Shown one piece after another: positions 1 through 64,000 of a stretch of 64,000 bases of DNA. This DNA is from Aliidongia dinghuensis (GTDB lineage: Bacteria; Pseudomonadota; Alphaproteobacteria; ATCC43930; CGMCC-115725). Position 1 is the stretch's first letter. The number at the start of each line of letters is the position of its first letter. Where the stretch lies: NCBI RefSeq assembly GCF_014643535.1, contig NZ_BMJQ01000018.1, positions 1 to 64,000 of the forward strand, read 5' to 3'. Made by a program: the position numbers and the translations under genes. Under the pieces are notes generated by a model, which had not been told where the DNA came from, did not search any database, and saw only the letters and a program-made list of their open reading frames with translations.

Positions 1-1306
1 CCGCCGGCGGCACGGCGGGCGCGGCCGTCGCCGCCGGGGTCAGGATGGGTGACGGCGCGCCGGGCCCGCTGGCGTTCACCGCGAAGACCTGGAAGTCGTA
101 GACCGTATTCGGCGAGAGCCCTACGACCGTCAGGACGGTGGCCGTGACCGTGCTGGACGCGATGCTCCAGGCGGCACCGGCCTGGCCGTTCACACGATAT
201 TGCACCGAATAACGCGCCGGCGGACCGCCGCCGACCGGCGGCGGCCAGACGAGCCGCACCTCGCTGTCGGTCGGCGCCGAGCCCGGTGCCAGGCCGAGGG
301 CCGTGATCGCGCCCGGCACTGCCGGCACGGCGGGCGGGGGCGCGGCGCGGGGCGGCGGATTGCCGGCCTGGTCCTCCTGATGGCTCTGCAGCTTCGAGCC
401 CACGGTCGCGGCCCCGGTGATGCCGAGCAGCACGAGCGTGCCGTTGCTGATGTCGATGAGGTCGCCCGACAGCGCCATGACATAGATGCCGCTGGCGCCG
501 ACCACGAAGGTCCAGAGGATGATCTGCAGCTGGGACAGGCTCGCGACGCCGCTCTTCGTCGAGATGAGCTTCAGGACGATGTCGTTGCCGGGCACTTGGC
601 GCCAGCTACCGAATTTGTAGAGCACGGCCCAGGCGAGCCCGATGCCGAGGCCGGCTACCAGGAACGAGAAGAGCCCGCTGGTGACGCCGATCGGCTGGAT
701 GACGTCCAGCGACTTCCAATCCGCCGCCGGGGCCGCCGCCGGGGCCGCCGTCGACGTGGCGACGACGCGCAAGTCGGCGAGCGGCACCATCCCGAAGCCG
801 ACATAGTCCTCCTCATGCCCGCCGGCCGCGATCCGGTTCCACCATTCGAGCGGCGCGTTCGGCAGTTGGGGCACGCGGGCGGCGTAGGTGATCGAGCCCT
901 GGCCGGTGCTGACGATGCGCAGCGGCAGCGAGCTCGGCATCCAGGCATTGTCGTCCTTGGCGCCGTGCCAGCGGAAGCAGGTGACGATACTCATCGGCGG
1001 GATCGGCCCGCCGTTTCCATCCGTGATCGTGAAAGTGATCTCGCCGCCGCGCGGCTGCCAGACGGCACCGTGGCTCGAGAGGCTGGTGCCCTGGCCCTGC
1101 GCGCCATCGCCGACATTCGCCTGGTTCACGGCGAGCCTGAACTTCTGATTGCCCCCCGGCGGGGCGTCCGGAACCTTGGAATGGCAGAACGGCTCGTCGC
1201 CAAGCGCCGGCGGAGCGACCCAGCAGAGGAGAGCCGCGACGAGCGCCAGCAAGCCCCAGAGCTGTATATGTCTTGGCCGCCCTTGTCCTGCCCGAACCGC
1301 CATCAT
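1..1306 (-). CDS. Fibronectin type III domain protein with signal peptide and two membrane segments (3' end outside window)
   Basis: I translated this reading frame by hand. It is open from an ATG at 1306 (a second ATG is at 1303, better spaced from the GGGGGAGG ribosome site) to the window edge, giving about 435 residues. Residues 16-36 look like a signal sequence ending in PALG. A soluble domain with two Cys (near 41 and 108) follows. Next come a hydrophobic helix near 220-240 and a second near 265-285, embedded in the pattern SLSQLQIILWTFVVG...GTLVLLGITGAATVGSK. A Pro/Ala linker leads into a fibronectin type III domain at about 340-425 with the motifs PARYSVQYRV and GLSPNTVYDFQVFAVN. From memory, the LWT...LLGIS membrane motif occurs in poorly characterised bacterial membrane proteins, so no function can be given. 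The remaining C-terminus lies beyond base 1. Confidence 0.8.
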   Translation of the reverse strand, partial: MMAVRAGQGRPRHIQLWGLLALVAALLCWVAPPALGDEPFCHSKVPDAPPGGNQKFRLAVNQANVGDGAQGQGTSLSSHGAVWQPRGGEITFTITDGNGGPIPPMSIVTCFRWHGAKDDNAWMPSSLPLRIVSTGQGSITYAARVPQLPNAPLEWWNRIAAGGHEEDYVGFGMVPLADLRVVATSTAAPAAAPAADWKSLDVIQPIGVTSGLFSFLVAGLGIGLAWAVLYKFGSWRQVPGNDIVLKLISTKSGVASLSQLQIILWTFVVGASGIYVMALSGDLIDISNGTLVLLGITGAATVGSKLQSHQEDQAGNPPPRAAPPPAVPAVPGAITALGLAPGSAPTDSEVRLVWPPPVGGGPPARYSVQYRVNGQAGAAWSIASSTVTATVLTVVGLSPNTVYDFQVFAVNASGPGAPSPILTPAATAAPAVPPA

Positions 1307-1399
1307 CCGCCTCCCCCGTGCAGAAGATTTACGACCGTCAGTCGAGCGGAACGGCAGCACCGCCGCTCATCGGCGTGTCGCGCCTCTTATCTTTCTACC

Positions 1400-1440
1400 G
1401 CAAGACAAGCGGAAATCCCGGAGTTTTGCAAGACAAGCGG
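1400..1440. repeat. 13-bp direct repeat upstream of the Fn3 gene
   Basis: The 13-mer GCAAGACAAGCGG occurs exactly at 1400-1412 and 1428-1440, 28 bp start to start, in the 206-bp gap between the Fn3 gene start and the thyX stop. It lies roughly 95-135 bp upstream of the Fn3 start, so it could be an operator pair, but the protein that would bind it is unknown. Confidence 0.4.
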
Positions 1441-1512
1441 CGGGTTTGGCGGCCGCACACCATCGACGGCCGCGTTCAACCCCCGGTTTTTCGGCAGGAA
1501 AACGTGACGACG

Positions 1513-2445
1513 CTACCGCCCGAGCGTCGCCATGAGCTCGGTCCATTCCCGCTTGCCGAGGCCGGACTCCTCCTGGGTCACGGTCTCGCCGGCGAGCAGG
1601 CGGCGCACGACGTCGAGCCCCTTGGCCGAGAGATGAGCGCCGCCCATGCGGTATTGCCGGAACGCCTCGGCCGTGGCCGGGCACCAGCGGTCGAGCACGC
1701 CCAGCATGGCGTCCGCATAGACGCGGATCTCGTACTGGGCATGCGGGTCGGCGCGCAGGCTGAGGAAATGCATGAAATTGTGCAGATCCGTCTTCCAGTA
1801 CCATTGCGTATAGAAATTGAGCGACAGGTTCATGCGCGCGAGCTCGCGGGCGAGGCCGCTACGGGCGGGATCGACCACCTGACCCGCCTCGTCCTCGTTC
1901 AAGAGCTCGGTGTAATGGCCGTAGGCGCGTTCCGCATCGTCGCGCAGCAGATCCATGACCCGCTTCGCCTCATCGCCCTCGAGCACCGTGCCCCGGCCCT
2001 GCCGGTTGGCCGACGACTGGGCGGCGAGCTGGGCCGGCGCCGGGATATAGAACTCGTTGTCGAGGATCGAATAGCGCGCCGAGATCTCGTTCACGTTCGC
2101 CGTGCGATGACGGATCCATTGCCGGGCGACAAAGATCGGCAGCTTCACATGGAACTTGATCTCGCACATCTCGAACGGCGTCGAATGGCGATGGCGCATC
2201 AGGTACTGGATGAGGCCCTTGTCCTCGCTCACCTTCTTGGTGCCGCGGCCGTAGGAGACGCGCGCCGCCTGCACCACCGCGGCGTCGTCGCCCATATAGT
2301 CGATGACGCGCACGAAGCCGTGGTCGAGCACCGGCAGCGCCTCGTAAAGGATCTCCTCGAGCGCCGGCACGGTCGCGCGCCTGGTCGGCGTCGATACCTG
2401 GCGGAGGGCCGCGATCTCGGTCTGCTGGTCTTGGTTCAACGGCAT
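1513..2445 (-). CDS. thyX: Flavin-dependent thymidylate synthase ThyX
   Basis: This 310-residue protein makes dTMP from dUMP using FAD, NADPH and methylenetetrahydrofolate, replacing the classical ThyA. The diagnostic RHRx7S motif is at residues 112-122 ([11 protein letters not shown]). The conserved [20 protein letters not shown] stretch lies just before it. The ATG at 2445 gives a length slightly above the usual ThyX because of about 30 extra N-terminal residues. The gene is divergent from pyrE across a 160-bp spacer, so two pyrimidine genes share one promoter region. A sequence resembling an NrdR box sits about 39 bp upstream of the start and would tie the gene to deoxynucleotide supply. 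Confidence 0.97.
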
Positions 2446-2483
2446 GGGTCATGAGCCTCGGCACAGGGGGAAACCCCTCATTA

Positions 2484-2499
2484 CCACTACATCTAGTGT
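2484..2499 (-). promoter_or_regulatory. Possible NrdR box upstream of thyX
   Basis: CCACTACATCTAGTGT matches 11 of the 14 informative positions of the 16-bp NrdR consensus as I remember it (ACACNATATATNGTGT). It also contains the inverted repeat CACTA-N4-TAGTG. It lies 39-54 bp upstream of thyX, a position compatible with repression. NrdR normally occurs as paired boxes about three helical turns apart, and I did not find a clear second one, so this is tentative. Confidence 0.4.
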
Positions 2500-2573
2500 G
2501 CGTCCAGTCGACGAGACCGCATATGTACGGTATCGTTGGGAAGCATTGCCGTCCGCCGCCGCACCCTTTAGAA

Positions 2574-2589
2574 ACGGGAAAATTCCCGT
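2574..2589. promoter_or_regulatory. 16-bp perfect palindrome upstream of pyrE
   Basis: ACGGGAAAATTCCCGT is a perfect palindrome ending 16 bp before the pyrE start codon and just upstream of its AGGA ribosome site. It could be an operator, or a small hairpin affecting translation of pyrE. No known regulator is assigned. Confidence 0.4.
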
Positions 2590-2605
2590 CTAGGACCTGA
2601 CCCCG

Positions 2606-3268
2606 ATGAGCGACAGCTTCGAGAAAGAGGCGGCCTTGGCCGCCGCGAGCATCCTGCTCGAAACCAATTCCGTCCATTTCCGTCCGGACGAGCCGTTCAC
2701 CTTCACCTCCGGCCGCAAAAGCCCGGTCTATATCGACTGCCGGCGGCTGATCTCGTTCCCGCGGGCGCGCGCGAAGCTGATGGACCTCGGCACCGAGATG
2801 ATCCTGCGCCGGGTCGGCTACGAATCGCTCGACGCCATCGCCGGCGGCGAGACGGCCGGCATCCCGTTCGCCGCCTGGATTGCCGAGCGCCTGTCGCTCC
2901 CCATGCTCTACATCCGCAAGAAGCCCAAGGGCTTCGGCCGGATGGCCCAGATCGAGGGCGAGATGAAGGAGGGCGCGCGCGTGCTCCTGGTCGAGGACCT
3001 GGCGAGCGAGGGCACCTCCAAGATCAATTTCGTGAACGCGATCCGCGCCGCCGGCGGCCAGATCGGCCATACGTTCGTCGTGTTCCACTATGGCATTTTC
3101 CCGTCGAGCGTCGAAAGCCTGAACGCCGAAGGCGTCCAGCTGCATGGGCTCACGACCTGGCATGACGTGCTGGCGCTGGCCCACGAGCGCGGCAGCTTCA
3201 CGCCGGCGCAATATCAGGCGATCAAGTCCTTCCTCGACGATCCGGAGGCCTGGAAGGCACCGGAATAG
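2606..3268 (+). CDS. pyrE: Orotate phosphoribosyltransferase
   Basis: PyrE joins orotate to PRPP to give orotidine 5'-phosphate, the fifth step of UMP synthesis. The 220-residue product has the PRPP-binding loop at about 126-139 (RVLLVEDLASEGTSK). The flexible catalytic loop is at 102-111 (YIRKKPKGFG) and a FTFTSGRKSPVYID segment lies near the N-terminus. The usual PRPP motif has two acidic residues followed by TGG or similar. Here it reads EDLASEGTS, as in the longer alphaproteobacterial PyrE form. The ATG at 2606 follows an AGGA site. The next enzyme, PyrF, is encoded at the far end of this window, so the pathway is split. Confidence 0.96.
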   Translation: MSDSFEKEAALAAASILLETNSVHFRPDEPFTFTSGRKSPVYIDCRRLISFPRARAKLMDLGTEMILRRVGYESLDAIAGGETAGIPFAAWIAERLSLPMLYIRKKPKGFGRMAQIEGEMKEGARVLLVEDLASEGTSKINFVNAIRAAGGQIGHTFVVFHYGIFPSSVESLNAEGVQLHGLTTWHDVLALAHERGSFTPAQYQAIKSFLDDPEAWKAPE

Positions 3269-3272
3269 GCCC

Positions 3273-4535
3273 ATGGCGTCCCCGATCCCCGACGTCGACG
3301 TCGCGGTGATCGGCGCCGGCGCCGCCGGCCTTGCCGCCGCCCGCCGGGTGCAGGAGCTTGGCCACTCGACCCTGGTGCTGGAGGCGCGCGGCCGGGCCGG
3401 CGGCCGCGCCTGGACGGTCGAACCGCATCCGGGCCTGCCGGTCGACCTCGGCTGCGGCTGGTTGCATTCGGCCGACCGCAACCCCTGGACCGAGATCGCA
3501 CGAACCACCGGCTTCGCCGTCGAGGAGCGCCTGCCGGCCTGGGGTGGCCGGCTCGCGGCGGCCGGGATGGACGCCGCGGCCCAGCAGTCCTGGACCCTGA
3601 GCCGCGAGCGCTTCTACGACCAGCTCGCGGCGGTGGTCCCGCCCGACGGACCAGCATCCGCGCTGCTCGAGCCGGGCGATCGCTGGAACGCCATGCTGGA
3701 CGCGATCGGCACCTGGGTCAGCGGCGCCGAGCTCGACCAGGTCTCCCGCCTCGATCTCAAGCGCTATGCCGACAGCGGCATCAATTGGCGCGTCGCCGAG
3801 GGCTATGGCCGCCTGATCGTCCGTCACGGCGACGGGCTCCCGGTCCGGCTCGCCTGCCCGGTCCGGCAGGTTGACTGGCGCGGGACGGCAATCGCCGTCG
3901 AGACGGACGCGGGCAAAGTGACGGCACAGGCCGTGATCGTCACCGTGCCGACCAACCTCCTCGCCCTGGGCGCGCTCCGCTTCACGCCGGACCTGCCGGC
4001 AGCGAAGCTCAATGCGGCCGCAGGCCTGCCGCTCGGCGCCGACGAGAAACTCTATTTCCGCATCACCGGCGACATCGCCGGCGTGGGGCCGGAGACCTAT
4101 CGCCTGGGCTCGCCCGACCGCACGCGCACTGCCGGCTATCTCGTGAAGCCGCTCGGCCGGCCGCTGGTCGAGGCCTATGTCGGCGGCAACCTGGCGCGCG
4201 AGCTTGCGGCCGCCGGGCCTGACGCCTTCGCGGCCTTCGCGCTCGATGAATTGGCAGGGCTCTTCGGCAGCGACATCCGCAAGCGCCTGGTGCCGCTCGC
4301 CGCCTCGGCCTGGACGCGCGATCCCTGGTCGCTGGGCGCCTATTCCTATGCGAAGCCCGGGCATGCGGACGATCGCGCCATCCTGGCGGCGCCGGTCGAC
4401 GACCGGCTGTTCTTCGCCGGCGAAGCGACCTCGGCCGACAGTTTCTCGACGGCGCACGGTGCCTACTTGAGTGGCCGGCGCAGTGCGGAGGAAGCGGCGG
4501 CCGCCCTCAGCCGCCGACCGTCGCGGACTGGCTGA
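3273..4535 (+). CDS. Flavin monoamine oxidase family protein
   Basis: This 420-residue FAD-dependent oxidase is of the amine oxidase (MAO/polyamine oxidase-like) family. The Rossmann dinucleotide motif is at residues 12-24 (VIGAGAAGLAAARR). The second FAD motif RAGGRA is at 41-46. The C-terminal FAD-binding signature is LFFAGEATS, followed by STAHGAYLSG near 390-410. I chose the ATG at 3273 because it gives a flavoprotein with the usual short lead before the Rossmann motif; the frame is open further upstream but overlaps pyrE. It begins 4 bp after the pyrE stop and may be cotranscribed with it. No signal peptide is visible, so it is likely cytoplasmic. The substrate cannot be deduced. Confidence 0.9.
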   Translation: MASPIPDVDVAVIGAGAAGLAAARRVQELGHSTLVLEARGRAGGRAWTVEPHPGLPVDLGCGWLHSADRNPWTEIARTTGFAVEERLPAWGGRLAAAGMDAAAQQSWTLSRERFYDQLAAVVPPDGPASALLEPGDRWNAMLDAIGTWVSGAELDQVSRLDLKRYADSGINWRVAEGYGRLIVRHGDGLPVRLACPVRQVDWRGTAIAVETDAGKVTAQAVIVTVPTNLLALGALRFTPDLPAAKLNAAAGLPLGADEKLYFRITGDIAGVGPETYRLGSPDRTRTAGYLVKPLGRPLVEAYVGGNLARELAAAGPDAFAAFALDELAGLFGSDIRKRLVPLAASAWTRDPWSLGAYSYAKPGHADDRAILAAPVDDRLFFAGEATSADSFSTAHGAYLSGRRSAEEAAAALSRRPSRTG

Positions 4536-5016
4536 TCTCGCTCAGCCGCTCGTGCATGACGATACGGTCGAGCGCCTCCGGGCGCAGCGCCACGAACGGT
4601 TTGATGCGCGCTTCGAGCACGCGCAGCGTCTCGCGGAAGGCCTGGACGCGCTCGGCCTCGTTCCCCTCGACCTGTGCGGGGTCGGGCAGGTTCCAATGGG
4701 CGATCATCGGATTGCCGGGGAAATGCGGCAGCGCTTCGGGACCGATGCTGTCGCAGAGCACGAAGACGAAATCGAGCGCCGGCGCGTCGGGCCCGGTGAA
4801 GAGGTCCCAGCTCTTGGAGCGCAGTGAGCCGGTCGCAAGATCGAGCTTGCCCAAGAGCTCCATCGTGATCGGATCGACCTCGCCGCGCGGGCTCGAGCCG
4901 GCGCTGAACACCTGGAAGCGCTCGCGGCCCCAATGGGTCAGCAAAGCCTCGGCCATGATGCTGCGCGCGGAATTCGCAGAACAGACGAACAGAACCTGCC
5001 AGATACGCTCGGTCAT
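4507..5016 (-). CDS. Low-molecular-weight protein tyrosine phosphatase / arsenate reductase (ArsC-like)
   Basis: This 169-residue protein of the LMW phosphatase/thioredoxin-coupled arsenate reductase fold has the phosphate-binding loop C-x5-R-S at residues 12-19 (CSANSARS). The general-acid aspartate lies in the PDP motif at 111-113. This family either reduces arsenate or removes phosphate from phosphotyrosine. The sequence alone does not decide, although the SAxSxRS loop and the acidic linker resemble the arsenate reductase branch. No arsB, acr3 or arsR gene is adjacent. The gene is convergent with the amine oxidase and the last 29 bases of the two genes overlap. Confidence 0.85.
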   Translation of the reverse strand: MTERIWQVLFVCSANSARSIMAEALLTHWGRERFQVFSAGSSPRGEVDPITMELLGKLDLATGSLRSKSWDLFTGPDAPALDFVFVLCDSIGPEALPHFPGNPMIAHWNLPDPAQVEGNEAERVQAFRETLRVLEARIKPFVALRPEALDRIVMHERLSEISQSATVGG

Positions 5017-5139
5017 CGGTCGTCCCCCCGGGCCTCAATGTTCAATCATGCCACGGGGCGGGACCATAGGGCGCGCGATAAAAATCAGTCAATCAAGTTT
5101 AGATCGAAGTCGAACTGACCCCAAATCGACATGAATTTG

Positions 5140-6157
<1,018 letters not shown>

Positions 6158-6165
<8 letters not shown>

Positions 6166-7150
6166 GGGCGGCCTCCCCCTCAACGGTTTCCCGGACATGG
6201 AGCCAGCAGGCGGCCTCCGTCTCGCCGGCCGCGAGCAGTTCCGGCCGCTCGGCGCGGCAGCGGTCCATCACCTTGGGGCAGCGCGGATTGAAGGCGCAGC
6301 CCTTCGGGATGGCGCCCAGGCGCGGCATGGCGCCGTCGATCTGTGGCAGGCGGTCATGCGCCTCGCCGATGGACGGGATCGAGCCCATCAGCCCGACCGT
6401 GTAGGGATGTTGCGGATGCTTCACCACCTGACGCACCGGCCCGATCTCGGCGACGCGGCCGGCATACATGACCGCGACCCGGTCGGCAGTCTCGGCAATG
6501 ACGCCCATGTCGTGGGTCACCAGCATCACAGCGGTGCCGTGGTCGCGGCACAGCCGTTTCAGGAGGGAAATGATCTGCGCCTGGGTCGAGACGTCGAGCG
6601 CCGTCGTCGGCTCGTCGGCGACGATGAGGCGCGGATTGGCGGCGAGCGCCAGCGCGATGACAACACGCTGGCGCATGCCGCCGGAGAACTGATGCGGATA
6701 GGCGTCGTAGCGTTCGGCCGCAGCCGGGATGCCGACCTCCTGCAGGAGCTCGATCGCCCGCGTCTTCGCCGCCTTTTCCGAGAGGGCCACGTGGGTGCGG
6801 ATCGTCTCGACCAGCTGCCGGCCGATCGTATAGAGCGGGTTGAGGCTGGTCAGCGGGTCCTGGAAGATGGCGCCGATCTGCTTGCCGCGCACCCGGCGCA
6901 TCGGCTCCGGCGCCAGATTGTCGATGCGTGTGCCGTCGAGCCAGATCTCGCCGCCGGCGAGCCTGAGCGGCGGCTCCAGGAGCCCGATGATCGCGGCCGC
7001 GGTGATCGACTTGCCGGCGCCGGATTCGCCGACCACGCCCAGCACCTCGCCCTCGCCGATCGTGAAGCTGACGTCGTCGACCGCGGTCAGCACGCCGCGC
7101 CGGGTCGGCAGCTCGACCCGGACGTGCTTCAGTTCGAGCAGCGGCTTCAT
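6158..7150 (-). CDS. Dipeptide/oligopeptide ABC transporter ATP-binding protein, DppD/OppD type
   Basis: This is the first ATPase of the importer, 330 residues from the ATG at 7150. Walker A GESGAGKSI lies at 41-49, signature FSGGMRQRV and Walker B LIVADEPTTALD follow, and the C-terminal GCAFNPRCPKVMDRC motif is typical of this subfamily. The start is fixed by a 4-base ATGA overlap with the upstream permease stop; a longer open frame upstream would run into the permease gene. It should pair with the downstream ATPase as a heterodimer energising the two permeases. Confidence 0.95.
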
Positions 7151-8076
7151 CGGAGCTTCGGATTGAGCGCGTCGCGCACCCAATCGCCCAGAAGGTTGAC
7201 CGACAGCACCAGGGCAGCGAGCGTCACGGCTGGAAACAACGTGATCCACCATTCGCCGGAGAAGAGATAGCCGTTGCCGACGCGGATGAGCGTGCCGAGC
7301 GAAGGTTCGGTCGGCGGCACGCCGACGCCGAGGAACGAGAGCGTCGCCTCGGTGATAATGGCGGCGGCGAAATAGATCGTCGCCACGACCAGGACCGGCG
7401 TCAGCACGTTCGGCAGCACATGGGACAGCATGATGCGGATCGGGTGCACGCCGATGACGCGCGCCGCCTGAACATATTCCTTGTTGCGCTCGACCATGGT
7501 CGAGCCGCGCACGAGGCGCGCAAACTGGACCCAGCCGGACAGCCCGATCGAGCCCACGAGCACGAACATGGCGATGCGGTCCTGCTCGTCGTGCGGCAGT
7601 GTGCTGCGCACGATGCCGTCGATCAGGAGCGCCACCAGGATCGACGGAAACGACAGCTGCACGTCGGCGATGCGCATGATGACGGCGTCGACGACACCGC
7701 CGCGCCAGCCGGCGACGAGGCCCGCCGAGACGCCGAGCAGCACGGCCAGCAGCGTCGAGAACAGGCCGACGCCCAGCGAGATGCGCGCGCCGAACAGGAT
7801 GGCCGACAGCACGTCGCGCCCCTGCTCGTCAGTGCCCAACGGGAAGTCCGGATTGCCGCCGTCGGCCCAGGCGGGCGGGTCGAACGCGTCGAGCAGGCTC
7901 ACGGTCGAAAGGTCGAACGGGTTGTGCGGCGCCACCCACGGCGCGAACACTGCGCCCAGGATGAGGGCCAGCGTCACGATCGCCGAGACGACCGCGACGG
8001 GCGAGTTGCGGAAATTATAGGTGAGGTCGGCGTCCCACAGGCGCCGGGCGAAGCGCATCCGTGCCTCAGCGGGCAT
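7147..8076 (-). CDS. Peptide-type ABC transporter permease, DppC/OppC type
   Basis: This 309-residue inner-membrane permease has the short DppC/OppC N-terminal domain and about six membrane helices. The first helix is near 25-45 (AVVSAIVTLALILGAVFAP). The conserved GTDEQGRDVLS motif follows, and the EAA-type coupling region is around YVQAARVIGVHPIRIMLSH. The ATG at 8076 is chosen because it lies 11 bases inside the end of the upstream permease gene, keeping the tight operon spacing, and because residues before it are not family-like. Its partner is the DppB-type permease directly upstream. Confidence 0.94.
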   Translation of the reverse strand: MPAEARMRFARRLWDADLTYNFRNSPVAVVSAIVTLALILGAVFAPWVAPHNPFDLSTVSLLDAFDPPAWADGGNPDFPLGTDEQGRDVLSAILFGARISLGVGLFSTLLAVLLGVSAGLVAGWRGGVVDAVIMRIADVQLSFPSILVALLIDGIVRSTLPHDEQDRIAMFVLVGSIGLSGWVQFARLVRGSTMVERNKEYVQAARVIGVHPIRIMLSHVLPNVLTPVLVVATIYFAAAIITEATLSFLGVGVPPTEPSLGTLIRVGNGYLFSGEWWITLFPAVTLAALVLSVNLLGDWVRDALNPKLR

Positions 8077-9055
8077 GGCCGCCTCCGCCACGCTGCAGCC
8101 GGAGCCGGGGGTCGACCACATAGTAGAGCAGATCGACCACCAGGCTGATGACGACGAAGAAGAATGCGACCAGCACCAGATAGGCCGACATGACCGGGAT
8201 ATCGGAGTAGCTCACGGCCTGGATGAACATCAGCCCCATGCCCGGCCATTGGAACACGGTCTCGGTGATGACCGCGAAGGCGATAATGGAGCCGACCTGC
8301 ACGCCGGTGATGGTGATGACCGGCACCAGCGTGTTCTTGAGCGCATGGCCGAAATGGATGGCCCGCGGCGTCAGGCCCCGGGCGCGCGCGAACTTGATGT
8401 AGTCGGTGCGCAGCACCTCCAGCATCTCGGCGCGCACCAGCCGGATGATGAGCGTCATCGGATAGAGCGCCAGCGTGATCGCCGGCATCAGGATCGAGCG
8501 CCAGCCGTCGAGGCTGAAGAGCCCGCTCGACCACCAGCCGAACTGCACGGTCGGCCCGCGCCCGTAGGACGGCAGCCAGCGCAGCCAGACCGAGAAGACG
8601 AGGATCAAGAGAATGCCGATCAGAAAGGTCGGCAGCGACACGCCGACGAGCGAGCCCGCCAAGAGGAAGCGCGACGTGAGGGCACGCGGCTTGAGGCCGG
8701 TGAAGACGCCCAAGGCCACGCCGGCCACGAGCGCGATCAAGCCGGCAGCGAAGGAAAGCTCGAGCGTCGCCGGCATCTTCTCCAGGATGATCTGGTTGAC
8801 CGGACGCGCCAGCTGGTAGCTGAGCCCGAACTCACCCTGGACCGTCCGGCCGACGAAGCGGCCGAACTGCACGAGGATCGAGTCGTTGAGCCCCAGGCTC
8901 TGCCGGAGCGCGTCGCGCTCGGCCTGGGTCGCGTCCTGGCTCACCATCGCGTTGATCGGATCGCCGACGTAGCGGAACAGCGAGAAGGCGATGAGCGCCA
9001 CCGCGAGCATGACCGCGAGCGATTGCAGCAGCCGGCGCAGCAGGAAGACGATCAT
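8066..9055 (-). CDS. Peptide-type ABC transporter permease, DppB/OppB type
   Basis: This 329-residue inner-membrane permease starts with the classical DppB head (IVFLLRRLLQSLAVMLAVALIAFSLF, beginning at residue 2). It carries about six helices and the coupling loop DYIKFARARGLTPRAIHFGHALKN. It begins 7 bases after the stop of the nearer binding-protein gene, so binding protein and channel are translated from one message. It should form the heterodimeric pore with the DppC-type permease. Confidence 0.95.
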   Translation of the reverse strand: MIVFLLRRLLQSLAVMLAVALIAFSLFRYVGDPINAMVSQDATQAERDALRQSLGLNDSILVQFGRFVGRTVQGEFGLSYQLARPVNQIILEKMPATLELSFAAGLIALVAGVALGVFTGLKPRALTSRFLLAGSLVGVSLPTFLIGILLILVFSVWLRWLPSYGRGPTVQFGWWSSGLFSLDGWRSILMPAITLALYPMTLIIRLVRAEMLEVLRTDYIKFARARGLTPRAIHFGHALKNTLVPVITITGVQVGSIIAFAVITETVFQWPGMGLMFIQAVSYSDIPVMSAYLVLVAFFFVVISLVVDLLYYVVDPRLRLQRGGGGHAR

Positions 9056-9062
9056 GCGCCGG

Positions 9063-10709
9063 CTACTTCACGGTGACGAAACGCAGCGGGAAGAAGTTGT
9101 CGGCGAGCTGCACCGTGTCGACATTGCTGCGCGCGGCCCAGACCACGACCTGCTGATGCAGCGGGATATAGAGATACTGGCTCCTGATGATGCCGAACGC
9201 GTCGGAGATGAGCGCCTGGCGCTTCTTCGGGTCGGTCTCGACCTGGATCTGCTTGATGTCGGCGTCGATCTGCGGGTTCGAGATGCCGCCGTCGTTGTTG
9301 TCGCCAATGCCGGCGCCCGGCGTCCGTGTGCCGACGAGCGAGAGCAGCATGTTGTGGGCATCGTACGTGTTGGGCGTCCAGCCCAGCATGTAGAAGCTCG
9401 ATGCGTAATTGGGCGCGCCGATCTTGCCGAAGAACTTGAGGCGCGTCTGGGCGAGCAGATCGACCTTGATGCCGACCTTGGCCAGCATGGCGGCAACCGC
9501 CTGGCAGATCGCCTCGTCATTGACGTAGCGGTCGTTCGGGCAGTCCATGCCGGTCTCGAACCCGTCGGGATAGCCCGCTTCGGCCAGGAGCTTCTTCGAG
9601 CGGGCCGGGTCATAAGCCGGCCGTTCGTTCAAGGCCGGGTCGAAGCCGTTGATGCCCGGCGCCACCATTTCGGCCGTGGCCTGGGCTTGGCCGCGCATGA
9701 CCTTGGCCACGATCGCGTTCTCGTCGATCGTGCGATAGAACGCCTCGCGCACGCGCACGTCCTTGAACGGGTTCTTGCCCTTGACGTTGCTCTCCGGCAG
9801 CTGGTCATGCATCTGATCCATGCCGAGGAAGATCGTCCGAAGCTCCGGCGACTTCAGGATCTTGGTGCCGGGTGTGGTCGCGATCCGGTCGACATCCTGC
9901 GGCGGCACGGTATAGACGAAGTCGATCTCGCCCGAGAGCAATGCCGCGACCCGCGTCGCGGGGTTGGCGATGCGCGTGAAGACCGCCTCGGTCACATTGC
10001 CGACCGGCTTGTCCCACCAGTTCGGGTTCGCGACCAGCACCGTGCGCACGTCCGGCACGCGCTCCTTCAGCATGAAGGGGCCGGTGCCCATGGCGTTGCG
10101 CGTCGCGTAGTTTTCTTCCGTCACCTTGCCGAGGTCGGCCGGGATGGTTGCGTTGTTCTTCTCGCACCATGCCTTCGACATGATGCCCCAGTTCGTCAGT
10201 TCATTGGGCAGGATCGGGTCCGGCCCCTTGGTGTGGAATTCGATCGTGTAGTCGTCGATCTTCACCAGGTCCGCCACGGTCACGACGTAGCTGTTGAGCT
10301 GCGAGGTCGGCTCCTTGACCCGCTTGAACGAGAACAGCACGTCATCGGCGGTGAACGGCGTGCCGTCCGAGAACTTGACGCCCTGGCGCAGCTTGAAGCG
10401 CCACACGTCGGGCGCCGTCTGCGTCCATTCGGTCGCAAGCGACGGCTCGATCTTGAGATCCTTGTCGCGGCGGACCAGCGGCTCGTAGATGTTCTGCATG
10501 AACGACAGCAGAAAGGTTTCCTGGCGCGCGTAGGGGTCCATCGAATTGACGTCGCCGTCGTTCGCCCAGCGCAACGTCGCCGCCGACGCCGGCCGGGCGG
10601 TCAGGCCCGAGACGCCGGCCGCCGACGCGATCACCCCGATCGCACAGAACATCGCGGAAACGAAACGACGCCCCCGGCCATGCTTCAGTTGACCATGCTT
10701 CAGTCGCAT
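9063..10709 (-). CDS. ABC transporter substrate-binding protein, family 5 (second tandem copy)
   Basis: This 548-residue periplasmic binding protein of the peptide/nickel class has a signal sequence ending near RPASA-ATLRWAND. The family 5 landmark WRFKLRQGVKFSDGTPFTADDV is present. The ATG at 10709 follows a GAAGAGG ribosome site; a TTG five codons upstream is in frame but lies over that site. By hand alignment it differs from the neighbouring binding protein at about 59 of 505 mature positions. One 117-residue block (ELTNWGIMSK to GTKILK) is identical, so the pair arose by tandem duplication. The differences cluster at about 100-115 of the mature chain and in the C-terminal lobe, suggesting different ligand preference with shared docking to the same permease. 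Confidence 0.93.
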   Translation of the reverse strand: MRLKHGQLKHGRGRRFVSAMFCAIGVIASAAGVSGLTARPASAATLRWANDGDVNSMDPYARQETFLLSFMQNIYEPLVRRDKDLKIEPSLATEWTQTAPDVWRFKLRQGVKFSDGTPFTADDVLFSFKRVKEPTSQLNSYVVTVADLVKIDDYTIEFHTKGPDPILPNELTNWGIMSKAWCEKNNATIPADLGKVTEENYATRNAMGTGPFMLKERVPDVRTVLVANPNWWDKPVGNVTEAVFTRIANPATRVAALLSGEIDFVYTVPPQDVDRIATTPGTKILKSPELRTIFLGMDQMHDQLPESNVKGKNPFKDVRVREAFYRTIDENAIVAKVMRGQAQATAEMVAPGINGFDPALNERPAYDPARSKKLLAEAGYPDGFETGMDCPNDRYVNDEAICQAVAAMLAKVGIKVDLLAQTRLKFFGKIGAPNYASSFYMLGWTPNTYDAHNMLLSLVGTRTPGAGIGDNNDGGISNPQIDADIKQIQVETDPKKRQALISDAFGIIRSQYLYIPLHQQVVVWAARSNVDTVQLADNFFPLRFVTVK

Positions 10710-10730
10710 CTTGCCTCTTCCCAACCCGGT

Positions 10731-10754
10731 GCCGCCGCCCCGAAGGACGGCGGC
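10731..10754 (-). other. Intercistronic hairpin with UUCG tetraloop
   Basis: On the minus strand GCCGCCGTCC-TTCG-GGGCGGCGGC forms a 10-bp stem (one G-U pair) closed by the very stable UUCG loop. It lies 33 bases after the upstream binding-protein gene and 22 bases before the downstream one. No T-tract follows, so it is unlikely to terminate transcription. A 3'-end stabilising or processing element that raises binding-protein mRNA relative to the permease part is the likely role. Confidence 0.65.
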
Positions 10755-10786
10755 GATGAACGGAACGTCGACGGCCGCGAGCGCGG

Positions 10787-12385
10787 CTACTTCACCGTGA
10801 CGAAGCGCAGCGGGAAGTAATTGTCGGCCATCTGGACGACGTTGACGTTGCTGCGCGCGGCCCAGACCACGACTTGCTGATGCAGCGGGATGTAGAGGAA
10901 CTGGTTCTTGATGATGCCGAGCGCGTCGGAGATGAGCGCCTGGCGCTTCTTCGGATCGGTCTCGACCTGGATCTGCTTGATGTCGCCGTCGATCTGGGCG
11001 TTCGAGATGCCGCCGTCGTTGTTGTCGCCGAGGCCGGCGGCGGGCGTGCGGGTCGCGACCAGCGACGCCAGCATGTTGTGCGTGTCGTAGGTCGAGGGCG
11101 TCCAGCCCAGCATGTAGAAATCGGACGCGTAGTTGGGCGAGCCGATCTTGCCGAAGAACTTGAGGCGCGTCTGGGCCAGCAGGTTCACCTTGATGCCGAC
11201 CTTGGCCAGCATGGTGACGACGGCCTGGCAGATCGCCTCGTCATTGACGTAACGGTCGTTCGGGCAGTCCATGCCGGTTTCGAACCCGTCGGGATAGCCC
11301 GCGTCGGCCAGGAGCTTCTTCGACTTCTCCGGATCGTATGGCACCCGCTCGTTCAGCGCCGTGTCGAAGCCGTTGATGCCCGGCCCGACCATCAGCGCCG
11401 TTTCCTGGGCCTGGCCGCGCATGACCTTGGCCACGATCGTCTTCTCGTCGATCGCACGGTAGAACGCCTCGCGCACCCGCGCGTCCTTGAACGGGTTCTT
11501 GCCCTTGACGCTGCTTTCGAGGAGCTCGTCGCGCGACTGGTCGAAGCCCAGGAAGATCGTCCGGAGCTCCGGCGTCTTCAGGATCTTGGTGCCGGGCGTG
11601 GTCGCGATGCGGTCGACGTCCTGCGGCGGCACGGTATAGACGAAGTCGATCTCGCCCGAGAGCAGTGCTGCCACCCGCGTCGCCGGGTTGGCGATGCGCG
11701 TGAAGACCGCCTCGGTCACGTTGCCGACTGGCTTGTCCCACCAGTTCGGGTTCGCCACCAGCACCGTGCGCACGTCCGGCACGCGCTCCTTCAGCATGAA
11801 GGGGCCGGTGCCCATCGCGTTGCGCGTCGCGTAATTCTCTTCCGTCACCTTGCCGAGGTCGGCCGGGATGGTCGCGTTGTTCTTCTCGCACCATGCCTTC
11901 GACATGATGCCCCAGTTCGTCAGTTCCTGCGGCAGGATCGGGTCCGGCCCCTTGGTGTGGAACTCGACCGTGTAATCGTCGACCTTCACCAGGTCCGCCA
12001 CGGTCACGAAATAGCTGTTCATGTTCGAGCTGGGCTGCCGCGCCCGGTGGTACGACATGATGACGTCGTCGGCAGTGAACGGCGTGCCGTCCGAGAACTT
12101 GACGCCCTGGCGCAGCTTGAAGCGCCAGACATCGGGCGCCGTCTGCGTCCATTCGGTCGCAAGCGACGGCTCGATCTTGAGATCCTTGTCGCGGCGGACC
12201 AGCGGCTCGTAAATGTTCTGCAGAAATGTGAGCAGGAAGGTCTCGTTCCGCGAATAGGGGTCCATCGAATTGACGTCGCCGTCGTTCGCCCAGCGCAACG
12301 TCGCCGCCGACGCCGGAGCAGCCAACGGCAACGCCAGCCCGGCGAGGATCAACCCCGCCGCCAGGCGACTGAATATCCTTCGCAT
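10787..12385 (-). CDS. ABC transporter substrate-binding protein, family 5 (first tandem copy)
   Basis: This 532-residue periplasmic binding protein has a clear Sec signal (MRRIFSRLAAGLILAGLALP, cleaved after PASA) and the family 5 fold. It is the promoter-proximal gene of the importer operon and is followed by its close paralogue. Compared with that copy, the loop after FTADDV is replaced (about 10 of 14 residues differ). Most other changes are in the C-terminal lobe, while the central 117 residues are unchanged. Such islands of identity in an otherwise diverged pair are typical of gene conversion. The ligand is unknown; family members bind peptides, opines, nickel chelates or sugars. Confidence 0.93.
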   Translation of the reverse strand: MRRIFSRLAAGLILAGLALPLAAPASAATLRWANDGDVNSMDPYSRNETFLLTFLQNIYEPLVRRDKDLKIEPSLATEWTQTAPDVWRFKLRQGVKFSDGTPFTADDVIMSYHRARQPSSNMNSYFVTVADLVKVDDYTVEFHTKGPDPILPQELTNWGIMSKAWCEKNNATIPADLGKVTEENYATRNAMGTGPFMLKERVPDVRTVLVANPNWWDKPVGNVTEAVFTRIANPATRVAALLSGEIDFVYTVPPQDVDRIATTPGTKILKTPELRTIFLGFDQSRDELLESSVKGKNPFKDARVREAFYRAIDEKTIVAKVMRGQAQETALMVGPGINGFDTALNERVPYDPEKSKKLLADAGYPDGFETGMDCPNDRYVNDEAICQAVVTMLAKVGIKVNLLAQTRLKFFGKIGSPNYASDFYMLGWTPSTYDTHNMLASLVATRTPAAGLGDNNDGGISNAQIDGDIKQIQVETDPKKRQALISDALGIIKNQFLYIPLHQQVVVWAARSNVNVVQMADNYFPLRFVTVK

Positions 12386-12893
12386 CTTCTCTTCCCCTCG
12401 ATCGTCGAAGCCCCCGCGAGACCGGCCGTCGCCGATTCACACGTCCTGTCGGGCTCCGCGCTTCGTGGCGGCGCGGCAACCCGTATGGCAGCAAGATTGC
12501 GCTATGGCGACGCGCGCAAGTCAATTGTTTTGAGGGGAGTATCCTACGATCTTTTATGTCGCAGCCGCCTACTGGCCGCGCAACACCCAACCTAGGGGCG
12601 TTGCGCTTTCGAGAACTCTCGCCGGGCGCCATCCGGCCCGGACGGAATGGAAAGGTGAGTTGCGGCCAAAGGCCTTGCAGGACAGCGCGCTATCCTTAAA
12701 TCTCGGCATGCGCGCCCCGCATGGCCTGTTGCGACGGGTGCGACAAGCCGTCCCGACCCTTCGCATCGCCGGGCGGCGCATGATCAGTGTCCGTGTTTGG
12801 CCGTGATCCAGATCAAGCGGCCGAGTACGATTTTGTCGTTTGATGATCCCGTGACGCCGATAAGATCGCGGATCATCTCCTGGGACGTTGCCG
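12386..12893. other. 508-bp non-coding region between the importer operon and hemA
   Basis: This divergent intergenic region carries the promoter of the leftward importer operon and that of rightward hemA. Local A/T-rich patches occur around 12520-12560 and 12830-12845. An FNR-type box is at 12803-12816. Short open frames here (for example one of 70 codons on the minus strand) lack ribosome sites and family features. I found no RNA gene or repeat. Confidence 0.6.
12803..12816 (+). promoter_or_regulatory. FNR/FixK-type box upstream of hemA
   Basis: GTGATCCAGATCAA matches the FNR/FnrL/FixK consensus TTGAT-N4-ATCAA at 9 of 10 positions. Its centre (12809.5) is 84 bp before the hemA start. A weak -10 (TTTGAT, 12839-12844) would place the start of transcription near 12851, about 41.5 bp from the box centre, which is the spacing of a class II activated promoter. 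FnrL/FixK control of hemA is known in other alphaproteobacteria. The -10 assignment is inference. Confidence 0.6.
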
Positions 12894-14099
12894 ATGGATT
12901 ACGAGCTGTTCTTCGCCGACCGGATTGCTGCGCTCAAGGCAGAGGGGCGCTATCGGGAGTTTGCCGAGCTGGAGCGCAAGGCCGGGGCCTTCCCGCGCGC
13001 CTGGCATCACGGCACCGGCAAAGAGGTCACGGTCTGGTGCTCGAACGATTATCTCGGCATGGGCCAGCATCCGAAGGTGCTGGCGGCGATGCACGAGGTG
13101 CTCGACCGGGTCGGCGCCGGGGCGGGCGGCACGCGCAATATCTCCGGCAACAGCCACGAGCACATCCTCTTGGAGCGCGAGCTTGCCGACCTGCATGGCA
13201 AGGAGGCAGCACTCATCTTCGCGACCGGCTATGTCGCGAACGAGGCGTCGCTCGCGACCATCGCGAAGCTCCTGCCCGACTGCGTCGTCTTCTCCGATGC
13301 CCTGAACCATGCCTCGATGATCGAGGGCATCCGCTATTCCGGTGCGGAGAAGCGCATCTTCCGCCACAACGACCCGGCCGACCTCGACCGGCTGATGTCG
13401 GAATATGACCACGACCGCGCGAAGCTGGTCGCCTTCGAGAGCGTCTATTCCATGGATGCCGACGTCGGCCGCATCGCCGAGCTGTGCGACGTCGCGGACA
13501 AGCACGGCGCGATGACCTATCTCGACGAGGTCCATGCCGTCGGCATGTATGGCCCGCGCGGCGCCGGCATCGCCGAGCGCGACGGCGTCATGCACCGCCT
13601 GACCGTGATCCAGGGCACGCTCGGCAAGGCGTTCGGCTGCCACGGCGGCTATATCGCGGGCTCGGCCGCCATGGTCGATTTCGTGCGCTCGTACGCCGCC
13701 GGCTTCATCTTCACCACCTCGATGACGCCGGTCACCGCCGCCGGTGCGCGCACCTCGATCCGCCACCTGAAGGAAAGCCAGGCCGAGCGCGAGGGCCAGC
13801 AGCGGGTCGTCGCCGAGGTAAAGCGCCGCCTCGCCGCCGCCGGCCTGCCGGTCATGCCGAGCGAGACCCATATCGTGCCGGTCATGGTCGGCGACGCGCG
13901 GCTCGTCAAGCGCGCGTCCGACGAGCTGCTCGCTCGCCACGCCGTCTATATCCAGCCGATCAACTACCCGACCGTGCCGCGCGGTACCGAGCGCCTGCGC
14001 ATCACGCCGACCCCGCTCCACACCGAGGCCGACATCGATCATCTCGTCCATGCCATGACCGACGTCTGGCAGCGTCTCATGATCCAACGCGCCGCCTGA
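12894..14099 (+). CDS. hemA: 5-aminolevulinate synthase
   Basis: HemA condenses succinyl-CoA and glycine to 5-aminolevulinate, the entry to haem biosynthesis by the C4 route used by alphaproteobacteria. The 401-residue enzyme is an alpha-oxoamine synthase with the PLP lysine at 245 (GTLGKAFG). The conserved glycine-rich [13 protein letters not shown] segment is near 74-86. The cofactor-binding aspartate is in [11 protein letters not shown] and the N-terminal YELFFADRI is typical of bacterial ALAS. The start is the ATG at 12894; the in-frame TTG two codons before it is unlikely. A PadR-like regulator gene follows after 10 bases and is probably cotranscribed. The upstream FNR-type box suggests induction at low oxygen. 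Confidence 0.98.
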
Positions 14100-14109
14100 C
14101 CGACCGCCG

Positions 14110-14649
14110 ATGTATCGCGACAATTCGCTCGTCCCGATCGAGACCGTGCGGATCGCCGCATTGGGTGCGCTCGCGACCAAGCCCCGGACCTACGGCGAGA
14201 TCGCGGCCGATGTGCGCCTGTTCACGAGCCGCATCGTCGGCCCGTCGCTCGATCTCATGGGCATCTCGATCGAGCTCCTGCGCGCCGAAGGCGTGGTCGA
14301 GACCCTGGTGGAGGACGCGGAGCAGAAGGACCCGCGCCTGACGTTGACGCCGGCCGGCCATGAGATGCTGCTGCGGCTGCTGCAGGCGCCGATCCGCTCG
14401 CCCAATACCGAGCTCAGCCGCCTCGTCGTCGCCCTCAAGATGCGCTTCCTGCATCTGCTCGAGCCGGCCGCCCGGCAGGAGCAGGTGGCGATCCTGCGCA
14501 CGCTCACCGTCGCCGAGCGCCAGCGCTATGTCGAGCTCGAGGAACAGAGCGACGGCGCCAACCTGTTCAAGGACTGGCTGGCGCTGCAGATCCAGCTGCT
14601 CGACACCCGCCTCGCCTGGCTCGACGGCTTCAGCACGCGCTGCGTCTGA
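14110..14649 (+). CDS. PadR-like winged-helix transcriptional regulator
   Basis: This 179-residue protein has a winged-helix N-terminal half (RIAALGALATKPRTYGEIAADVRLF, then a wing near LLRAEGVVETLVEDAEQKDPRLTLTPAG). The helical C-terminal half, about 95-175, resembles the PadR dimerisation domain. It follows hemA by 10 bases, suggesting that it is cotranscribed with haem synthesis. Neither its ligand nor its target is known; self-regulation of the hemA operon is a guess. The family assignment is by pattern only, so another winged-helix family is possible. Confidence 0.65.
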   Translation: MYRDNSLVPIETVRIAALGALATKPRTYGEIAADVRLFTSRIVGPSLDLMGISIELLRAEGVVETLVEDAEQKDPRLTLTPAGHEMLLRLLQAPIRSPNTELSRLVVALKMRFLHLLEPAARQEQVAILRTLTVAERQRYVELEEQSDGANLFKDWLALQIQLLDTRLAWLDGFSTRCV

Positions 14650-14654
14650 GACAG

Positions 14655-14752
14655 ACAATTCCCGCGTAGGCGGGAATCCAGGGCACCCACTCCACTCTTC
14701 CTGAATGGCGCCGTTCGCCCGCTCTGGATCCCCGCCTGCGCGGGGATGACGG
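14655..14752. repeat. Extragenic palindromic repeat, family A (short-core copy)
   Basis: Two imperfect hairpin arms of the type ATTCCCGCGNNGGCGGGAAT and GGATCCCCGCCTGCGCGGGGATGACGG flank a unique core of about 45 bp. The element fills the gap between two convergent genes (PadR-like and SDR). The arms match those of the copies at 31102 and 36383 but the core differs. Confidence 0.8.
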
Positions 14753-14759
14753 ATTTTGG

Positions 14760-15500
14760 CTAGAACAGATGCTGCCCGCCGGTCACGAAGATCTCCGTGC
14801 CGGTGATGTAGGCGGACTCCGCGGCGCACAGGTAGAAGATCGTCGACGCCACGTCGTCGGGCTGGCCGAGGCGATTCAACGGGATGCGCGGGATCAGCAC
14901 GTCGGTGTTGGGCGAGAGCATCGCCGTTTCGATCTCGCCGGGGGCGACGGCGTTGACGCGCACGCCCAGCTGGGCGAATTCGACCGCCATCTCGCGGGTC
15001 AAGGCCGAGAGCGCCGCCTTCGAGGTCGAGTAGGCGGAGCCCGCGAAAGGATGCACCGCATGGCCCGCAATCGAGGTCACGTTGACGATCGCCCCCTTGG
15101 CGCGTGCCAGATGCGGCGCCAGCGCCCGGCCCAAGGCCAAGGGCGTGAAGAAATTGAGCTGGAACACGCGATGCCAGTCGGCGAGATCGCCGTTGAGGCA
15201 GCCCAGGCGTTCCTGGAACGGCGTCTTGGGCGAGACGCCGGCATTGTTGACGAGCGCGTTCAAGGACCCGCCGCCGAGCTCGTCGCGCACCTCGGCAAGG
15301 AACTGGTCGAGCGCCTCCGGCTCGGCCAGGTCGGCGGTGATATGGCGGGTCCAGTTCGGGTCCCGCCGGCATTCCGGCGGCACGACGTCGCGACTGACCG
15401 TGATGACGCGCCAGCCGGCGTCGCTGAAGCGCTTGACCGTTGCGTGCCCGATGCCGCGGCTGGCGCCGGTCAGGAGGAGGACGGGTTTTTCGCTCTGCAT
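14760..15500 (-). CDS. Short-chain dehydrogenase/reductase
   Basis: This classical SDR of 246 residues has the NAD(P)-binding TGASRGIG near residue 11, NNAG in the fourth strand, the catalytic serine in NVTSIAG and YSTSK as the Y-x3-K pair. The C-terminal PDDVASTIFYLCAAESAYITG...VTGG is typical of 3-oxoacyl-ACP reductase-like members. An insertion (PPECRRDPNWTRHITADL) in the second crossover region is not informative about cofactor choice. The substrate is unknown. It stands alone between two convergent or opposed units, so the neighbours give no hint. Confidence 0.88.
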   Translation of the reverse strand: MQSEKPVLLLTGASRGIGHATVKRFSDAGWRVITVSRDVVPPECRRDPNWTRHITADLAEPEALDQFLAEVRDELGGGSLNALVNNAGVSPKTPFQERLGCLNGDLADWHRVFQLNFFTPLALGRALAPHLARAKGAIVNVTSIAGHAVHPFAGSAYSTSKAALSALTREMAVEFAQLGVRVNAVAPGEIETAMLSPNTDVLIPRIPLNRLGQPDDVASTIFYLCAAESAYITGTEIFVTGGQHLF

Positions 15501-15571
15501 GGTGCCGGGGAATGTAGGCAGAGCGCCGGCCCGATGCCAGTCCCTATTCCACCCGCCCTATTCCACCCGCT

Positions 15572-15958
15572 CTATTCCGCTGGCAGGGTGGCCAAGTCGT
15601 CGCGCGCGAGATCGGCCAGCGACTTGCCCGCTGCATCGGGGTCGGACACTTGAGCCGGGATCACGTCCGGCGCCATGTCGACGACCTGCTGGTAATAGCG
15701 CCGCGCCTCGGCGAACCGGCCGAGCCGCTGGGCGACCACACCCAGGTTCAAGAGCACGTAGGGATCGTTCGGGAAGGCCTGCTTCGCCTGCACCAGATAT
15801 TGCTCGGCCTTGAGCCAGTCGCCGGTGCCGATCGCCTCGAAGCCGCGCTGATAGGCCTGTTGCGCCGTCGCCGCCGTCTGGTTGAGCCCGGGATCGTCGC
15901 TGCCGCACGCGGCGAGCGCCAGCGCCAGCCCGACGAGGAGAGGTGCTGCCGCCCGCAT
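15572..15958 (-). CDS. TPR-containing lipoprotein
   Basis: This predicted 128-residue lipoprotein has a short signal with lipobox LALAAC, the lipidated Cys being near residue 18, followed by Ser-Asp-Asp. Residues about 35-95 form roughly two tetratricopeptide repeats (QAYQRGFEAIGTGDWLKAEQ, then DPYVLLNLGVVAQRLGRFAEARRYY). The ATG at 15958 overlaps the pdxH stop as TGATG, so its translation is coupled to pdxH. An in-frame GTG one codon upstream is possible. TPR lipoproteins usually act as periplasmic scaffolds, and no partner is evident here. Confidence 0.8.
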   Translation of the reverse strand: MRAAAPLLVGLALALAACGSDDPGLNQTAATAQQAYQRGFEAIGTGDWLKAEQYLVQAKQAFPNDPYVLLNLGVVAQRLGRFAEARRYYQQVVDMAPDVIPAQVSDPDAAGKSLADLARDDLATLPAE

Positions 15959-16602
15959 CACGGATAGAGCCTTTGGGTCGTCCAGCCGTCGCGCTCGGCC
16001 GTAAAGATCAGCCGGTCGTGCAGGCGGAATTCCCGGTCCTGCCAGAACTCGATCCGGGTCGGTGTCACGCGGAAGCCCGACCAGAACGGCGGCCGCGGCA
16101 CCGTCTCGCCCGGAAATTTCGCGTCATACTCGCGGATGCGCGCCTCGAAGGTCGAGCGGGCGTCGAGCGGCCGCGACTGGTCGGACGCCCAGGCGCCGAT
16201 CCGGCTGTCGCGCGGGCGGCCCGCGAAATAGGCGTCGGCCTCGGCATCCGTCACCATCGAGACCGGCCCCTCGATGCGGACCTGCCGCTTCAGCGACTTC
16301 CAATGGAAGCAGAGTGCCGCCCGCGGGTTGGCCTTGAGCTCCAGCCCTTTGCGCGAATCGAGGTTGGTGTAGAAGACGAAGCCGCGCCGATCGAGCCCCT
16401 TCAAGAGCACGACCCTGACCGAGGGAAAGCCGTCGGGCGTCGTGGTCGCAAGCGTCATCGCGTTCGGGTCGGCCGGCTCGCTCGCCTTCGCCTCCGCATA
16501 CCACACATCGAACAGATCGTAGGGATCCGAAGCCTCGTCCATCACGCTCTCCAGCAGCGGCGCCATGCCTGCATGATCCGACGGCGGCGGGACGTCGTGC
16601 AA
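15958..16602 (-). CDS. pdxH: Pyridoxamine 5'-phosphate oxidase
   Basis: PdxH is an FMN enzyme that oxidises pyridoxine or pyridoxamine 5'-phosphate to PLP. The 214-residue product shows the full family pattern: [23 protein letters not shown] for FMN binding, [25 protein letters not shown], and the C-terminal [15 protein letters not shown] and FRLHDRLIF substrate motifs. It is divergent from the DnaJ-like gene and is followed by the lipoprotein gene with overlapping codons. PLP made here is the cofactor of HemA and TrpB encoded in the same window. Confidence 0.97.
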
Positions 16603-16731
16603 CCCCCGGAACTGCGCGCCTGGGGCGAGCCCGGAGCGTACCCCGGCACGCCCGCTCGAGGGACCTCGCCGTCACGTTTGCTTGAGGGCAGCTTTACGGA
16701 ACGGTAACCGGCTGGCAGGATATTCCGGACC

Positions 16732-17619
16732 ATGGATCCATACGCTATCCTCCAGGTCGGGCGCGACGCCAGCCCGGAAGAGATCAAGCGGTCGTACCGC
16801 AAACTCGCCAAGGAACTGCACCCGGACTTGCATCCGAACAATCCGGCGAGCGCCCGGCGCTTCAACGACATCACGGCCGCCTATGACGTGCTCTCGGACG
16901 ACGCCAAGCGTCGCCAATACGACAGCCAGGTCGCCGCGGCCGAAGCCGCCGCGCGCGCAGGACACCGGCGCGGCAATCCGTTCGACCGCAGCAATCAATT
17001 CGAGGACGACGGGCTCGACAATTTCTTTGGCCGCGGCAACCGTGGTTGGGGCTTCCGCCGCGAGGCCGCCGGCAAGGGACCGAAATTGCGCGGCGCCGAC
17101 ATTTATCAGTCGCTGACCGTCTCGTTCGTCGAGGCGGCCGTCGGCACGCGGAAGCGCATCGTCATCAAGGACCAGCGCACGCTCGACGTCGCGATCCCGC
17201 CCTTGACCCAGGACGGCCAGTCGCTGAGGCTCAAGGGCCAGGGCGGCGCCGGTGCCAACGGCGGCCCGGCCGGCGACGTGTTCGTCGAAATCAATGTCGA
17301 GCCCCATGCGCTCTTCACCCGGCGCGACCACGACATCCTGATGACGCTGCCGGTGACCCTGCCCGAGGCGGTGCTGGGCGCCACGGTCACAGTACCGACC
17401 GTGCATGGCCTGGTCTCGCTCAAGATCCCCAAGGGCTCCAACACCGACACGGTGCTGCGCCTGCGCGGCAAGGGTCTGATCGCGCCCGGCTCGGTCCTCC
17501 AGGGCGATCAGCTCGTCACGCTCAAGATCGTGCTGCCCACTGCCAAGGACGGCGAGCTCGCCGACTTCGTCGAGCAATGGTCGAAGCGCAACAGCTATAG
17601 TGTCCGGCCGAAATACTGA
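16732..17619 (+). CDS. DnaJ-class co-chaperone (CbpA/DnaJ type II)
   Basis: This 295-residue J-domain protein has the HPD tripeptide at residues 30-32, which stimulates DnaK ATPase activity. A linker rich in Gly/Arg/Phe lies near 75-115. The DnaJ C-terminal substrate-binding domains occupy about 125-285. The Cys-rich zinc finger of true DnaJ is missing, placing it with CbpA-like type II proteins. It stands alone, divergent from pdxH and convergent with the YihY gene 30 bases away. Confidence 0.94.
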   Translation: MDPYAILQVGRDASPEEIKRSYRKLAKELHPDLHPNNPASARRFNDITAAYDVLSDDAKRRQYDSQVAAAEAAARAGHRRGNPFDRSNQFEDDGLDNFFGRGNRGWGFRREAAGKGPKLRGADIYQSLTVSFVEAAVGTRKRIVIKDQRTLDVAIPPLTQDGQSLRLKGQGGAGANGGPAGDVFVEINVEPHALFTRRDHDILMTLPVTLPEAVLGATVTVPTVHGLVSLKIPKGSNTDTVLRLRGKGLIAPGSVLQGDQLVTLKIVLPTAKDGELADFVEQWSKRNSYSVRPKY

Positions 17620-17649
17620 CCCCGCCGGAATACTGACCCCGAGAGCGGA

Positions 17650-18987
17650 TCAACCCTCGCGCAGCATGTCGGCGACCGTTGCCTCGAGCGCGGTCTGTTC
17701 CGCCGTGGTGACCGGCTGCCAGTGCCGGCCCAGGCGCTGGCTGCGCCTTCCGCGCCGGTAGTCGGGTTCAGTCTCGACCGCGCGCTTCAAGTCGCCGAGC
17801 CGCGTCGATGCAAGATCGCGCGCCAGCACCCAGCCGCCGTCGACACTCGCCGCGACGAAGCCCCCGGCCAACAGCCGGTCGAGGCAGTTGGCGAGCACGC
17901 CGACCGGAGCCGCGAGCCGACCGGCCATGGTGCGGAACTGCATGGAGCCGCCGGTCCGCCCCTGCTCGACCAGGAGCGCCAGCACGGCGAGCCCGAGGTC
18001 GAGGTCGACCCGCGCCTGCGCCAGCGCCTCTTCCGGGGCGGCCAGGCCCCAGAGCGGCACCGCGGCCGCCACCTCGGCGCCGAACAGCACGACGCCCCAC
18101 GAGAGATACATCCACAGGAGAAAGATCGGGATCACCGCCATCGCGCCGTAGATCGCCTGATAAGAGTTGAAATGGGCGAGATAGAGCGTGAAGCCGGCTT
18201 TGCAGATCTCGAACAGCACGGTGGCGATGAGCGCGCCGATCGTCCCGTCGCGCCAGCGCACCGGGCAATGGGGGATGAGGCAGAACAAGAGGGTGAAGCC
18301 CAGCCATTCGAGCATGAACGGGGCATAGGCGGCGAGCACCCTTAAGCTTTCCTCGATCACGTGGTGCGACGCGCCGACCACGGCCAGGTCGCGGGTAATG
18401 CCGTTGAGGTTGGCCGTGACGGAAAGGCCGACGCCGAACAGGAGGGGCCCGAGCGTCAGCATGGTCCAGTAGATCAGGATCCGCGCCATCCAGCGCCGGG
18501 GCGCGTGCACCCGCCAGATCGCGTCCAGCCGGTCCTCGATCGTGGCGAGCAGCATGATCGCCGTCACCGCCAGCACGAGCAGGCCGATCGCCGTGGTCTT
18601 GCCGGCGCTCTGCGCGAAGCTGCTGATATATTCCTCGACCGTGGCGCCGACGGTCGGCACGAAATTGTCGAACATCAGCCGCAGCGCCCGCTCGCGCAGC
18701 TTGTCGAAGATCGGGAAGGCCGAGAGCACGGCCAGGCTGATCGCGAGCAGCGGCACGATCGAGACCAGCGTCGTGTAGCTCAGGGCGCCCGCGGCGGCGA
18801 AGCAGCCGTCCTCGATGAAGCGCTTCACCACATGGCGCAAGAAACGGACGGCACGATCCCACAGCTGCTCGGCCGGCTGCTGCGCATCCGGGACCGGCTG
18901 GGATTGGGGTGGGGGCTGGGGTCGGGCCGGTGCCGTCGCCACGCGCTCCCGTTCGGCCGCCTTCTGCTCGATCATGCCTTGCGCCAT
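17650..18987 (-). CDS. YihY/BrkB family inner-membrane protein with C-terminal winged-helix region
   Basis: This 445-residue protein has the YihY/virulence factor BrkB domain with about six membrane helices over residues 45-320. The signature segments GALSYTTLVSIVPLLAISLA and FLLWMYLSWGVVLFGAEVAA are present. After the last helix comes a soluble region of about 120 residues that contains a winged-helix-like segment (MAGRLAAPVGVLANCLDRLLAGGFV). The ATG at 18987 is chosen because the longer frame upstream codes for non-family sequence and runs toward the fabI promoter; an ATG four codons later is also possible. The function of the family is not settled. Older annotation as RNase BN is wrong for this family. 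Confidence 0.9.
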   Translation of the reverse strand: MAQGMIEQKAAERERVATAPARPQPPPQSQPVPDAQQPAEQLWDRAVRFLRHVVKRFIEDGCFAAAGALSYTTLVSIVPLLAISLAVLSAFPIFDKLRERALRLMFDNFVPTVGATVEEYISSFAQSAGKTTAIGLLVLAVTAIMLLATIEDRLDAIWRVHAPRRWMARILIYWTMLTLGPLLFGVGLSVTANLNGITRDLAVVGASHHVIEESLRVLAAYAPFMLEWLGFTLLFCLIPHCPVRWRDGTIGALIATVLFEICKAGFTLYLAHFNSYQAIYGAMAVIPIFLLWMYLSWGVVLFGAEVAAAVPLWGLAAPEEALAQARVDLDLGLAVLALLVEQGRTGGSMQFRTMAGRLAAPVGVLANCLDRLLAGGFVAASVDGGWVLARDLASTRLGDLKRAVETEPDYRRGRRSQRLGRHWQPVTTAEQTALEATVADMLREG

Positions 18988-19166
18988 GGCCGTCGCCCGG
19001 AGGAAACAGGATCCCCCGAGGGACGGATCCCAACTGTACGAGGGCGATGCGCCCTTTCCAAGCTTGGGCGCACGCATCCGGGGTCCAGGGGCATTCCCGC
19101 CGCCCGGTCCTTTCGTGTAGCATCGCGCCCAGTTTTGACCGTTATGCATTCAGGAGCAGCCATCTT

Positions 19167-19979
19167 ATGGCGAACGTTGGGACCCTAATGGCCGGCAAGC
19201 GAGGCCTGATCATGGGCGTGGCGAACCATATGTCGCTCGCCTGGCACATCGCCCAGGCCGTCCATGCCCAAGGGGGAGAGCTCGCCTTCACCTATCAGGG
19301 CGAAGCGCTGGAAAAGCGCGTGCGCCCGCTCGCGTCCAGCATCGGTTCGGATTTCCTCGTCGAATGCGACGTGACCGACGAGGCCTCGATGGACCGGACG
19401 TTCCAGGCGCTGGCCGACCGCTGGGGCGCGATCGATTTCGTCGTCCATGCGGTGGGCTTTTCGGACAAGGAGGAGCTGAAGGGGCGCTATTGCGACACGA
19501 CGCGCAGCAATTTCCTGCGGACGCTCGACATCTCCTGCTTCTCCTTCACCGACGTCTGCAAGCGGGCGAGCACGCTCATGCCCAATGGCGGCAGCCTGGT
19601 GACACTCACCTACCTCGGCGCCGAGCGCGTCATGCCGAACTACAACGTCATGGGCGTCGCCAAGGCAGCGCTCGAGACCAGCGTGCGCTATCTCGCGGTC
19701 GACCTCGGCGGCCAGGGTATCCGCGTCAACGGCATCTCCTACGGCCCGGTCAAGACCTTGGCCGCGTCCGGCATCAGCGACTTCCGCTACATCCTGAAGT
19801 GGAACCAGTATAACTCGCCCCTGAAGCGCAATGTCTCGAACGAGGACGTCGGCGGTAGCGGGCTCTATTTCGTGAGCGATCTCTCGAGCGGCGTCTCGGG
19901 CGAGATCCACCACGTCGACTGCGGCTATCACGTGGTCGGCATGAAGGCGGTCGACGCGCCGGACATTTCCGTCGTCTGA
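19167..19979 (+). CDS. fabI: Enoyl-ACP reductase FabI
   Basis: FabI reduces the enoyl-ACP double bond with NADH in the last step of each fatty-acid elongation cycle. The 270-residue protein has the FabI-type nucleotide motif GVANHMSLAWHIA. The catalytic pair is Y159-x6-K166 (YNVMGVAK) with Y149 upstream, as in Escherichia coli FabI. The C-terminal segment SPLKRNVSNEDVG is also typical. The ATG at 19167 follows an AGGAG site; the open frame further upstream is not family-like. Many FabI proteins read NxRSIAW in the first motif; here it is NHMSLAW. This is the main triclosan-type target class. Confidence 0.95.
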   Translation: MANVGTLMAGKRGLIMGVANHMSLAWHIAQAVHAQGGELAFTYQGEALEKRVRPLASSIGSDFLVECDVTDEASMDRTFQALADRWGAIDFVVHAVGFSDKEELKGRYCDTTRSNFLRTLDISCFSFTDVCKRASTLMPNGGSLVTLTYLGAERVMPNYNVMGVAKAALETSVRYLAVDLGGQGIRVNGISYGPVKTLAASGISDFRYILKWNQYNSPLKRNVSNEDVGGSGLYFVSDLSSGVSGEIHHVDCGYHVVGMKAVDAPDISVV

Positions 19980-19980
19980 C

Positions 19981-20048
19981 ACCCTCACGCTCCCGCTGAC
20001 GCGGGTCCCTCCCTCTTCCGTTCAGCGGGAGAGGGTCGGGGTGAGGGC
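19981..20048. repeat. Extragenic palindromic repeat, family B
   Basis: CCCTCAC...CTCCCGC at the left pairs with GCGGGAG...GTGAGGG at the right, giving a long interrupted hairpin between fabI and aroC. A related copy with the same outer arms lies at 29991-30060. Confidence 0.75.
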
Positions 20049-20086
20049 GTCGCCCGCGCATCGGTCGTCGAACAGAGGTAAGAGAT

Positions 20087-21169
20087 ATGGCCGGCAACAG
20101 CTTCGGCGCCCAATTCCGCTTCACCACCTGGGGCGAGAGCCACGGGCCCGCGATCGGCTGCGTCGTCGACGGTGTGCCGCCGCGCGTGCCGCTCGCCGAG
20201 GCCGACCTGCAGCAATGGCTCGACCGGCGCAAGCCCGGCCAGTCGCGCTTCACGACCCAGCGGCAGGAGCCCGACCGGGTGCGCATCCTGTCGGGCGTGT
20301 TCGAGGGCCTGACCACCGGCACGCCGATCTCGCTCGAGATCCTGAACGAGGACCAGCGGTCCAAGGACTATGGCGAGATCAAGGACAAGTTCCGCCCGGG
20401 CCACGCCGACTATACCTACTTCGCGAAATACGGCATCCGCGACTATCGCGGCGGCGGCCGGTCGTCGGCGCGCGAGACCGCGTCCCGCGTTGCCGCCGGC
20501 GGCGTCGCGCGCGCCGTACTGACGGCGCTCATCGGCCCCGGCATCCAGATCCGCGGCGCGCTCGTCCAGATGGGCCCGCACAAGATCGACCGCGCGCGCT
20601 GGGACTGGGCCCAAATCGAGCAGAACCCGTTCTGGTGCCCCGATCCGGTCGCGGCGGCCGAATGGGAGAGCTATCTCGACGGCGTGCGCAAGGCGGGCTC
20701 CTCGATCGGCGCCGTCATCGAGGTCGTGGCCTCCGGCGTGCCGGCCGGGCTCGGCAACCCGATCTATCAGAAGCTCGATGCCGACCTCGCCTCTGCCATG
20801 ATGTCGATCAATGCGGTAAAGGCGGTCGAGATCGGCGACGGCTTCGCGGCGGCCGCGCTTTCGGGCGAGGAGAATGCCGACGAGATGCGCATGGGCAATG
20901 ACGGCGTGCGCTTTCTCTCGAACCATGCGGGCGGCATCCTGGGCGGCATCTCGAGCGGCCAGGACGTGGTGGTACGCTTTGCGGTCAAGCCGACAAGCTC
21001 GATCCTGCAGCCGCGCCGCACGGTCGACAGCGCCGGCAACGAGACCGAGATCGTGACCAAGGGGCGGCACGACCCGTGCGTCGGCATTCGCGCCGTGCCG
21101 GTCGGCGAGGCGATGATGGCCCTGGTGTTGGCCGACCACGTGCTGCAGCATCGCGCACAGTGCGGCTAG
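20087..21169 (+). CDS. aroC: Chorismate synthase
   Basis: AroC forms chorismate from EPSP using reduced FMN, the last shikimate step and the branch point to tryptophan (trpF, trpB and trpA are in the same window). The 360-residue protein has the signatures GESHGPAIG near 16-24, [15 protein letters not shown] and [19 protein letters not shown]. Near the C-terminus is [19 protein letters not shown]. The ATG at 20087 follows AGAGGTAAGAG. It is preceded by fabI and a repeat, and followed after 13 bases by a sugar-binding protein gene that is functionally unrelated. Confidence 0.98.
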
Positions 21170-21182
21170 ACCACGGTCCTGG

Positions 21183-22151
21183 ATGCGCCTCATCCGCCGG
21201 ACGCGCCTCGCCAGCTTTCTGCTGGGCGCCCTGATCGGAGCGAGCCTTGCGGCGGCCGCCGCGATCCGGCCGACATCCGCCGCCGACATCGCCGGGCCGC
21301 ACCTGGCGCTCGTCATCAAGACGTTCCGCAATCCCTATTTCAAGACCATGGTCGAGGGTGCCAAGGATGGGGCGGCCGATTTCGGTGCCTCGCTCGAGGT
21401 CGCGGCACCCGATTTCGAGACGTCGGTCGACCAGCAGATCGACATCATCGATCGGCTGGTAAGCCAAAAGGTCGACGGCATCGTGGTCGCCCCTGCGGAC
21501 TCGGTCCGCGTGATCCCGGCGCTGAAGCGGGCCGAGGCGGCAAGCATTCCGATCGTCAACATCGATAACCCGATCGATCGCCAGGCCGCGATTGCGGCCG
21601 GCCTGACCCCGCCGCCGCTCGTGACGGTCGACAACAGCGACGGCGCCTATCGCGCGGTCAAGTCCGTGCTGGCGTCGTTTCCGCTGGCGCAGGCCCCGAT
21701 CAAGGCCGCGATCATCGAGGGCATCCCAGGCGCGGAGAACGGCGAGGCGCGCAAGGCCGGGGCGTTGAAGGCATTCGCCGAGCAGCCCCGTGTCCAGATC
21801 GTGGCATCCGAGAGCGGCAATTGGGAGCGCGACGAAGGAGAACGGGTCGCAGCGGCGATCATCGCCCGGACGCCGGACCTCGATCTCTTGTTCTGCGCCA
21901 ACGACAACATGGCGCTGGGCGCGCTCGCCGCGCTCGCCGCGCTCGGCGCCGCCGGCGCCCATGCCAAGATCATCGGCTACGACGCCTTGCCGGAAGCGCT
22001 CGAGGCCGTGCGCAACGGCGCGCTGGCCGCGACCGTCGACCAGCGCGCCGCCCGCCAGGGCCACATCGCCGTCGAATATCTGATGAAGCGCCTGAACGGC
22101 GAGAGCGTGCCGCCGGAAAGCTTCGTCGACGTGCGCATCGTCTCGGAATAG
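21183..22151 (+). CDS. Orphan periplasmic sugar-binding protein (RbsB-like, PBP1 fold)
   Basis: This 322-residue periplasmic binding protein of the ribose/galactose class has a Sec signal ending near PTSA-ADIAGP. Residues from about 38 onward carry the RbsB pattern (ALVIKTFRNPYFKTMVEGA, then VDGIVVAPADS and FCANDNMALGALAAL). No permease or ATPase gene is nearby. It begins 13 bases after aroC and may be cotranscribed only by proximity. It may serve a transporter encoded elsewhere or a chemoreceptor. Confidence 0.88.
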   Translation: MRLIRRTRLASFLLGALIGASLAAAAAIRPTSAADIAGPHLALVIKTFRNPYFKTMVEGAKDGAADFGASLEVAAPDFETSVDQQIDIIDRLVSQKVDGIVVAPADSVRVIPALKRAEAASIPIVNIDNPIDRQAAIAAGLTPPPLVTVDNSDGAYRAVKSVLASFPLAQAPIKAAIIEGIPGAENGEARKAGALKAFAEQPRVQIVASESGNWERDEGERVAAAIIARTPDLDLLFCANDNMALGALAALAALGAAGAHAKIIGYDALPEALEAVRNGALAATVDQRAARQGHIAVEYLMKRLNGESVPPESFVDVRIVSE

Positions 22152-22246
22152 CGCCCGCCGGGCTTCGCTCAAAACCGCGGGAGCGGGCTCGCCCGGCCGG
22201 CGGTTTGTGCTAGGCTCGGGCGCAAATTCAACGGCAACCGAGACGC

Positions 22247-22822
22247 ATGATGCCGCAACCCGACCATATCTCGGCCCTTGGTACGACGGACCCGGCCGAG
22301 CTCGACGACGACCTCCAGGCGATCTACACGAAATGCGTGGAGAAGCTGGGCTTCGTGCCGAACGTCTACCACGCCTACAGCCTGCGCCCGGCCAAGCTCC
22401 GCAACTTCATCAACATGTACAACGAGCTGATGCTGGCGCCCTCGGGCCTCTCCAAGCTCGAGCGCGAGATGGTCGCCGTCACCGTGTCGTCCGCCAACCG
22501 CTGCTATTATTGCCTGGTCGCCCATGGCCAGGCGGTACGCCGGCTTTCGGGCGATCCGGAGCTGGGCGAGATGATCGCGCTCAACTATCGGGTGGCCAAA
22601 CTCGACGCTCGTCAGCGCGCCATGCTCGATTTCGCTTGGAAGCTGACGACGACACCCCATCTCGTCGACGACGGCGACCGCGATGCGCTGCGCCGGGCGG
22701 GCTTGAGCGAGGAGGACATCTTCGACCTCGCCGAGACGACCGCGTTCTTCAACCTGTCGAACCGGATGGCGTCCGCGACCGACATGATGCCCAACCGCGA
22801 GTATCACAAACTCGATCGCTGA
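22247..22822 (+). CDS. AhpD-like peroxidase-related protein (carboxymuconolactone decarboxylase family)
   Basis: This 191-residue all-helical protein has the AhpD redox motif C86-YY-C89-LVA-H93, preceded by E72/E74 in KLEREMVAVTVSSANR. Family members reduce peroxides or partner disulfides with a CxxC-based proton relay. The length and the N-terminal FVPNVYHAYSLRPAKL segment match the 'peroxidase-related' subgroup rather than true AhpD. The start is ATG 22247 (a second ATG follows directly). No ahpC lies beside it. sppA begins 54 bases downstream. Confidence 0.87.
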   Translation: MMPQPDHISALGTTDPAELDDDLQAIYTKCVEKLGFVPNVYHAYSLRPAKLRNFINMYNELMLAPSGLSKLEREMVAVTVSSANRCYYCLVAHGQAVRRLSGDPELGEMIALNYRVAKLDARQRAMLDFAWKLTTTPHLVDDGDRDALRRAGLSEEDIFDLAETTAFFNLSNRMASATDMMPNREYHKLDR

Positions 22823-22876
22823 GCGCCGCGGCCTCACATCCTTTCGTCAGCTTAAGCGATCAGGAACCTTCGTCCC

Positions 22877-24658
22877 ATGCGCTTCATCCTGTGGTTCTTC
22901 GCCGTGATCGGCGTGATCGCCGTTGCCGTGTTCGGGCTCGGCGCCTATGCGGCGTACCATTTCGCCTCGAAGACGCCCGAGATCGCCGACACGACGGTCC
23001 TGCGCTTCGACTTCCAGCGCCCGATGACCGAGCGGGCCTCGGTCGGGCTCGCGAGCCAGCTGCTCGGCAACCATGCGCAGAGCTTCACCGACACGATCGA
23101 CGCCATCCGCCGTGCCGCCGACGACCCGCGCGTGCGCGGGCTGGTGGCGCGCACCGGCGAGGTGCCCTTGGGCCTGGGCCAGGTCCAGGAGCTGCGCGAC
23201 GCGATCGGCCAGTTCCGCAGCCACGGCAAGTTCGCCTATGCCTATGCCGAGACCTTCGGTGACCTGGGCGGCGGCACGCGCGCTTATTATCTCTCGACCG
23301 CGTTCGACGAGATCTGGCTGCAGCCGGTGGGCGCGGTCGGCCTGATCGGCGTCGCGGCCGAGCTGCCGTTCTTCAAGGGCACGCTCGACAAGCTGGGCGT
23401 CACCGCCGCGTTCGACCGGCGTGCGGAATACAAGTCGGCGATGACCCAGATGACCGCGACGAAGCTGCCCGACACGGATCGCGAGGCGTTCGTCGGCCTC
23501 ATCCACTCCGTGTACGACCAGACGGCGAACGGCATCGCGGACGCCCGCAAGCTCAAGCCCGACGAGGTGCGCACGCTGATCGACAACGGCCCGTACCTGA
23601 CCGACGAGGCACTGGCGAAGCGCCTCGTCGACCATGTCGGCTATGCCGACGAGGCGTTCGAGGCCGCGCGCAAGAAGGCGGGATCGGGTGCGAAGCTCAT
23701 GAACGGGCCCGAGTACCTGACCGCCGCCAAGGTCGGTGCGCCGACGGGCCAGGTGATCGCCCTGGTGCGCGCGGTCGGCGAGATCCGCAGCGGCCATAAC
23801 CCGGACGGCCCGGCCAGCGACGAGGACGGTGTCGCCGCAGACGACCTCGTCAAGGCGCTCGACCAGGCGCGGCGCGACAGCGCGGTCAAGGCGGTCGTGC
23901 TGCGCATCGATAGCCCGGGCGGCTCGGCGATCGCGTCGGAGACGATCTGGCGCGCGGTCAAGCGGACCCATGACGCGGGCAAGCCGGTCGTGGTCAGCAT
24001 GGGCAATGTTGCCGCCTCCGGCGGCTATTACATCGCGACGCCGGCCGACAAGATCGTGGCCGAGCCGGGCACGCTCACCGGTTCGATCGGCGTGTTCAGC
24101 GGCAAGCTCATCACCGGCGGCCTGTGGGACAAGATCGGCGTCAGCTGGGACGAGGTGAGCCAGGGCCGCAATGCCGGCATCGACAGCTCGCTGCACGACT
24201 TCACGCCGGACCAGCACGACAAGTTCGAGCGTTCGCTCGATCAGGTCTATCACGCCTTCATCGGCCATGTGGCCGACGGCCGCAAGCTCGACCCGGTCAA
24301 GGCCGAGGCCATCGCCAAGGGCCGCGTCTGGACGGGCGCCCAGGCCAAGGACAACGGGCTCGTCGACGCGCTGGGCGGCCTCGACACGGCGGTCACGCTC
24401 GCGAAGCAGGCGGCGCATATCGCCCCCGACGCAACGATCACGCTCCGGCCCTATCCGCAGCCGAAGTCCACGGTCGAGCGCATCATGGCCGACCTGTCGG
24501 ACGGGAACGAGGACGGCAGCAGCGCCCGCGCCGCGGCGGCGATCGACCGGCTTGCCGCCCTGGCGCCGCTCCTCGCCCGGCTCGATGCCGTGACGCGCGC
24601 GCTCGAAGATACCGACGGCGCGCGCGCGACGATGCCGCCGGTCGAACTCGGCCACTAA
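22877..24658 (+). CDS. sppA: Signal peptide peptidase SppA, 67K type
   Basis: This 593-residue membrane-anchored protease degrades cleaved signal peptides. It has an N-terminal helix at 3-27 and the double peptidase S49 layout of the long form. The general-base lysine is K186 in RRAEYKSAM within the first half. The nucleophile is S381 in NVAASGGYYIA within the second half. RIDSPGGSAIAS marks the second S49 domain. The C-terminal 60 residues are Ala-rich and poorly conserved. The ATG at 22877 gives a normal start directly before the anchor. Confidence 0.95.
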   Translation: MRFILWFFAVIGVIAVAVFGLGAYAAYHFASKTPEIADTTVLRFDFQRPMTERASVGLASQLLGNHAQSFTDTIDAIRRAADDPRVRGLVARTGEVPLGLGQVQELRDAIGQFRSHGKFAYAYAETFGDLGGGTRAYYLSTAFDEIWLQPVGAVGLIGVAAELPFFKGTLDKLGVTAAFDRRAEYKSAMTQMTATKLPDTDREAFVGLIHSVYDQTANGIADARKLKPDEVRTLIDNGPYLTDEALAKRLVDHVGYADEAFEAARKKAGSGAKLMNGPEYLTAAKVGAPTGQVIALVRAVGEIRSGHNPDGPASDEDGVAADDLVKALDQARRDSAVKAVVLRIDSPGGSAIASETIWRAVKRTHDAGKPVVVSMGNVAASGGYYIATPADKIVAEPGTLTGSIGVFSGKLITGGLWDKIGVSWDEVSQGRNAGIDSSLHDFTPDQHDKFERSLDQVYHAFIGHVADGRKLDPVKAEAIAKGRVWTGAQAKDNGLVDALGGLDTAVTLAKQAAHIAPDATITLRPYPQPKSTVERIMADLSDGNEDGSSARAAAAIDRLAALAPLLARLDAVTRALEDTDGARATMPPVELGH

Positions 24659-24675
24659 GGGAGGCGAGGCTGCCG

Positions 24676-25341
24676 ATGGTGCCGTTCGACCCGATCCTCG
24701 CCCGCGCCGTCGAGCGGCATGGCGAGGCCGCCGTCAATAATGCGCTGCCGACGGTCAAGAGTGCGGAAGAACTCGCCGCCGTGCCGGACGACCGCTATCT
24801 CTCGCTCCTTTGCCTGCGCGTGTTCCGCGCCGGCTTGAAGCATTCGCTCGTCGACCAGAAATGGCCGGGTTTCGAGGCCGTGTTCCACGGCTTCGACCCC
24901 GCGGCCGTCGCGGCCATGACCGAGGAGGAGCTGGAGCCGCTCATGGGCGACACGCGGCTCATCCGCCATTGGGGCAAGCTCAAGTCCGTGCCGGCCAATG
25001 CGGCCGCCCTCCGCGCGATCTCGGCAGAGGCCGGCGGCTTCGGGCGCTGGCTCGCCTCGTTCCCGGCCGAGCGGACGCTCGAACTCTGGGACGCGCTTTC
25101 CAAGCGCTTCACCCAGCTCGGCGGCGATTCGGCCCCGCGCTTCCTGCGCATGGCCGGGCGCGACACGTTCGTCTTCAGCCCGTCGGTCGAGGTAGCGCTC
25201 GTCGAATGGGGCATCACCGACGGCGGCAAGGGCAAGGCCGCGCGCGCCGGGGCCGCGGCACAATTCGTCGAATGGCGCCGCACGACCGGCCGGCCGCTCG
25301 CCCATCTGTCGATGATCCTCGCCTACTCGGTGCCGGAGTAG
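24676..25341 (+). CDS. DNA-3-methyladenine glycosylase I (Tag-like)
   Basis: This 221-residue protein resembles Tag base-excision glycosylases. The core RAGLKHSLVDQKWPGFEAVFHGFDPAAV...LMGDTRLIRHWGKLKSVPANA matches the Tag pattern of tryptophan, FDP and IRHxGK. Classical Tag enzymes also have a Zn-binding site with an N-terminal Cys and C-terminal His/Cys. That N-terminal Cys is not evident here, so this is a divergent member. It begins 17 bases after sppA behind a GGGAGG site (ATG 24676). It probably removes alkylated bases, but activity on 3-methyladenine is not proven by sequence. Confidence 0.8.
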   Translation: MVPFDPILARAVERHGEAAVNNALPTVKSAEELAAVPDDRYLSLLCLRVFRAGLKHSLVDQKWPGFEAVFHGFDPAAVAAMTEEELEPLMGDTRLIRHWGKLKSVPANAAALRAISAEAGGFGRWLASFPAERTLELWDALSKRFTQLGGDSAPRFLRMAGRDTFVFSPSVEVALVEWGITDGGKGKAARAGAAAQFVEWRRTTGRPLAHLSMILAYSVPE

Positions 25342-25364
25342 CGACGGCACGTCAGCGACTTAAC

Positions 25365-25385
25365 ATTCCCGCCTCGCGCGGGAAT
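25365..25385. repeat. Single hairpin unit of repeat family A, between convergent genes
   Basis: ATTCCCGC-CTCGC-GCGGGAAT is a perfect 8-bp stem with a 5-base loop, followed by AACGA. It equals one arm of the family A elements and lies between the convergent ends of the Tag-like gene and ptrB. It may act in transcript termination or 3'-end protection. Confidence 0.6.
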
Positions 25386-25398
25386 AACGAATTGAGTG

Positions 25399-27456
25399 TC
25401 ACCCGCCGAATGCATCGATGACGAAGGCATATTCCTCGGCGACCTCGATCAGGCGGTCGAAGCGGCCGGACTTGCCGCCGTGGCCGGCGCCCATGTTGGT
25501 CTTCGATACCAGCACATTGTCGTCGGTCTTGAGCGCCCTGAGCTTCGCCGCCCATTTCGCCGGTTCCCAGTAGGTGACGCGCGGGTCATTCAAGCCCGCG
25601 GTGATCATCAGCGGCGGATAGGCCTGCGCCTCGACATTGTCGTAGGGCGAATAGGAGCGGATATGCTCGAACGCCGCCCGGTCGGTGATGGGGTTGCCCC
25701 ATTCCGGCCATTCCGGCGGCGTCAGCGGCAGGCTCGCGTCCTGCATGGTGTTGAGCGCGTCGACGAACGGCACATGGGCCACGACCGCGCGCCAGAGCTC
25801 CGGCGCCTCGTTGACGATGACGCCCATGAGCTGGCCGCCGGCCGAGCCGCCAGAGGCCGAAATGCCGCCGGGTGCGGCATAACCTTCGGCCTCAAGAAAG
25901 CGCGCCGCATCGATGAAGTCGTTGAACGTGTTGTGCCGCCGGTCGAGCTTGCCCGCCTCGTACCAGCCGTATCCCAGCTCGTCGCCGCCGCGGATGTGGG
26001 CGATCGCATAGGCGAAGCCGCGGTCCAAGAGCGAGATGCGTGCCGAGCTGAAGCTCGGGCTCATGCCGAGGCCGTAGGCGCCATAGCCATAGAGATGCAG
26101 CGGCTTGCCCCGGCCCTTCGTCCAGCCCTTGCGATAGACGAGTGAGATCGGCACCAGCGCGCCGTCGCGCGCCGGCGCCATCAGCCGCTCGGTCGCATAG
26201 TCGCCCGGATCGTAGCCCGACGGGATCTCCTGGACCTTGAGCACGGTCAGGCGCCGCTCGGTGACGTCGAAGTCATAGGTCGTGGCCGGCGTCGCCATCG
26301 AGGAATATTCGAGCCGGATCGTGGCAGGATCGACCGCCGGCGTGGCGCCGATGCCCGCCTGATAAGCGGCCTCCGGGAATTCAACCGCGAATTCCGTGCC
26401 GTCGGCCTGGCGCAGGATGACCTGGTCGAGGCCGTTATGGCGCTCTTCCAGCGCCAGGAACCGCTGGAACGCGACGAGACCGCGGATATAGCGCTGGTCG
26501 CTGCCGGCGATCAGCTCGACCCAATAGGCCGGCTCGGGCGCAGTGAGCGACGCGCGCACGACGCGGAAATTCTTGTGCGTGTCGTTGACGCGGATATAGA
26601 GCGCGCCGCCGCCATGGTCGACATGGTACTCGCGCCCCGGCTCGCGCGCGGCGATGAGGTGCTGGATCGCGAACGGGTCGGCCGCCGGCACGAAGCGCAC
26701 CTCGCTCGTCACATGGTCGCCGGTCAGGAGGAAGATCACCTCGCGGCTCTGGGACTTGGCGACGCCGACGCGGAAGCCCTCGTCCGTCTCCTCGTAGAGC
26801 ACCTGGTCTTCCGACACCGGGCGGCCCAGCACGTGGGCGCGGATCTGGTAGGGTCGCCAAGCTTGGTTCACGACCGTATAGAGCAGCACGCGCCCGTCGG
26901 CCGACCAGACCGGCTGGCCCATCGTCTCCGGGATCTCGACCGGCAGCAGGGCACCGGTTTCCAGGTTCTTGACGTGCAGCGTGAAGCGCTCGGCGCCGCT
27001 GTCGTCGGCGCTATAGGCCAGCAGCTTGCCGTCGGGGCTGACCGAGAAGGCGGCGAGCTTGAAGAATTCCTTGCCCTCGGCCAGCGCCGGCTCGTCGAGC
27101 AACAGCTCCTCGGGCCCGCCCCCAACCGGCCGGCGATACCATTTGCGATACTGCGCACCGGTCTCGAAGCGCCACTGGTAGAGATGGCCGTTCTCCTCGA
27201 CCGGCACCGAGGCATCGTCCTCCTTGATGCGCCCCTTCATCTCGGCGAACAGCGTCTCGACCAGCGGCTCGAGCGGCTGCATCACCGCGCGGAAATAGGC
27301 GTTCTCGGCCTCGAGATGGGCCAGGATCTCCGGATCGTCGACCGTCGGGTATTTCGGGTCGCGCAGCCAATGGTACGGGTCCTCGATCATGACGCCGTGC
27401 CGCTCGTAGCTGTGGGGCTTCAAGGCAGCGACGGGTGGAACGGGGCGATCGGACAT
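25399..27456 (-). CDS. ptrB: Oligopeptidase B (prolyl oligopeptidase family S9A)
   Basis: This serine peptidase of about 685 residues cleaves short peptides after basic residues. An N-terminal beta-propeller (about 70-400) covers a C-terminal alpha/beta-hydrolase domain. The nucleophile is in GGSAGG near residue 533, the aspartate in GLNDPRV and the histidine in GAGHGGKSGR. The conserved RGGDELGYGWYEAGK segment of oligopeptidase B is present. The ATG at 27456 is preferred over an in-frame GTG four codons earlier. No signal peptide is seen, so it is cytoplasmic. It stands alone and is convergent with the Tag-like gene. Confidence 0.95.
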   Translation of the reverse strand: MSDRPVPPVAALKPHSYERHGVMIEDPYHWLRDPKYPTVDDPEILAHLEAENAYFRAVMQPLEPLVETLFAEMKGRIKEDDASVPVEENGHLYQWRFETGAQYRKWYRRPVGGGPEELLLDEPALAEGKEFFKLAAFSVSPDGKLLAYSADDSGAERFTLHVKNLETGALLPVEIPETMGQPVWSADGRVLLYTVVNQAWRPYQIRAHVLGRPVSEDQVLYEETDEGFRVGVAKSQSREVIFLLTGDHVTSEVRFVPAADPFAIQHLIAAREPGREYHVDHGGGALYIRVNDTHKNFRVVRASLTAPEPAYWVELIAGSDQRYIRGLVAFQRFLALEERHNGLDQVILRQADGTEFAVEFPEAAYQAGIGATPAVDPATIRLEYSSMATPATTYDFDVTERRLTVLKVQEIPSGYDPGDYATERLMAPARDGALVPISLVYRKGWTKGRGKPLHLYGYGAYGLGMSPSFSSARISLLDRGFAYAIAHIRGGDELGYGWYEAGKLDRRHNTFNDFIDAARFLEAEGYAAPGGISASGGSAGGQLMGVIVNEAPELWRAVVAHVPFVDALNTMQDASLPLTPPEWPEWGNPITDRAAFEHIRSYSPYDNVEAQAYPPLMITAGLNDPRVTYWEPAKWAAKLRALKTDDNVLVSKTNMGAGHGGKSGRFDRLIEVAEEYAFVIDAFGG

Positions 27457-27476
27457 GGCTGGGGGCACTCTGAAGC

Positions 27477-28415
27477 TTAAGCGACGGGAGGCGGCACTCT
27501 AGCGGCGAACGGCCGGAAACGGAAAGGCCGCGACAGCGGCGGCAGGGTCATGGCCGCGACGCCGGTCAGCACCAGCACGAGCCCGCCCGCGGTGCGCCAG
27601 CCCGGCAGCTCGCCCAGGAACAGGATGCCGAGTGCCACCGAGACCGCGGCGCGGAGATAGGCGACGCTGGCGGTGCCGACCGAGCCCAGCGACGCCAGCA
27701 GCCGGAAATAGACGACGAAGGCGCCGGCGGTCGAGAACAGGCCGAGGGCGGCGAGCGCCAGGACGGAGTTCAGCGACGGCGCGGGCAACGTCCAAGGCCG
27801 CTCGATCAGGGCCGCCGCCGGCGCCATGACGAAGGCCGAGACGAGCGTCGAGCCTGCGGCCGGCACGATCGGCGGCAAGCCCGCAAAGGTCCGGCCGAAG
27901 ATCGCCGCCACGGCGTAGCAGACCGTGGCGGCGACGATCGCGAGCTCAGCCACGACGTCGCCGCCGAGCCCGGCGCTGAGCGCCCCCGGCCCCACGATCG
28001 CGACGATGCCGGCGAGCCCCAAGAGCGTGCCCACGAGCTGGCGCAGGCCTGCCCGCTCGTGCCGGGTCCAGGCCCAGGTGATCAGGAACACGAAAATGGG
28101 CGTCGTCGAGTTGAGCACGCCAGCGAGGCCGCTCGGGACGCGCTCTTCGCCCCAGGCGATCAGGCTGAACGGCAAGATGCCGTTCATTGCCGCCTGGATC
28201 GCGAAATTGCGCCAGGCGAGCGGCCGGCGCGGCAAGAAGGTGCCCTGCCGCGCCATGACGAGCTGCAGCACCACGGTCGCGATCGTGACGCGCGTCGCGA
28301 CCAGCGTCAGCGGCGGAATCGTCGCGACGGCGACGCGGATGAAGCCATAAGAGGCGCCCCACAGCAGCGCGAGGAGCAGCAGCAAGGCAAGATCGGACCG
28401 GCGAGCAGCGGGCAT
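27477..28415 (-). CDS. EamA/DMT family transporter
   Basis: This 312-residue inner-membrane protein has ten predicted helices in two five-helix EamA repeats, beginning with LALLLLLALLWGASYGFIRVAV. Members export amino acids, metabolites or drugs. It is divergent from an ArsR-type regulator gene with about 130 bases between their starts, the usual arrangement for an efflux pump under local control. The substrate is unknown. Its start is 20 bases upstream of ptrB's end of the unit, so ptrB and this gene form separate units on the same strand. Confidence 0.9.
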   Translation of the reverse strand: MPAARRSDLALLLLLALLWGASYGFIRVAVATIPPLTLVATRVTIATVVLQLVMARQGTFLPRRPLAWRNFAIQAAMNGILPFSLIAWGEERVPSGLAGVLNSTTPIFVFLITWAWTRHERAGLRQLVGTLLGLAGIVAIVGPGALSAGLGGDVVAELAIVAATVCYAVAAIFGRTFAGLPPIVPAAGSTLVSAFVMAPAAALIERPWTLPAPSLNSVLALAALGLFSTAGAFVVYFRLLASLGSVGTASVAYLRAAVSVALGILFLGELPGWRTAGGLVLVLTGVAAMTLPPLSRPFRFRPFAARVPPPVA

Positions 28416-28546
28416 GGCGGCGACTCCGTCGTGGAAAACGTGCTGACCCTGCCACCGGCGGCAGGCCCACGCGCGTCCGAACGCTTCGGCCGCGGACGAA
28501 GCATCGCGTCTTGCCCATGGTCGCGGCGCCGACCATTCTCTTGTTC

Positions 28547-29263
28547 ATGATTGCCGCATCGAATCTCGCTGAAGTCGCCGCGCTCGTCGGCGATCCCGCC
28601 CGCGCCAACATGCTGGCCGCGCTGATGGACGGCCGCGCGCTGACCGCCACCGAGCTCGCCTTCATGGCGCGCGTCACGCCGCAGACGGCGAGCGCCCATC
28701 TGGCGAAGCTTTCGGACTCTCACCTGCTCGCGGTGACGAAGCAGGGGCGGCACCGCTATTTCCGGCTCGCCTCGCCGCTCGTCGGCCGCATGCTCGAGGG
28801 CATCATGGCGGTGGCCGCAATCGAGGCGCCGCAGCGCCATCGCCCGCCGTCCGTCAAAGACGCCGCCCTTCGGCAGGCGCGCACCTGCTACGACCATCTG
28901 GCGGGGCGGCTCGGCGTTGCCCTCGCCGATGCGTTGACGGCGCGCGGCCATGTCGTGCTCGGCGATGACGGCGGCACGGTGACCGACAGCGGCACGGCGT
29001 TCTTCCAGGCAATCGGCATCGACCTCGCCACGAGCCACAAGCGGCAGCGCTGCTTCTGCCGGCCCTGCCTCGACTGGAGCGAACGCCGGCCGCATCTGGC
29101 CGGCAGCCTGGGGGCAGCGCTCGCCGACGCGGCCTTCGCACAAGGCTGGATCGAGCGGCTGCGCGACACGCGCGCCGTTGGCATCACCGCCGCCGGGCGC
29201 GAGCAGATGGTGCGCCTGTTCGGCCCGGAGCTGAGTACCGTATTTTTTTCGACCGAAAATTAG
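28547..29263 (+). CDS. ArsR family transcriptional regulator with C-terminal extension
   Basis: This 238-residue protein has an ArsR winged helix at about 1-95 (AEVAALVGDPARANMLAALMDG, then TPQTASAHLAKLSDSHLLAVTKQGRHRYFRL). A C-terminal domain of about 140 residues carries several Cys (RCFCRPCLDW) that could bind metal or sense thiols. The ATG at 28547 is chosen because ArsR proteins of this type begin just before AEVAAL; ATG 28517 would add ten hydrophobic residues. It is divergent from the EamA transporter, which it likely represses. Confidence 0.87.
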   Translation: MIAASNLAEVAALVGDPARANMLAALMDGRALTATELAFMARVTPQTASAHLAKLSDSHLLAVTKQGRHRYFRLASPLVGRMLEGIMAVAAIEAPQRHRPPSVKDAALRQARTCYDHLAGRLGVALADALTARGHVVLGDDGGTVTDSGTAFFQAIGIDLATSHKRQRCFCRPCLDWSERRPHLAGSLGAALADAAFAQGWIERLRDTRAVGITAAGREQMVRLFGPELSTVFFSTEN

Positions 29264-29326
29264 ACAGGCTCAACCGGAAGGAGCAAGATCGGATCCCATG
29301 AACGCCGATTTGCTCCGGAGGTCGAG

Positions 29327-29974
29327 ATGGTCGATCAGGCGCTCTATCCCGCCATTCGCGCGGCGATCAAACAGAACGAACTGGGCAATGCCTCGCCCTA
29401 TTGCCTTTCTTATGCGCGGCTCGGCCAGAGCGGCGCCAGCTTCGGCATCTTCCAGGGCGACACCAACGTCAATCCGAGGGCGCGCGCGACGCTCAGCGAC
29501 GTGCTGAACGCCGCCGGCATCGACGATACGAAAGCCGCGGCGATCCTGGCCGCCGTCAGCCGGCCGCTGCCCGCTGGCAACCCGTTGTCGCCGGACGATA
29601 CCACCCTGGTCAACGACGCTCTCGCATCCGACCTTGGGCAGCCGCTGGTCGATGCCATGGATAATGGATTGATGCAGACTGTCTTGACCGGCATCGACAG
29701 CTGCGTCGCCGCGAGCGGCCAGCGGCCGATCGACCCGGCGGCGCAGCTCTACATGGCGCTCTGGATCAACATGACCGGCGCGCCGACAACCTTGTGCAAA
29801 TGGCTCGGCGGCGACGAGATCGCCGGCCTGGCGCCGCCAGCGGGCGACGCGGTCGGCACGGAAGATATCTCGGCCTATCTGCAGGCGAGCGCCTATTTCC
29901 GCCAGAACCCGCGCAACTTCGCCCACCTGCAGGCCTCGGTCGAAGCGGGGGCGGCAGAGCTGCCGGCGAGCTGA
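29327..29974 (+). CDS. Hypothetical protein with lysozyme-like pattern
   Basis: I do not recognise this 215-residue protein with certainty. Residues 16-43 (NELGNASPYCLSYARLGQ, then SGASFGIFQGD) resemble the lysozyme/transglycosylase pattern of a glutamate followed some 20 residues later by SxGxxQ. E18 would be the catalytic acid. The remainder is helical with no membrane segment. No signal peptide is present, so if it is a muramidase it is either kept inside the cell or released by another route. The gene stands alone between the ArsR regulator and a repeat element. Confidence 0.55.
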   Translation: MVDQALYPAIRAAIKQNELGNASPYCLSYARLGQSGASFGIFQGDTNVNPRARATLSDVLNAAGIDDTKAAAILAAVSRPLPAGNPLSPDDTTLVNDALASDLGQPLVDAMDNGLMQTVLTGIDSCVAASGQRPIDPAAQLYMALWINMTGAPTTLCKWLGGDEIAGLAPPAGDAVGTEDISAYLQASAYFRQNPRNFAHLQASVEAGAAELPAS

Positions 29975-29990
29975 GCGAGCGCGCGGCGAC

Positions 29991-30060
29991 ACCCTCACCC
30001 TCCCGCCGCTACGCGCCAGGTCCCTCCCTCTCCCGCAAGCGAGAGGGTTGGGGTGAGGGT
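29991..30060. repeat. Extragenic palindromic repeat, family B (second copy)
   Basis: CCCTCACCCTCCCGCC at the left and GAGAGGGTTGGGGTGAGGG at the right form a long interrupted hairpin between convergent genes. It resembles the copy between fabI and aroC. Confidence 0.75.
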
Positions 30061-30073
30061 CGCGCCGCCGTCC

Positions 30074-31081
30074 TCAACTCCGCGGCACGCGGCCTTCGAT
30101 CGGGTAGGCCGGGTCGCTGTAGCCGGGCGTCGACGGATGACCGGTTGGCACCAGGCGGTCGACGAGCGCCTCGTCCTCGGCGGTGAAGCGGTAGGCCAAG
30201 GCGCCCATGTAATCGTCCCACTGCTCGATCGTGCGCGGCCCGGCGATCGCGGATGTCACGAGCCGGTTGTTCAGGACCCAGCTGACCGCGAACTGGCCGG
30301 CGGTGCCGCCGCGTGCCTCGGCATGGGCTTTGATCTCCTGCGCCAGCGCCAGCGATTCACGACGCCACTCCGTTTGCAGGATGCGCTTGTCCTGGCGGGC
30401 GACACGGCTGTCGTTCGGCGGCGGCGCATCGGGCGAGTATTTGCCGGTCAAGACACCGCGGGCGAGCGGGCTGTAGGGCACCACGCCCAGGCCATAGAAG
30501 CCGCAGGCCGGCAGATGCTCGACCTCCGGCACCCGGTTCATGGCGTTGTAGTAGGGCTGGCTCACCACCGGCCGGTCGATGCCCATCCGGTCGGCCAGAT
30601 GACAGATCTCGGCAACGCGCCAGGAGCGATAGTTCGACACGCCGAAATAGCGGATCTTGCCCTGGCGCACGAGGTCGCCGATGGCACGCACCGTCTCGTC
30701 GAGCGGCGTCGAGAGATCCTCCTTATGCAGGTAATAGACGTCGATATAGTCGGTGCCGAGCCGCCGGAGGCTCGATTCTGCCGCCTGCATCACCCATTTG
30801 CGCGACAGGCCCCGCTCGTTCGGCCCGTCGCCCATGACGTTGCAGAGCTTGGTCGCCAAGACCCAGCGATCGCGCTGCTTGGCAATGGTGCGGCCGACGA
30901 TCGCCTCCGACTCCCCGTCGTTGTAGGCATCGGCCGTGTCGATGAAATTGATGCCGGCATCGGCCGCCTTGGCGATGATGTGGGCCGCGTCCGCCTCCGC
31001 GGTCGGGCCGCCGAACATCATGGTGCCGAGGCACAGCGGCGAGACCTTGAGCCCGCTGCGCCCGAGGTTGCGGTAGTCCAT
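30074..31081 (-). CDS. Aldo/keto reductase
   Basis: This 335-residue TIM-barrel NADPH reductase has the catalytic tetrad D and Y in DTADAYNDGESE, K in VLATKL and H in YYLHKED. It starts with MDYRNLGRSGLKVSPLCLGT, typical of the YajO/YghZ-like group. The cofactor phosphate region is near SAIAGPRTIEQW. The gene is downstream of the aldonate dehydratase on the same strand, separated only by a repeat, so it may act on a sugar-derived aldehyde or ketone. The substrate is not known. Confidence 0.92.
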   Translation of the reverse strand: MDYRNLGRSGLKVSPLCLGTMMFGGPTAEADAAHIIAKAADAGINFIDTADAYNDGESEAIVGRTIAKQRDRWVLATKLCNVMGDGPNERGLSRKWVMQAAESSLRRLGTDYIDVYYLHKEDLSTPLDETVRAIGDLVRQGKIRYFGVSNYRSWRVAEICHLADRMGIDRPVVSQPYYNAMNRVPEVEHLPACGFYGLGVVPYSPLARGVLTGKYSPDAPPPNDSRVARQDKRILQTEWRRESLALAQEIKAHAEARGGTAGQFAVSWVLNNRLVTSAIAGPRTIEQWDDYMGALAYRFTAEDEALVDRLVPTGHPSTPGYSDPAYPIEGRVPRS

Positions 31082-31101
31082 GGCGAGGCTTCCTCTCTAC
31101 T

Positions 31102-31213
31102 CGTCGTTCCCGCGAAGGCGGGAACCCAGCCAAGAGCCGCGTCGGCGGCGACACGACTCTTTTCCGCGCTCCCGCGCGTAAGGGCTGGATTCCCGCCTCC
31201 GCGGGAATGACGG
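31102..31213. repeat. 112-bp extragenic repeat, family A copy 1
   Basis: Inverted arms (GTTCCCGCGAAGGCGGGAAC and ATTCCCGCCTCCGCGGGAAT) flank a conserved core containing GCCGCGTCGGCGGCGACA and CCGCGCGTAAGGGCTGGAT. The length is the same as the copy at 36383-36494 and they differ at 13 of 112 positions (about 88% identity) by hand alignment. Confidence 0.85.
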
Positions 31214-31223
31214 TTCAATCAGG

Positions 31224-33008
31224 TCAGTGATTGTCCCGCGGCACGCCGAAGGTTTCGGCAATGCGCTGGTACTTGACCGCGTTCTCCAGCACGCCGCCGG
31301 TCTCGAGCTGGCCCACGTGGCTGCGATAGATCTCCTGCCAAGGCGTCTGGTTGACGAACTCGGGCAGCTTGAGGGCCTTCTTCCGCTCGGCCAGTTCCGC
31401 GTCGCTGATCAGGATGTTGGCCGCGCGCTTCTTCAGGTCGATGCGCACCCGGTCGCCGGTCTGCAAGAGTGCCAGGCCCCCGCCGACCCCGGCCTCCGGC
31501 GAGGCGTTCAGGATCGACGGGCTGCCAGACGTGCCGCTCTGCCGGCCGTCGCCGATGCACGGCAGCTCGTTGACACCCTGCTTCACCAGCGCGTCGGGCG
31601 GCAGCATGTTCACCACCTCGGCCGAGCCCGGATAGCCCACCGGCCCGCAATAGCGGACGACCAGGATGCAATGGGCGTCGATGTTGAGCGACGGGTCGTT
31701 GATGCGGTGGTGATAGTCCTCGGGCCCGTCGAACACGATGGCGCGGCCCTCGAACGCCTCCTCGTCGCCCGGCGTCTCGAGATAGCGCGTGCGGAACTCG
31801 TCGGAGATGACCGAGGTCTTCATGATGGCGCTCGAGAACAGGTTACCCTTGAGTTGCACGAAGCCGGCCTTCTCCTTCAAAGGATTGTCCCAAGCGCGGA
31901 TGACGTCCGGATCGGTCGAGCGCGCGTCGCCCGTGATCTCGCCCATGGTCCGGCCGGTCACCGTGACGGCACCCTCGCGCAGCTTGCCATGGCGCTTCAG
32001 TTCCCCCAGCACGGCCGGCAGGCCGCCGGCACGATAGTAGGTCTCGCCCAGGTACTTGCCGGCCGGCTGCATGTTGACCAAGAGCGGGATCTCGTAGCCG
32101 ATGCGGTCCCAATCGTCGTTGGTGAGCTCGACGCCCATGTGGCGCGCGATGGCGTTGACGTGCGGCGGGCAGTTGGTGGAGGCGCCGATCGCCGATGCCG
32201 CGACGATCGCGTTCTCGAACGCGGCGCGCGTCATGATGTCGGACGGCTTCAGGTTCTCGCGCACCAGCTCGACCGCGCGTTTTCCTGTCGCGTAGGCCAT
32301 CTGCGCGCGCTCGCGATAGGGGCCGGGGATGGCGGCGCAGCCGGGCAGCGACATGCCGAGTGCTTCGGCCATGGCGTTCATCGAGCTCGCCGTGCCCATG
32401 GTGTTGCAATGACCGACGCTCGGCGCCGACGCCGCGACCATGTCGATGAACTTGGCATAGTCGAGGAGACCGGCGGCATGGCGCCGGCGCGCCTCCCACA
32501 CGACCGTGCCGGAGCCGGCGAGCTCGCCCTCGAAATGACCGTCGAGCATCGGGCCGCCCGACAGCACGATGGCCGGAATGTCGACCGTGGCGGCGCCCAT
32601 CAGCATGGCGGGCGTGGTCTTGTCGCAGCCGGTGGTCAGCACGACGCCGTCGAGCGGATAGCCGTAGAGCACCTCGACCAGGCCCAGATAGGCCAGGTTC
32701 CGGTCGAGCGCCGCGGTCGGCCGCTTGCCGGTCTCCTGGATCGGATGGACCGGGAATTCGATCGGCAGGCCGCCGGCGTCGCGGATGCCGGCCTTGACCC
32801 GCTCGGCCAGGTCGATGTGATGGCGATTGCACGGCGAGAGGTCGCTGCCGGTCTGGGCGATGCCGATGACCGGCTTGCCGGACTGCAGCTCCTCGCGCGT
32901 CAGGCCGAAATTGAGGTAGCGCTCGAGATAGAGCGCCGTCATGCCGGGATTGCCCGGATTGTCCCACCAAAGCTGGCTGCGCAGCTTGCGGCCTTGATTG
33001 TCCGCCAT
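31224..33008 (-). CDS. Aldonate dehydratase of the IlvD/Edd family (D-xylonate / L-arabinonate dehydratase type)
   Basis: This 594-residue enzyme removes water from a pentonate to give 2-keto-3-deoxy-pentonate. The [2Fe-2S] ligands C60 ([10 protein letters not shown]), C128 (TTGCDK) and C201 (SVGHCNTMG) are present. So are K130, which is carbamylated for Mg binding in the family, and the catalytic serine segment [11 protein letters not shown]. The opening [18 protein letters not shown] and the C-terminal [20 protein letters not shown] are characteristic of XylD/AraC sugar-acid dehydratases rather than IlvD or Edd. The ATG at 33008 follows an AAGGAG site; an in-frame GTG lies seven codons upstream. 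The lactonase and dehydrogenase that would supply its substrate are encoded 5-7 kb away on the same strand. Confidence 0.93.
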
Positions 33009-33196
33009 TCGTTCGAACTCCTTCGTCACTCAACGCCCGGCAGCCATGACGGCCGCCGGTCTTGTCCATGGCGCTTTACGCACCAATTCTGGGGGAAGCC
33101 GCCTGCGGCGCAGCCCAATCGCTTGACCGCGACCGCCCGATGGCCGCAGAACCACGATTTCCTTGTCACCGCAAAGCGGCGTAGCCCCCCAATCCC

Positions 33197-36100
33197 ATGG
33201 CAATTCCGTACTCGTCCGAGGATCTCGGCCGCGCCTTCGATGCCCGCACGCTGGCCCGCGGCCGCACCCTGCTGCTGGCCGGCCAGGTGGCGCTCCATAT
33301 CGACGGCGACACGATCGAGGGCGTCGTGCGCGAGGGCGACCGGCAGTATCGCGGCAGCCTGCACCCGGCGATAGCGAACGGCCGTGTCACCTTCGCCAGC
33401 CAATGCAGCTGCGGCCAGCGCAACTGCGCCCATCTGGTGGCGGCGGCGCTGGGCGTGCTCGACAAGTACCCGGAATGGCGCCGGCAGCAGCAGCAGAGCT
33501 TCCTCGCCAACCTCTTGGCCGCCCCGCCCAAGGAGCGCACGCGGCTCGTGTTCCTCTTGGAACCGGGCGAAGGCGAGACCTGCTTCTTCGTCTCGCCGGT
33601 GCTGGAGCATGACCGGACCGGCCGCATCGAGCCGGTCAGCCCACGGCGCATCGGCGAGGAGATCGAGCGTTCGCCTGGCGAGCGGGCCCTCGCCCGCCTG
33701 ATCGGTGGCGACGAGACGCGCGTCGCGGTCGCCGCCTCCGAGCCGCAGGCGGCGGCACGGCTCATCGACCAGCTGGTCGGATCCGGCCTTGCCCGTTGGC
33801 AGCCGTCCAACAAGCGCCTGATCAAGGGGCCGCAGCGCGTGTTCGACGCGGCGAAGCCGCCGGAGTTGCCGCCGAAATCCGCTGTGCTGCGCGCCGGCAC
33901 CAGCCTCTGGTACGTCGACGCCCATAGCGGGCACCTGGGCCTGGCCGTGCCGCGCGCCCCGGCCTCGACCGCCACCCGCAGGCCGCTGGCGCCGCCCATC
34001 CGGCGCGGCACCGCCGGGCTGCGTGACGCCAATCTGCGCGAGATGAGCCGGCGTGCCGAACCCGCGCGCTCGGCACCGCGCGCGACGCCGGCGGATCTCG
34101 TCATTCTCGACCGGCCGATGGTGCCGGTCATCAAGCTCGCGCGCATCGAGGGGCCGGACGAGATGGGCCGGATCCAGCAGGTCGACGCGCTCACCCTCGC
34201 CTTTGCCTACGATAGGGGCCTCGCCGAGCCCGACGACGAGCGGCAGTTCGTTCGCGTCGAGGACGGCACTGGCGAGCCCATGTTCCTGCGCCGCGACCGG
34301 CCGGCCGAGGCCCGGGCCGAGGGGCAGCTGCGCGAGGAAGGCTTCGTGCAGGTCCGCGTCCAGACCAAGGGCCAGGCCAAGGGCCGGCGCATCTATCTCT
34401 ACCGCGGCAAGGACGCGGGCGAGCGCTGGCAACGCTTCCTGGCCGAACGCGTGCCGGCGCTCGAGGCCCAGGGCTGGCGCGCCGAGATCGAGGACGGCTT
34501 CGGCCCGCAGCTGATCGACGTCATCGGCGAGATCGACATGCGGCTCGCCGACGAGGAGGGCGGCTGGTTCTCGCTCGAGCTCGGCATCGAGGTCGAGGGC
34601 GAGCGGTTGCCGCTGCTGCCGATCCTGACCCGCATCCTGGATCGCGGCGGGCTCGAGACCATGCCCACGGTCGACGGCAAGGTGCGCGTCCAGCTCGACG
34701 ACGGCCGCATGCTGGCGCTGCCGGTCGAGCGGATCGCACGCATGCTGGCCACCATGAGCGACCTGATCGAGGCCGCACGCCGTACCGGCGCCGGCACGCT
34801 CATGCTGCCGGCGAGCGAGGCGCCGGCCGTGGTCGACCTCGAGGAAGTGCTGGTCGCGCGCTGGCAGAATGCCGCGCACATCCGCCGTTACGTCGAGCGC
34901 TTCCGCGACGATCTCACCATCGAGCCGATACCGGTGCCGGCCCGATTCAAGGGCACGCTCCGGCCCTACCAGTCCCAGGGGCTCGACTGGTTGCAGCATC
35001 TCGCAGGCCAAGCCATCGCCGGCATCCTGGCCGACGACATGGGGCTCGGCAAAACGGCCCAGACCATCGCCCATATCGTGGCCGAGCACGACGCCGGCCG
35101 GCTCGACCGGCCGGTGCTGATCGTGCTGCCGACCAGCCTCGTCGCCAACTGGTCGGCCGAGCTCGCCAAGTTCGCGCCCCACCTCCGGCGCGCCGTGCTG
35201 CACGGGCTCGACCGGCACGAGCGGCGGCGCTCGCTCGGCCAGACCGAGGTGGTGATCACGACCTACACCGTCCTGGCCCGCGACATCGAGCTCATGAGCG
35301 AGATGGAATGGCATCTCGTCGTGCTGGACGAGGCTCAGGCGATCAAGAGCCCGGAATCCAAGACCTTCCGCGCCGTCTGCCAACTCAAGACCCGGCACAA
35401 GCTGTGCCTGTCGGGCACGCCGATCGAGAACAATCTCGAGGAACTGTGGGCGCAGTTCGCCTTCCTGATGCCGGGCTTGCTCGGCGACCGGCGCGGCTTC
35501 GCCAAGCGCTTCCGCACGCCGATCGAGAAGAAGGGCGACGAGGTCCGGCGCGACCAGCTGATCCGCCGCATCCGCCCGTTCATCTTGCGCCGCACCAAGG
35601 CCGAGGTCGCGAGCGACCTGCCGCCGAAGCACACCATCATCCGCCGCGTCTCGTTGGCGCCGGAGCAGCGCGAGCTCTACGAGACGATCCGTGTGACCCT
35701 CTACGAAAAGCTCCGCCACGAGCTGGCCGAGCGCAACGCCGGCCAGGGCCGGATCGTGCTGCTGGACGCACTTTTGAAGCTGAGGCAGGTGTGCTGCGAC
35801 CCGCGCCTCGTCAAGTTGCCAGCCGCGCGCGAGGTCGCGATGTCGAGCAAGCTCGACGAGCTCAAGGAGATGCTGGTCGAGATGATCGCCGAGGGCCGGC
35901 GCGTCCTCCTGTTCTCGCAATTCACCTCGATGCTCGACCTCATCAAGGAGGCGGTGACGGCAGCCGGCATCGATTTCGTCGAGCTGCGCGGCGACACGGC
36001 CGACCGCGCGACGCCGGTCAGGCGCTTCGAGGCGCTCGAAGTACCGCTGTTCCTGATCAGCCTCAAGGCGGGCGGCCGCGGCCTCAACCTGACCTCCGCC

Positions 36101-36367
36101 GACACGGTCATTCACTATGACCCGTGGTGGAACCCGGCCGCCGAGGAACAGGCGTCCGACCGCGCGCACCGCATCGGCCAGACCAAGTCGGTGTTCGTCT
36201 ACAAGCTGATCGCCGCCGGCACGGTCGAGGAGCGCATCGTCGAGCTGCAGGAGCGCAAGGCGGCCTTGGCCAACATCGCGCTCGGCGCCGAGAGCGAGTT
36301 CGCCGGCATCGAGCTCGACGACATCGACTACCTGTTCGGCGACGCGGCGGACCAGGAGGCGGCTTAG
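33197..36367 (+). CDS. SWIM zinc finger - SNF2 family helicase
   Basis: This 1056-residue protein has an N-terminal SWIM zinc motif (C70-x-C72, C77-x-H79: CSCGQRNCAH). A long middle region (about 100-580) with basic, Pro/Arg-rich stretches has no recognised fold. The Swi2/Snf2 ATPase is at about 587-1045. Helicase motifs are visible: motif I DDMGLGKT near 614-621, motif II DEAQ near 709, motif III SGTPIENNLEELW, and the C-terminal motifs LKAGGRGLNLTSADTVIHYDPWWNPAAEEQ and RAHRIGQ. It is a DNA translocase; family members act in repair or in displacing proteins such as RNA polymerase. It is encoded against the surrounding sugar-catabolic genes, and no restriction or defence gene lies beside it. 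Confidence 0.93.
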   Translation: MAIPYSSEDLGRAFDARTLARGRTLLLAGQVALHIDGDTIEGVVREGDRQYRGSLHPAIANGRVTFASQCSCGQRNCAHLVAAALGVLDKYPEWRRQQQQSFLANLLAAPPKERTRLVFLLEPGEGETCFFVSPVLEHDRTGRIEPVSPRRIGEEIERSPGERALARLIGGDETRVAVAASEPQAAARLIDQLVGSGLARWQPSNKRLIKGPQRVFDAAKPPELPPKSAVLRAGTSLWYVDAHSGHLGLAVPRAPASTATRRPLAPPIRRGTAGLRDANLREMSRRAEPARSAPRATPADLVILDRPMVPVIKLARIEGPDEMGRIQQVDALTLAFAYDRGLAEPDDERQFVRVEDGTGEPMFLRRDRPAEARAEGQLREEGFVQVRVQTKGQAKGRRIYLYRGKDAGERWQRFLAERVPALEAQGWRAEIEDGFGPQLIDVIGEIDMRLADEEGGWFSLELGIEVEGERLPLLPILTRILDRGGLETMPTVDGKVRVQLDDGRMLALPVERIARMLATMSDLIEAARRTGAGTLMLPASEAPAVVDLEEVLVARWQNAAHIRRYVERFRDDLTIEPIPVPARFKGTLRPYQSQGLDWLQHLAGQAIAGILADDMGLGKTAQTIAHIVAEHDAGRLDRPVLIVLPTSLVANWSAELAKFAPHLRRAVLHGLDRHERRRSLGQTEVVITTYTVLARDIELMSEMEWHLVVLDEAQAIKSPESKTFRAVCQLKTRHKLCLSGTPIENNLEELWAQFAFLMPGLLGDRRGFAKRFRTPIEKKGDEVRRDQLIRRIRPFILRRTKAEVASDLPPKHTIIRRVSLAPEQRELYETIRVTLYEKLRHELAERNAGQGRIVLLDALLKLRQVCCDPRLVKLPAAREVAMSSKLDELKEMLVEMIAEGRRVLLFSQFTSMLDLIKEAVTAAGIDFVELRGDTADRATPVRRFEALEVPLFLISLKAGGRGLNLTSADTVIHYDPWWNPAAEEQASDRAHRIGQTKSVFVYKLIAAGTVEERIVELQERKAALANIALGAESEFAGIELDDIDYLFGDAADQEAA

Positions 36368-36382
36368 GGCCACTGCTTCTCC

Positions 36383-36494
36383 CGTCATCCCCGCGCAGGC
36401 GGGGATCCAGCAATGAGCCGCGTCGGCGGCGACAAGACTCTTGTCCGCGCTGCCGCGCGTAAGGGCTGGATCCCCGCCTGCGCGGGGATGACGG
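36383..36494. repeat. 112-bp extragenic repeat, family A copy 2
   Basis: This has the same length and core as the copy at 31102-31213, with arms CATCCCCGCGCAGGCGGGGA and TCCCCGCCTGCGCGGGGATG. It lies between the convergent ends of the SNF2 gene and the aldose epimerase gene. The two copies are in the same orientation and enclose the dehydratase and SNF2 genes. Confidence 0.85.
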
Positions 36495-36518
36495 AAGAGC
36501 GGGTGCCACCGCACCATC

Positions 36519-37604
36519 TCAGCCTTCCACCCCGAAGCGGAAGATGGTGGTCGAGCGGAAAGTCTCGCCGGGCCGGAGCACGGTCGACGGGAAGTGCGGC
36601 TGGTTCGGCGAATCCGGGAAATGCTGAGTCTCGAGGCAGAAGCCGTCGCCCTGGCGATAGAGCCGGCCGGACTTGCCCGCGCGCGTGCCCGTGAGGAAAT
36701 TGGCCGTGTAGAACTGCACGCCCGGCTGGTCGGTCAGCACGTCCAGCACACGGCCCGAGGCGGGATCGGTCACGCGGGCGGCGAGCGTCGCAACACCCGG
36801 CTGCCGGTCGTTCAGCACGAAATTATGGTCGTAGCCGCGGCCGAACAGGATCTGCGGGTCGCGCGCGTCGCGGATCTCGGCGCCGATGCGCTTCGGCGTG
36901 CGGAAGTCGAACGGCGTGTCGGCGACCGGACGGATCTCGCCGGTCGGGATCAGATGCTCGTCGACCGGCGTGAAGCCGTCGGCCTCGATCTGGGCGACAT
37001 GCCCCAGCACGTCGCCGGCGCCTTCGCCGCCGAGGTTGAAATAGGCGTGGTTCGTGAGGTTGAGCACGGTCGGCCGATCGGTCGTCGCCCGATAGTCGAT
37101 CGTGAGCGCATTCTCGGCGCCGACCCGATAGGTGACGGTGGCCGCGAGCCGGCCAGGATAGCCCTCCTCGCCGTCGGCGCTCACATAGGCAAGGCGCAGT
37201 ACCGCCTCGGCGCCATCGCTCGCCTCGAGCACGGTCCAGACGGCCTTGTCGAAGCCCTTGAGGCCGCCGTGGAGCGCGTTCGGCCCATTGTTCACGGCGA
37301 GCCGATAGGCCGTGCCGTCGAGCGTGAAGCGGCCGCCGGCGATCCGGTTGCCGTAGCGGCCGACGATCGTGCCGAAATATTGCGGCTTCTCGACATAATC
37401 CTCGAGGCCGGCATAGCCCATGACCAGGTCGGCGAAATGCCCGTGCCGGTCGGGCGCCTCGATCGCCTGGATCGTGGCACCGTAGGTCAGGAGGCGGACA
37501 GCGAAGCCCCGAGCATTCGTCAGGCGAAAGGCCTCGATGCCGGTTCCGTCGGCCAGCTGCCCGAACGGCGTCCGGATGATGCGCGCCGCCTTCTCCTCCG
37601 CCAT
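36519..37604 (-). CDS. galM: Aldose 1-epimerase (mutarotase)
   Basis: This 361-residue mutarotase interconverts alpha and beta anomers of aldoses such as glucose, galactose, xylose or arabinose. The family motifs are GRYGNRIAGGRF, NNGPNALHGG and NLTNHAYFNLGG (catalytic histidine). The C-terminal CLETQHFPDSPNQPHFP carries the catalytic glutamate. The ATG at 37604 follows a strong GGGAGGAGG site; the frame is open another 90 codons upstream without family similarity. Placed in the sugar island, it would feed the correct anomer to the sugar dehydrogenase. Confidence 0.95.
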   Translation of the reverse strand: MAEEKAARIIRTPFGQLADGTGIEAFRLTNARGFAVRLLTYGATIQAIEAPDRHGHFADLVMGYAGLEDYVEKPQYFGTIVGRYGNRIAGGRFTLDGTAYRLAVNNGPNALHGGLKGFDKAVWTVLEASDGAEAVLRLAYVSADGEEGYPGRLAATVTYRVGAENALTIDYRATTDRPTVLNLTNHAYFNLGGEGAGDVLGHVAQIEADGFTPVDEHLIPTGEIRPVADTPFDFRTPKRIGAEIRDARDPQILFGRGYDHNFVLNDRQPGVATLAARVTDPASGRVLDVLTDQPGVQFYTANFLTGTRAGKSGRLYRQGDGFCLETQHFPDSPNQPHFPSTVLRPGETFRSTTIFRFGVEG

Positions 37605-37713
37605 CGGTCCTCCTCCCTTGGAACGGACGTATCCCGTCCGCCGCTTCGGTCCCATCAGGAACGCGCCGGGCGGCGAGCAGGTCAAGTCCTTTTGTATGAG
37701 GATTAGCGCCCGC

Positions 37714-37727
37714 CGTACCGAAGTACG
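37714..37727. promoter_or_regulatory. Inverted repeat upstream of galM
   Basis: CGTACCGAAGTACG (5-bp arms, 4-base centre) lies in the 139-bp gap between the FadR-type regulator gene and galM. It could be an operator for that regulator, although it does not match the usual FadR-family consensus. Confidence 0.25.
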
Positions 37728-37743
37728 CTCCCGGGCGCCGCAC

Positions 37744-38547
37744 TCAGCCCCGGCGGCGCACCCCGGCCAGCACGGTCTCGACCGGGTCTGGCGCATTCGG
37801 GTCGCCGGTCCGCGCCCAGTCGAGCGCCCGGCGGACGTCGCCCATGGTGTTGTCGAGCAGCTCGACCATAGCACGATGGGCGCCCTCGCCGTCCTGGGCT
37901 ACGACCGCGTCCAGGATCGCCTTGTGCTTGCCGAGCGCGTGGCGCGGGCCGCCCGGCGTCGCGTTCGACAGGCGGAAGCCCATCGCGAGCGCCGTCTCGA
38001 TCAGGGCGCCGAGCGGCGCCATCAGCTCGTTGTGCGTCGCCTGCAGCAGCGACTGATGGAAGCGCATGTCGGGCTCTTCCCAGCGCTCGGCGTCGTTGCC
38101 GGCGGCCGCCATGCCGGCATAGGCGCTCTCGAGCCGCGTCAGGTCCTCGTCGGTCCGGCGGAGTGCCGCAAGCCTTGCCCCCTGCGGCTCGATCATGAGG
38201 CGCAGCTCGAACAGGTCCTTGACGAAACGCTCGACCGGAGCCGCCGCCAGCTGCCAAGCCAGGATGTCCGGGTCGAGCATGTTCCATTCGGCGCGCGGCC
38301 GGATGCGGGTGCCGGCCTTGCGGCGCGACTGCACCAGCCCCTTGGCCGCCATCAGCTTGATCGCCTCGCGCAGCGCCGTGCGGCTGACGCCCAACTGGAC
38401 GCTCAATTCCTCTTCGGTCGGCAGGAAGCTGCCGGGGGCGAGCTCGCCGCGCACGATCTTGAGACCGATCTCGTGGGCGACCTGGCCGTGCACGCTGCTG
38501 CGGGAGAAGGTCCGGTCGGGTCGGGTCTGCGGCTTGGCTCTCGGCAT
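37744..38547 (-). CDS. GntR family regulator, FadR subfamily (FCD domain)
   Basis: This 267-residue repressor has a GntR winged helix at about 20-85 (GELAPGSFLPTEEELSVQLGVSRTALREAIKLMAAKGLV). An FCD ligand-binding domain lies at about 105-240 with the metal/ligand residues in ELRLMIEPQGARLAA, FHQSLLQATHNE and HKAILDAV. The ATG at 38547 is preferred to the GTG one codon earlier. FadR-type regulators in such positions usually respond to sugar acids or their breakdown products. It sits between the lactonase and epimerase genes, and a consensus FadR-family operator lies 33 bp upstream of its start, suggesting autoregulation. Confidence 0.93.
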   Translation of the reverse strand: MPRAKPQTRPDRTFSRSSVHGQVAHEIGLKIVRGELAPGSFLPTEEELSVQLGVSRTALREAIKLMAAKGLVQSRRKAGTRIRPRAEWNMLDPDILAWQLAAAPVERFVKDLFELRLMIEPQGARLAALRRTDEDLTRLESAYAGMAAAGNDAERWEEPDMRFHQSLLQATHNELMAPLGALIETALAMGFRLSNATPGGPRHALGKHKAILDAVVAQDGEGAHRAMVELLDNTMGDVRRALDWARTGDPNAPDPVETVLAGVRRRG

Positions 38548-38579
38548 CACTTCTTCACGGCGGTTGCTCGATCAGCGAT

Positions 38580-38590
38580 TTGTCACACTA
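38580..38590. promoter_or_regulatory. FadR-family operator candidate
   Basis: TTGTCACACTA fits the FadR-subfamily consensus TNGTNNNACNA at every specified position. It lies in the 70-bp gap between the regulator gene start and the lactonase stop. The motif is short enough to occur by chance, but its position just upstream of a FadR-type gene supports it. Confidence 0.5.
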
Positions 38591-38617
38591 GGGCATATTC
38601 CGTTCGGCGGAAATGAT

Positions 38618-39490
38618 TTACCCGGCGAAACGCCGCGACGGCCGCCCGCGGATGCCGAGGCCGGTGACGGCGAAGAGCCCGCCGGCGCCGGGATATTGGG
38701 CGAGCGTCGCCGCATCGAGACCGATGGCGGCGCTCGTGACATAGAGGATGTCGAGATTGGGGCCGCCGAAGCAGGCGCTCGTCACTTGCGGCGCCGGGAT
38801 CGCGAGCACGCGCTCGATCGAGCCGTCCGGCCGATAGCGGGTCAGGCGCCCGCCGCCCCAGTGCGCGCTCCAGATATGGTCCTCGGCGTCGACAACCAGC
38901 CCATCGGGATGGCCGGCGTCGGCCGGCACGCGCGCGAACACCCGCCGCGGGCCCGGTCGGCCGGCGGCCGCATCGAAGTCGTAGGCGAAGATCAGGCCGC
39001 CCACGGTATCGACGAAATAGAGCGTCCGCCCGTCGAGGCTCCAGTCAATGCCGTTGGTGATGGCGATATGGCTTTCGAACGCCTCGACCTGCCCATCGGG
39101 ATCGAGCCGGTAGAGATGGCCGGTCGGCGCTTTCTCGTCGTCGTCCATGGTGCCGGCCCAGAAGCGGCCGGCCGCGTCGACGCCGCCGTCGTTGAACCGG
39201 TTGTCGGGCAGATGCGCCTCCGGATCGACGAGCGACGTGACGGCACCCGTCTCCGGATCGATCAGCGCGAAACCGTCCTTGAAGGCGCCGACGAGGCCGC
39301 CCTGCTCGCGCAACGCCACCGTGCCGAGCCGGCTCGGCATCGCCCAGGACCGGTCGGCCCCGCTCGCCGGTTCGTAGCAATGGAGCTTCAGCCCCTTGAT
39401 GTCGACCCACCAGACGACCCGGGCCCGATCATCCCAGACCGGGCCTTCACCGACGACCGCACGGGCCGGAACGACGCAGTCGATGCGCAT
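38618..39490 (-). CDS. SMP-30/gluconolactonase family sugar lactonase
   Basis: This 290-residue six-bladed beta-propeller metallolactonase hydrolyses sugar-1,4- or 1,5-lactones to the acid. Metal ligands typical of the family are E15 in VVGEGPVWDD, the asparagine in AITNGIDWS and the aspartate in GHPDGLVVD. RFNDGGVDAAGRFWAGTM is the substrate-loop signature. It starts 2 bases after the stop of the sugar dehydrogenase gene, so the lactone-forming and lactone-opening enzymes are translated from one message, as in the Caulobacter xyl operon and Azospirillum arabinose genes. Confidence 0.94.
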   Translation of the reverse strand: MRIDCVVPARAVVGEGPVWDDRARVVWWVDIKGLKLHCYEPASGADRSWAMPSRLGTVALREQGGLVGAFKDGFALIDPETGAVTSLVDPEAHLPDNRFNDGGVDAAGRFWAGTMDDDEKAPTGHLYRLDPDGQVEAFESHIAITNGIDWSLDGRTLYFVDTVGGLIFAYDFDAAAGRPGPRRVFARVPADAGHPDGLVVDAEDHIWSAHWGGGRLTRYRPDGSIERVLAIPAPQVTSACFGGPNLDILYVTSAAIGLDAATLAQYPGAGGLFAVTGLGIRGRPSRRFAG

Positions 39491-39492
39491 GA

Positions 39493-40248
39493 TCAGGTCC
39501 AGCCGCCATCAACGACGAAATTCTGCCCGGTCACGAGCCGGCTGTCGTCGGCCGAAAGCCACAGCGCCATGCGCGCGATATCCGGCGGGAAGAGCTTCTC
39601 CGGAATGCACTGGCCCTTCAGCATCTCGGCCTCGGACTCGGGCGTCAGCCACAGCTTGATCTGCCGTTCGGTCATGATCCAGCCGGGGAAGAGCGCATTG
39701 ACGCGGATCTTGTGCGGGCCCAGGTCGCGCGCGAGCGCCCGCGTCAGGCCCACGACCGCGGATTTCGCGGTGAGATAGACCGGCATGCCGCCCTGGCCCA
39801 AGAGGAAGCTGACCGAACTCATGTTGACGATGGCGCCGCCGCCGGCCGCGATCATGTCGTCCTTGACGGCCTGGGCCGCGAAGAACTGATGCTTGAGGTT
39901 CGTCGCCATCCGCTCGTCCCAGAATTCGGACGTGACCTGGTCGATCGTGTGGCGGTCGTCGCGCGCGGCGTTGTTGATGAGCACGGTGATCGGGCCGAAG
40001 GCCGCGCGGATCTCGGCGATCGCCCGGCCCAGGGCCGCGGTGTCGCGGAGATCGGCCGCCTCGAACCGCACCTGGGGCCCGAGCGTCGCCTGCAGCGCGT
40101 CGCCCGCCTCGGTATCGAGATCGATGAAGCCGACCCGGGCGCCCTGCGCCACGAAATGCTCGACGATCGAAGCCCCGATGCCGGACGCACCGCCGGTCAC
40201 CAGGGCCGTGCGGCCGCGCAGGCTTGGATATGTTGCGAATTCTGTCAT
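39493..40248 (-). CDS. SDR-type sugar 1-dehydrogenase (XylB-like)
   Basis: This 251-residue SDR has TGGASGIG near residue 17, the catalytic serine in NMSSVSFL and YLTAK as Y-x3-K. The segment NNAARDDRHTIDQVTSEFWD strongly resembles the Caulobacter D-xylose dehydrogenase XylB as I remember it (NNAGNDDRHKL...WDER), including the Asp-Asp-Arg-His stretch. It should oxidise an aldopentose to its lactone with NAD. The ATG at 40248 follows an AGGAAGG site and discards a long non-family N-terminal extension. Xylose is the best guess given xylFGH nearby; arabinose or galactose is possible. Confidence 0.9.
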   Translation of the reverse strand: MTEFATYPSLRGRTALVTGGASGIGASIVEHFVAQGARVGFIDLDTEAGDALQATLGPQVRFEAADLRDTAALGRAIAEIRAAFGPITVLINNAARDDRHTIDQVTSEFWDERMATNLKHQFFAAQAVKDDMIAAGGGAIVNMSSVSFLLGQGGMPVYLTAKSAVVGLTRALARDLGPHKIRVNALFPGWIMTERQIKLWLTPESEAEMLKGQCIPEKLFPPDIARMALWLSADDSRLVTGQNFVVDGGWT

Positions 40249-40270
40249 GCGGGTCCTTCCTAGATCGTCT

Positions 40271-40298
40271 TTTGCCCAGATACCTTTGCCCAGATACC
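40271..40298. repeat. 14-bp tandem duplication
   Basis: TTTGCCCAGATACC occurs twice back to back in the 56-bp gap between the ROK regulator stop and the dehydrogenase start. The 9-mer CCTAGATCG also appears on both sides (40259-40267 and 40304-40312), so the gap seems to have grown by local duplication. Confidence 0.6.
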
Positions 40299-40304
40299 CT
40301 GTAC

Positions 40305-41561
40305 CTAGATCGCCATCTCGATCCGGGCGTTGCGGCTCCACGGCAGCCGGTAAAGTCCTTGCAGCACAAGCGAGGCGGCGCCGCGCGCCCAGACCTCGTC
40401 GGTCCAGTCGTGGAACACGATCTCGCATCGGCCGGCGAGCACCTTGAGCGAGTTCGTGGCAACGGCCGCGCGCACCGACGGCTCCAAGAGATCGGCGGCG
40501 CGCATGCCGGCGCCCGAGATGATGACCTTGCCCGGATCGATGACGTTGACGAGGTTGGCGATGCCAAGCCCCAGGATCTCGCCCGCCGCGTCGAACACCG
40601 CCCGCAGCCCCTCGTTGCCCTCGCGCGCGAGCCGCGTCACCTCGCACACCGCCGCCTCGATCGACGGCTCGTCGTCGGTCGGCGGCAGGTCCACGATCTT
40701 GCGCGCCTCACGCAGGATGGCGTAGTCGGCGCAGAACGCCTCGACGCACCCATGCTGGCCGCAGCGGCAGAGCGGTCCGTGCCGATCGATCTTGGAATGG
40801 CCGAATTCGGTGCCCATGCCGTGGTGGCCGCGGTAGAGGTCACCGTTGATGAACAGGCCCATGCCGATGCCGGCCTCGACCGTTACGACCACGAAATTAT
40901 CGACACCCTGCCCGTGCCCGAACCAGCGTTCGGCCAAGGTCACCAGATTCGCGTCGTTCTCGATCACGGCCGAGACGCCCAGGCGGTCGCTCAGCATGCG
41001 TGCGAGCGGCACAGGGGCCGGCTCGGCCGCGAGGATCGGGCTCCAGTGCGAAATGCCGGCGACCGAGTCGATGAAGCCCGGCAATCCCACGCCGACGCCT
41101 GCGATCTGCGCCATGGTGATGCCGGCCTTGGTGACCGCGGCGCGGATGCCGTCCTCGAGCAGGTCGGCGATGAGTTCCGCACCAAGACGCCAGGTCCTGA
41201 CCGGCAGCACCAGACAGGCGAGCGGATCGGCGCGCAGGTTCGTGACCGTGATCGACACCTGATGCATCGACAGCTTGGCGCCGACGACATAGGCGGCGTT
41301 CGGGTTCATGCGCAGCAGCACGCGGGGCCGGCCGCGCCCGGCCATCGACTTCGTGGCCCCCGACGTCTCGCCCTCGTCGTAGTAGATCACGCCCTCGTCC
41401 AAGAGCGTCGTGATGATGGCCGAGACGGTCGTCCGGCTGAGCTGCGTCCGCTCGCCGACCTCGGCGCGGGAAATCGGTTCGAATCGACGGATCGTATCGA
41501 GCACATGAAAGCGGTTGATCGCCCGAATGAGCTCCGTGTCCCCCGTCTGCATCGCGTCCAT
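40305..41561 (-). CDS. ROK family transcriptional regulator (XylR/NagC type)
   Basis: This repressor of about 418 residues has an N-terminal MarR-like helix-turn-helix (RFEPISRAEVGERTQLSRTTVSAIITTLLDEGVIYY). The ROK sugar-kinase-like domain includes the zinc motif CRCGQHGCVEAFC and sugar-contact motifs VIENDANLVTLAE and GTEFGHSKI. I chose the ATG at 41561; in-frame starts at 41588 or 41552 are possible. It is divergent from the xylF-xylH-xylG-porin operon across about 500 bp, the position of a local xylose-responsive repressor. Confidence 0.92.
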   Translation of the reverse strand: MDAMQTGDTELIRAINRFHVLDTIRRFEPISRAEVGERTQLSRTTVSAIITTLLDEGVIYYDEGETSGATKSMAGRGRPRVLLRMNPNAAYVVGAKLSMHQVSITVTNLRADPLACLVLPVRTWRLGAELIADLLEDGIRAAVTKAGITMAQIAGVGVGLPGFIDSVAGISHWSPILAAEPAPVPLARMLSDRLGVSAVIENDANLVTLAERWFGHGQGVDNFVVVTVEAGIGMGLFINGDLYRGHHGMGTEFGHSKIDRHGPLCRCGQHGCVEAFCADYAILREARKIVDLPPTDDEPSIEAAVCEVTRLAREGNEGLRAVFDAAGEILGLGIANLVNVIDPGKVIISGAGMRAADLLEPSVRAAVATNSLKVLAGRCEIVFHDWTDEVWARGAASLVLQGLYRLPWSRNARIEMAI

Positions 41562-42066
41562 GCCGTTATCCCGCCTCGGGTATGCCATTGCGGACAATTC
41601 TCTCGGGTACGAGCGATAGCACTCGCCCCGGCGCATCCCGTACTTGGTACTCTCGCCCGATTTTTTCCGCGATATCTACAAAAATGGCAAATCAAAATGT
41701 TGGGAACCTCTTCAGACGATCGCCGTTTGCTCCCGCCGCAGGCATCATTCTGGCAAAATTGCGGCAGATGCGCGACTTGCACGCATGAGCGTTGCATCAG
41801 ATGCTTGACAGTCTCGAATTCATAGCGGATTTATGATCAAGAGTTTTACAAAAATCGGTCCGACACGCGGATCGACGTTGGGGAGGATCATGGTCTCAGG
41901 ACCAGCAGCGGCGCGCGACCTTCCGCCTGGGCAAACCCGCCCGGCCGGTACTGGAATCGGGCGCCTTCTTCCCCCGACAAGGTTTGGAATTCTCGCACCC
42001 CGTTGAACGGCGCACGACCCGCGCGCACGGAGACGGCAACGAACAAGGGCAGGGAGACGCACGAAA
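41562..42066. other. 505-bp divergent regulatory region between the ROK regulator and xylF
   Basis: This is the A/T-richest stretch nearby (about 41660-41690 and 41815-41860). It holds two copies of the 9-mer TACAAAAAT (41677-41685 and 41847-41855), 170 bp apart, a TTGACA at 41805-41810 and TATGAT at 41832-41837 (spacing 21, too long for a standard pair). The xylF promoter and ROK operators must lie here, but I cannot assign them firmly. No coding sequence is supported. Confidence 0.6.
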
Positions 42067-43134
42067 ATGAGGGGACTGCAGCAACGGATGCTCGGCACGA
42101 CGTTCTTGGGCCTCGCCCTGGCCAGCGGCGTGCTGGCGGCGGCATCGGCCCAAGCGGCCGACAAGAAAGTCGTCGTGGGCGTGAGCTGGTCGAACTTCCA
42201 GGAAGAGCGCTGGAAGACCGACGAGGCCGCGATCAAGGCCGAGCTCGCCAAGGAAGGCGCCAGCTATGTCAGTGCCGACGCGCAGAGCTCGCCCACCAAG
42301 CAGCTCTCCGACGTCGAGAGCCTGATCGCGCGCGGCGCCACCGCGCTCATCATCCTGGCCCAGGACTCGGGCGCCATCCAGCCGGCGATCGACAAGGCCA
42401 AGGCCGAGGGCATCCCGGTCGTGGGCTACGACCGGCTGATCGAGAGCCCGGGCGTATTCTACCTGACCTTCGACAACCGCGAGGTCGGCCGCATCCAGGC
42501 GCGCGAAGTGTTCAAGGTGGCGCCCAAGGGCAACTACGTCTTCATCAAGGGCTCGTCGAGCGACCCCAATGCCGACTTCCTGCATGCCGGCAGTCTCGAC
42601 GTGCTGGACCCGGCGATCAAGTCGGGCGCCGTCAAGATCGTGGGCGAGGAATACACGCCCGGCTGGCTGCCGGAGAACGCCCAGAAAGAAATGGAACAGA
42701 TCCTGACCAAGGCCAATAATAAGGTCGACGCCGTGGTCGCCGCCAATGACGGCACGGCGGGCGGCGCCGTCGCGGCGCTGCAGGCGCAGGGCCTGGCCGG
42801 CATCCCGGTCTCGGGCCAGGACGGCGACAAGGCGGCCTTGAACCGCATCGCCCGCGGGCTGCAGACGGTCAGCGTCTGGAAGGATGCGCGGCTGCTCGGC
42901 AGGACCGCAGCCGAGGCGGCAGTCGCCATGGCCAAGGGCACCACGCCCGACAAGCTGCCGGGTGCCAAGAAATGGGCCGAGGGCCCGAAGAAGGTGCCGA
43001 TGGACGCGGTGTTCCTGACCCCGGTCGGCATCACTAAGGCCAATCTCGACGTGGTGATCAAGGCGGGCTGGGTGACCAAGGAGGTCGTCTGCCAGGGCGT
43101 CGATCCGGCGAAGGCACCGCCCGCCTGCAAGTAG
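42067..43134 (+). CDS. xylF: D-xylose ABC transporter substrate-binding protein
   Basis: XylF is the periplasmic receptor of the xylose importer. The 355-residue precursor has a signal cleaved near [11 protein letters not shown]. The mature protein shows the XylF pattern: [20 protein letters not shown], then [39 protein letters not shown] and [16 protein letters not shown]. The ATG at 42067 gives a normal signal peptide. It is the first gene of the operon xylF-xylH-xylG-oprB. A strong hairpin after its stop may keep its message more abundant than the rest. Confidence 0.95.
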
Positions 43135-43142
43135 TCGCTATC

Positions 43143-43193
43143 TGGCCGGCGGCTGCCGCTTGTACGCGGCCGCTGCCCAGGCGCCGCCGGCCA
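43143..43193 (+). other. Intercistronic branched hairpin between xylF and xylH
   Basis: TGGCCGGCGGC (43143-43153) pairs perfectly with GCCGCCGGCCA (43183-43193) over 11 bp. The 29-base loop can form an inner GCCGC/GCGGC stem (43155-43170). The sequence CACTCTTTTG follows, a weak T-tract. It could be a partial terminator or an mRNA-stabilising element that makes XylF exceed the membrane components, as known for malE-malF in Escherichia coli. Confidence 0.65.
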
Positions 43194-43219
43194 CACTCTT
43201 TTGTTCAGGACCTGGTTCC

Positions 43220-44449
43220 ATGATGTCGTTGGCTCAATCGCCCGCCACCCACAAAGGCACTGCTCGCGACCTGAAGAGCGCGCTCGAGGTCGATCTGCGC
43301 CTGCTCGCGATGATCGGCGCAGTCGCCGTCATCTGGGTCGGCTTCGACCTCCTGACCGATGGCATCTTCCTGACCGCGCGCAACCTGTGGAATCTGACGG
43401 TGCAGACGAGCGTCGTCGGCATCATGACGACCGGCATGGTGCTGGTCATCGTGACCCGGCACATCGACCTGTCGGTGGGATCGGTCCTGGGCTTCGTCGG
43501 CATGATCATGGCGGTGCTGCAGGTGCAGTATTTCCCGATCGGCGCCGGCTGGAACTGGGTCGGCTCGCTGGTCCTGGGCCTGGCGCTCGGCGCCGTGATC
43601 GGCGCCTTCCAGGGCTGGTGGGTGGCACACCGCGGCGTGCCGTCGTTCATCGTGACCTTGGGCGGCCTCTTGATCTTCCGCGGCCTCGCCTGGACCGTGA
43701 CCGAGGGCCAGACCGTGGCGCCGCTTGACGAGACGTTCCAGCTGATGGGCGGCGGCCTTTTGGGCTCGATCGGCGCGTTCTGGAGCTGGATGGTCGGCGC
43801 CGCCGGTGTCGCCCTCGTGCTCTTCCGCACCTTCGCCGCCCGCCGGCGCCGGCAGCGCTACGGTTTCCCGGTCCGGCCGGTCTGGGCCGAAATCCTGGTC
43901 GCAGCCATCGTCATCGCCGGCATCGTGGGCTTCGTCGCGGTCATGAATGCCTACGACCGGCCGCGCACCGACATCGCCCAGGGCATTCCGATCCCGGTGC
44001 TCATCCTGATCGGCGCGGTCATCGTCATGTCGTCGATCACCAAGGTCACGAAGTTCGGCCGCTACGTCTTCGCGATCGGCGGGAATCCGGAGGCGGCCCA
44101 GCTCGCCGGCATCAACACCAAGCTCGTCATCATGAGCGTGTTCGCGCTGATGGGGCTCTTGGCCGGCATCGCGGGCGCCGTGCAGACCGCACGGCTCAAC
44201 GCCGGCGCCAATTCGACGGGCGAGCTGCTCGAGCTCTCGGTCATCGCGGCGGCCGTCATCGGCGGCACCTCGCTCGCCGGCGGCACGGGCACGATCTCCG
44301 GCGCCATCGTCGGCGCGGTTTTCATGCAGAGCCTGCAGAGCGGCATGATCCTCTTAGGATTGCCGACCCCGATGCAGAACGTGGTGATCGGCCTTGTCCT
44401 GATCCTCGCCGTCTGGATCGACACCAGCTATCAGCGGCGGCGCCTATGA
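43220..44449 (+). CDS. xylH: D-xylose ABC transporter permease
   Basis: This 409-residue inner-membrane permease of the ribose/xylose class (BPD_transp_2) has about ten helices. The motifs [37 protein letters not shown] and [13 protein letters not shown] (the coupling loop) are present. The C-terminal [21 protein letters not shown] is also typical. The length above 400 residues with an insertion of about 60 residues in the middle is typical of XylH. The ATG at 43220 is preferred to the open frame that extends into the hairpin. The stop overlaps an ATG that may start xylG (ATGA). Confidence 0.95.
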
Positions 44450-44484
44450 CCGGCGGCCTCGGAACCAACTCGGGAGAGACCTCG

Positions 44485-45252
44485 ATGACTTCCACCCCGA
44501 TGGGCGTCCATCCGCTGGTCGAGATGCGCAACATCTCGATCCATTTCGGCGGCATCAAGGCGGTCGACGACGTGAGCGTCGACCTCTATCCGGGCGAGGT
44601 CGTAGCGCTCCTCGGCCACAATGGCGCCGGCAAGTCGACGCTCATCAAGATCCTGTCCGGCGCCTATCGGGCGAATTCGGGCCAGATCCTGATCGACGGC
44701 AAAGAGGCGCATATCACGGCCCCGCGCGACGCCAAGGCCCATGGCATCGAGACGATCTACCAGACGCTGGCCTTGGCCGAGAACATCGACGCGCCCGGCA
44801 ACCTGTTCCTGGGCCGCGAGCTCATGACGCCGTGGGGCACGCTCGACGACGCCGCCATGGAGCATGCGGCGCGCCAGGCGATCCTGGAGCTGAACCCGAA
44901 CTTCACCCGCATCAAGGAGCCGGTGAAGAACCTGTCGGGCGGCCAGCGCCAGTCGGTCGCGATCGCGCGGGCACTCCATTTCAACGCCCGCATCCTGATC
45001 ATGGACGAGCCGACCGCAGCCTTGGGGCCGCACGAGACGCGCCAGGTCGCCGACCTGATCACGCGCCTCAAGGCCAAGGGCATCGGCATCTTCCTGATCA
45101 GCCACGACATCCACGACGTGTTCGACCTCGCCGACCGCATCAGCGTGATGAAGAACGGCAAGCTGGTCGGAACCGTCAGGACCGAAGACGTCACCCAGGA
45201 CGACGTGCTCGCCATGATCATCCTGGGCAAGCGGCCGAAGATCGCCGCGTAG
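44485..45252 (+). CDS. xylG: Xylose-type ABC transporter ATP-binding protein, single domain
   Basis: This single-domain ATPase of 255 residues has Walker [10 protein letters not shown] at 44-52, signature LSGGQRQ, Walker [13 protein letters not shown] and the switch histidine in LISHDIHD. Escherichia coli XylG and RbsA are double-length (about 510 residues). The half-length form, which would act as a homodimer, is the usual one in alphaproteobacterial xylose systems. The ATG at 44485 follows a strong GGGAGAG site. An alternative start at 44446 overlaps the xylH stop as ATGA and would add 13 residues. Confidence 0.93.
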
Positions 45253-45441
45253 GACGTGAACACCGAGGGGGGGAACGCGATCACCAAGACCACGAGATCA
45301 TTGACGGCCGCCTGAGACCGGCCCCGATCCCGCACCAACGATACCCGACGCGCCGAACTTGTCTCGGCTGCGAAGCGGGAAGTTTTGCGCGAACGAACAA
45401 CACCACGATGAGACAGACGCTCTAGAGGGAGGGAAAGAACA

Positions 45442-46803
45442 ATGGCAGGGAAAACTATCAGAGCCGCATTGGGCGGGCTCGCCGTCGCCACGGCGGTGGG
45501 CCTGGCGCCGCCGGCCTCGGCGCAGACGGTGACCAATCCGACGGCCTTGACCGACTTCGGCAATCAGTTGCTCGAAGACGGCATATTCTTCCGCGGCCAC
45601 TATGTCGGCGAGGGCGCGGCCAATCCATCGGGCGGCTTGTCGCAGAGCTCGCGCTATACCGGCCAGGTCGACATCGGCGCCGATTTCGACATGGGCAAGA
45701 TCGCCAACCTCGGCAATTCGGCGATCCATCTGACGTTCAGCGATCGGCACGGTCAGAACCTGGCGGCGAAGGACATCGGCAACAGCATCTCGGTGCAGGA
45801 AGTCTACGGCGGCGGCCAGACCTACAAGCTGACCGAGCTCAGCTGGGACCAGGCACTGTGGGACGACCATGTCGAATTCCTGGTCGGCCGCACCGATGCG
45901 CCGAGCGATTTCGCCGCCTCGTCCTTCTACTGTAACTTCCAGACCAATTCGACCTGCGGCAACTCGAGCCTGTTCGGTCAGGACAATGCGCTCAACTACT
46001 ATCCGGTCGGCGTCTGGGGCGGCCGCATCACCATCAAGCCGACACCGCGGCTCTATGGCCAGATCGGCGCCTACGAGCAGGATCCGAACCAGGGCTCGAG
46101 CCAGACCCACGGCTTCGACTTCGGCGTTGACCGGGCGACCGGCTACGTCCTGCCGGTCGAGCTCGGCTATCAGACGAACTTCTCGTCGGATCCCTATCCC
46201 CGGCACTACAAGATCGGCATGTTCTATGACTCGGGCCCGTACAGCGACCCGTTCTTCGACGTCAACCATAATTCGGCGGCCTTGACCGGCCTGGCGCACG
46301 AGCAGCATTCCGGCCGGACCTCGATCTACGGTCTGTTCGACCAGATGGTCTGGCGGCCGGACCCGTCGTCCCAGCGCGGGCTCTATATCTTCGGCGGCGT
46401 CACCGCCGGCACGGACTCGAGCCAGCTCGCCGACTACTTCCTGCAGTTCGGCACGCTCTATAAAGGCCCGTTCGAAGGCCGTGACGCCGACGCCATCGGC
46501 TTCGTCATCACCGACCTGCACTGGGGCAACCACACCATGGACTTCCTGCGCGACTCGCGCATCGCCGCGGGCGGCAGTGCGACGACGCAGAATCCGAATG
46601 AAGTCATGATGGAATTGAACTACGGCGCCCAGGTGACGCCGTGGCTGCGCGTCACGCCCAACCTTCAATACATCATCAACCCGGACAACCTGCCGGAGCC
46701 GGCGCTGAAGAAGAACATCGACGACACGTTCGTCGTCGGCCTGAAGTTCGTCATCGGCCTCCCGGAACTGATCGGCTTGCCGACCAAGAACTACAACCAC
46801 TAA
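45442..46803 (+). CDS. OprB-like carbohydrate-selective porin
   Basis: This 453-residue outer-membrane porin has a signal peptide cleaved near ASA-QTVTNP. Repeated amphipathic strands end in aromatic residues, and the OprB hallmark segments are GRTDAPSDFAAS, GVWGGRITIKP and APWLRVTPNLQYIINPD-like (here VTPWLRVTPNLQYIINPD). The start at 45442 follows a GGGAGGGAAAG site. It is the last gene after xylFHG, 189 bases downstream of xylG, and ends before a strong terminator, so it likely brings the sugar across the outer membrane for the same importer. Confidence 0.92.
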   Translation: MAGKTIRAALGGLAVATAVGLAPPASAQTVTNPTALTDFGNQLLEDGIFFRGHYVGEGAANPSGGLSQSSRYTGQVDIGADFDMGKIANLGNSAIHLTFSDRHGQNLAAKDIGNSISVQEVYGGGQTYKLTELSWDQALWDDHVEFLVGRTDAPSDFAASSFYCNFQTNSTCGNSSLFGQDNALNYYPVGVWGGRITIKPTPRLYGQIGAYEQDPNQGSSQTHGFDFGVDRATGYVLPVELGYQTNFSSDPYPRHYKIGMFYDSGPYSDPFFDVNHNSAALTGLAHEQHSGRTSIYGLFDQMVWRPDPSSQRGLYIFGGVTAGTDSSQLADYFLQFGTLYKGPFEGRDADAIGFVITDLHWGNHTMDFLRDSRIAAGGSATTQNPNEVMMELNYGAQVTPWLRVTPNLQYIINPDNLPEPALKKNIDDTFVVGLKFVIGLPELIGLPTKNYNH

Positions 46804-46911
46804 CCCCGAAACACCGGCCGGGGACGATCCCCCGGTCGGTGTCAGCCGGCCGGTGCACCCCACCCGGCCGGGATCCCCCCGGAAGAACTCCCCGAAGGGC
46901 TTCCCCAACTC

Positions 46912-46949
46912 CCCCGGATCCGTATCCCCACGGATCCGGGGACTTTTTT
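46912..46949 (+). terminator. Rho-independent terminator of the xylFHG-porin operon
   Basis: CCCCGGATCCGT pairs perfectly with ACGGATCCGGGG around a 6-base loop (12-bp stem, 46912-46941), followed by AC and six T. It is oriented for rightward transcription; the complementary strand has no T-tract. Confidence 0.9.
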
Positions 46950-46954
46950 GCCTG

Positions 46955-47299
46955 CTACTCGGCGATCACGACGCCCTTGGCCGTGTCGGCATGATATTCG
47001 CCCGAGAACGGATACTTGCCGGCGCCGAGCGGCCTGAGGCGCACCGTACCGGTGCCGCCGCCGGCCACGACCTTCTCGACCTTGAGCGCCGAGGAATCGA
47101 ACTCCTCCGCCGTCGTGTCCTGGTTATGGATCGTGATGACGGTCGGCTTGCCAGCCGGCACATGGATCTCGGCCGGGGTGAACTTGTGGTCCTTGATCGT
47201 GAGCTCGACCGCGGTCGGCTCTTCCGCACGGGCAGGCAGGGCGGACAGGGACAGGCTCAGCACGGCAGCGGCCATGACGGCCCCGGAAAGACGAATCAT
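46955..47299 (-). CDS. Periplasmic cupredoxin-like protein (EfeO cupredoxin domain type)
   Basis: This small exported protein of 114 residues has a signal ending near PARA-EEPTAV and one cupredoxin domain (LTIKDHKFTPAEIHVPAGKP, then NQDTTAEEFDSSALKVEKVV and YPFSGEYHADTAKG). The classical type 1 copper cysteine is absent: the usual C is G in FSGEYH. This fits the subfamily found with FTR1/EfeU iron permeases rather than blue copper proteins. The ATG at 47299 is preferred to the TTG one codon earlier. It is the last gene of the operon after the DyP peroxidase, 30 bases away. A role as periplasmic iron or copper donor is inferred. Confidence 0.85.
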   Translation of the reverse strand: MIRLSGAVMAAAVLSLSLSALPARAEEPTAVELTIKDHKFTPAEIHVPAGKPTVITIHNQDTTAEEFDSSALKVEKVVAGGGTGTVRLRPLGAGKYPFSGEYHADTAKGVVIAE

Positions 47300-47329
47300 C
47301 AACGAAAACTCCCTCGTATCTCTCGTTTG

Positions 47330-48604
47330 TCAGGCCTCGAACAAGGATTGGCCGATATAGCCGCCCGGCCGGGCGCCGGGCGGGCAGGCAAACAGGCCAC
47401 TGCCGACATGGGTCGCGAACTGGTTCAGCATGTCGAATTTCGACGAGTTGCCGAAAATCTTGATGAAGCCGGTGCGCGGGTCGCGCTGGTAGCACACGAA
47501 CAGCAGGCCGGCGTCATAGAGCATGCCCTGCTTCCACGGCGGCCAGCGCTCGGCCGTGAAGGCGACGCCGTCGTTGTAGGAATAGCCGCGCCGGTAGATC
47601 TCGGCCCCGTCGTTGCTCGACGAATGCGACAGGCGGACATGGGAATTCTCCGGCATCACCGGATTGCCCTCGGCATCGGTCGCGTCGAGATCGACCTCGT
47701 CGAACTCCTTCTTCTTGCCGAGCGGTGCGCCCGAATACTTGTGCCGGCCGATGGTCTTTTCCTGGAAATCGACGTTCATGCGATCCCAGTGCTCGAGCGA
47801 GATGCGGACACGGCGCACGACCATGTAGCTGCCGCCCTGCATCCAGGCCGGACCTTCCGGCCCGACCCAGACGACCTTGTCGATCTGGTCCGGCTGGCGT
47901 GTGCCGTCCTTGAAGCCCATCAGGTTGCGCGGCGTCTTCTCGCCCGGCGGCTGAGAGGAGAAGCCGGTCTGGACCCAGCGCATCTCGGCGATGTCGTAGG
48001 CCATGGCCGAAAGCTGGCGTACCGCGTGGAACGCCACTTGCGGATCGTCGGCGCAGGCCTGGACGCTGAGGTCGCCGCCTGTCCGGGCCGGCACCAGCTG
48101 GTCGCCGTTGAAGCGCGGCAGGTCGACGAGCGCTTCCGGCCGATGGGCCGCCAGGCCGTAGCGGTCCTGGCCGTCCTTGGTGAAGAGCCCGGCGCCGAAG
48201 CCGAAGGTAAGCGTGAGCCGCGCCGGCCCGAGACCGAGGCCGTCCGCCGAATCGCCGGCCGGCACGCTCTGGTCCGCCGGAATCGGCTCGGCCGGCTCGC
48301 CGCGGGTGAGCCGCGCCGCCGCCTCGGTCCAGCGCTGCAGGAGCTTGACCACGTCCTCGCGCTTCGTCGTCGTGAGATCGAAGGCGGCGAAATAGGTATG
48401 CGACTGGGCCGGCGTCAGGATGCCCGACTGGCGCGCACCCCAGAACGGCTCGGCGGCCGGCGTGCCGGCGCGCTTCTTATCGGGCGCCGGGGTCGTGGCG
48501 GCCTCCGCGGTAAGCCCGATGCCGCCGGCAGCGACCAGGCTGCCGGCGGTGGCGAGAAAGCCGCGCCGCGACGGGTGCGGCGGCTTGCGCCCAGAGATAC
48601 TCAT
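47330..48604 (-). CDS. efeB: Tat-exported DyP-type haem peroxidase (EfeB-like)
   Basis: This 424-residue dye-decolourising peroxidase of the EfeB branch has a twin-arginine signal (SRRGFLATAG, R13-R14). The haem-pocket GxxDG motif is GFKDG. The proximal histidine is in NSHVRLSHSSS, followed by the arginine-rich IYRRGYSY. EfeB oxidises ferrous iron or haem-related substrates in the periplasm with peroxide. The start overlaps the stop of the NHL-repeat gene as ATGA, so the two are translationally coupled. The usual partners EfeU and M75-type EfeO are absent here; only a small cupredoxin follows. Confidence 0.94.
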   Translation of the reverse strand: MSISGRKPPHPSRRGFLATAGSLVAAGGIGLTAEAATTPAPDKKRAGTPAAEPFWGARQSGILTPAQSHTYFAAFDLTTTKREDVVKLLQRWTEAAARLTRGEPAEPIPADQSVPAGDSADGLGLGPARLTLTFGFGAGLFTKDGQDRYGLAAHRPEALVDLPRFNGDQLVPARTGGDLSVQACADDPQVAFHAVRQLSAMAYDIAEMRWVQTGFSSQPPGEKTPRNLMGFKDGTRQPDQIDKVVWVGPEGPAWMQGGSYMVVRRVRISLEHWDRMNVDFQEKTIGRHKYSGAPLGKKKEFDEVDLDATDAEGNPVMPENSHVRLSHSSSNDGAEIYRRGYSYNDGVAFTAERWPPWKQGMLYDAGLLFVCYQRDPRTGFIKIFGNSSKFDMLNQFATHVGSGLFACPPGARPGGYIGQSLFEA

Positions 48605-49758
48605 CGTGCCTCCACGACCGTGTTCATGTCGTCCTCGACGTAATAGAAGCCCTTGCCGTCGGGCGTCAGCGCGATGCCGAACAGGTCGCCGCTGCCCGGC
48701 GGCGTCTGCGCCTGGTCGGTGTCGATCCATTGCGCGGCGATCTGCTTGCCGGCGACTGGGTCGATCTCGACCACCTTGCCGTTCTTGGCATTGCAGACGA
48801 GCAGGTGGCCGTTCGGCGTCATGATCATGGCGAGCGGCCGGGCCATCTGGCCGTCGCGCGTCACTTCCTTGCCGGTGCCGGCGCTGGTCGTGCGGGTCGT
48901 GGCATCGGGAATCGCGACGATGCGGTTCTCGAGCGCGTCCGAGACGTAGAGCACGTCGCCAGCACCCACCGCGAGGCCGGTCGGCCCGATCAGGAACACG
49001 TCCTTGTCGGAACGCTGACCGAAGCCGTCGGCGACGACCGTGCGCTTCGCGATCACCGGCGGCTTGCCGTCGGCGATCGTGAGGTCGAGCCTCAGCACGG
49101 TCGCCTTCTTGATCGTGACGGAATAGCCCGTCGTGTCATGCACCTCGGGCCCCGGCACCTCGAAGCCGGCCATGCTGACGAAGATGCTGGCGGTCGCCCC
49201 ATTGTCGACCGTTGCGATATTGCCCCAGGGCGAATTGATGTCCGGACCGGACCAGGTCGCGGCGAGCTCGCCGTTCGGGCTGAAGACAAGCAGGCAACCG
49301 TCGCCCTTGGTCCGGGTCGTGCCGTCGTTGCTGGGCGTGCTGCCGACGATGACCCAGCCGGTCTTGAGCATGGTCATCGCGGTCGAGAGCCCGACGCCGC
49401 CCGGGCAGGCCGGCAGATGGCGCGGCACCTGGGCGAACAGCGTCGTCTGCTTGGTCGTCGGGTTGTAGTCGACGATCGTCGTGCCGAGCCCCTGCAGGTT
49501 CGTGAGATCGTTGAAATTGTCGATCAGCACGTCGTCCTTCTGGATCTTGCCGGCCGAGACCGGCGCCACGACGATCGCATAGGGGTTCTGGTCGCCGTTC
49601 TCCGGCACGGTCGTGGTCAGCGTCGTGTGCTTGCGCACGCCTTCGAGGAAGGCCCGGTTGTCCTGAGCCCCGGCCGAACCGCCGGCCGCGGCCGCCCCGA
49701 GCAGGATCGCGACGGCCGCAAGGGTCCGGGTGGGCGTGCATTTCGGGAAATGCGCCAT
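48601..49758 (-). CDS. Exported NHL-repeat beta-propeller protein
   Basis: This 385-residue exported protein has a signal cleaved near SAGA-QDNRAF. Several NHL/SMP-like blades are visible (PTGLAVGAGDVLYVSDALENRIVAI, then PLAMIMTPNGHLLVCNAKNGKVVEID and LFGIALTPDGKGFYYV). Such propellers bind ligands or other proteins; no catalytic residues are recognised. The ATG at 49758 follows an AAGGAC site. It lies between the porin and the DyP gene on one strand and overlaps the latter by 4 bases, so it probably works with the peroxidase. A Fur-like sequence lies upstream. Confidence 0.85.
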   Translation of the reverse strand: MAHFPKCTPTRTLAAVAILLGAAAAGGSAGAQDNRAFLEGVRKHTTLTTTVPENGDQNPYAIVVAPVSAGKIQKDDVLIDNFNDLTNLQGLGTTIVDYNPTTKQTTLFAQVPRHLPACPGGVGLSTAMTMLKTGWVIVGSTPSNDGTTRTKGDGCLLVFSPNGELAATWSGPDINSPWGNIATVDNGATASIFVSMAGFEVPGPEVHDTTGYSVTIKKATVLRLDLTIADGKPPVIAKRTVVADGFGQRSDKDVFLIGPTGLAVGAGDVLYVSDALENRIVAIPDATTRTTSAGTGKEVTRDGQMARPLAMIMTPNGHLLVCNAKNGKVVEIDPVAGKQIAAQWIDTDQAQTPPGSGDLFGIALTPDGKGFYYVEDDMNTVVEAR

Positions 49759-49806
49759 GGCTTGTCCTTTTCGTCTGCACCGACGCGCCATGGCGCGCCG
49801 GCATGA

Positions 49807-49825
49807 GATAATGCGAATGAGTTGC
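49807..49825 (-). promoter_or_regulatory. Second Fur-like site before the NHL-repeat gene
   Basis: GATAATGCGAATGAGTTGC matches the 19-bp Fur consensus (GATAATGATAATCATTATC) at 13 positions by hand count. It shares ATGCGAATG with the Fur region in front of the porin (complement of CATTCGCAT, 51489-51497). On the minus strand GTGACA and TATCTC flank it with 17 bases between, a possible weak promoter. It would give the last three genes an internal iron-responsive start. Confidence 0.4.
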
Positions 49826-49864
49826 GTTGTCACGAGAGAAACCGCGGCCGCGGGGACATCCCTG

Positions 49865-51397
49865 TCAGAACAGGATGTTGGTGCGCAGGCCCAGGACGAG
49901 TTCGTTCTTGATCCGCTGGCCGCCTGTGACGGGATTGGCCGTCGTCGGATTGGCGACGCCGCCGCCCGGGTTCATCACGTATTGCACGTCGGGCTGCAGC
50001 TGGAACCAGGGCGCGACCTCGTACTGGTAGGTCGCCTCGACGAAGGTCTCGTTGCTGCGGGCCGGCGTGTACGCGCCGCTGAACGCCTGCGTATCGCGGT
50101 CGAGGCCGGCGGCCCGGCCGCTCACCTTGGCATAGCCCATGCCGATGCCGAACGTGTCGTCGTCGCGGCCGAGGATCGGCTCCTTGAAGGTGAAGCCCAG
50201 GTTCGCGCTGAAGGTGACCAGATTGCGGTTGACCTCCGGCGTGCCCATGACGCGGCCGAAGATGCTGATGCTGCGGTCGGGCTCCTCGTTGTCGACCCAC
50301 AGCATCTGGTCGACGACGCCGTAGATGCCGTAGTCGCCGCGATGCGACTGCGCCATGCCGGTCGACGCCGGGTCGGCGAGCGAGCGGCCGAGGTTGTCGA
50401 AGCGCTGGTCGGCGAACCGTTCCGTGTCGTACCAGATGCCGAGGCGATAGGTCCGCGACAGCGGTTCCGGCTGGTCGGCATAGAGCATGGTGCCAAGCGA
50501 GGGATAGGCATATTGCAGCTCGGCGATGGCGAGCCCGCCGCCGTTGGTCGGGAAGCTGGTGCCCGACGGGTTCGTGCGCTGCGAATCACCCCCGCTGATC
50601 GCAGTCGGGCTGCCGTTGAACAGGCCGGCGAGCACGGTGATGCCGTCCGTGGGCTTCGCCCGGAGCCGCACGCCCAGCGCCGAGAGCGGATAGGCCGGAC
50701 CGCCGCCCGGCAGGTCGGCCGACGGCACCATCGGCCAGCCGAACATGGTGTTGACGAACAGCAGCGCGTTCTGGCTGACCATGAATTCCTGGTCGAGCGA
50801 CTGCTGGCCGATCTTCACGTCGGCCCGATCGTCCTCCAGGAACTTCTGCTGGTACCAGAGCTCCCAGAGCCGGGTCGCGCGGTCGGCCTCGATGCCGCTC
50901 GCCGTCTGCAGGCTCTGGAGATTGTCGGCGCTCAGGTTCCGGCCATGGATCTGCAGGGCGCTCGCGTTGAAGGTGCCGCCGGACCAGCCGAAAGCGCGCT
51001 TGGTATCGAGCTGGACCGACATCTGGGTGAGGCCGTCATAGTCGAACCCGTGGCGTGAGCCACCGGTGACGTTGCCCAGCACCTCGCTCGTCTCCTGCAG
51101 CGCGAAGGTGATGCCGTTGCGCGCCAGGAAGGGGCGCAGCCCCCACATGTCGCCCAGGAGATAGCCGCTGCGTTCCAGATTGTTCGTGAAGCCGAACAGG
51201 CCGGGCGAGGCACTGCTGTTCTGCAGGTCTTCCTCGGTTGGCGCCTGCAGCTGCGGCGGTGCGGCGAGCGCCGTGGTCGAAAACGCGCCGAGCGAGAGGA
51301 AGCCAAGCGCGAGTGCCGCACCGGCCGCCTTTGTGCGCGGGACGTTTGCGCGTGGAACCGGCAGAGGGCCACGGGAGGCGAAAGGAAGGCGCGACAT
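49865..51397 (-). CDS. OprB-like porin of the iron-responsive operon
   Basis: This 510-residue outer-membrane porin has a signal cleaved near TTALA-APPQLQ. OprB-family segments are seen: GLRPFLARNGITFALQETSE, then QLDTKRAFGWSGGTFNASAL, SQNALLFVNTMFGWP and APWFQLQPDVQYVMNPGGG near the C-terminus. It is longer than the porin of the xylose operon and only distantly similar. It is the first gene behind the double Fur box and is followed by the NHL, DyP and cupredoxin genes. OprB proteins usually pass sugars. Iron-regulated expression suggests another solute here, possibly a small iron chelate such as ferric citrate, but this is speculation. Confidence 0.9.
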   Translation of the reverse strand: MSRLPFASRGPLPVPRANVPRTKAAGAALALGFLSLGAFSTTALAAPPQLQAPTEEDLQNSSASPGLFGFTNNLERSGYLLGDMWGLRPFLARNGITFALQETSEVLGNVTGGSRHGFDYDGLTQMSVQLDTKRAFGWSGGTFNASALQIHGRNLSADNLQSLQTASGIEADRATRLWELWYQQKFLEDDRADVKIGQQSLDQEFMVSQNALLFVNTMFGWPMVPSADLPGGGPAYPLSALGVRLRAKPTDGITVLAGLFNGSPTAISGGDSQRTNPSGTSFPTNGGGLAIAELQYAYPSLGTMLYADQPEPLSRTYRLGIWYDTERFADQRFDNLGRSLADPASTGMAQSHRGDYGIYGVVDQMLWVDNEEPDRSISIFGRVMGTPEVNRNLVTFSANLGFTFKEPILGRDDDTFGIGMGYAKVSGRAAGLDRDTQAFSGAYTPARSNETFVEATYQYEVAPWFQLQPDVQYVMNPGGGVANPTTANPVTGGQRIKNELVLGLRTNILF

Positions 51398-51475
51398 GAA
51401 GGGCTCCGGATGACGATCTTGCGGGACCCGTCCGACGCGCCCAGGGCCGGGCGCTGGATAGCGGGTCCGCCATCC

Positions 51476-51503
51476 TCATAACGAGAATCATTCGCATCCG
51501 CAA
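51476..51503 (-). promoter_or_regulatory. Putative sigma-70 promoter of the iron-responsive operon
   Basis: On the minus strand TTGCGG (51503-51498) and TTATGA (51481-51476) are spaced by 16 bases and lie about 80 bp upstream of the porin start. Fur box 1 fills the spacer exactly and box 2 abuts the -35 element, which would block RNA polymerase when Fur is bound. Confidence 0.5.
51482..51496. promoter_or_regulatory. Fur box 1 upstream of the porin gene
   Basis: CGAGAATCATTCGCA matches the 7-1-7 Fur motif TGATAAT-N-ATTATCA at 10 of 14 positions. It lies in the promoter spacer, 22 bp start to start from the better box at 51504. Confidence 0.55.
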
Positions 51504-51518
51504 TGAGAATGATTCTCG
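51504..51518. promoter_or_regulatory. Fur box 2 upstream of the porin gene
   Basis: TGAGAATGATTCTCG contains the perfect palindrome GAGAAT-G-ATTCTC and matches the 7-1-7 Fur motif at 11 of 14 positions. Together with box 1 it suggests two Fur dimers on the same face of the helix. A Fur-family paralogue (Mur or Irr) cannot be excluded. Confidence 0.65.
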
Positions 51519-51528
51519 GTTGCCACCT

Positions 51529-52836
51529 TCAGGTGCGACGGAAGCGCCCGACCAGCTCGACGTGCGGCGACCAGACGAACTGGTCGACCGGCAGGACCCG
51601 CTCCAGGTGATAGCCGCCGTCGACCAGGATGCGTGCATCGCGCGCGAAGGTCGCGGGATTGCACGACACGCCGATGACCCGCGGCACCGTGGATTTTGCC
51701 AGCTGCTCGACTTGCGCCTTGGCGCCCGCGCGCGGCGGGTCGAACAGCACGGCGTCGAAGCGCCTCAGCTCCGCCGCCAGCAGCGGTCGCGCGTCCAGAT
51801 CGCGCCGCTCGGTCGAGACGAAACCGAGCCCGGCGCGCCGGGCTGCAGCCGTAAGCGCGCCGAGCGCCGCCGCATCGCCCTCGACCGCATGCAGCAGGGC
51901 GCGGGCGCCGAGCGCCAGGCCGAACGTGCCGCAGCCGGCAAACAGGTCGGCGACCCGCTCGGCTCCGGCAAGCGCCGCCACGACCTCGGCCGTGAGCGCC
52001 GCCTCGCCATCCGCCGTCGCCTGCAGGAAACCGCCGGCCGGCGGTTCGACCGGTACGTCGCCGAAGCGATGCCCGAGCGGCCGCCGCTGCGCCGCCGGCA
52101 CGGGCGCCATGTCGCCCACGCGCCACCACAGCCGCGCCAGATCTTGCGCGTCCGCGAAGGCCGTGAGCCGTTCCAGCTGTTCGAGATCCGGTGCGGCCGC
52201 CAGGGCTAAGCCCAGATCGATGCCGCCCGGCCCCTGCCCAAGCAGCACCGTGGCGCTGCCGCCCGGCAGCAGCAAGGTCGCGAGCAGCGTGCGGAGCGAC
52301 GGCAGCAGCCGCGCCAAGTCTGGCAACAGCACCGGACATTCGCCAAGATCGACGATCTGGTGGCTCGCCCGGGCGTGGAAGCCCAGAAGCACGCCGCCGC
52401 TCGTCCGCTTCGCTTCCAACGTCGCCCGGCGCCGGCTTTCCGGCGGGCTTGGCGCGACAGCCTCGACCGGCACATCTGCCAACCCCTGGCGGCGGAGCGC
52501 GTCGACCACCAGGTCGCGCTTGAAGTCGAGATAGGGCTGCCAGGCCAGGTGCTGCAGCGCGCAGCCGCCGCAGGTGCCGAAATGCCGGCAGGCCGGCTCG
52601 ATGCGCGACGGGCTGGGCGCGATCACGTCCAAGAGGTCGGCTGCACCGCCCATGACCCGCACCCGGACCTGCTCACCCGGCAGGCTGCCCGGCACCAGCA
52701 CCGGCCGCCCGTCGAGCCGGGCGACGCCGACACCTTCGCTGCCGAGCTTGTCGATCACGAGTTCGATCTCGCGCGCCGGGCCTTTCGCCGGTTGCCGCTG
52801 GCCTTGGCGCGAGCCCGGACGCGGCCGGCCTCTCAT
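51529..52836 (-). CDS. 23S rRNA (uracil-5-)-methyltransferase, RlmD/RumA family
   Basis: This SAM-dependent enzyme of 435 residues makes 5-methyluridine in 23S rRNA. A short basic N-terminus precedes a TRAM domain (residues about 22-75). Iron-sulfur cysteines are C83, C89, C92 and C167 (ACRHFGTCGGC and GECP). The SAM motif is VADLFAGCGTFGLALG. The catalytic cysteine is in VIGVSCNPATFARD and the DPPRAG motif lies before it. The start at 52836 overlaps the tlyA stop by 4 bases (ATGA), pairing two rRNA-modifying enzymes. RlmC or TrmA-like substrates cannot be ruled out by sequence alone. Confidence 0.92.
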   Translation of the reverse strand: MRGRPRPGSRQGQRQPAKGPAREIELVIDKLGSEGVGVARLDGRPVLVPGSLPGEQVRVRVMGGAADLLDVIAPSPSRIEPACRHFGTCGGCALQHLAWQPYLDFKRDLVVDALRRQGLADVPVEAVAPSPPESRRRATLEAKRTSGGVLLGFHARASHQIVDLGECPVLLPDLARLLPSLRTLLATLLLPGGSATVLLGQGPGGIDLGLALAAAPDLEQLERLTAFADAQDLARLWWRVGDMAPVPAAQRRPLGHRFGDVPVEPPAGGFLQATADGEAALTAEVVAALAGAERVADLFAGCGTFGLALGARALLHAVEGDAAALGALTAAARRAGLGFVSTERRDLDARPLLAAELRRFDAVLFDPPRAGAKAQVEQLAKSTVPRVIGVSCNPATFARDARILVDGGYHLERVLPVDQFVWSPHVELVGRFRRT

Positions 52837-53582
52837 GGCCGGGCGCTCCGGCGAGCATGGATCAGGAACTCGGTATTGCCGTCCGGGCCCTTGATCGGGC
52901 TTTCGGTGAGCCCCAGCACCTGCCAGCCCGGCCGCGCACCGAGCCAGTCGGCGATGCGCTGGCACACGGCCGCGTGCAGCGCCGGATCCTTGACCACGCC
53001 GCCCTTGCCGACCAGCGCCGGGCCGACCTCGAACTGCGGCTTGATGAGCGCCACCAGGTCAGCCTCCTCTGCCGCCCGTTCGAGCGGCGCCGGCAGCAGA
53101 GTCTCAAGCCCGATGAAGCTCGCGTCCGAGACCAGGAGCGAGATCGGCTCGGGCACCTCCGCCGCCGTCAGGTAGCGGGCGTTGACCCGTTCCAGCACGA
53201 TGACGCGCGGGTCGACGCGCAGCTTCGCCGCCAGCTGGTCGTGGCCGACGTCGACCGCATAGACCCGTCTCGCACCACGCTGCAGCAGCACGTCGGTGAA
53301 GCCGCCGGTCGAAGCGCCGATGTCGAGCGCCACCCGGCCCTCGGCCGAAATGCCGAAATGGTCGAGCGCGTGGGCGAGCTTGACGCCGCCGCGCGAGACC
53401 CAGGGATGGTCGAGGCCGGTCACCCGGATCACCGCCGCATCGTCGACCGGCCGCGACGGCTTGTCGGCGACGACGCCGTCGACCGTCACCAGCCCGGCCT
53501 CGATCAAGGCGCGCGCCCGGCTGCGGCTGTCGGCCAAGCGGCCGTCGACCAGCGCCTGATCCAGGCGGCGCCCGCCCGTCAT
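52833..53582 (-). CDS. tlyA: TlyA family rRNA 2'-O-methyltransferase (hemolysin A family)
   Basis: This 249-residue protein has an N-terminal S4 RNA-binding domain at about 5-60 (RLDQALVDGRLADSRSRARALIEAGLVTVDG). A FtsJ-like SAM methyltransferase domain follows (VALDIGASTGGFTDVLLQRGA, with the KDKE-type residues within SRGGVKL, DVSF-like SDASFIGLE and IKPQFEVG). In characterised bacteria TlyA methylates ribose of rRNA cytidines and its loss gives capreomycin resistance. It follows the MATE gene by 16 bases and overlaps the RlmD-type gene. Confidence 0.95.
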   Translation of the reverse strand: MTGGRRLDQALVDGRLADSRSRARALIEAGLVTVDGVVADKPSRPVDDAAVIRVTGLDHPWVSRGGVKLAHALDHFGISAEGRVALDIGASTGGFTDVLLQRGARRVYAVDVGHDQLAAKLRVDPRVIVLERVNARYLTAAEVPEPISLLVSDASFIGLETLLPAPLERAAEEADLVALIKPQFEVGPALVGKGGVVKDPALHAAVCQRIADWLGARPGWQVLGLTESPIKGPDGNTEFLIHARRSARP

Positions 53583-53598
53583 CGTCCATCCGCCATCG

Positions 53599-55017
53599 TC
53601 AACCCTGCTCCGGCAGCGCGCCGGCGAGGTGATGGCGCGTCTGGACCGCCAGATAGCGCCCCATGAGCGCGCGGAAGCGCAGGCTGAGCAGGGTCGACAT
53701 GGTCGCGAGACCGGCGACGAAGCCCCACCACAGCCCGGCCGGCCCCCAGCCGAAGCCGAAGGCGAGGCTGGCGCCGATCGTCATGCCGAGCCCCCAATAG
53801 CCGACCGCTCCCATAAGCATCGGCACCCGCGTGTCCTTGATGCCGCGGAGCGCACCCGCCGCCACGACCTGGGCACCGTCGAACACCTGATAGACGCAGG
53901 CGATCGCCAGCAAGGTCATGCCAAGGTGGAGGACCGCCGCATAGTCCGGGTCGGCGCTGTCGAGATAGAGGGCGAAGACCAGGTGCCGGCCGAATGCCAG
54001 CACGACCGCCATGCAGGCCATGAAGCCGACGCCCATGCCGAGCGCCAGAAGGCCGGCAAGCCAGGCGCGCTGCACCGCGCCCGCGCCCATGTGGAAGCCG
54101 ACCCGCACGGTCGCGGACTGGCTGATCGCCAGCGGAACCATGAAGGTGAGCGCGCTCACGTTGAGGCAGATCTGATGGGCCGCCGCCGCGACGGCACCGA
54201 ACTTGGCGGCCAGAAGCGAGGAAGCGGAGAACAGCCCGACCTCGACCAGATAGATGCCGGCGATCGGCCAGCCGAGCTTGAACACCGCTGCCAGGCCCTC
54301 CCAGCGAGCGGCCCAGCCCATGGACCAGAAGTCGCGTGGCAGAAGCCGGGCCCAGGCGATGTAGCCGACGAGCGCCAACGCCATGAAGGACCAGCTGATC
54401 GAGGTTGCATAGCCGGAACCGGCGATGCCGAAGGCCGGCAGGCCCAGATGGCCGAAGATCAGCACCCAGTTCATCAGCAGATTGAGGGCGACGCCGGCGA
54501 AGGCGACGAGCATGGTGACGCGCGGCCGCTCCATGGCGGAGAGGAAATTGCGCATGACGCCCACCAGCGCCGAGGCCGGGATGCTCCAGATGAAGGCCCG
54601 CTCATAGACCAGGACGGACTGCGTGATCGCCTCCGGCTCGCCGATCAGCCTCAAGAGCCCGTCAATCCTGAGGAGTGCCAGCATGATCGGCGGTGCCGCG
54701 ACCGCACCAGCAATGACCCCGCCCCAGACCGCGCGGCCGATCGGCGCGTGGTCGCCGGCGCCCCGCGCCTGGGCGATCAGCGGCGGCATGCCGGCCTGCA
54801 CGCCCAGCATCAGCATGATGAATATGAAGGCGACGTTGGCGCCGAGGCCCCCCGCGGCCAGCGCGTCGCTCGACAAGTGCCCGAGCATCACCGAATCGGT
54901 GATGTTCATGAGCATCGTTGCGATCTGGGCCGCGGCGAGCGGCAACGCCAGGCCCAGGATTTCCGCCAGTTCCCGACGTCGGCCCGGTCGCCCGGCCGTC
55001 GTCGGGATTCGGGTCAT
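53599..55017 (-). CDS. MATE family efflux transporter (NorM type)
   Basis: This 472-residue inner-membrane exporter has about twelve helices in two bundles of six. The first helix contains LPLAAAQIATMLMNITDSVMLGHL, and the C-terminal half begins near GLAAVFKLGWPIAGIYLVEVG. MATE proteins expel cationic drugs in exchange for Na+ or H+. The gene lies between ispA (32 bases upstream) and tlyA (16 bases downstream), where many alphaproteobacteria carry dxs instead. The substrate is unknown. Confidence 0.94.
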   Translation of the reverse strand: MTRIPTTAGRPGRRRELAEILGLALPLAAAQIATMLMNITDSVMLGHLSSDALAAGGLGANVAFIFIMLMLGVQAGMPPLIAQARGAGDHAPIGRAVWGGVIAGAVAAPPIMLALLRIDGLLRLIGEPEAITQSVLVYERAFIWSIPASALVGVMRNFLSAMERPRVTMLVAFAGVALNLLMNWVLIFGHLGLPAFGIAGSGYATSISWSFMALALVGYIAWARLLPRDFWSMGWAARWEGLAAVFKLGWPIAGIYLVEVGLFSASSLLAAKFGAVAAAAHQICLNVSALTFMVPLAISQSATVRVGFHMGAGAVQRAWLAGLLALGMGVGFMACMAVVLAFGRHLVFALYLDSADPDYAAVLHLGMTLLAIACVYQVFDGAQVVAAGALRGIKDTRVPMLMGAVGYWGLGMTIGASLAFGFGWGPAGLWWGFVAGLATMSTLLSLRFRALMGRYLAVQTRHHLAGALPEQG

Positions 55018-55049
55018 GGCATTATCCGTGCCCTGGGCTCACCACTTGC

Positions 55050-55964
55050 TCACGACTTGCGCTCGACCACGAAAGACGCGACCTGGCGCAGGAGCTCGGC
55101 CGCGGGGCCGAACGTTTCCACGTGGTGCAGCGCCTGGTCGACCAGTGCCCGCGCCTGCTTGCGCGCACCTTCGAGCCCGAGGATCGAGACGAAGGTCGCC
55201 TTGCCGGCCTCGGCGTCGCGCGCCACCGACTTGCCGGTCTGCTCCTCGGTGCCCTCGGCATCGAGCAGGTCGTCGGCGATCTGGAACGCGAGCCCGATGT
55301 CGTGGGCGTAGTTGTGCAGGAGCCGCCGAACCTCCGGCGCCGCCTTGCCGAGGATGGCGCCCGCCTCGCACGAAAACGCGATGAGCGCGCCGGTCTTCAG
55401 CCGCTGCAGGCGCGTGATCGCGCCGATGTCGAGCGTCGGATCATGCTCGGCCTGCAGGTCGATCATCTGGCCGCCGACCATGCCGGCCGCCCCCGCCGAC
55501 TTCGCCATGTAGGAGATGAGCTCGCAGCGCACCGCCGGATCGCCGTGCGTATCGGCGTCGGCCAGCACCTCGAACGCCATGGTCAGAAGCCCGTCGCCGG
55601 CCAGGATCGCCGTCGCGTCGTCATAGACCTTGTGGCAGGTCGGCCGGCCGCGGCGCAGGTCGCTGTTGTCCATCGCCGGCAGATCGTCGTGGATCAGCGA
55701 ATAGGTGTGGACGAGCTCGATCGCCGCCGCCACCTGGAGCGCGCTGGTGAGCGACACGCCGAACAGCGAGGCGCTCGCCAGCACGAGGAACGGCCGGAGC
55801 CGCTTGCCGGGCGCCTGCGCCGAATAACGCATGGCCTCATAGACGCGCGCTTCCGGCCCGTCGGGCACGGTCAGCAGCTTGTCGATGAGCTGGTCGACCG
55901 CCCCGGCCGACTCGGCCAGCGCCGTCGGCAGATGGGTCGGGTTGGACCAGAGCGAGCTAATCAA
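55050..55964 (-). CDS. ispA: Farnesyl diphosphate synthase (geranyltranstransferase)
   Basis: IspA condenses DMAPP and IPP to geranyl and farnesyl diphosphate, feeding quinones, undecaprenol and haem O. The 304-residue protein has the first Asp-rich motif HDDLPAMDNSD (D93, D94, D99). The second is FQIADDLLDAEG, and GKRLRP near residue 53 binds diphosphate. The fifth residue before the first motif is small/aromatic (TYSLI), as in bacterial type FPP synthases. The start at 55964 overlaps the xseB stop by 8 bases, so the xseB-ispA pair is coupled. Confidence 0.95.
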   Translation of the reverse strand: MISSLWSNPTHLPTALAESAGAVDQLIDKLLTVPDGPEARVYEAMRYSAQAPGKRLRPFLVLASASLFGVSLTSALQVAAAIELVHTYSLIHDDLPAMDNSDLRRGRPTCHKVYDDATAILAGDGLLTMAFEVLADADTHGDPAVRCELISYMAKSAGAAGMVGGQMIDLQAEHDPTLDIGAITRLQRLKTGALIAFSCEAGAILGKAAPEVRRLLHNYAHDIGLAFQIADDLLDAEGTEEQTGKSVARDAEAGKATFVSILGLEGARKQARALVDQALHHVETFGPAAELLRQVASFVVERKS

Positions 55965-56205
55965 GATTTTGTGCCTCCGTCTTGAGCGACCCGTCGGCCG
56001 CGAACGCGATCTTTTCGACCTTCGCCTTGGCCTCGTTGAGCTTCGCTTCGCAATGGCGCTTCAGCGCCGCACCGCGCTCGTACGAGCCGATTGCGTCGTC
56101 GAGCCGGCCGCGGCCGGCCTCGAGCTGGCGCACGATGCCTTCGAGTTCCTCGAGCGCTTCCTCGAAACTCAAGGTCGCGATCTCGGGCAAGGGGGTATCG
56201 GCCAT
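55957..56205 (-). CDS. xseB: Exodeoxyribonuclease VII small subunit
   Basis: This 82-residue protein is the small subunit that binds XseA in exonuclease VII, which degrades single-stranded DNA from both ends. The family core SFEEALEELEGIVRQLEAGRGRLDDAIGSYERGAALKRHCEAKLNEAKAKVEKI is a helical hairpin typical of XseB (residues about 13-65). The ATG at 56205 is preferred; the much longer frame upstream overlaps the HDAC gene and has no family match. The HDAC-xseB-ispA order is common in alphaproteobacteria. XseA is not in the window. Confidence 0.95.
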   Translation of the reverse strand: MADTPLPEIATLSFEEALEELEGIVRQLEAGRGRLDDAIGSYERGAALKRHCEAKLNEAKAKVEKIAFAADGSLKTEAQNLD

Positions 56206-56351
56206 TGGTCTTCCATTCTGCTGTGCCGCACCGGCCGTCGACCAGTCCTGCGAATCATGTCCGGCGACGGGGCTCGGCGCGCGCGGCGGAGTGTATGCGG
56301 CCGAGCGGGTCCGGAGCAATGGCCGACCACGAAACCCAGGACCGCGCGGAA

Positions 56352-57278
56352 TCAGGCCGCCATCAGCGTCCCAACATGGGCGGCGACGGACGCGGCGAGT
56401 GCCCCCAGATCGTAGCCGCCCTCGAGCGTCGAGACGAGCCGGCCGCCGCAATAGCGCTCGGCAAAGCCCACGAGCTGCTCCGTCACCCAGACGAAATCCG
56501 CCTCCGTGAACATGAGCCCGGCCAGCGGATCGTCCGCGTGGGCGTCGAACCCGGCTGAGACGATGACGAGGTCCGGCGCGAACTGGCCCAGGGCCGGCAT
56601 GATCCATTCGCCGAACGCCGTACGGAATTCGGCCCCGCCAGATCCGGCGCGCAGCGGCCGGTTGACGATGTTGCCAAGCCCGGTCTCGCGGACCGAACCG
56701 GTGCCGGGATAGAGCGGCCATTGGTGCGTCGAGGCGTAGAACAGGTCTGGATCGTGCTCCGCCACCGCCTGGCTGCCGTTGCCGTGATGCACGTCGAAAT
56801 CGACGATCGCGACCCGGCGCTGGCCATGCGCCGCGCGGGCATGGAGCGCGCCGACCACGGCATTGTTGAACAGGCAGAAGCCCATGGCGGTCGAGGGCTC
56901 GGCATGGTGCCCGGGCGGCCTGACCGCACAGAACGCATTCTTCGCCTCGCCGGCCGCGACCGCGTCGACCGCCGCGACAACGGCGCCCGCGGCCCGGAGC
57001 GCCGCCTCGCCCGACCCGGGCGAGAGGACCGTGTCCCCGTCGAGCGCCACATAGCCCGCCCCCGGCACCGCGGCCAGCGTGCGGTCGATATAGGCGCGAG
57101 GATGGACGCGCTCGAGCGCCTCGATGCTCGCGCGCGGCGCCTCGCGGCGGATCAGGCCGGCGAATTCGGGCGCGTCGAGCGTCGCCCAGATGGCTTCGAG
57201 CCGGGCCGGGCATTCCGGATGATGCGGGCCGGGATCATGGCCGATGCAGGCGCGGTGGGTATAGAGCAGCGTCGTCAT
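56352..57278 (-). CDS. Histone deacetylase family protein (acetylpolyamine amidohydrolase-like)
   Basis: This 308-residue zinc-dependent deacetylase has the family motifs HDPGPHHPECPARLEAI, RPPGHHAEPSTAMGFCLFNN (proton-relay histidines), VDFDVHHGNG (zinc Asp and His) and SAGFDAHADDPLAG (zinc Asp). TLEGGYDL precedes the C-terminus. Bacterial members remove acetyl groups from acetylated small amines, acetoin or proteins; the substrate here is unknown. It is the first gene before xseB and ispA, with 146 bases between it and xseB. Confidence 0.93.
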   Translation of the reverse strand: MTTLLYTHRACIGHDPGPHHPECPARLEAIWATLDAPEFAGLIRREAPRASIEALERVHPRAYIDRTLAAVPGAGYVALDGDTVLSPGSGEAALRAAGAVVAAVDAVAAGEAKNAFCAVRPPGHHAEPSTAMGFCLFNNAVVGALHARAAHGQRRVAIVDFDVHHGNGSQAVAEHDPDLFYASTHQWPLYPGTGSVRETGLGNIVNRPLRAGSGGAEFRTAFGEWIMPALGQFAPDLVIVSAGFDAHADDPLAGLMFTEADFVWVTEQLVGFAERYCGGRLVSTLEGGYDLGALAASVAAHVGTLMAA

Positions 57279-57330
57279 GGCGGCGTCGTTTCCTCCCTGG
57301 GAACGAGCCTAGCCTGTTCCGCCGCCCCGC

Positions 57331-58635
57331 TCAGCCATTTTCGGCAAGCACCCACCCGGCAAGGTAGAGCGTGCCGCAGATCATGACGCGCACCGGGCCG
57401 GCACCTGCTTCCGCAATGATCGCCGCCAGCGCCGCTTCGACCGAGGGTGCCGGTGCTGCCCGGATCCCGACCGCGCGGGCGCCCTCGACGATGGCGTCGG
57501 CCGTATGGCTGTTCTCGGCACCCGGGATCGCCACGCCCTGGACCGCAGCGACATGACGGGCGACCGGCCGGAGGAAGTCGGCCGGGTTGCGCGTGTTGAG
57601 CGCGCCCACGATGAGATAGGTCGGCCGGTCGGTCCATTGCGCCAGGTGATCGGCCAGCACGGCGCCGCCGCCCTCGTTATGGGCACCGTCGAGCCACAGG
57701 TCCCACCCATCCGGCAGGGCGTCGACCAGCGGCCCGTGCGAGAGGCGCTGCAGGCGCGCTGGCCATTCGACGGCACCAAGGCCCCGCGCGATCGCGTCCC
57801 GGTCGATGCGGAATTCGTCGAGCCGTTCGAGGCAGGCGACAGCGCCGCCGGCATTGATGATCTGGTGCTGGCCCGGCAAGCGCGAGAGCGGCAGGTCGAA
57901 CGCCCAGCGCTGGCCCTCGAAGCGCCAACCCCCGAACCGCCCACTCTCCATCGTGGGCTCGGCCCGCCATTCCTCTCCGGCGCGATAGGCGGGTGCTTCG
58001 ACCATGCGCCACTCCGCCTCCAGCACCGCCATGGCCTCGGCCGGCTGCGGGTCGATCACCACGGGCACGCCGGGCTTGATGATGCCGGCTTTGTCGCCAG
58101 CGATCAGCGTCAGCGTATCGCCGAGGTAGTTCATATGATCCATCGAGATCGGCGTGATCACTGTCGCCGCCGGCCTGGGGATGACGTTGGTCGCGTCGCG
58201 CCGGCCGCCAAGGCCGGTCTCGAGCAGCACGATGTCCGCCGGCGCGCGCGAAAAGGCAAGGAAGGCCGCCGCCGTCGTGATCTCGAAGAAGGTGATGGGC
58301 GTGCCGTCGTTCGTCCGCTCGATCTCGTCGAGCAGCGCCACCAGCGCTTCATCCTCGATGAGCCGGCCGGCCAGGCGGATGCGCTCGTTGAACCGCACCA
58401 GATGCGGCGAGGTATAGGCATGGACCCGATAGCCCGCCGCCTCGAGGATCGCGCGCAGCGTGGCCACGGTCGAGCCCTTGCCGTTGGTGCCGGCAATATG
58501 GACGACCGGCGGCAGCTGGTCCTGGGGATCACCGAGGCGCGCGAGCAGATGCTTGACCCGGTCGAGCGACAGGTCGATCGCCTTCGGATAGAGCCCGGAC
58601 AGGCGCGCCAAGACGGCATCGGGGGAGCGTGTCAT
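57331..58635 (-). CDS. folC: Bifunctional folylpolyglutamate synthase / dihydrofolate synthase
   Basis: FolC ligates glutamate to dihydropteroate and lengthens the glutamate tail of folates. The 434-residue ATP-dependent ligase has the P-loop GTNGKGST at 49-56, YTSPHLVRFNERI, and FFEITTAAAFLAF. LLETGLGGRRDATN and the carbamylated-lysine region AGDKAGIIKPG are also present. The ATG at 58635 follows an AGGAC site; a TTG two codons earlier is less likely. In this window folate also serves ThyX. The accD-folC order is the usual alphaproteobacterial arrangement, here separated by a repeat. Confidence 0.96.
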   Translation of the reverse strand: MTRSPDAVLARLSGLYPKAIDLSLDRVKHLLARLGDPQDQLPPVVHIAGTNGKGSTVATLRAILEAAGYRVHAYTSPHLVRFNERIRLAGRLIEDEALVALLDEIERTNDGTPITFFEITTAAAFLAFSRAPADIVLLETGLGGRRDATNVIPRPAATVITPISMDHMNYLGDTLTLIAGDKAGIIKPGVPVVIDPQPAEAMAVLEAEWRMVEAPAYRAGEEWRAEPTMESGRFGGWRFEGQRWAFDLPLSRLPGQHQIINAGGAVACLERLDEFRIDRDAIARGLGAVEWPARLQRLSHGPLVDALPDGWDLWLDGAHNEGGGAVLADHLAQWTDRPTYLIVGALNTRNPADFLRPVARHVAAVQGVAIPGAENSHTADAIVEGARAVGIRAAPAPSVEAALAAIIAEAGAGPVRVMICGTLYLAGWVLAENG

Positions 58636-58669
58636 GGACAATGTCCTGAAGACCGTTCGCTTCTTAGTT

Positions 58670-58781
58670 CGTCATGCCCGGGCTTGACCCGGGCATCCAC
58701 GTGCATCCATCTGAAGAAAGCCGGATGCATCGACACCTGGCCCAACCACGTGGATGGCCGGGTCAAGCCCGGCCATGACGG
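58670..58781. repeat. 112-bp extragenic palindromic repeat, family C
   Basis: CGTCATGCCCGGGCTTGACC...CATCCACGTG at the left is the inverted partner of CCACGTGGATGG...AAGCCCGGCCATGACGG at the right. It lies between accD and folC. The arms differ from family A, but the length (112 bp) and the CGTCAT/ATGACGG ends are shared. Confidence 0.8.
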
Positions 58782-58798
58782 TTGGAGAAAAATGCTCC

Positions 58799-59659
58799 CT
58801 ACGCTGCAATCGGCCGGCGCAGCAGGCCGATCAAGCGCCCGATCGTGTCGCGCAGCTCGTGGCGGCGGACGACCAGGTCGACCATGCCGTGGTCGAGGAG
58901 GTATTCCGCGCGCTGGAAGCCTTCCGGCAGCTTCTCGCGGATCGTCTCCTCGATGACGCGGGCACCGGCGAAGCCGATGACGGCGCCGGGCTCGGCGATC
59001 TGGATGTCGCCCAGCATGGCGAAGGACGCGGTGACGCCGCCGGTCGTGGGGTCGGTCAGGATGGTGAAATAGGGCAGGCCCGCTTCCTTGACCTCTTCGA
59101 CCGCAATGGTCGTGCGCGGCATCTGCATCAGGCTCAAGATGCCCTCCTGCATGCGCGCGCCACCGGACGCGGGTACCACGATCAGGGCCGCCTGCTGCAG
59201 CACGGCAAGCCGGGCTGCAGCCACGATCGCCTCGCCGACCGCGACACCCATGGAGCCGGCCATGAAGCCGAACTCGAACACGGCCACGACCGCATCATTG
59301 CCGCCGATCTTGCCATGGGCGACGAGGATCGCGTCACGGTTCGGCCCGTGGCTCGCCTGCGCCTCCTTGAGGCGGTCGACGTAGCGCTTGCTGTCGCGGA
59401 ATTTGAGCGGGTCCATGACCGGCTTCGGCAGCTCGATGCGCGTGTATTCGCCGTTGTCGAACAGCACGGCCATGCGCTGCTTGGCATCGATGCGCATGTG
59501 ATGGCCGCAGGCGTGGCACACGTGCAGGTTCTGCTCGAGCTCGCGGTGGAACAGCATCTGGCCGCAGGCCGGACACTTGGTCCAGAGATTGTCCGGCACT
59601 TCGCGCTTCGAGACGACCGCGCGGATCTTGGGCAGGACGACGTTGGTAAGCCAGCTCAT
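58799..59659 (-). CDS. accD: Acetyl-CoA carboxylase carboxyltransferase subunit beta
   Basis: AccD is the zinc-containing beta subunit of the carboxyltransferase that makes malonyl-CoA, the precursor for the FabI-containing pathway. The 286-residue protein has the zinc ribbon C29-x2-C32-x15-C48-x2-C51 and the carboxyltransferase core ([32 protein letters not shown], then [17 protein letters not shown]). The start ATG 59659 gives the standard [13 protein letters not shown]-terminus. It follows trpA by 25 bases and is likely cotranscribed with the trp genes. Confidence 0.97.
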
Positions 59660-59684
59660 CGGCGGGTCTCTTCTCTACTCTCTT

Positions 59685-60508
59685 TCAAGCCTTGCGCGCG
59701 GCGCGCACGCCGGCGGCAAGGGCGCTCACCTGGGCGGCGATGGCTTCGACCAGGCCGGGCTTGGCCTTGCCATTGCTGTCCAGATGGCCGGCGATCGTGT
59801 CGACGATCGCGGAACCCACGACGGCCGCGTCGGCGATGCGCGCGATGGCGGCCGCCTGGTCCGGTGTCTTGATGCCGAAGCCTACCGCGACCGGCAGGTC
59901 CGTATGGCGCCGGAGCCGCGCGACCGCGCGGCCGACGTCGGCCGGATCGGCCGAGCGCGTGCCGGTGATGCCGGCGATCGCGACGTGATAGACGAAGCCG
60001 CTCGCTGCGCCTAGCACCCGCGGCAAGCGCGCGTCGTCGGTCGTAGGTGCCGTCAGCTTGATGAAGTCGAGGCCGGCGGCCTTCGCCTGCGGCGCCAGCT
60101 CGTCGGATTCCTCGGGCGGCAGGTCGACGATGATGAGCCCGTCGACACCGGCCGCGACCGCGTCCCGGACGAACCGGTCGACGCCGTAGCGGAATACCGG
60201 ATTGTAATAGCCCATGAGCACGATCGGCGTCTCGGCGTCGCGCTGCCGGAAGCGCGCGACCGCGGCCAGGATCTGGGCGAGCTTGGTGCCGGCCTGAAGC
60301 GCGCGCAAGCCGGCCGCCTGGATCGCGGGGCCGTCGGCCATCGGATCGGAGAACGGCATGCCGAGCTCGATCACGTCGGCGCCGGCCTTCGGCAGCCGAG
60401 CCAACAGCGCCTCGGACGTGGCGAGATCCGGATCGCCGGCGGTGATGAAGGTGACGAGGCCGGCCCGGCCCTCGGCCTTGAGGGCCGCGAAACGACGGTC
60501 GATCCGGC

Positions 60509-60512
<4 letters not shown>
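59685..60512 (-). CDS. trpA: Tryptophan synthase alpha chain
   Basis: TrpA cleaves indole-3-glycerol phosphate to indole, which is channelled to TrpB. The 275-residue TIM barrel has the catalytic residues E49 ([11 protein letters not shown]) and D60 (MADGP), plus the phosphate-binding glycine loops near the C-terminus ([18 protein letters not shown]). The start is GTG 60512, which overlaps the trpB stop as GTGA and gives the usual [17 protein letters not shown] beginning. The longer in-frame extension belongs to the trpB-coding region and is not real. Confidence 0.96.
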
Positions 60513-61726
<1,214 letters not shown>

Positions 61727-61852
61727 GCCGGGATCATCTCAGGTCGAAGCGCGGGGACCCGGACCCTAGCCCCCCGGGCGCGCCGCTTCAAGCCGATCGC
61801 GCGTCAGGGCCGCCCTGGGCCTGGATCATGGCGGCTTACCCGGCCTTACCGC

Positions 61853-62500
61853 TCAGCCGAGCGCTCGCGCCGTCGCGATGAAGTCGCGGATCAGGTGCAC
61901 GTCCTTGATGCCGGGACTGGTCTCGACGCCCGAGGAAACGTCGAGTGCCGGGGCGCGGGTGATGCGCACGGCGTCGGCGATATTCTCGATCGTGAGGCCG
62001 CCGGACAGCATCCAGGGCACGGCCCAGGACCGGTCGGCGAGCAGCGACCAATCGAACGGCTCGCCGTTGCCGCCGGGCAGCGCGTCCGGGCGCCGGGGCG
62101 GCTGGGCGTCGAACAGCAGCCGGTCGGCCGCGTCCAGATAGCGCTCGGCGACCGCCACGTCCTCAGCCGTACCGACCTTGATCGCCTTCATGACCGGGCG
62201 ACGGAACCGCTCGCGGATCTGGGCGACCCGGCCCGGCGCCTCCTTGCCGTGCAGCTGGATCACGTCGAGCCCGGCCGCCGTCAGCACGCGGTCGAGCAGC
62301 GCGTCGTCCGGATCGACGAACAGACCGACCTTGGCGACGGTCTTGGGCACACCCTGGACCAGCCGCGCCGCCCGGTCCGCCGTCACGGCACGCGGGCTTG
62401 GCGGATAGAACACGAAGCCCACGAGGCCGGCGCCCGCCTCGACCGCGGCGGCGAGCGTCTCCTCGGTCGAAAGCCCGCAGATCTTGACGATGGGGCTCAT
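61853..62500 (-). CDS. trpF: Phosphoribosylanthranilate isomerase
   Basis: TrpF catalyses the Amadori rearrangement of phosphoribosylanthranilate, the third tryptophan step. The 215-residue TIM barrel has the general-base cysteine C8 in VKICGL. VGFVFYPPSPR, VGLFVDPDD (general-acid aspartate) and the phosphate-binding end ALDVSSGVETSPGIKD are also visible. ATG 62500 overlaps the pyrF stop by 4 bases (ATGA). trpC, trpD and trpE are not in the window. Confidence 0.97.
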   Translation of the reverse strand: MSPIVKICGLSTEETLAAAVEAGAGLVGFVFYPPSPRAVTADRAARLVQGVPKTVAKVGLFVDPDDALLDRVLTAAGLDVIQLHGKEAPGRVAQIRERFRRPVMKAIKVGTAEDVAVAERYLDAADRLLFDAQPPRRPDALPGGNGEPFDWSLLADRSWAVPWMLSGGLTIENIADAVRITRAPALDVSSGVETSPGIKDVHLIRDFIATARALG

Positions 62501-63195
62501 GCCGCGAGCTCTGCCGCGATGGCGCGGGCCGCGGCCGCGGGATCCGGCGCCTCGGTGATCGGCCGGCCGATGACGAGCCGGCTGGCACCGGCGGCAATCG
62601 CGTCGCGCGGGCCCATGACCCGCTTCTGGTCACCGAGTGCCGCGCCCGCCGGGCGGATGCCCGGCACGACCAACTGGAAGTCGGCGCCCAGGTCCGCGCG
62701 CAGCGCCGCCACCTCCATCGGCGAGCAGATGACGCCATCGAGCCCGCTTGCCCGCGCCAGCAGCGCCAGGCGCCGGACCTGGTCGGCCGCGGGTCCGCGC
62801 TGGCCGACCGCGTCCAGATCGCCGTCGTCGAGGCTGGTCAGCACGGTGACGCCCAGGAGCTTGATACGATGGCCGGTCTGTGCCGCCGCCTCCGCCGCCG
62901 CATCGACCGCCGCGCGCATCATGGCGCTGCCGCCCGCCGTGTGGATGGTCAGGAACTCCGGCTTCAAGCCCGCGATCGCGCGGACGCCGCCCGCGACCGT
63001 GTTCGGAATGTCGTGCAGCTTGAGGTCGAGGAACAAGGGCGTCGCACCGGCGACCGCGGCCGTGTTCGCGAGCCCCTGGGCCAGAAAGAATTCGAGCCCG
63101 AGCTTGAGGCCGCCGACATGGGGTGCCACCGCCGCCGCAAGCCCGCGCGCGCAGTCGAGATCGGTCGTGTCGAGCGCGGCGAAAACGGGGTTCAT
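62497..63195 (-). CDS. pyrF: Orotidine 5'-phosphate decarboxylase
   Basis: PyrF decarboxylates OMP to UMP, directly after the PyrE step encoded at the other end of the window. The 232-residue TIM barrel has the catalytic D57-x-K59-x2-D62 array in FLDLKLHDIPNTV. The phosphate-binding PGIRP and GRPITEAPDP segments follow. ATG 63195 overlaps the stop of the upstream oxidase gene by 4 bases, and its own stop overlaps trpF, so three genes are chained by ATGA junctions. Confidence 0.97.
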   Translation of the reverse strand: MNPVFAALDTTDLDCARGLAAAVAPHVGGLKLGLEFFLAQGLANTAAVAGATPLFLDLKLHDIPNTVAGGVRAIAGLKPEFLTIHTAGGSAMMRAAVDAAAEAAAQTGHRIKLLGVTVLTSLDDGDLDAVGQRGPAADQVRRLALLARASGLDGVICSPMEVAALRADLGADFQLVVPGIRPAGAALGDQKRVMGPRDAIAAGASRLVIGRPITEAPDPAAAARAIAAELAA

Positions 63196-64000
63196 TGCAT
63201 GGCTCCGGCCGCCCAGGCGGCGATGTCGCCGGGCTCTCCGGCATTGATCGCCCCGGCCACGGCGCTGCCGAGCAGGGGGCCGAACTTGAAGCCGTGGCCC
63301 GAGCATGGGCTCATGACATAGGTCGAGAGGCCCACGGGCTCAATGATGAACTTCTCTTCGGGCTCGACCGTGTAGAAGCAGGCCTGCAGCCGATCGATCC
63401 GGTACTCGTCGAACCGCTTCAGGCGTCGGGCGCAGCTGGCGAGCGCTGTCGCAACTTCCGCCTCGGTGCCGGCGCGGTCGCCGTCGGGATCGCCCGAGAG
63501 GCTGAAGCGATGGTCGCTGACCTTGAGGCCGGCATCCTCGCGCGGCGGCACGGCGTAGAAGCCTTCGCTCGGATCGATGTCGAGCAGCATCGGCCCAGCT
63601 TGCCACAGCGGCATGAGATCGTCCGGCGGGTTCAGGTAGGCCACCACCTGGCGCGACGGCTTGACCCGGCGGCCCAGACCCGGCACCAGGCGCGCGACCC
63701 AGGGACCAGCCGCGACGACGAGTGCATCAGCGCCGACAACGGTGCCGTCGGCCAGCGTCACGAAGCCGCGGTCCGGGTCGATCTCGGCGACCGGCGTCTC
63801 CGGCCGGATCTCGACCCCGCGCTGGGCCAGCCGCCGGGCGAGCGCCGCCACGATGCGGTCGGCGAACAGCAGGCCGCCGCTTTCGAGGTAATAGGCGGCA
63901 TCGACTTGGCCAGCGTTGACCAGCGGAAAGCGGCGCACGAGCTCGGCCTCGCTGAGCCGCTCGACCGCGTGGCCGGCCCGCTCGAGCGCCGCGATCGAGG
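63192..64000 (-). CDS. FAD-dependent oxidase of the monomeric sarcosine / N-methyltryptophan oxidase family (5' end outside window)
   Basis: The visible 269 residues are the C-terminal part of a DAO-fold flavoprotein; the frame is open to the window edge, so the N-terminal Rossmann motif is missing. The cysteine that carries covalent FAD in monomeric sarcosine oxidase is in the segment ACFYTVEPEEKFIIEP. The family motif SPCSGHGFKFGPLLG lies near the C-terminus, and ADALVVAAGPWVARLVP is typical. Such enzymes oxidise N-methyl or imino acids and release hydrogen peroxide. It overlaps pyrF by 4 bases, so it is translated with pyrF and trpF. The substrate is unknown; N-methyltryptophan is suggested only by the neighbours. 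Confidence 0.88.
   Translation of the reverse strand, partial: SIAALERAGHAVERLSEAELVRRFPLVNAGQVDAAYYLESGGLLFADRIVAALARRLAQRGVEIRPETPVAEIDPDRGFVTLADGTVVGADALVVAAGPWVARLVPGLGRRVKPSRQVVAYLNPPDDLMPLWQAGPMLLDIDPSEGFYAVPPREDAGLKVSDHRFSLSGDPDGDRAGTEAEVATALASCARRLKRFDEYRIDRLQACFYTVEPEEKFIIEPVGLSTYVMSPCSGHGFKFGPLLGSAVAGAINAGEPGDIAAWAAGAMQ

What the first reader, a model, noticed from the sequence alone, without database searches (positions are those of the whole stretch)
51476..51518. Two Fur boxes 22 bp apart bracket a recognisable promoter
On the minus strand TTGCGG-16-TTATGA forms a plausible promoter. Box 1 (10 of 14) fills its spacer and box 2 (11 of 14, with perfect GAGAAT-G-ATTCTC palindrome) abuts the -35. 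The 22-bp step is about two helix turns, so two dimers would bind one face.
Basis: seen in the sequence. Interest (0 to 1): 0.5.

Follow-up and report, generated by a model that had tools for sequence, protein, structure and literature searches.

The report
Iron-repressor sites at iron-uptake operon promoter
A cluster of likely binding sites for the iron repressor Fur sits just upstream of an iron-uptake operon in an alphaproteobacterium; this is an ordinary kind of iron switch, though the operon it seems to control unusually joins a sugar-type porin to iron-uptake proteins.

Summary
The two boxes are real, where stated, and beyond chance. They lie in the 131-bp gap before a minus-strand gene set: OprB-family porin, NHL-like protein, EfeB, cupredoxin. 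No such pair arose in 150 window shuffles, and box 2 holds the genome's only perfect GAGAATNATTCTC. Of 31 loci with the NHL gene beside OprB (window included), 21 have an E. coli-type site of at least 10/14 upstream, against 3 of 30 OprB loci without it. The genome's Fur is 98/134 identical to Magnetospirillum Fur and keeps all 16 residues checked. Fur repression of an Efe-type iron operon is therefore very likely, but binding is untested.

Three details change. The promoter reads better as TTGCGG-17-TATGAG (7/12) than TTGCGG-16-TTATGA (4/12), though it stays weak. A third site, offset 6 bp from box 1, covers 5 of 6 bases of that -10. The one-helix-face argument is weak: spacing is 22 bp in four loci, but 28, 30 or 31 in six others.

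The operator is a new member of a known kind. More interesting is the operon, an Efe-like set with its own porin.

The parts
51504..51518 (-). Fur box 2 (distal), CGAGAATCATTCTCA, abuts the -35
   Evidence: 11/14 to E. coli 7-1-7; holds the genome's only perfect GAGAATNATTCTC
51482..51496 (-). Fur box 1 (proximal), TGCGAATGATTCTCG, inside the -35/-10 spacer
   Evidence: 10/14
51476..51490 (-). third 7-1-7 site, TGATTCTCGTTATGA, offset 6 bp from box 1; covers 5 of the 6 bases of the corrected -10
   Evidence: 10/14; the 19-mer at 51477-51495 scores 14/19
51498..51503 (-). putative -35, TTGCGG
   Evidence: 3/6; TTGCGA or TTGCAA at the same distance before the proximal box in L062, L069, L075, L077, L081 (sequences)
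51475..51480 (-). putative -10, TATGAG, 17-bp spacer (corrected register)
   Evidence: 4/6; TA at this register in 10 of 18 hand-anchored loci, window included
49865..51397 (-). OprB-family porin, first gene; possible ribosome site GGAG at 51404-51407
   Evidence: PF04966 E=1.6e-95; sequence
48601..49833 (-). NHL/SMP-30-like protein, 31 bp after OprB (longest ORF; true start may lie further in)
   Evidence: weak: SGL 25.6 bits under its cut-off, NHL 21 bits just over
47330..48730 (-). EfeB, iron-uptake deferrochelatase/DyP peroxidase (longest ORF; true start probably 48604, MSISGRK)
   Evidence: TIGR01412 452 bits, cut-off 428; Dyp_perox N and C
46955..47302 (-). cupredoxin, 115 aa, 27 bp after EfeB
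   Evidence: PF13473 E=2.5e-29; EfeO model only 26 bits of 297
51529..52965 (-). upstream neighbour, RlmD-like rRNA methyltransferase; not thought to be controlled by the boxes
   Evidence: TIGR00479 197.2 bits, cut-off 183.55

Best explanation
An iron-responsive operator-promoter. With plentiful Fe2+, the organism's Fur (G000:C1:187798) binds as dimers to the distal box beside the -35 and to an overlapping pair of sites across the spacer and -10. This keeps RNA polymerase off and shuts down the OprB-NHL-EfeB-cupredoxin genes. When iron is scarce Fur leaves and transcription starts near 51468. Shown here: the sites, their excess over chance, their conservation, the iron genes downstream, and a Fur with its contact residues. 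Inferred: binding, occlusion, start site, co-transcription (same strand, gaps of at most 31 bp or overlap) and the response to iron.
For: Excess over shuffles and genome rarity. Footprint: 21 of 31 loci with the NHL gene against 3 of 30 without, scored with the E. coli consensus, not one built from this locus. Against genus-mate L062, 36 of 44 bases are identical over 51475-51518, 25 of 32 at the end of the upstream gene, and 19 of 77 in the leader. Fur: PF01475 127.8 bits over 23.1; best solved match MgFur 4RAY, 98/134 identical, 16 of 16 residues checked kept, with MgFur numbering set by my own offset. Lys15, Thr17, Gln19, Arg20, Ser51, Thr54, Tyr56, Arg57, Cys9, His33, His90, Glu108 and His125 are named in the PMC4506495 passages seen; Glu81, His88 and Glu101 are recalled. 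EfeB over its cut-off. The genome's one FTR1 (efeU) match, followed by a cupredoxin gene, has TGCGAATGGTTCTGA between TTGCAA and TATCTG, 17 bp apart. One TonB-dependent receptor gene has an 11/14 site; a VIT1 gene has three box-like sites upstream.
Against: No binding or expression data. Weak hexamers: nothing in the promoter scan, and the 7/12 is tied with another candidate, TTCTCA-17-TCTCGT. The automatic best candidate was this register in only 3 of 18 anchored loci (L069, L075, L077), and the -10 letters are also Fur half-site letters. 10 of 31 loci with NHL lack a site of at least 10/14, same-family L036 among them. The efeU box scores 9/14 to the E. coli consensus. Of 16 TonB receptors, one has an 11/14 site and one a 10/14 site reached in 7% of shuffles. 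C1:187798 is under the cut-off of every NCBIfam Fur model it matched (best 92.6 of 146 bits). At a loose limit two matches per window are common in shuffles.
Confidence: 0.9

Rival explanations
1. Irr, not Fur, binds here through an ICE-like motif.
For: An IrrA over its cut-off (C1:163684) and an Irr-like protein under the cut-offs (C2:344295; 131.8 of 150 bits) are encoded. Orthologues L073 (Methylocapsa) and L080 (Bradyrhizobium) have ICE-like sites of 12/14, reached in 0 of 200 mononucleotide shuffles; L071 (11/14, 0.05) and L070 (10/14, 0.03) score on the letters of their Fur boxes.
Against: The best ICE score at this promoter is 9/14, reached in 0.06 of shuffles, against 11/14 for Fur. 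The ICE consensus used is recalled.
Confidence: 0.05
2. The Fur homologue works as a Mur and the operon answers to manganese.
For: Rhizobial Fur/Mur proteins are close relatives of MgFur: the passage seen gives 83% for R. leguminosarum and 80% for B. japonicum (PMC3251581); that these act as Mur is recalled. No NCBIfam Fur cut-off is met.
Against: The closest solved relative is MgFur, whose ChIP signal at four promoters appeared only under high iron. The genes here and at C1:561263 are iron-uptake genes.
Confidence: 0.07
3. Chance palindromes, or a terminator of the upstream rlmD-like gene.
For: Box 2 ends 10 bp past the rlmD stop codon. At a loose limit two matches per window occurred in 16 of 100 shuffles.
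Against: The core has a one-base centre, so a stable hairpin is not expected (inference). No terminator-like site at 51300-51700, no Rfam match at 51200-51700 up to E=1, and conservation and paired-site shuffles speak against chance.
Confidence: 0.02

Closest known systems
Classic Fur operator (19-bp Fur box)
   Same: 7-1-7 inverted repeats; a 6-bp-offset overlapping pair (best 19-mer 14/19); lies over promoter-like elements
   Different: GAGAAT/GCGAAT half-sites instead of GATAAT; binding not shown
EAEC sci1 promoter (PMC3145626, passages seen)
   Same: one Fur box over the -10 and one upstream of the -35
   Different: controls a type VI secretion cluster and involves Dam sites; here iron-uptake genes
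Magnetospirillum gryphiswaldense MSR-1 Fur (PMC4506495 and PMC3251581, passages seen)
   Same: 73% identical Fur; 16 of 16 residues checked are kept
   Different: targets in the passages seen are feoAB1, feoAB2, katG and sodB; no OprB-EfeB operon there
EfeUOB iron uptake (PMC3577903, PMC9174327; abstract starts seen in listings)
   Same: EfeB and a cupredoxin; one FTR1 gene elsewhere in the genome and FTR1 in 7 of 72 OprB loci
   Different: no efeU in this operon; OprB porin and NHL protein added; cupredoxin domain alone instead of full EfeO
Synechocystis Slr1908 iron-selective porin (PMC11126600, passages seen)
   Same: an outer-membrane porin serving iron uptake; link to SLH/OprB proteins only from titles and term counts
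   Different: cyanobacterial and PhoB-regulated; homology to this OprB not tested

Membership tests
Fur operator (Fur box) | 7-1-7 inverted repeat like the consensus, beyond chance | tested here: met
   11, 10 and 10 of 14; 0 of 150 shuffles with a pair
Fur operator (Fur box) | Fur protein with DNA-contact residues in the same genome | tested here: met
   C1:187798, Lys15/Tyr56/Arg57 kept; but under NCBIfam Fur cut-offs
Fur operator (Fur box) | conserved just upstream of an iron-uptake operon | tested here: met
   EfeB in the operon; 21 of 31 against 3 of 30
Fur operator (Fur box) | metal-dependent binding and iron-dependent repression | not testable with these tools
   needs footprint, EMSA or reporter
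Irr control element (ICE) | match to TTTAGAA-N3-TTCTAAA (recalled) | tested here: not met
   best 9/14 at this promoter, 0.06 of shuffles
EfeUOB system | EfeB | tested here: met
   TIGR01412 over its cut-off
EfeUOB system | EfeU (FTR1) in the same operon | tested here: not met
   the one FTR1 match in the genome is at C1:561263
EfeUOB system | full EfeO | tested here: not met
   115-aa cupredoxin; EfeO model 26 of 297 bits
sigma-70 type promoter | recognisable -35 and -10 | tested here: inconclusive
   7/12 at 17 bp, tied with another candidate; nothing at 9/12

The most novel reading that the evidence does not exclude
The Fur-controlled OprB-NHL-EfeB-cupredoxin cassette, with FTR1 beside it or elsewhere, is an extended Efe iron-uptake system with its own TonB-independent outer-membrane porin. 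OprB-family porins would then be iron entry ports in proteobacteria, as reported for the porin Slr1908 in Synechocystis.
Probability: 0.4. Interest if true: 0.5.

Novelty: new member of a known kind. Interest (0 to 1): 0.25.

Why it matters
The operator itself is ordinary. Its value is as a marker: it places a porin of a family named carbohydrate-selective, and an unnamed NHL-like protein, in the iron regulon. That suggests, but does not show, a porin route for iron across the outer membrane linked to the Efe/FTR1 system in alpha- and some betaproteobacteria.

Tried and rejected
Tried with little or no gain. Promoter and terminator scan: nothing found. Rfam around the promoter: nothing up to E=1. 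Scan of the own genome for TGCGAATNATTCGCA with up to 3 mismatches: 140 places against 45 for the reversed control, capped list. Of 12 loci read (9, 3), eight have the site inside an ORF of at least 90 aa (not checked as genes), and only the TonB-receptor site looked convincing. TonB receptors as a regulon test: of 16, one has an 11/14 site, one 10/14 (0.07 of shuffles), and one 9/14 in a long region (0.02); starts were guessed.

Literature searches for an OprB/EfeB/FTR1 cassette listed nothing that, from listings and abstract starts, describes it; one search listed 12 of 171 papers. One search was unhelpful. In Caulobacter two porin genes fall rather than rise under iron limitation (PMC3751524, passages seen); whether they are OprB was not tested.

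Rejected: chance; terminator; Irr/ICE at this promoter; strict helical phasing of the two boxes.

Full report
Setting. The window is the first 64 kb of contig C18 of a 7.37-Mb genome in 91 contigs. The closest named locus, 79% identical in the porin, is from a Rhodospirillales MAG, RYN_449 (L062). The boxes lie in the 131-bp gap between a minus-strand rlmD-like gene (51529-52965) and a minus-strand gene set: OprB-family porin, NHL/SMP-30-like protein, EfeB, cupredoxin. EfeB exceeds the cut-off of the NCBI model for the iron-uptake deferrochelatase subunit (452 against 428 bits). The intergenic gaps are 31 and 27 bp, and NHL and EfeB overlap. The next gene downstream appears to be on the other strand (45442-46803).

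The sites. A third site, TGATTCTCGTTATGA (51476-51490), scores 10 and is offset 6 bp from box 1; the 19-mer at 51477-51495 scores 14/19 against the classic Fur box. The window has four sites of at least 10/14, three of them here; shuffles give 1.86 on average, and 0 of 150 gave a pair 16-40 bp apart. Of 5000 shuffles of the gap, 12 reached 11/14 and 0 gave a pair. In the genome GAGAATNATTCTC has one perfect match and five with one mismatch; the perfect one and one of the five are these boxes. With up to two mismatches there are 62 places, against 23 for the reversed-pattern control. A looser count is less impressive: 16 of 100 shuffles had two or more matches with up to 3 mismatches to TGAGAATNATTCTCA.

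Promoter. TTGCGG-16-TTATGA matches 3/6 and 1/6 (hand count). TTGCGG-17-TATGAG matches 3/6 and 4/6, the best score in the gap, tied with TTCTCA-17-TCTCGT. The scan, which needs 9/12, reported none. TTGCGA or TTGCAA stands at the same distance before the proximal box in L062, L069, L075, L077 and L081, and TA stands at the corrected -10 register in 10 of 18 hand-anchored loci, window included. But the automatic best candidate was this register in only 3 of the 18, and the -10 letters are also Fur half-site letters. The promoter is likely but unproven.

Footprint in relatives. Two searches gave 72 OprB loci, L032-L103. 61 were scored; 11 were dropped as duplicates or for lacking 250 bp upstream. 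With the E. coli consensus, 21 of 31 loci with the NHL gene on the same strand (window included; 20 of 30 without it) have a site of at least 10/14, and 16 of 31 reach their score in at most 5% of their own shuffles. Of 30 loci without NHL, 3 have such a site and 2 reach that level. Of those three, L064 ends 248 bp after the porin match, so its next gene cannot be seen; L044 has an FTR1 gene in the locus; L091 looks like chance. Against L062, 36 of 44 bases are identical over 51475-51518, 19 of 77 in the leader and 25 of 32 at the end of the upstream gene. With a looser consensus built from this motif, 31 chosen loci were read for spacing: 22 bp in L032 (window), L062, L035, L037; 28 in L064, L066, L069, L070; 30 in L075; 31 in L077; and wider pairs (48 to 97 bp) in L065, L067, L083, L085. 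A fixed two-turn phasing is not conserved.

The regulator. Four Fur-family genes are present. C1:187798 best matches MgFur among solved structures and is 98/134 identical. All 16 positions compared are the same, including Lys15, Tyr56 and Arg57, the DNA-reading residues of PMC4506495 (passages); numbering is by my offset. It does not reach the cut-off of any NCBIfam Fur model it matched (best 92.6 of 146 bits). C1:163684 is an IrrA over its cut-off; C2:344295 is Irr-like and C27:24898 Zur-like, both under theirs. The recalled ICE motif scores 9/14 at this promoter. L073 (Methylocapsa) and L080 (Bradyrhizobium) have ICE-like sites of 12/14, reached in 0 of 200 shuffles, and no Fur site of at least 10/14; this hints that Irr has replaced Fur there.

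The rest of the iron system. The one FTR1 (efeU) match in the genome is at C1:561263, followed by a second cupredoxin gene. Upstream stands TTGCAA, 17 bp holding TGCGAATGGTTCTGA, then TATCTG. That box scores 9/14 to the E. coli consensus and 11/14 to TGCGAATNATTCGCA. FTR1 matches occur in 7 of the 72 OprB loci, many of which are short. Of the 42 loci, 28 have the NHL gene and 27 of these also EfeB; their record titles are mostly alphaproteobacterial, with betaproteobacteria (L088, L090, L093) and two MAGs labelled Planctomycetota and Capsulimonadaceae (L072, L084). One TonB-receptor gene (C9) has an 11/14 site, and a VIT1 gene (C15) has three sites two mismatches each from GAGAATNATTCTC, 28 and 25 bp apart. 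Of 16 TonB receptors the other 15 have no 11/14 site.

Known or new. A Fur box over the -10 with another upstream of the -35 is known, for example EAEC sci1 (PMC3145626, passages). The operator is a new member of a known kind. The OprB-NHL-EfeB-cupredoxin cassette was not described in the listings of three searches. That does not prove it unpublished: the comparative study of alphaproteobacterial iron regulons that I recalled as most likely to mention it was not held.

Noticed in passing
46955-51397: OprB, NHL-like and EfeB genes recur together: of 42 loci from named records, 28 have NHL and 27 of these EfeB too, mostly alpha- and some betaproteobacteria by record title.
   Followed up: partly
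L120:5216-6475 (G000:C1:561215-562474): The genome's one FTR1 match, followed by a second cupredoxin gene, with a Fur-like box just upstream inside a TTGCAA-17-TATCTG layout.
   Followed up: partly
L020:7354-7419 (G000:C15:175353-175418): Three Fur-like sites 28 and 25 bp apart upstream of a VIT1-family transporter gene.
   Followed up: partly
L073 and L080, about 290 bp upstream of the estimated OprB start: ICE-like sites (12/14, recalled consensus) in Methylocapsa and Bradyrhizobium loci without a good Fur box, hinting that Irr replaced Fur there.
   Followed up: partly
45442-46803: A second porin-like gene on the plus strand converges on the operon; OprB-like by eye only, not searched.
   Followed up: no
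L024:5658-5672 (G000:C12:205657-205671): Fur-like site TGAAAATCATTCGCA upstream of a chemotaxis receptor gene.
   Followed up: no
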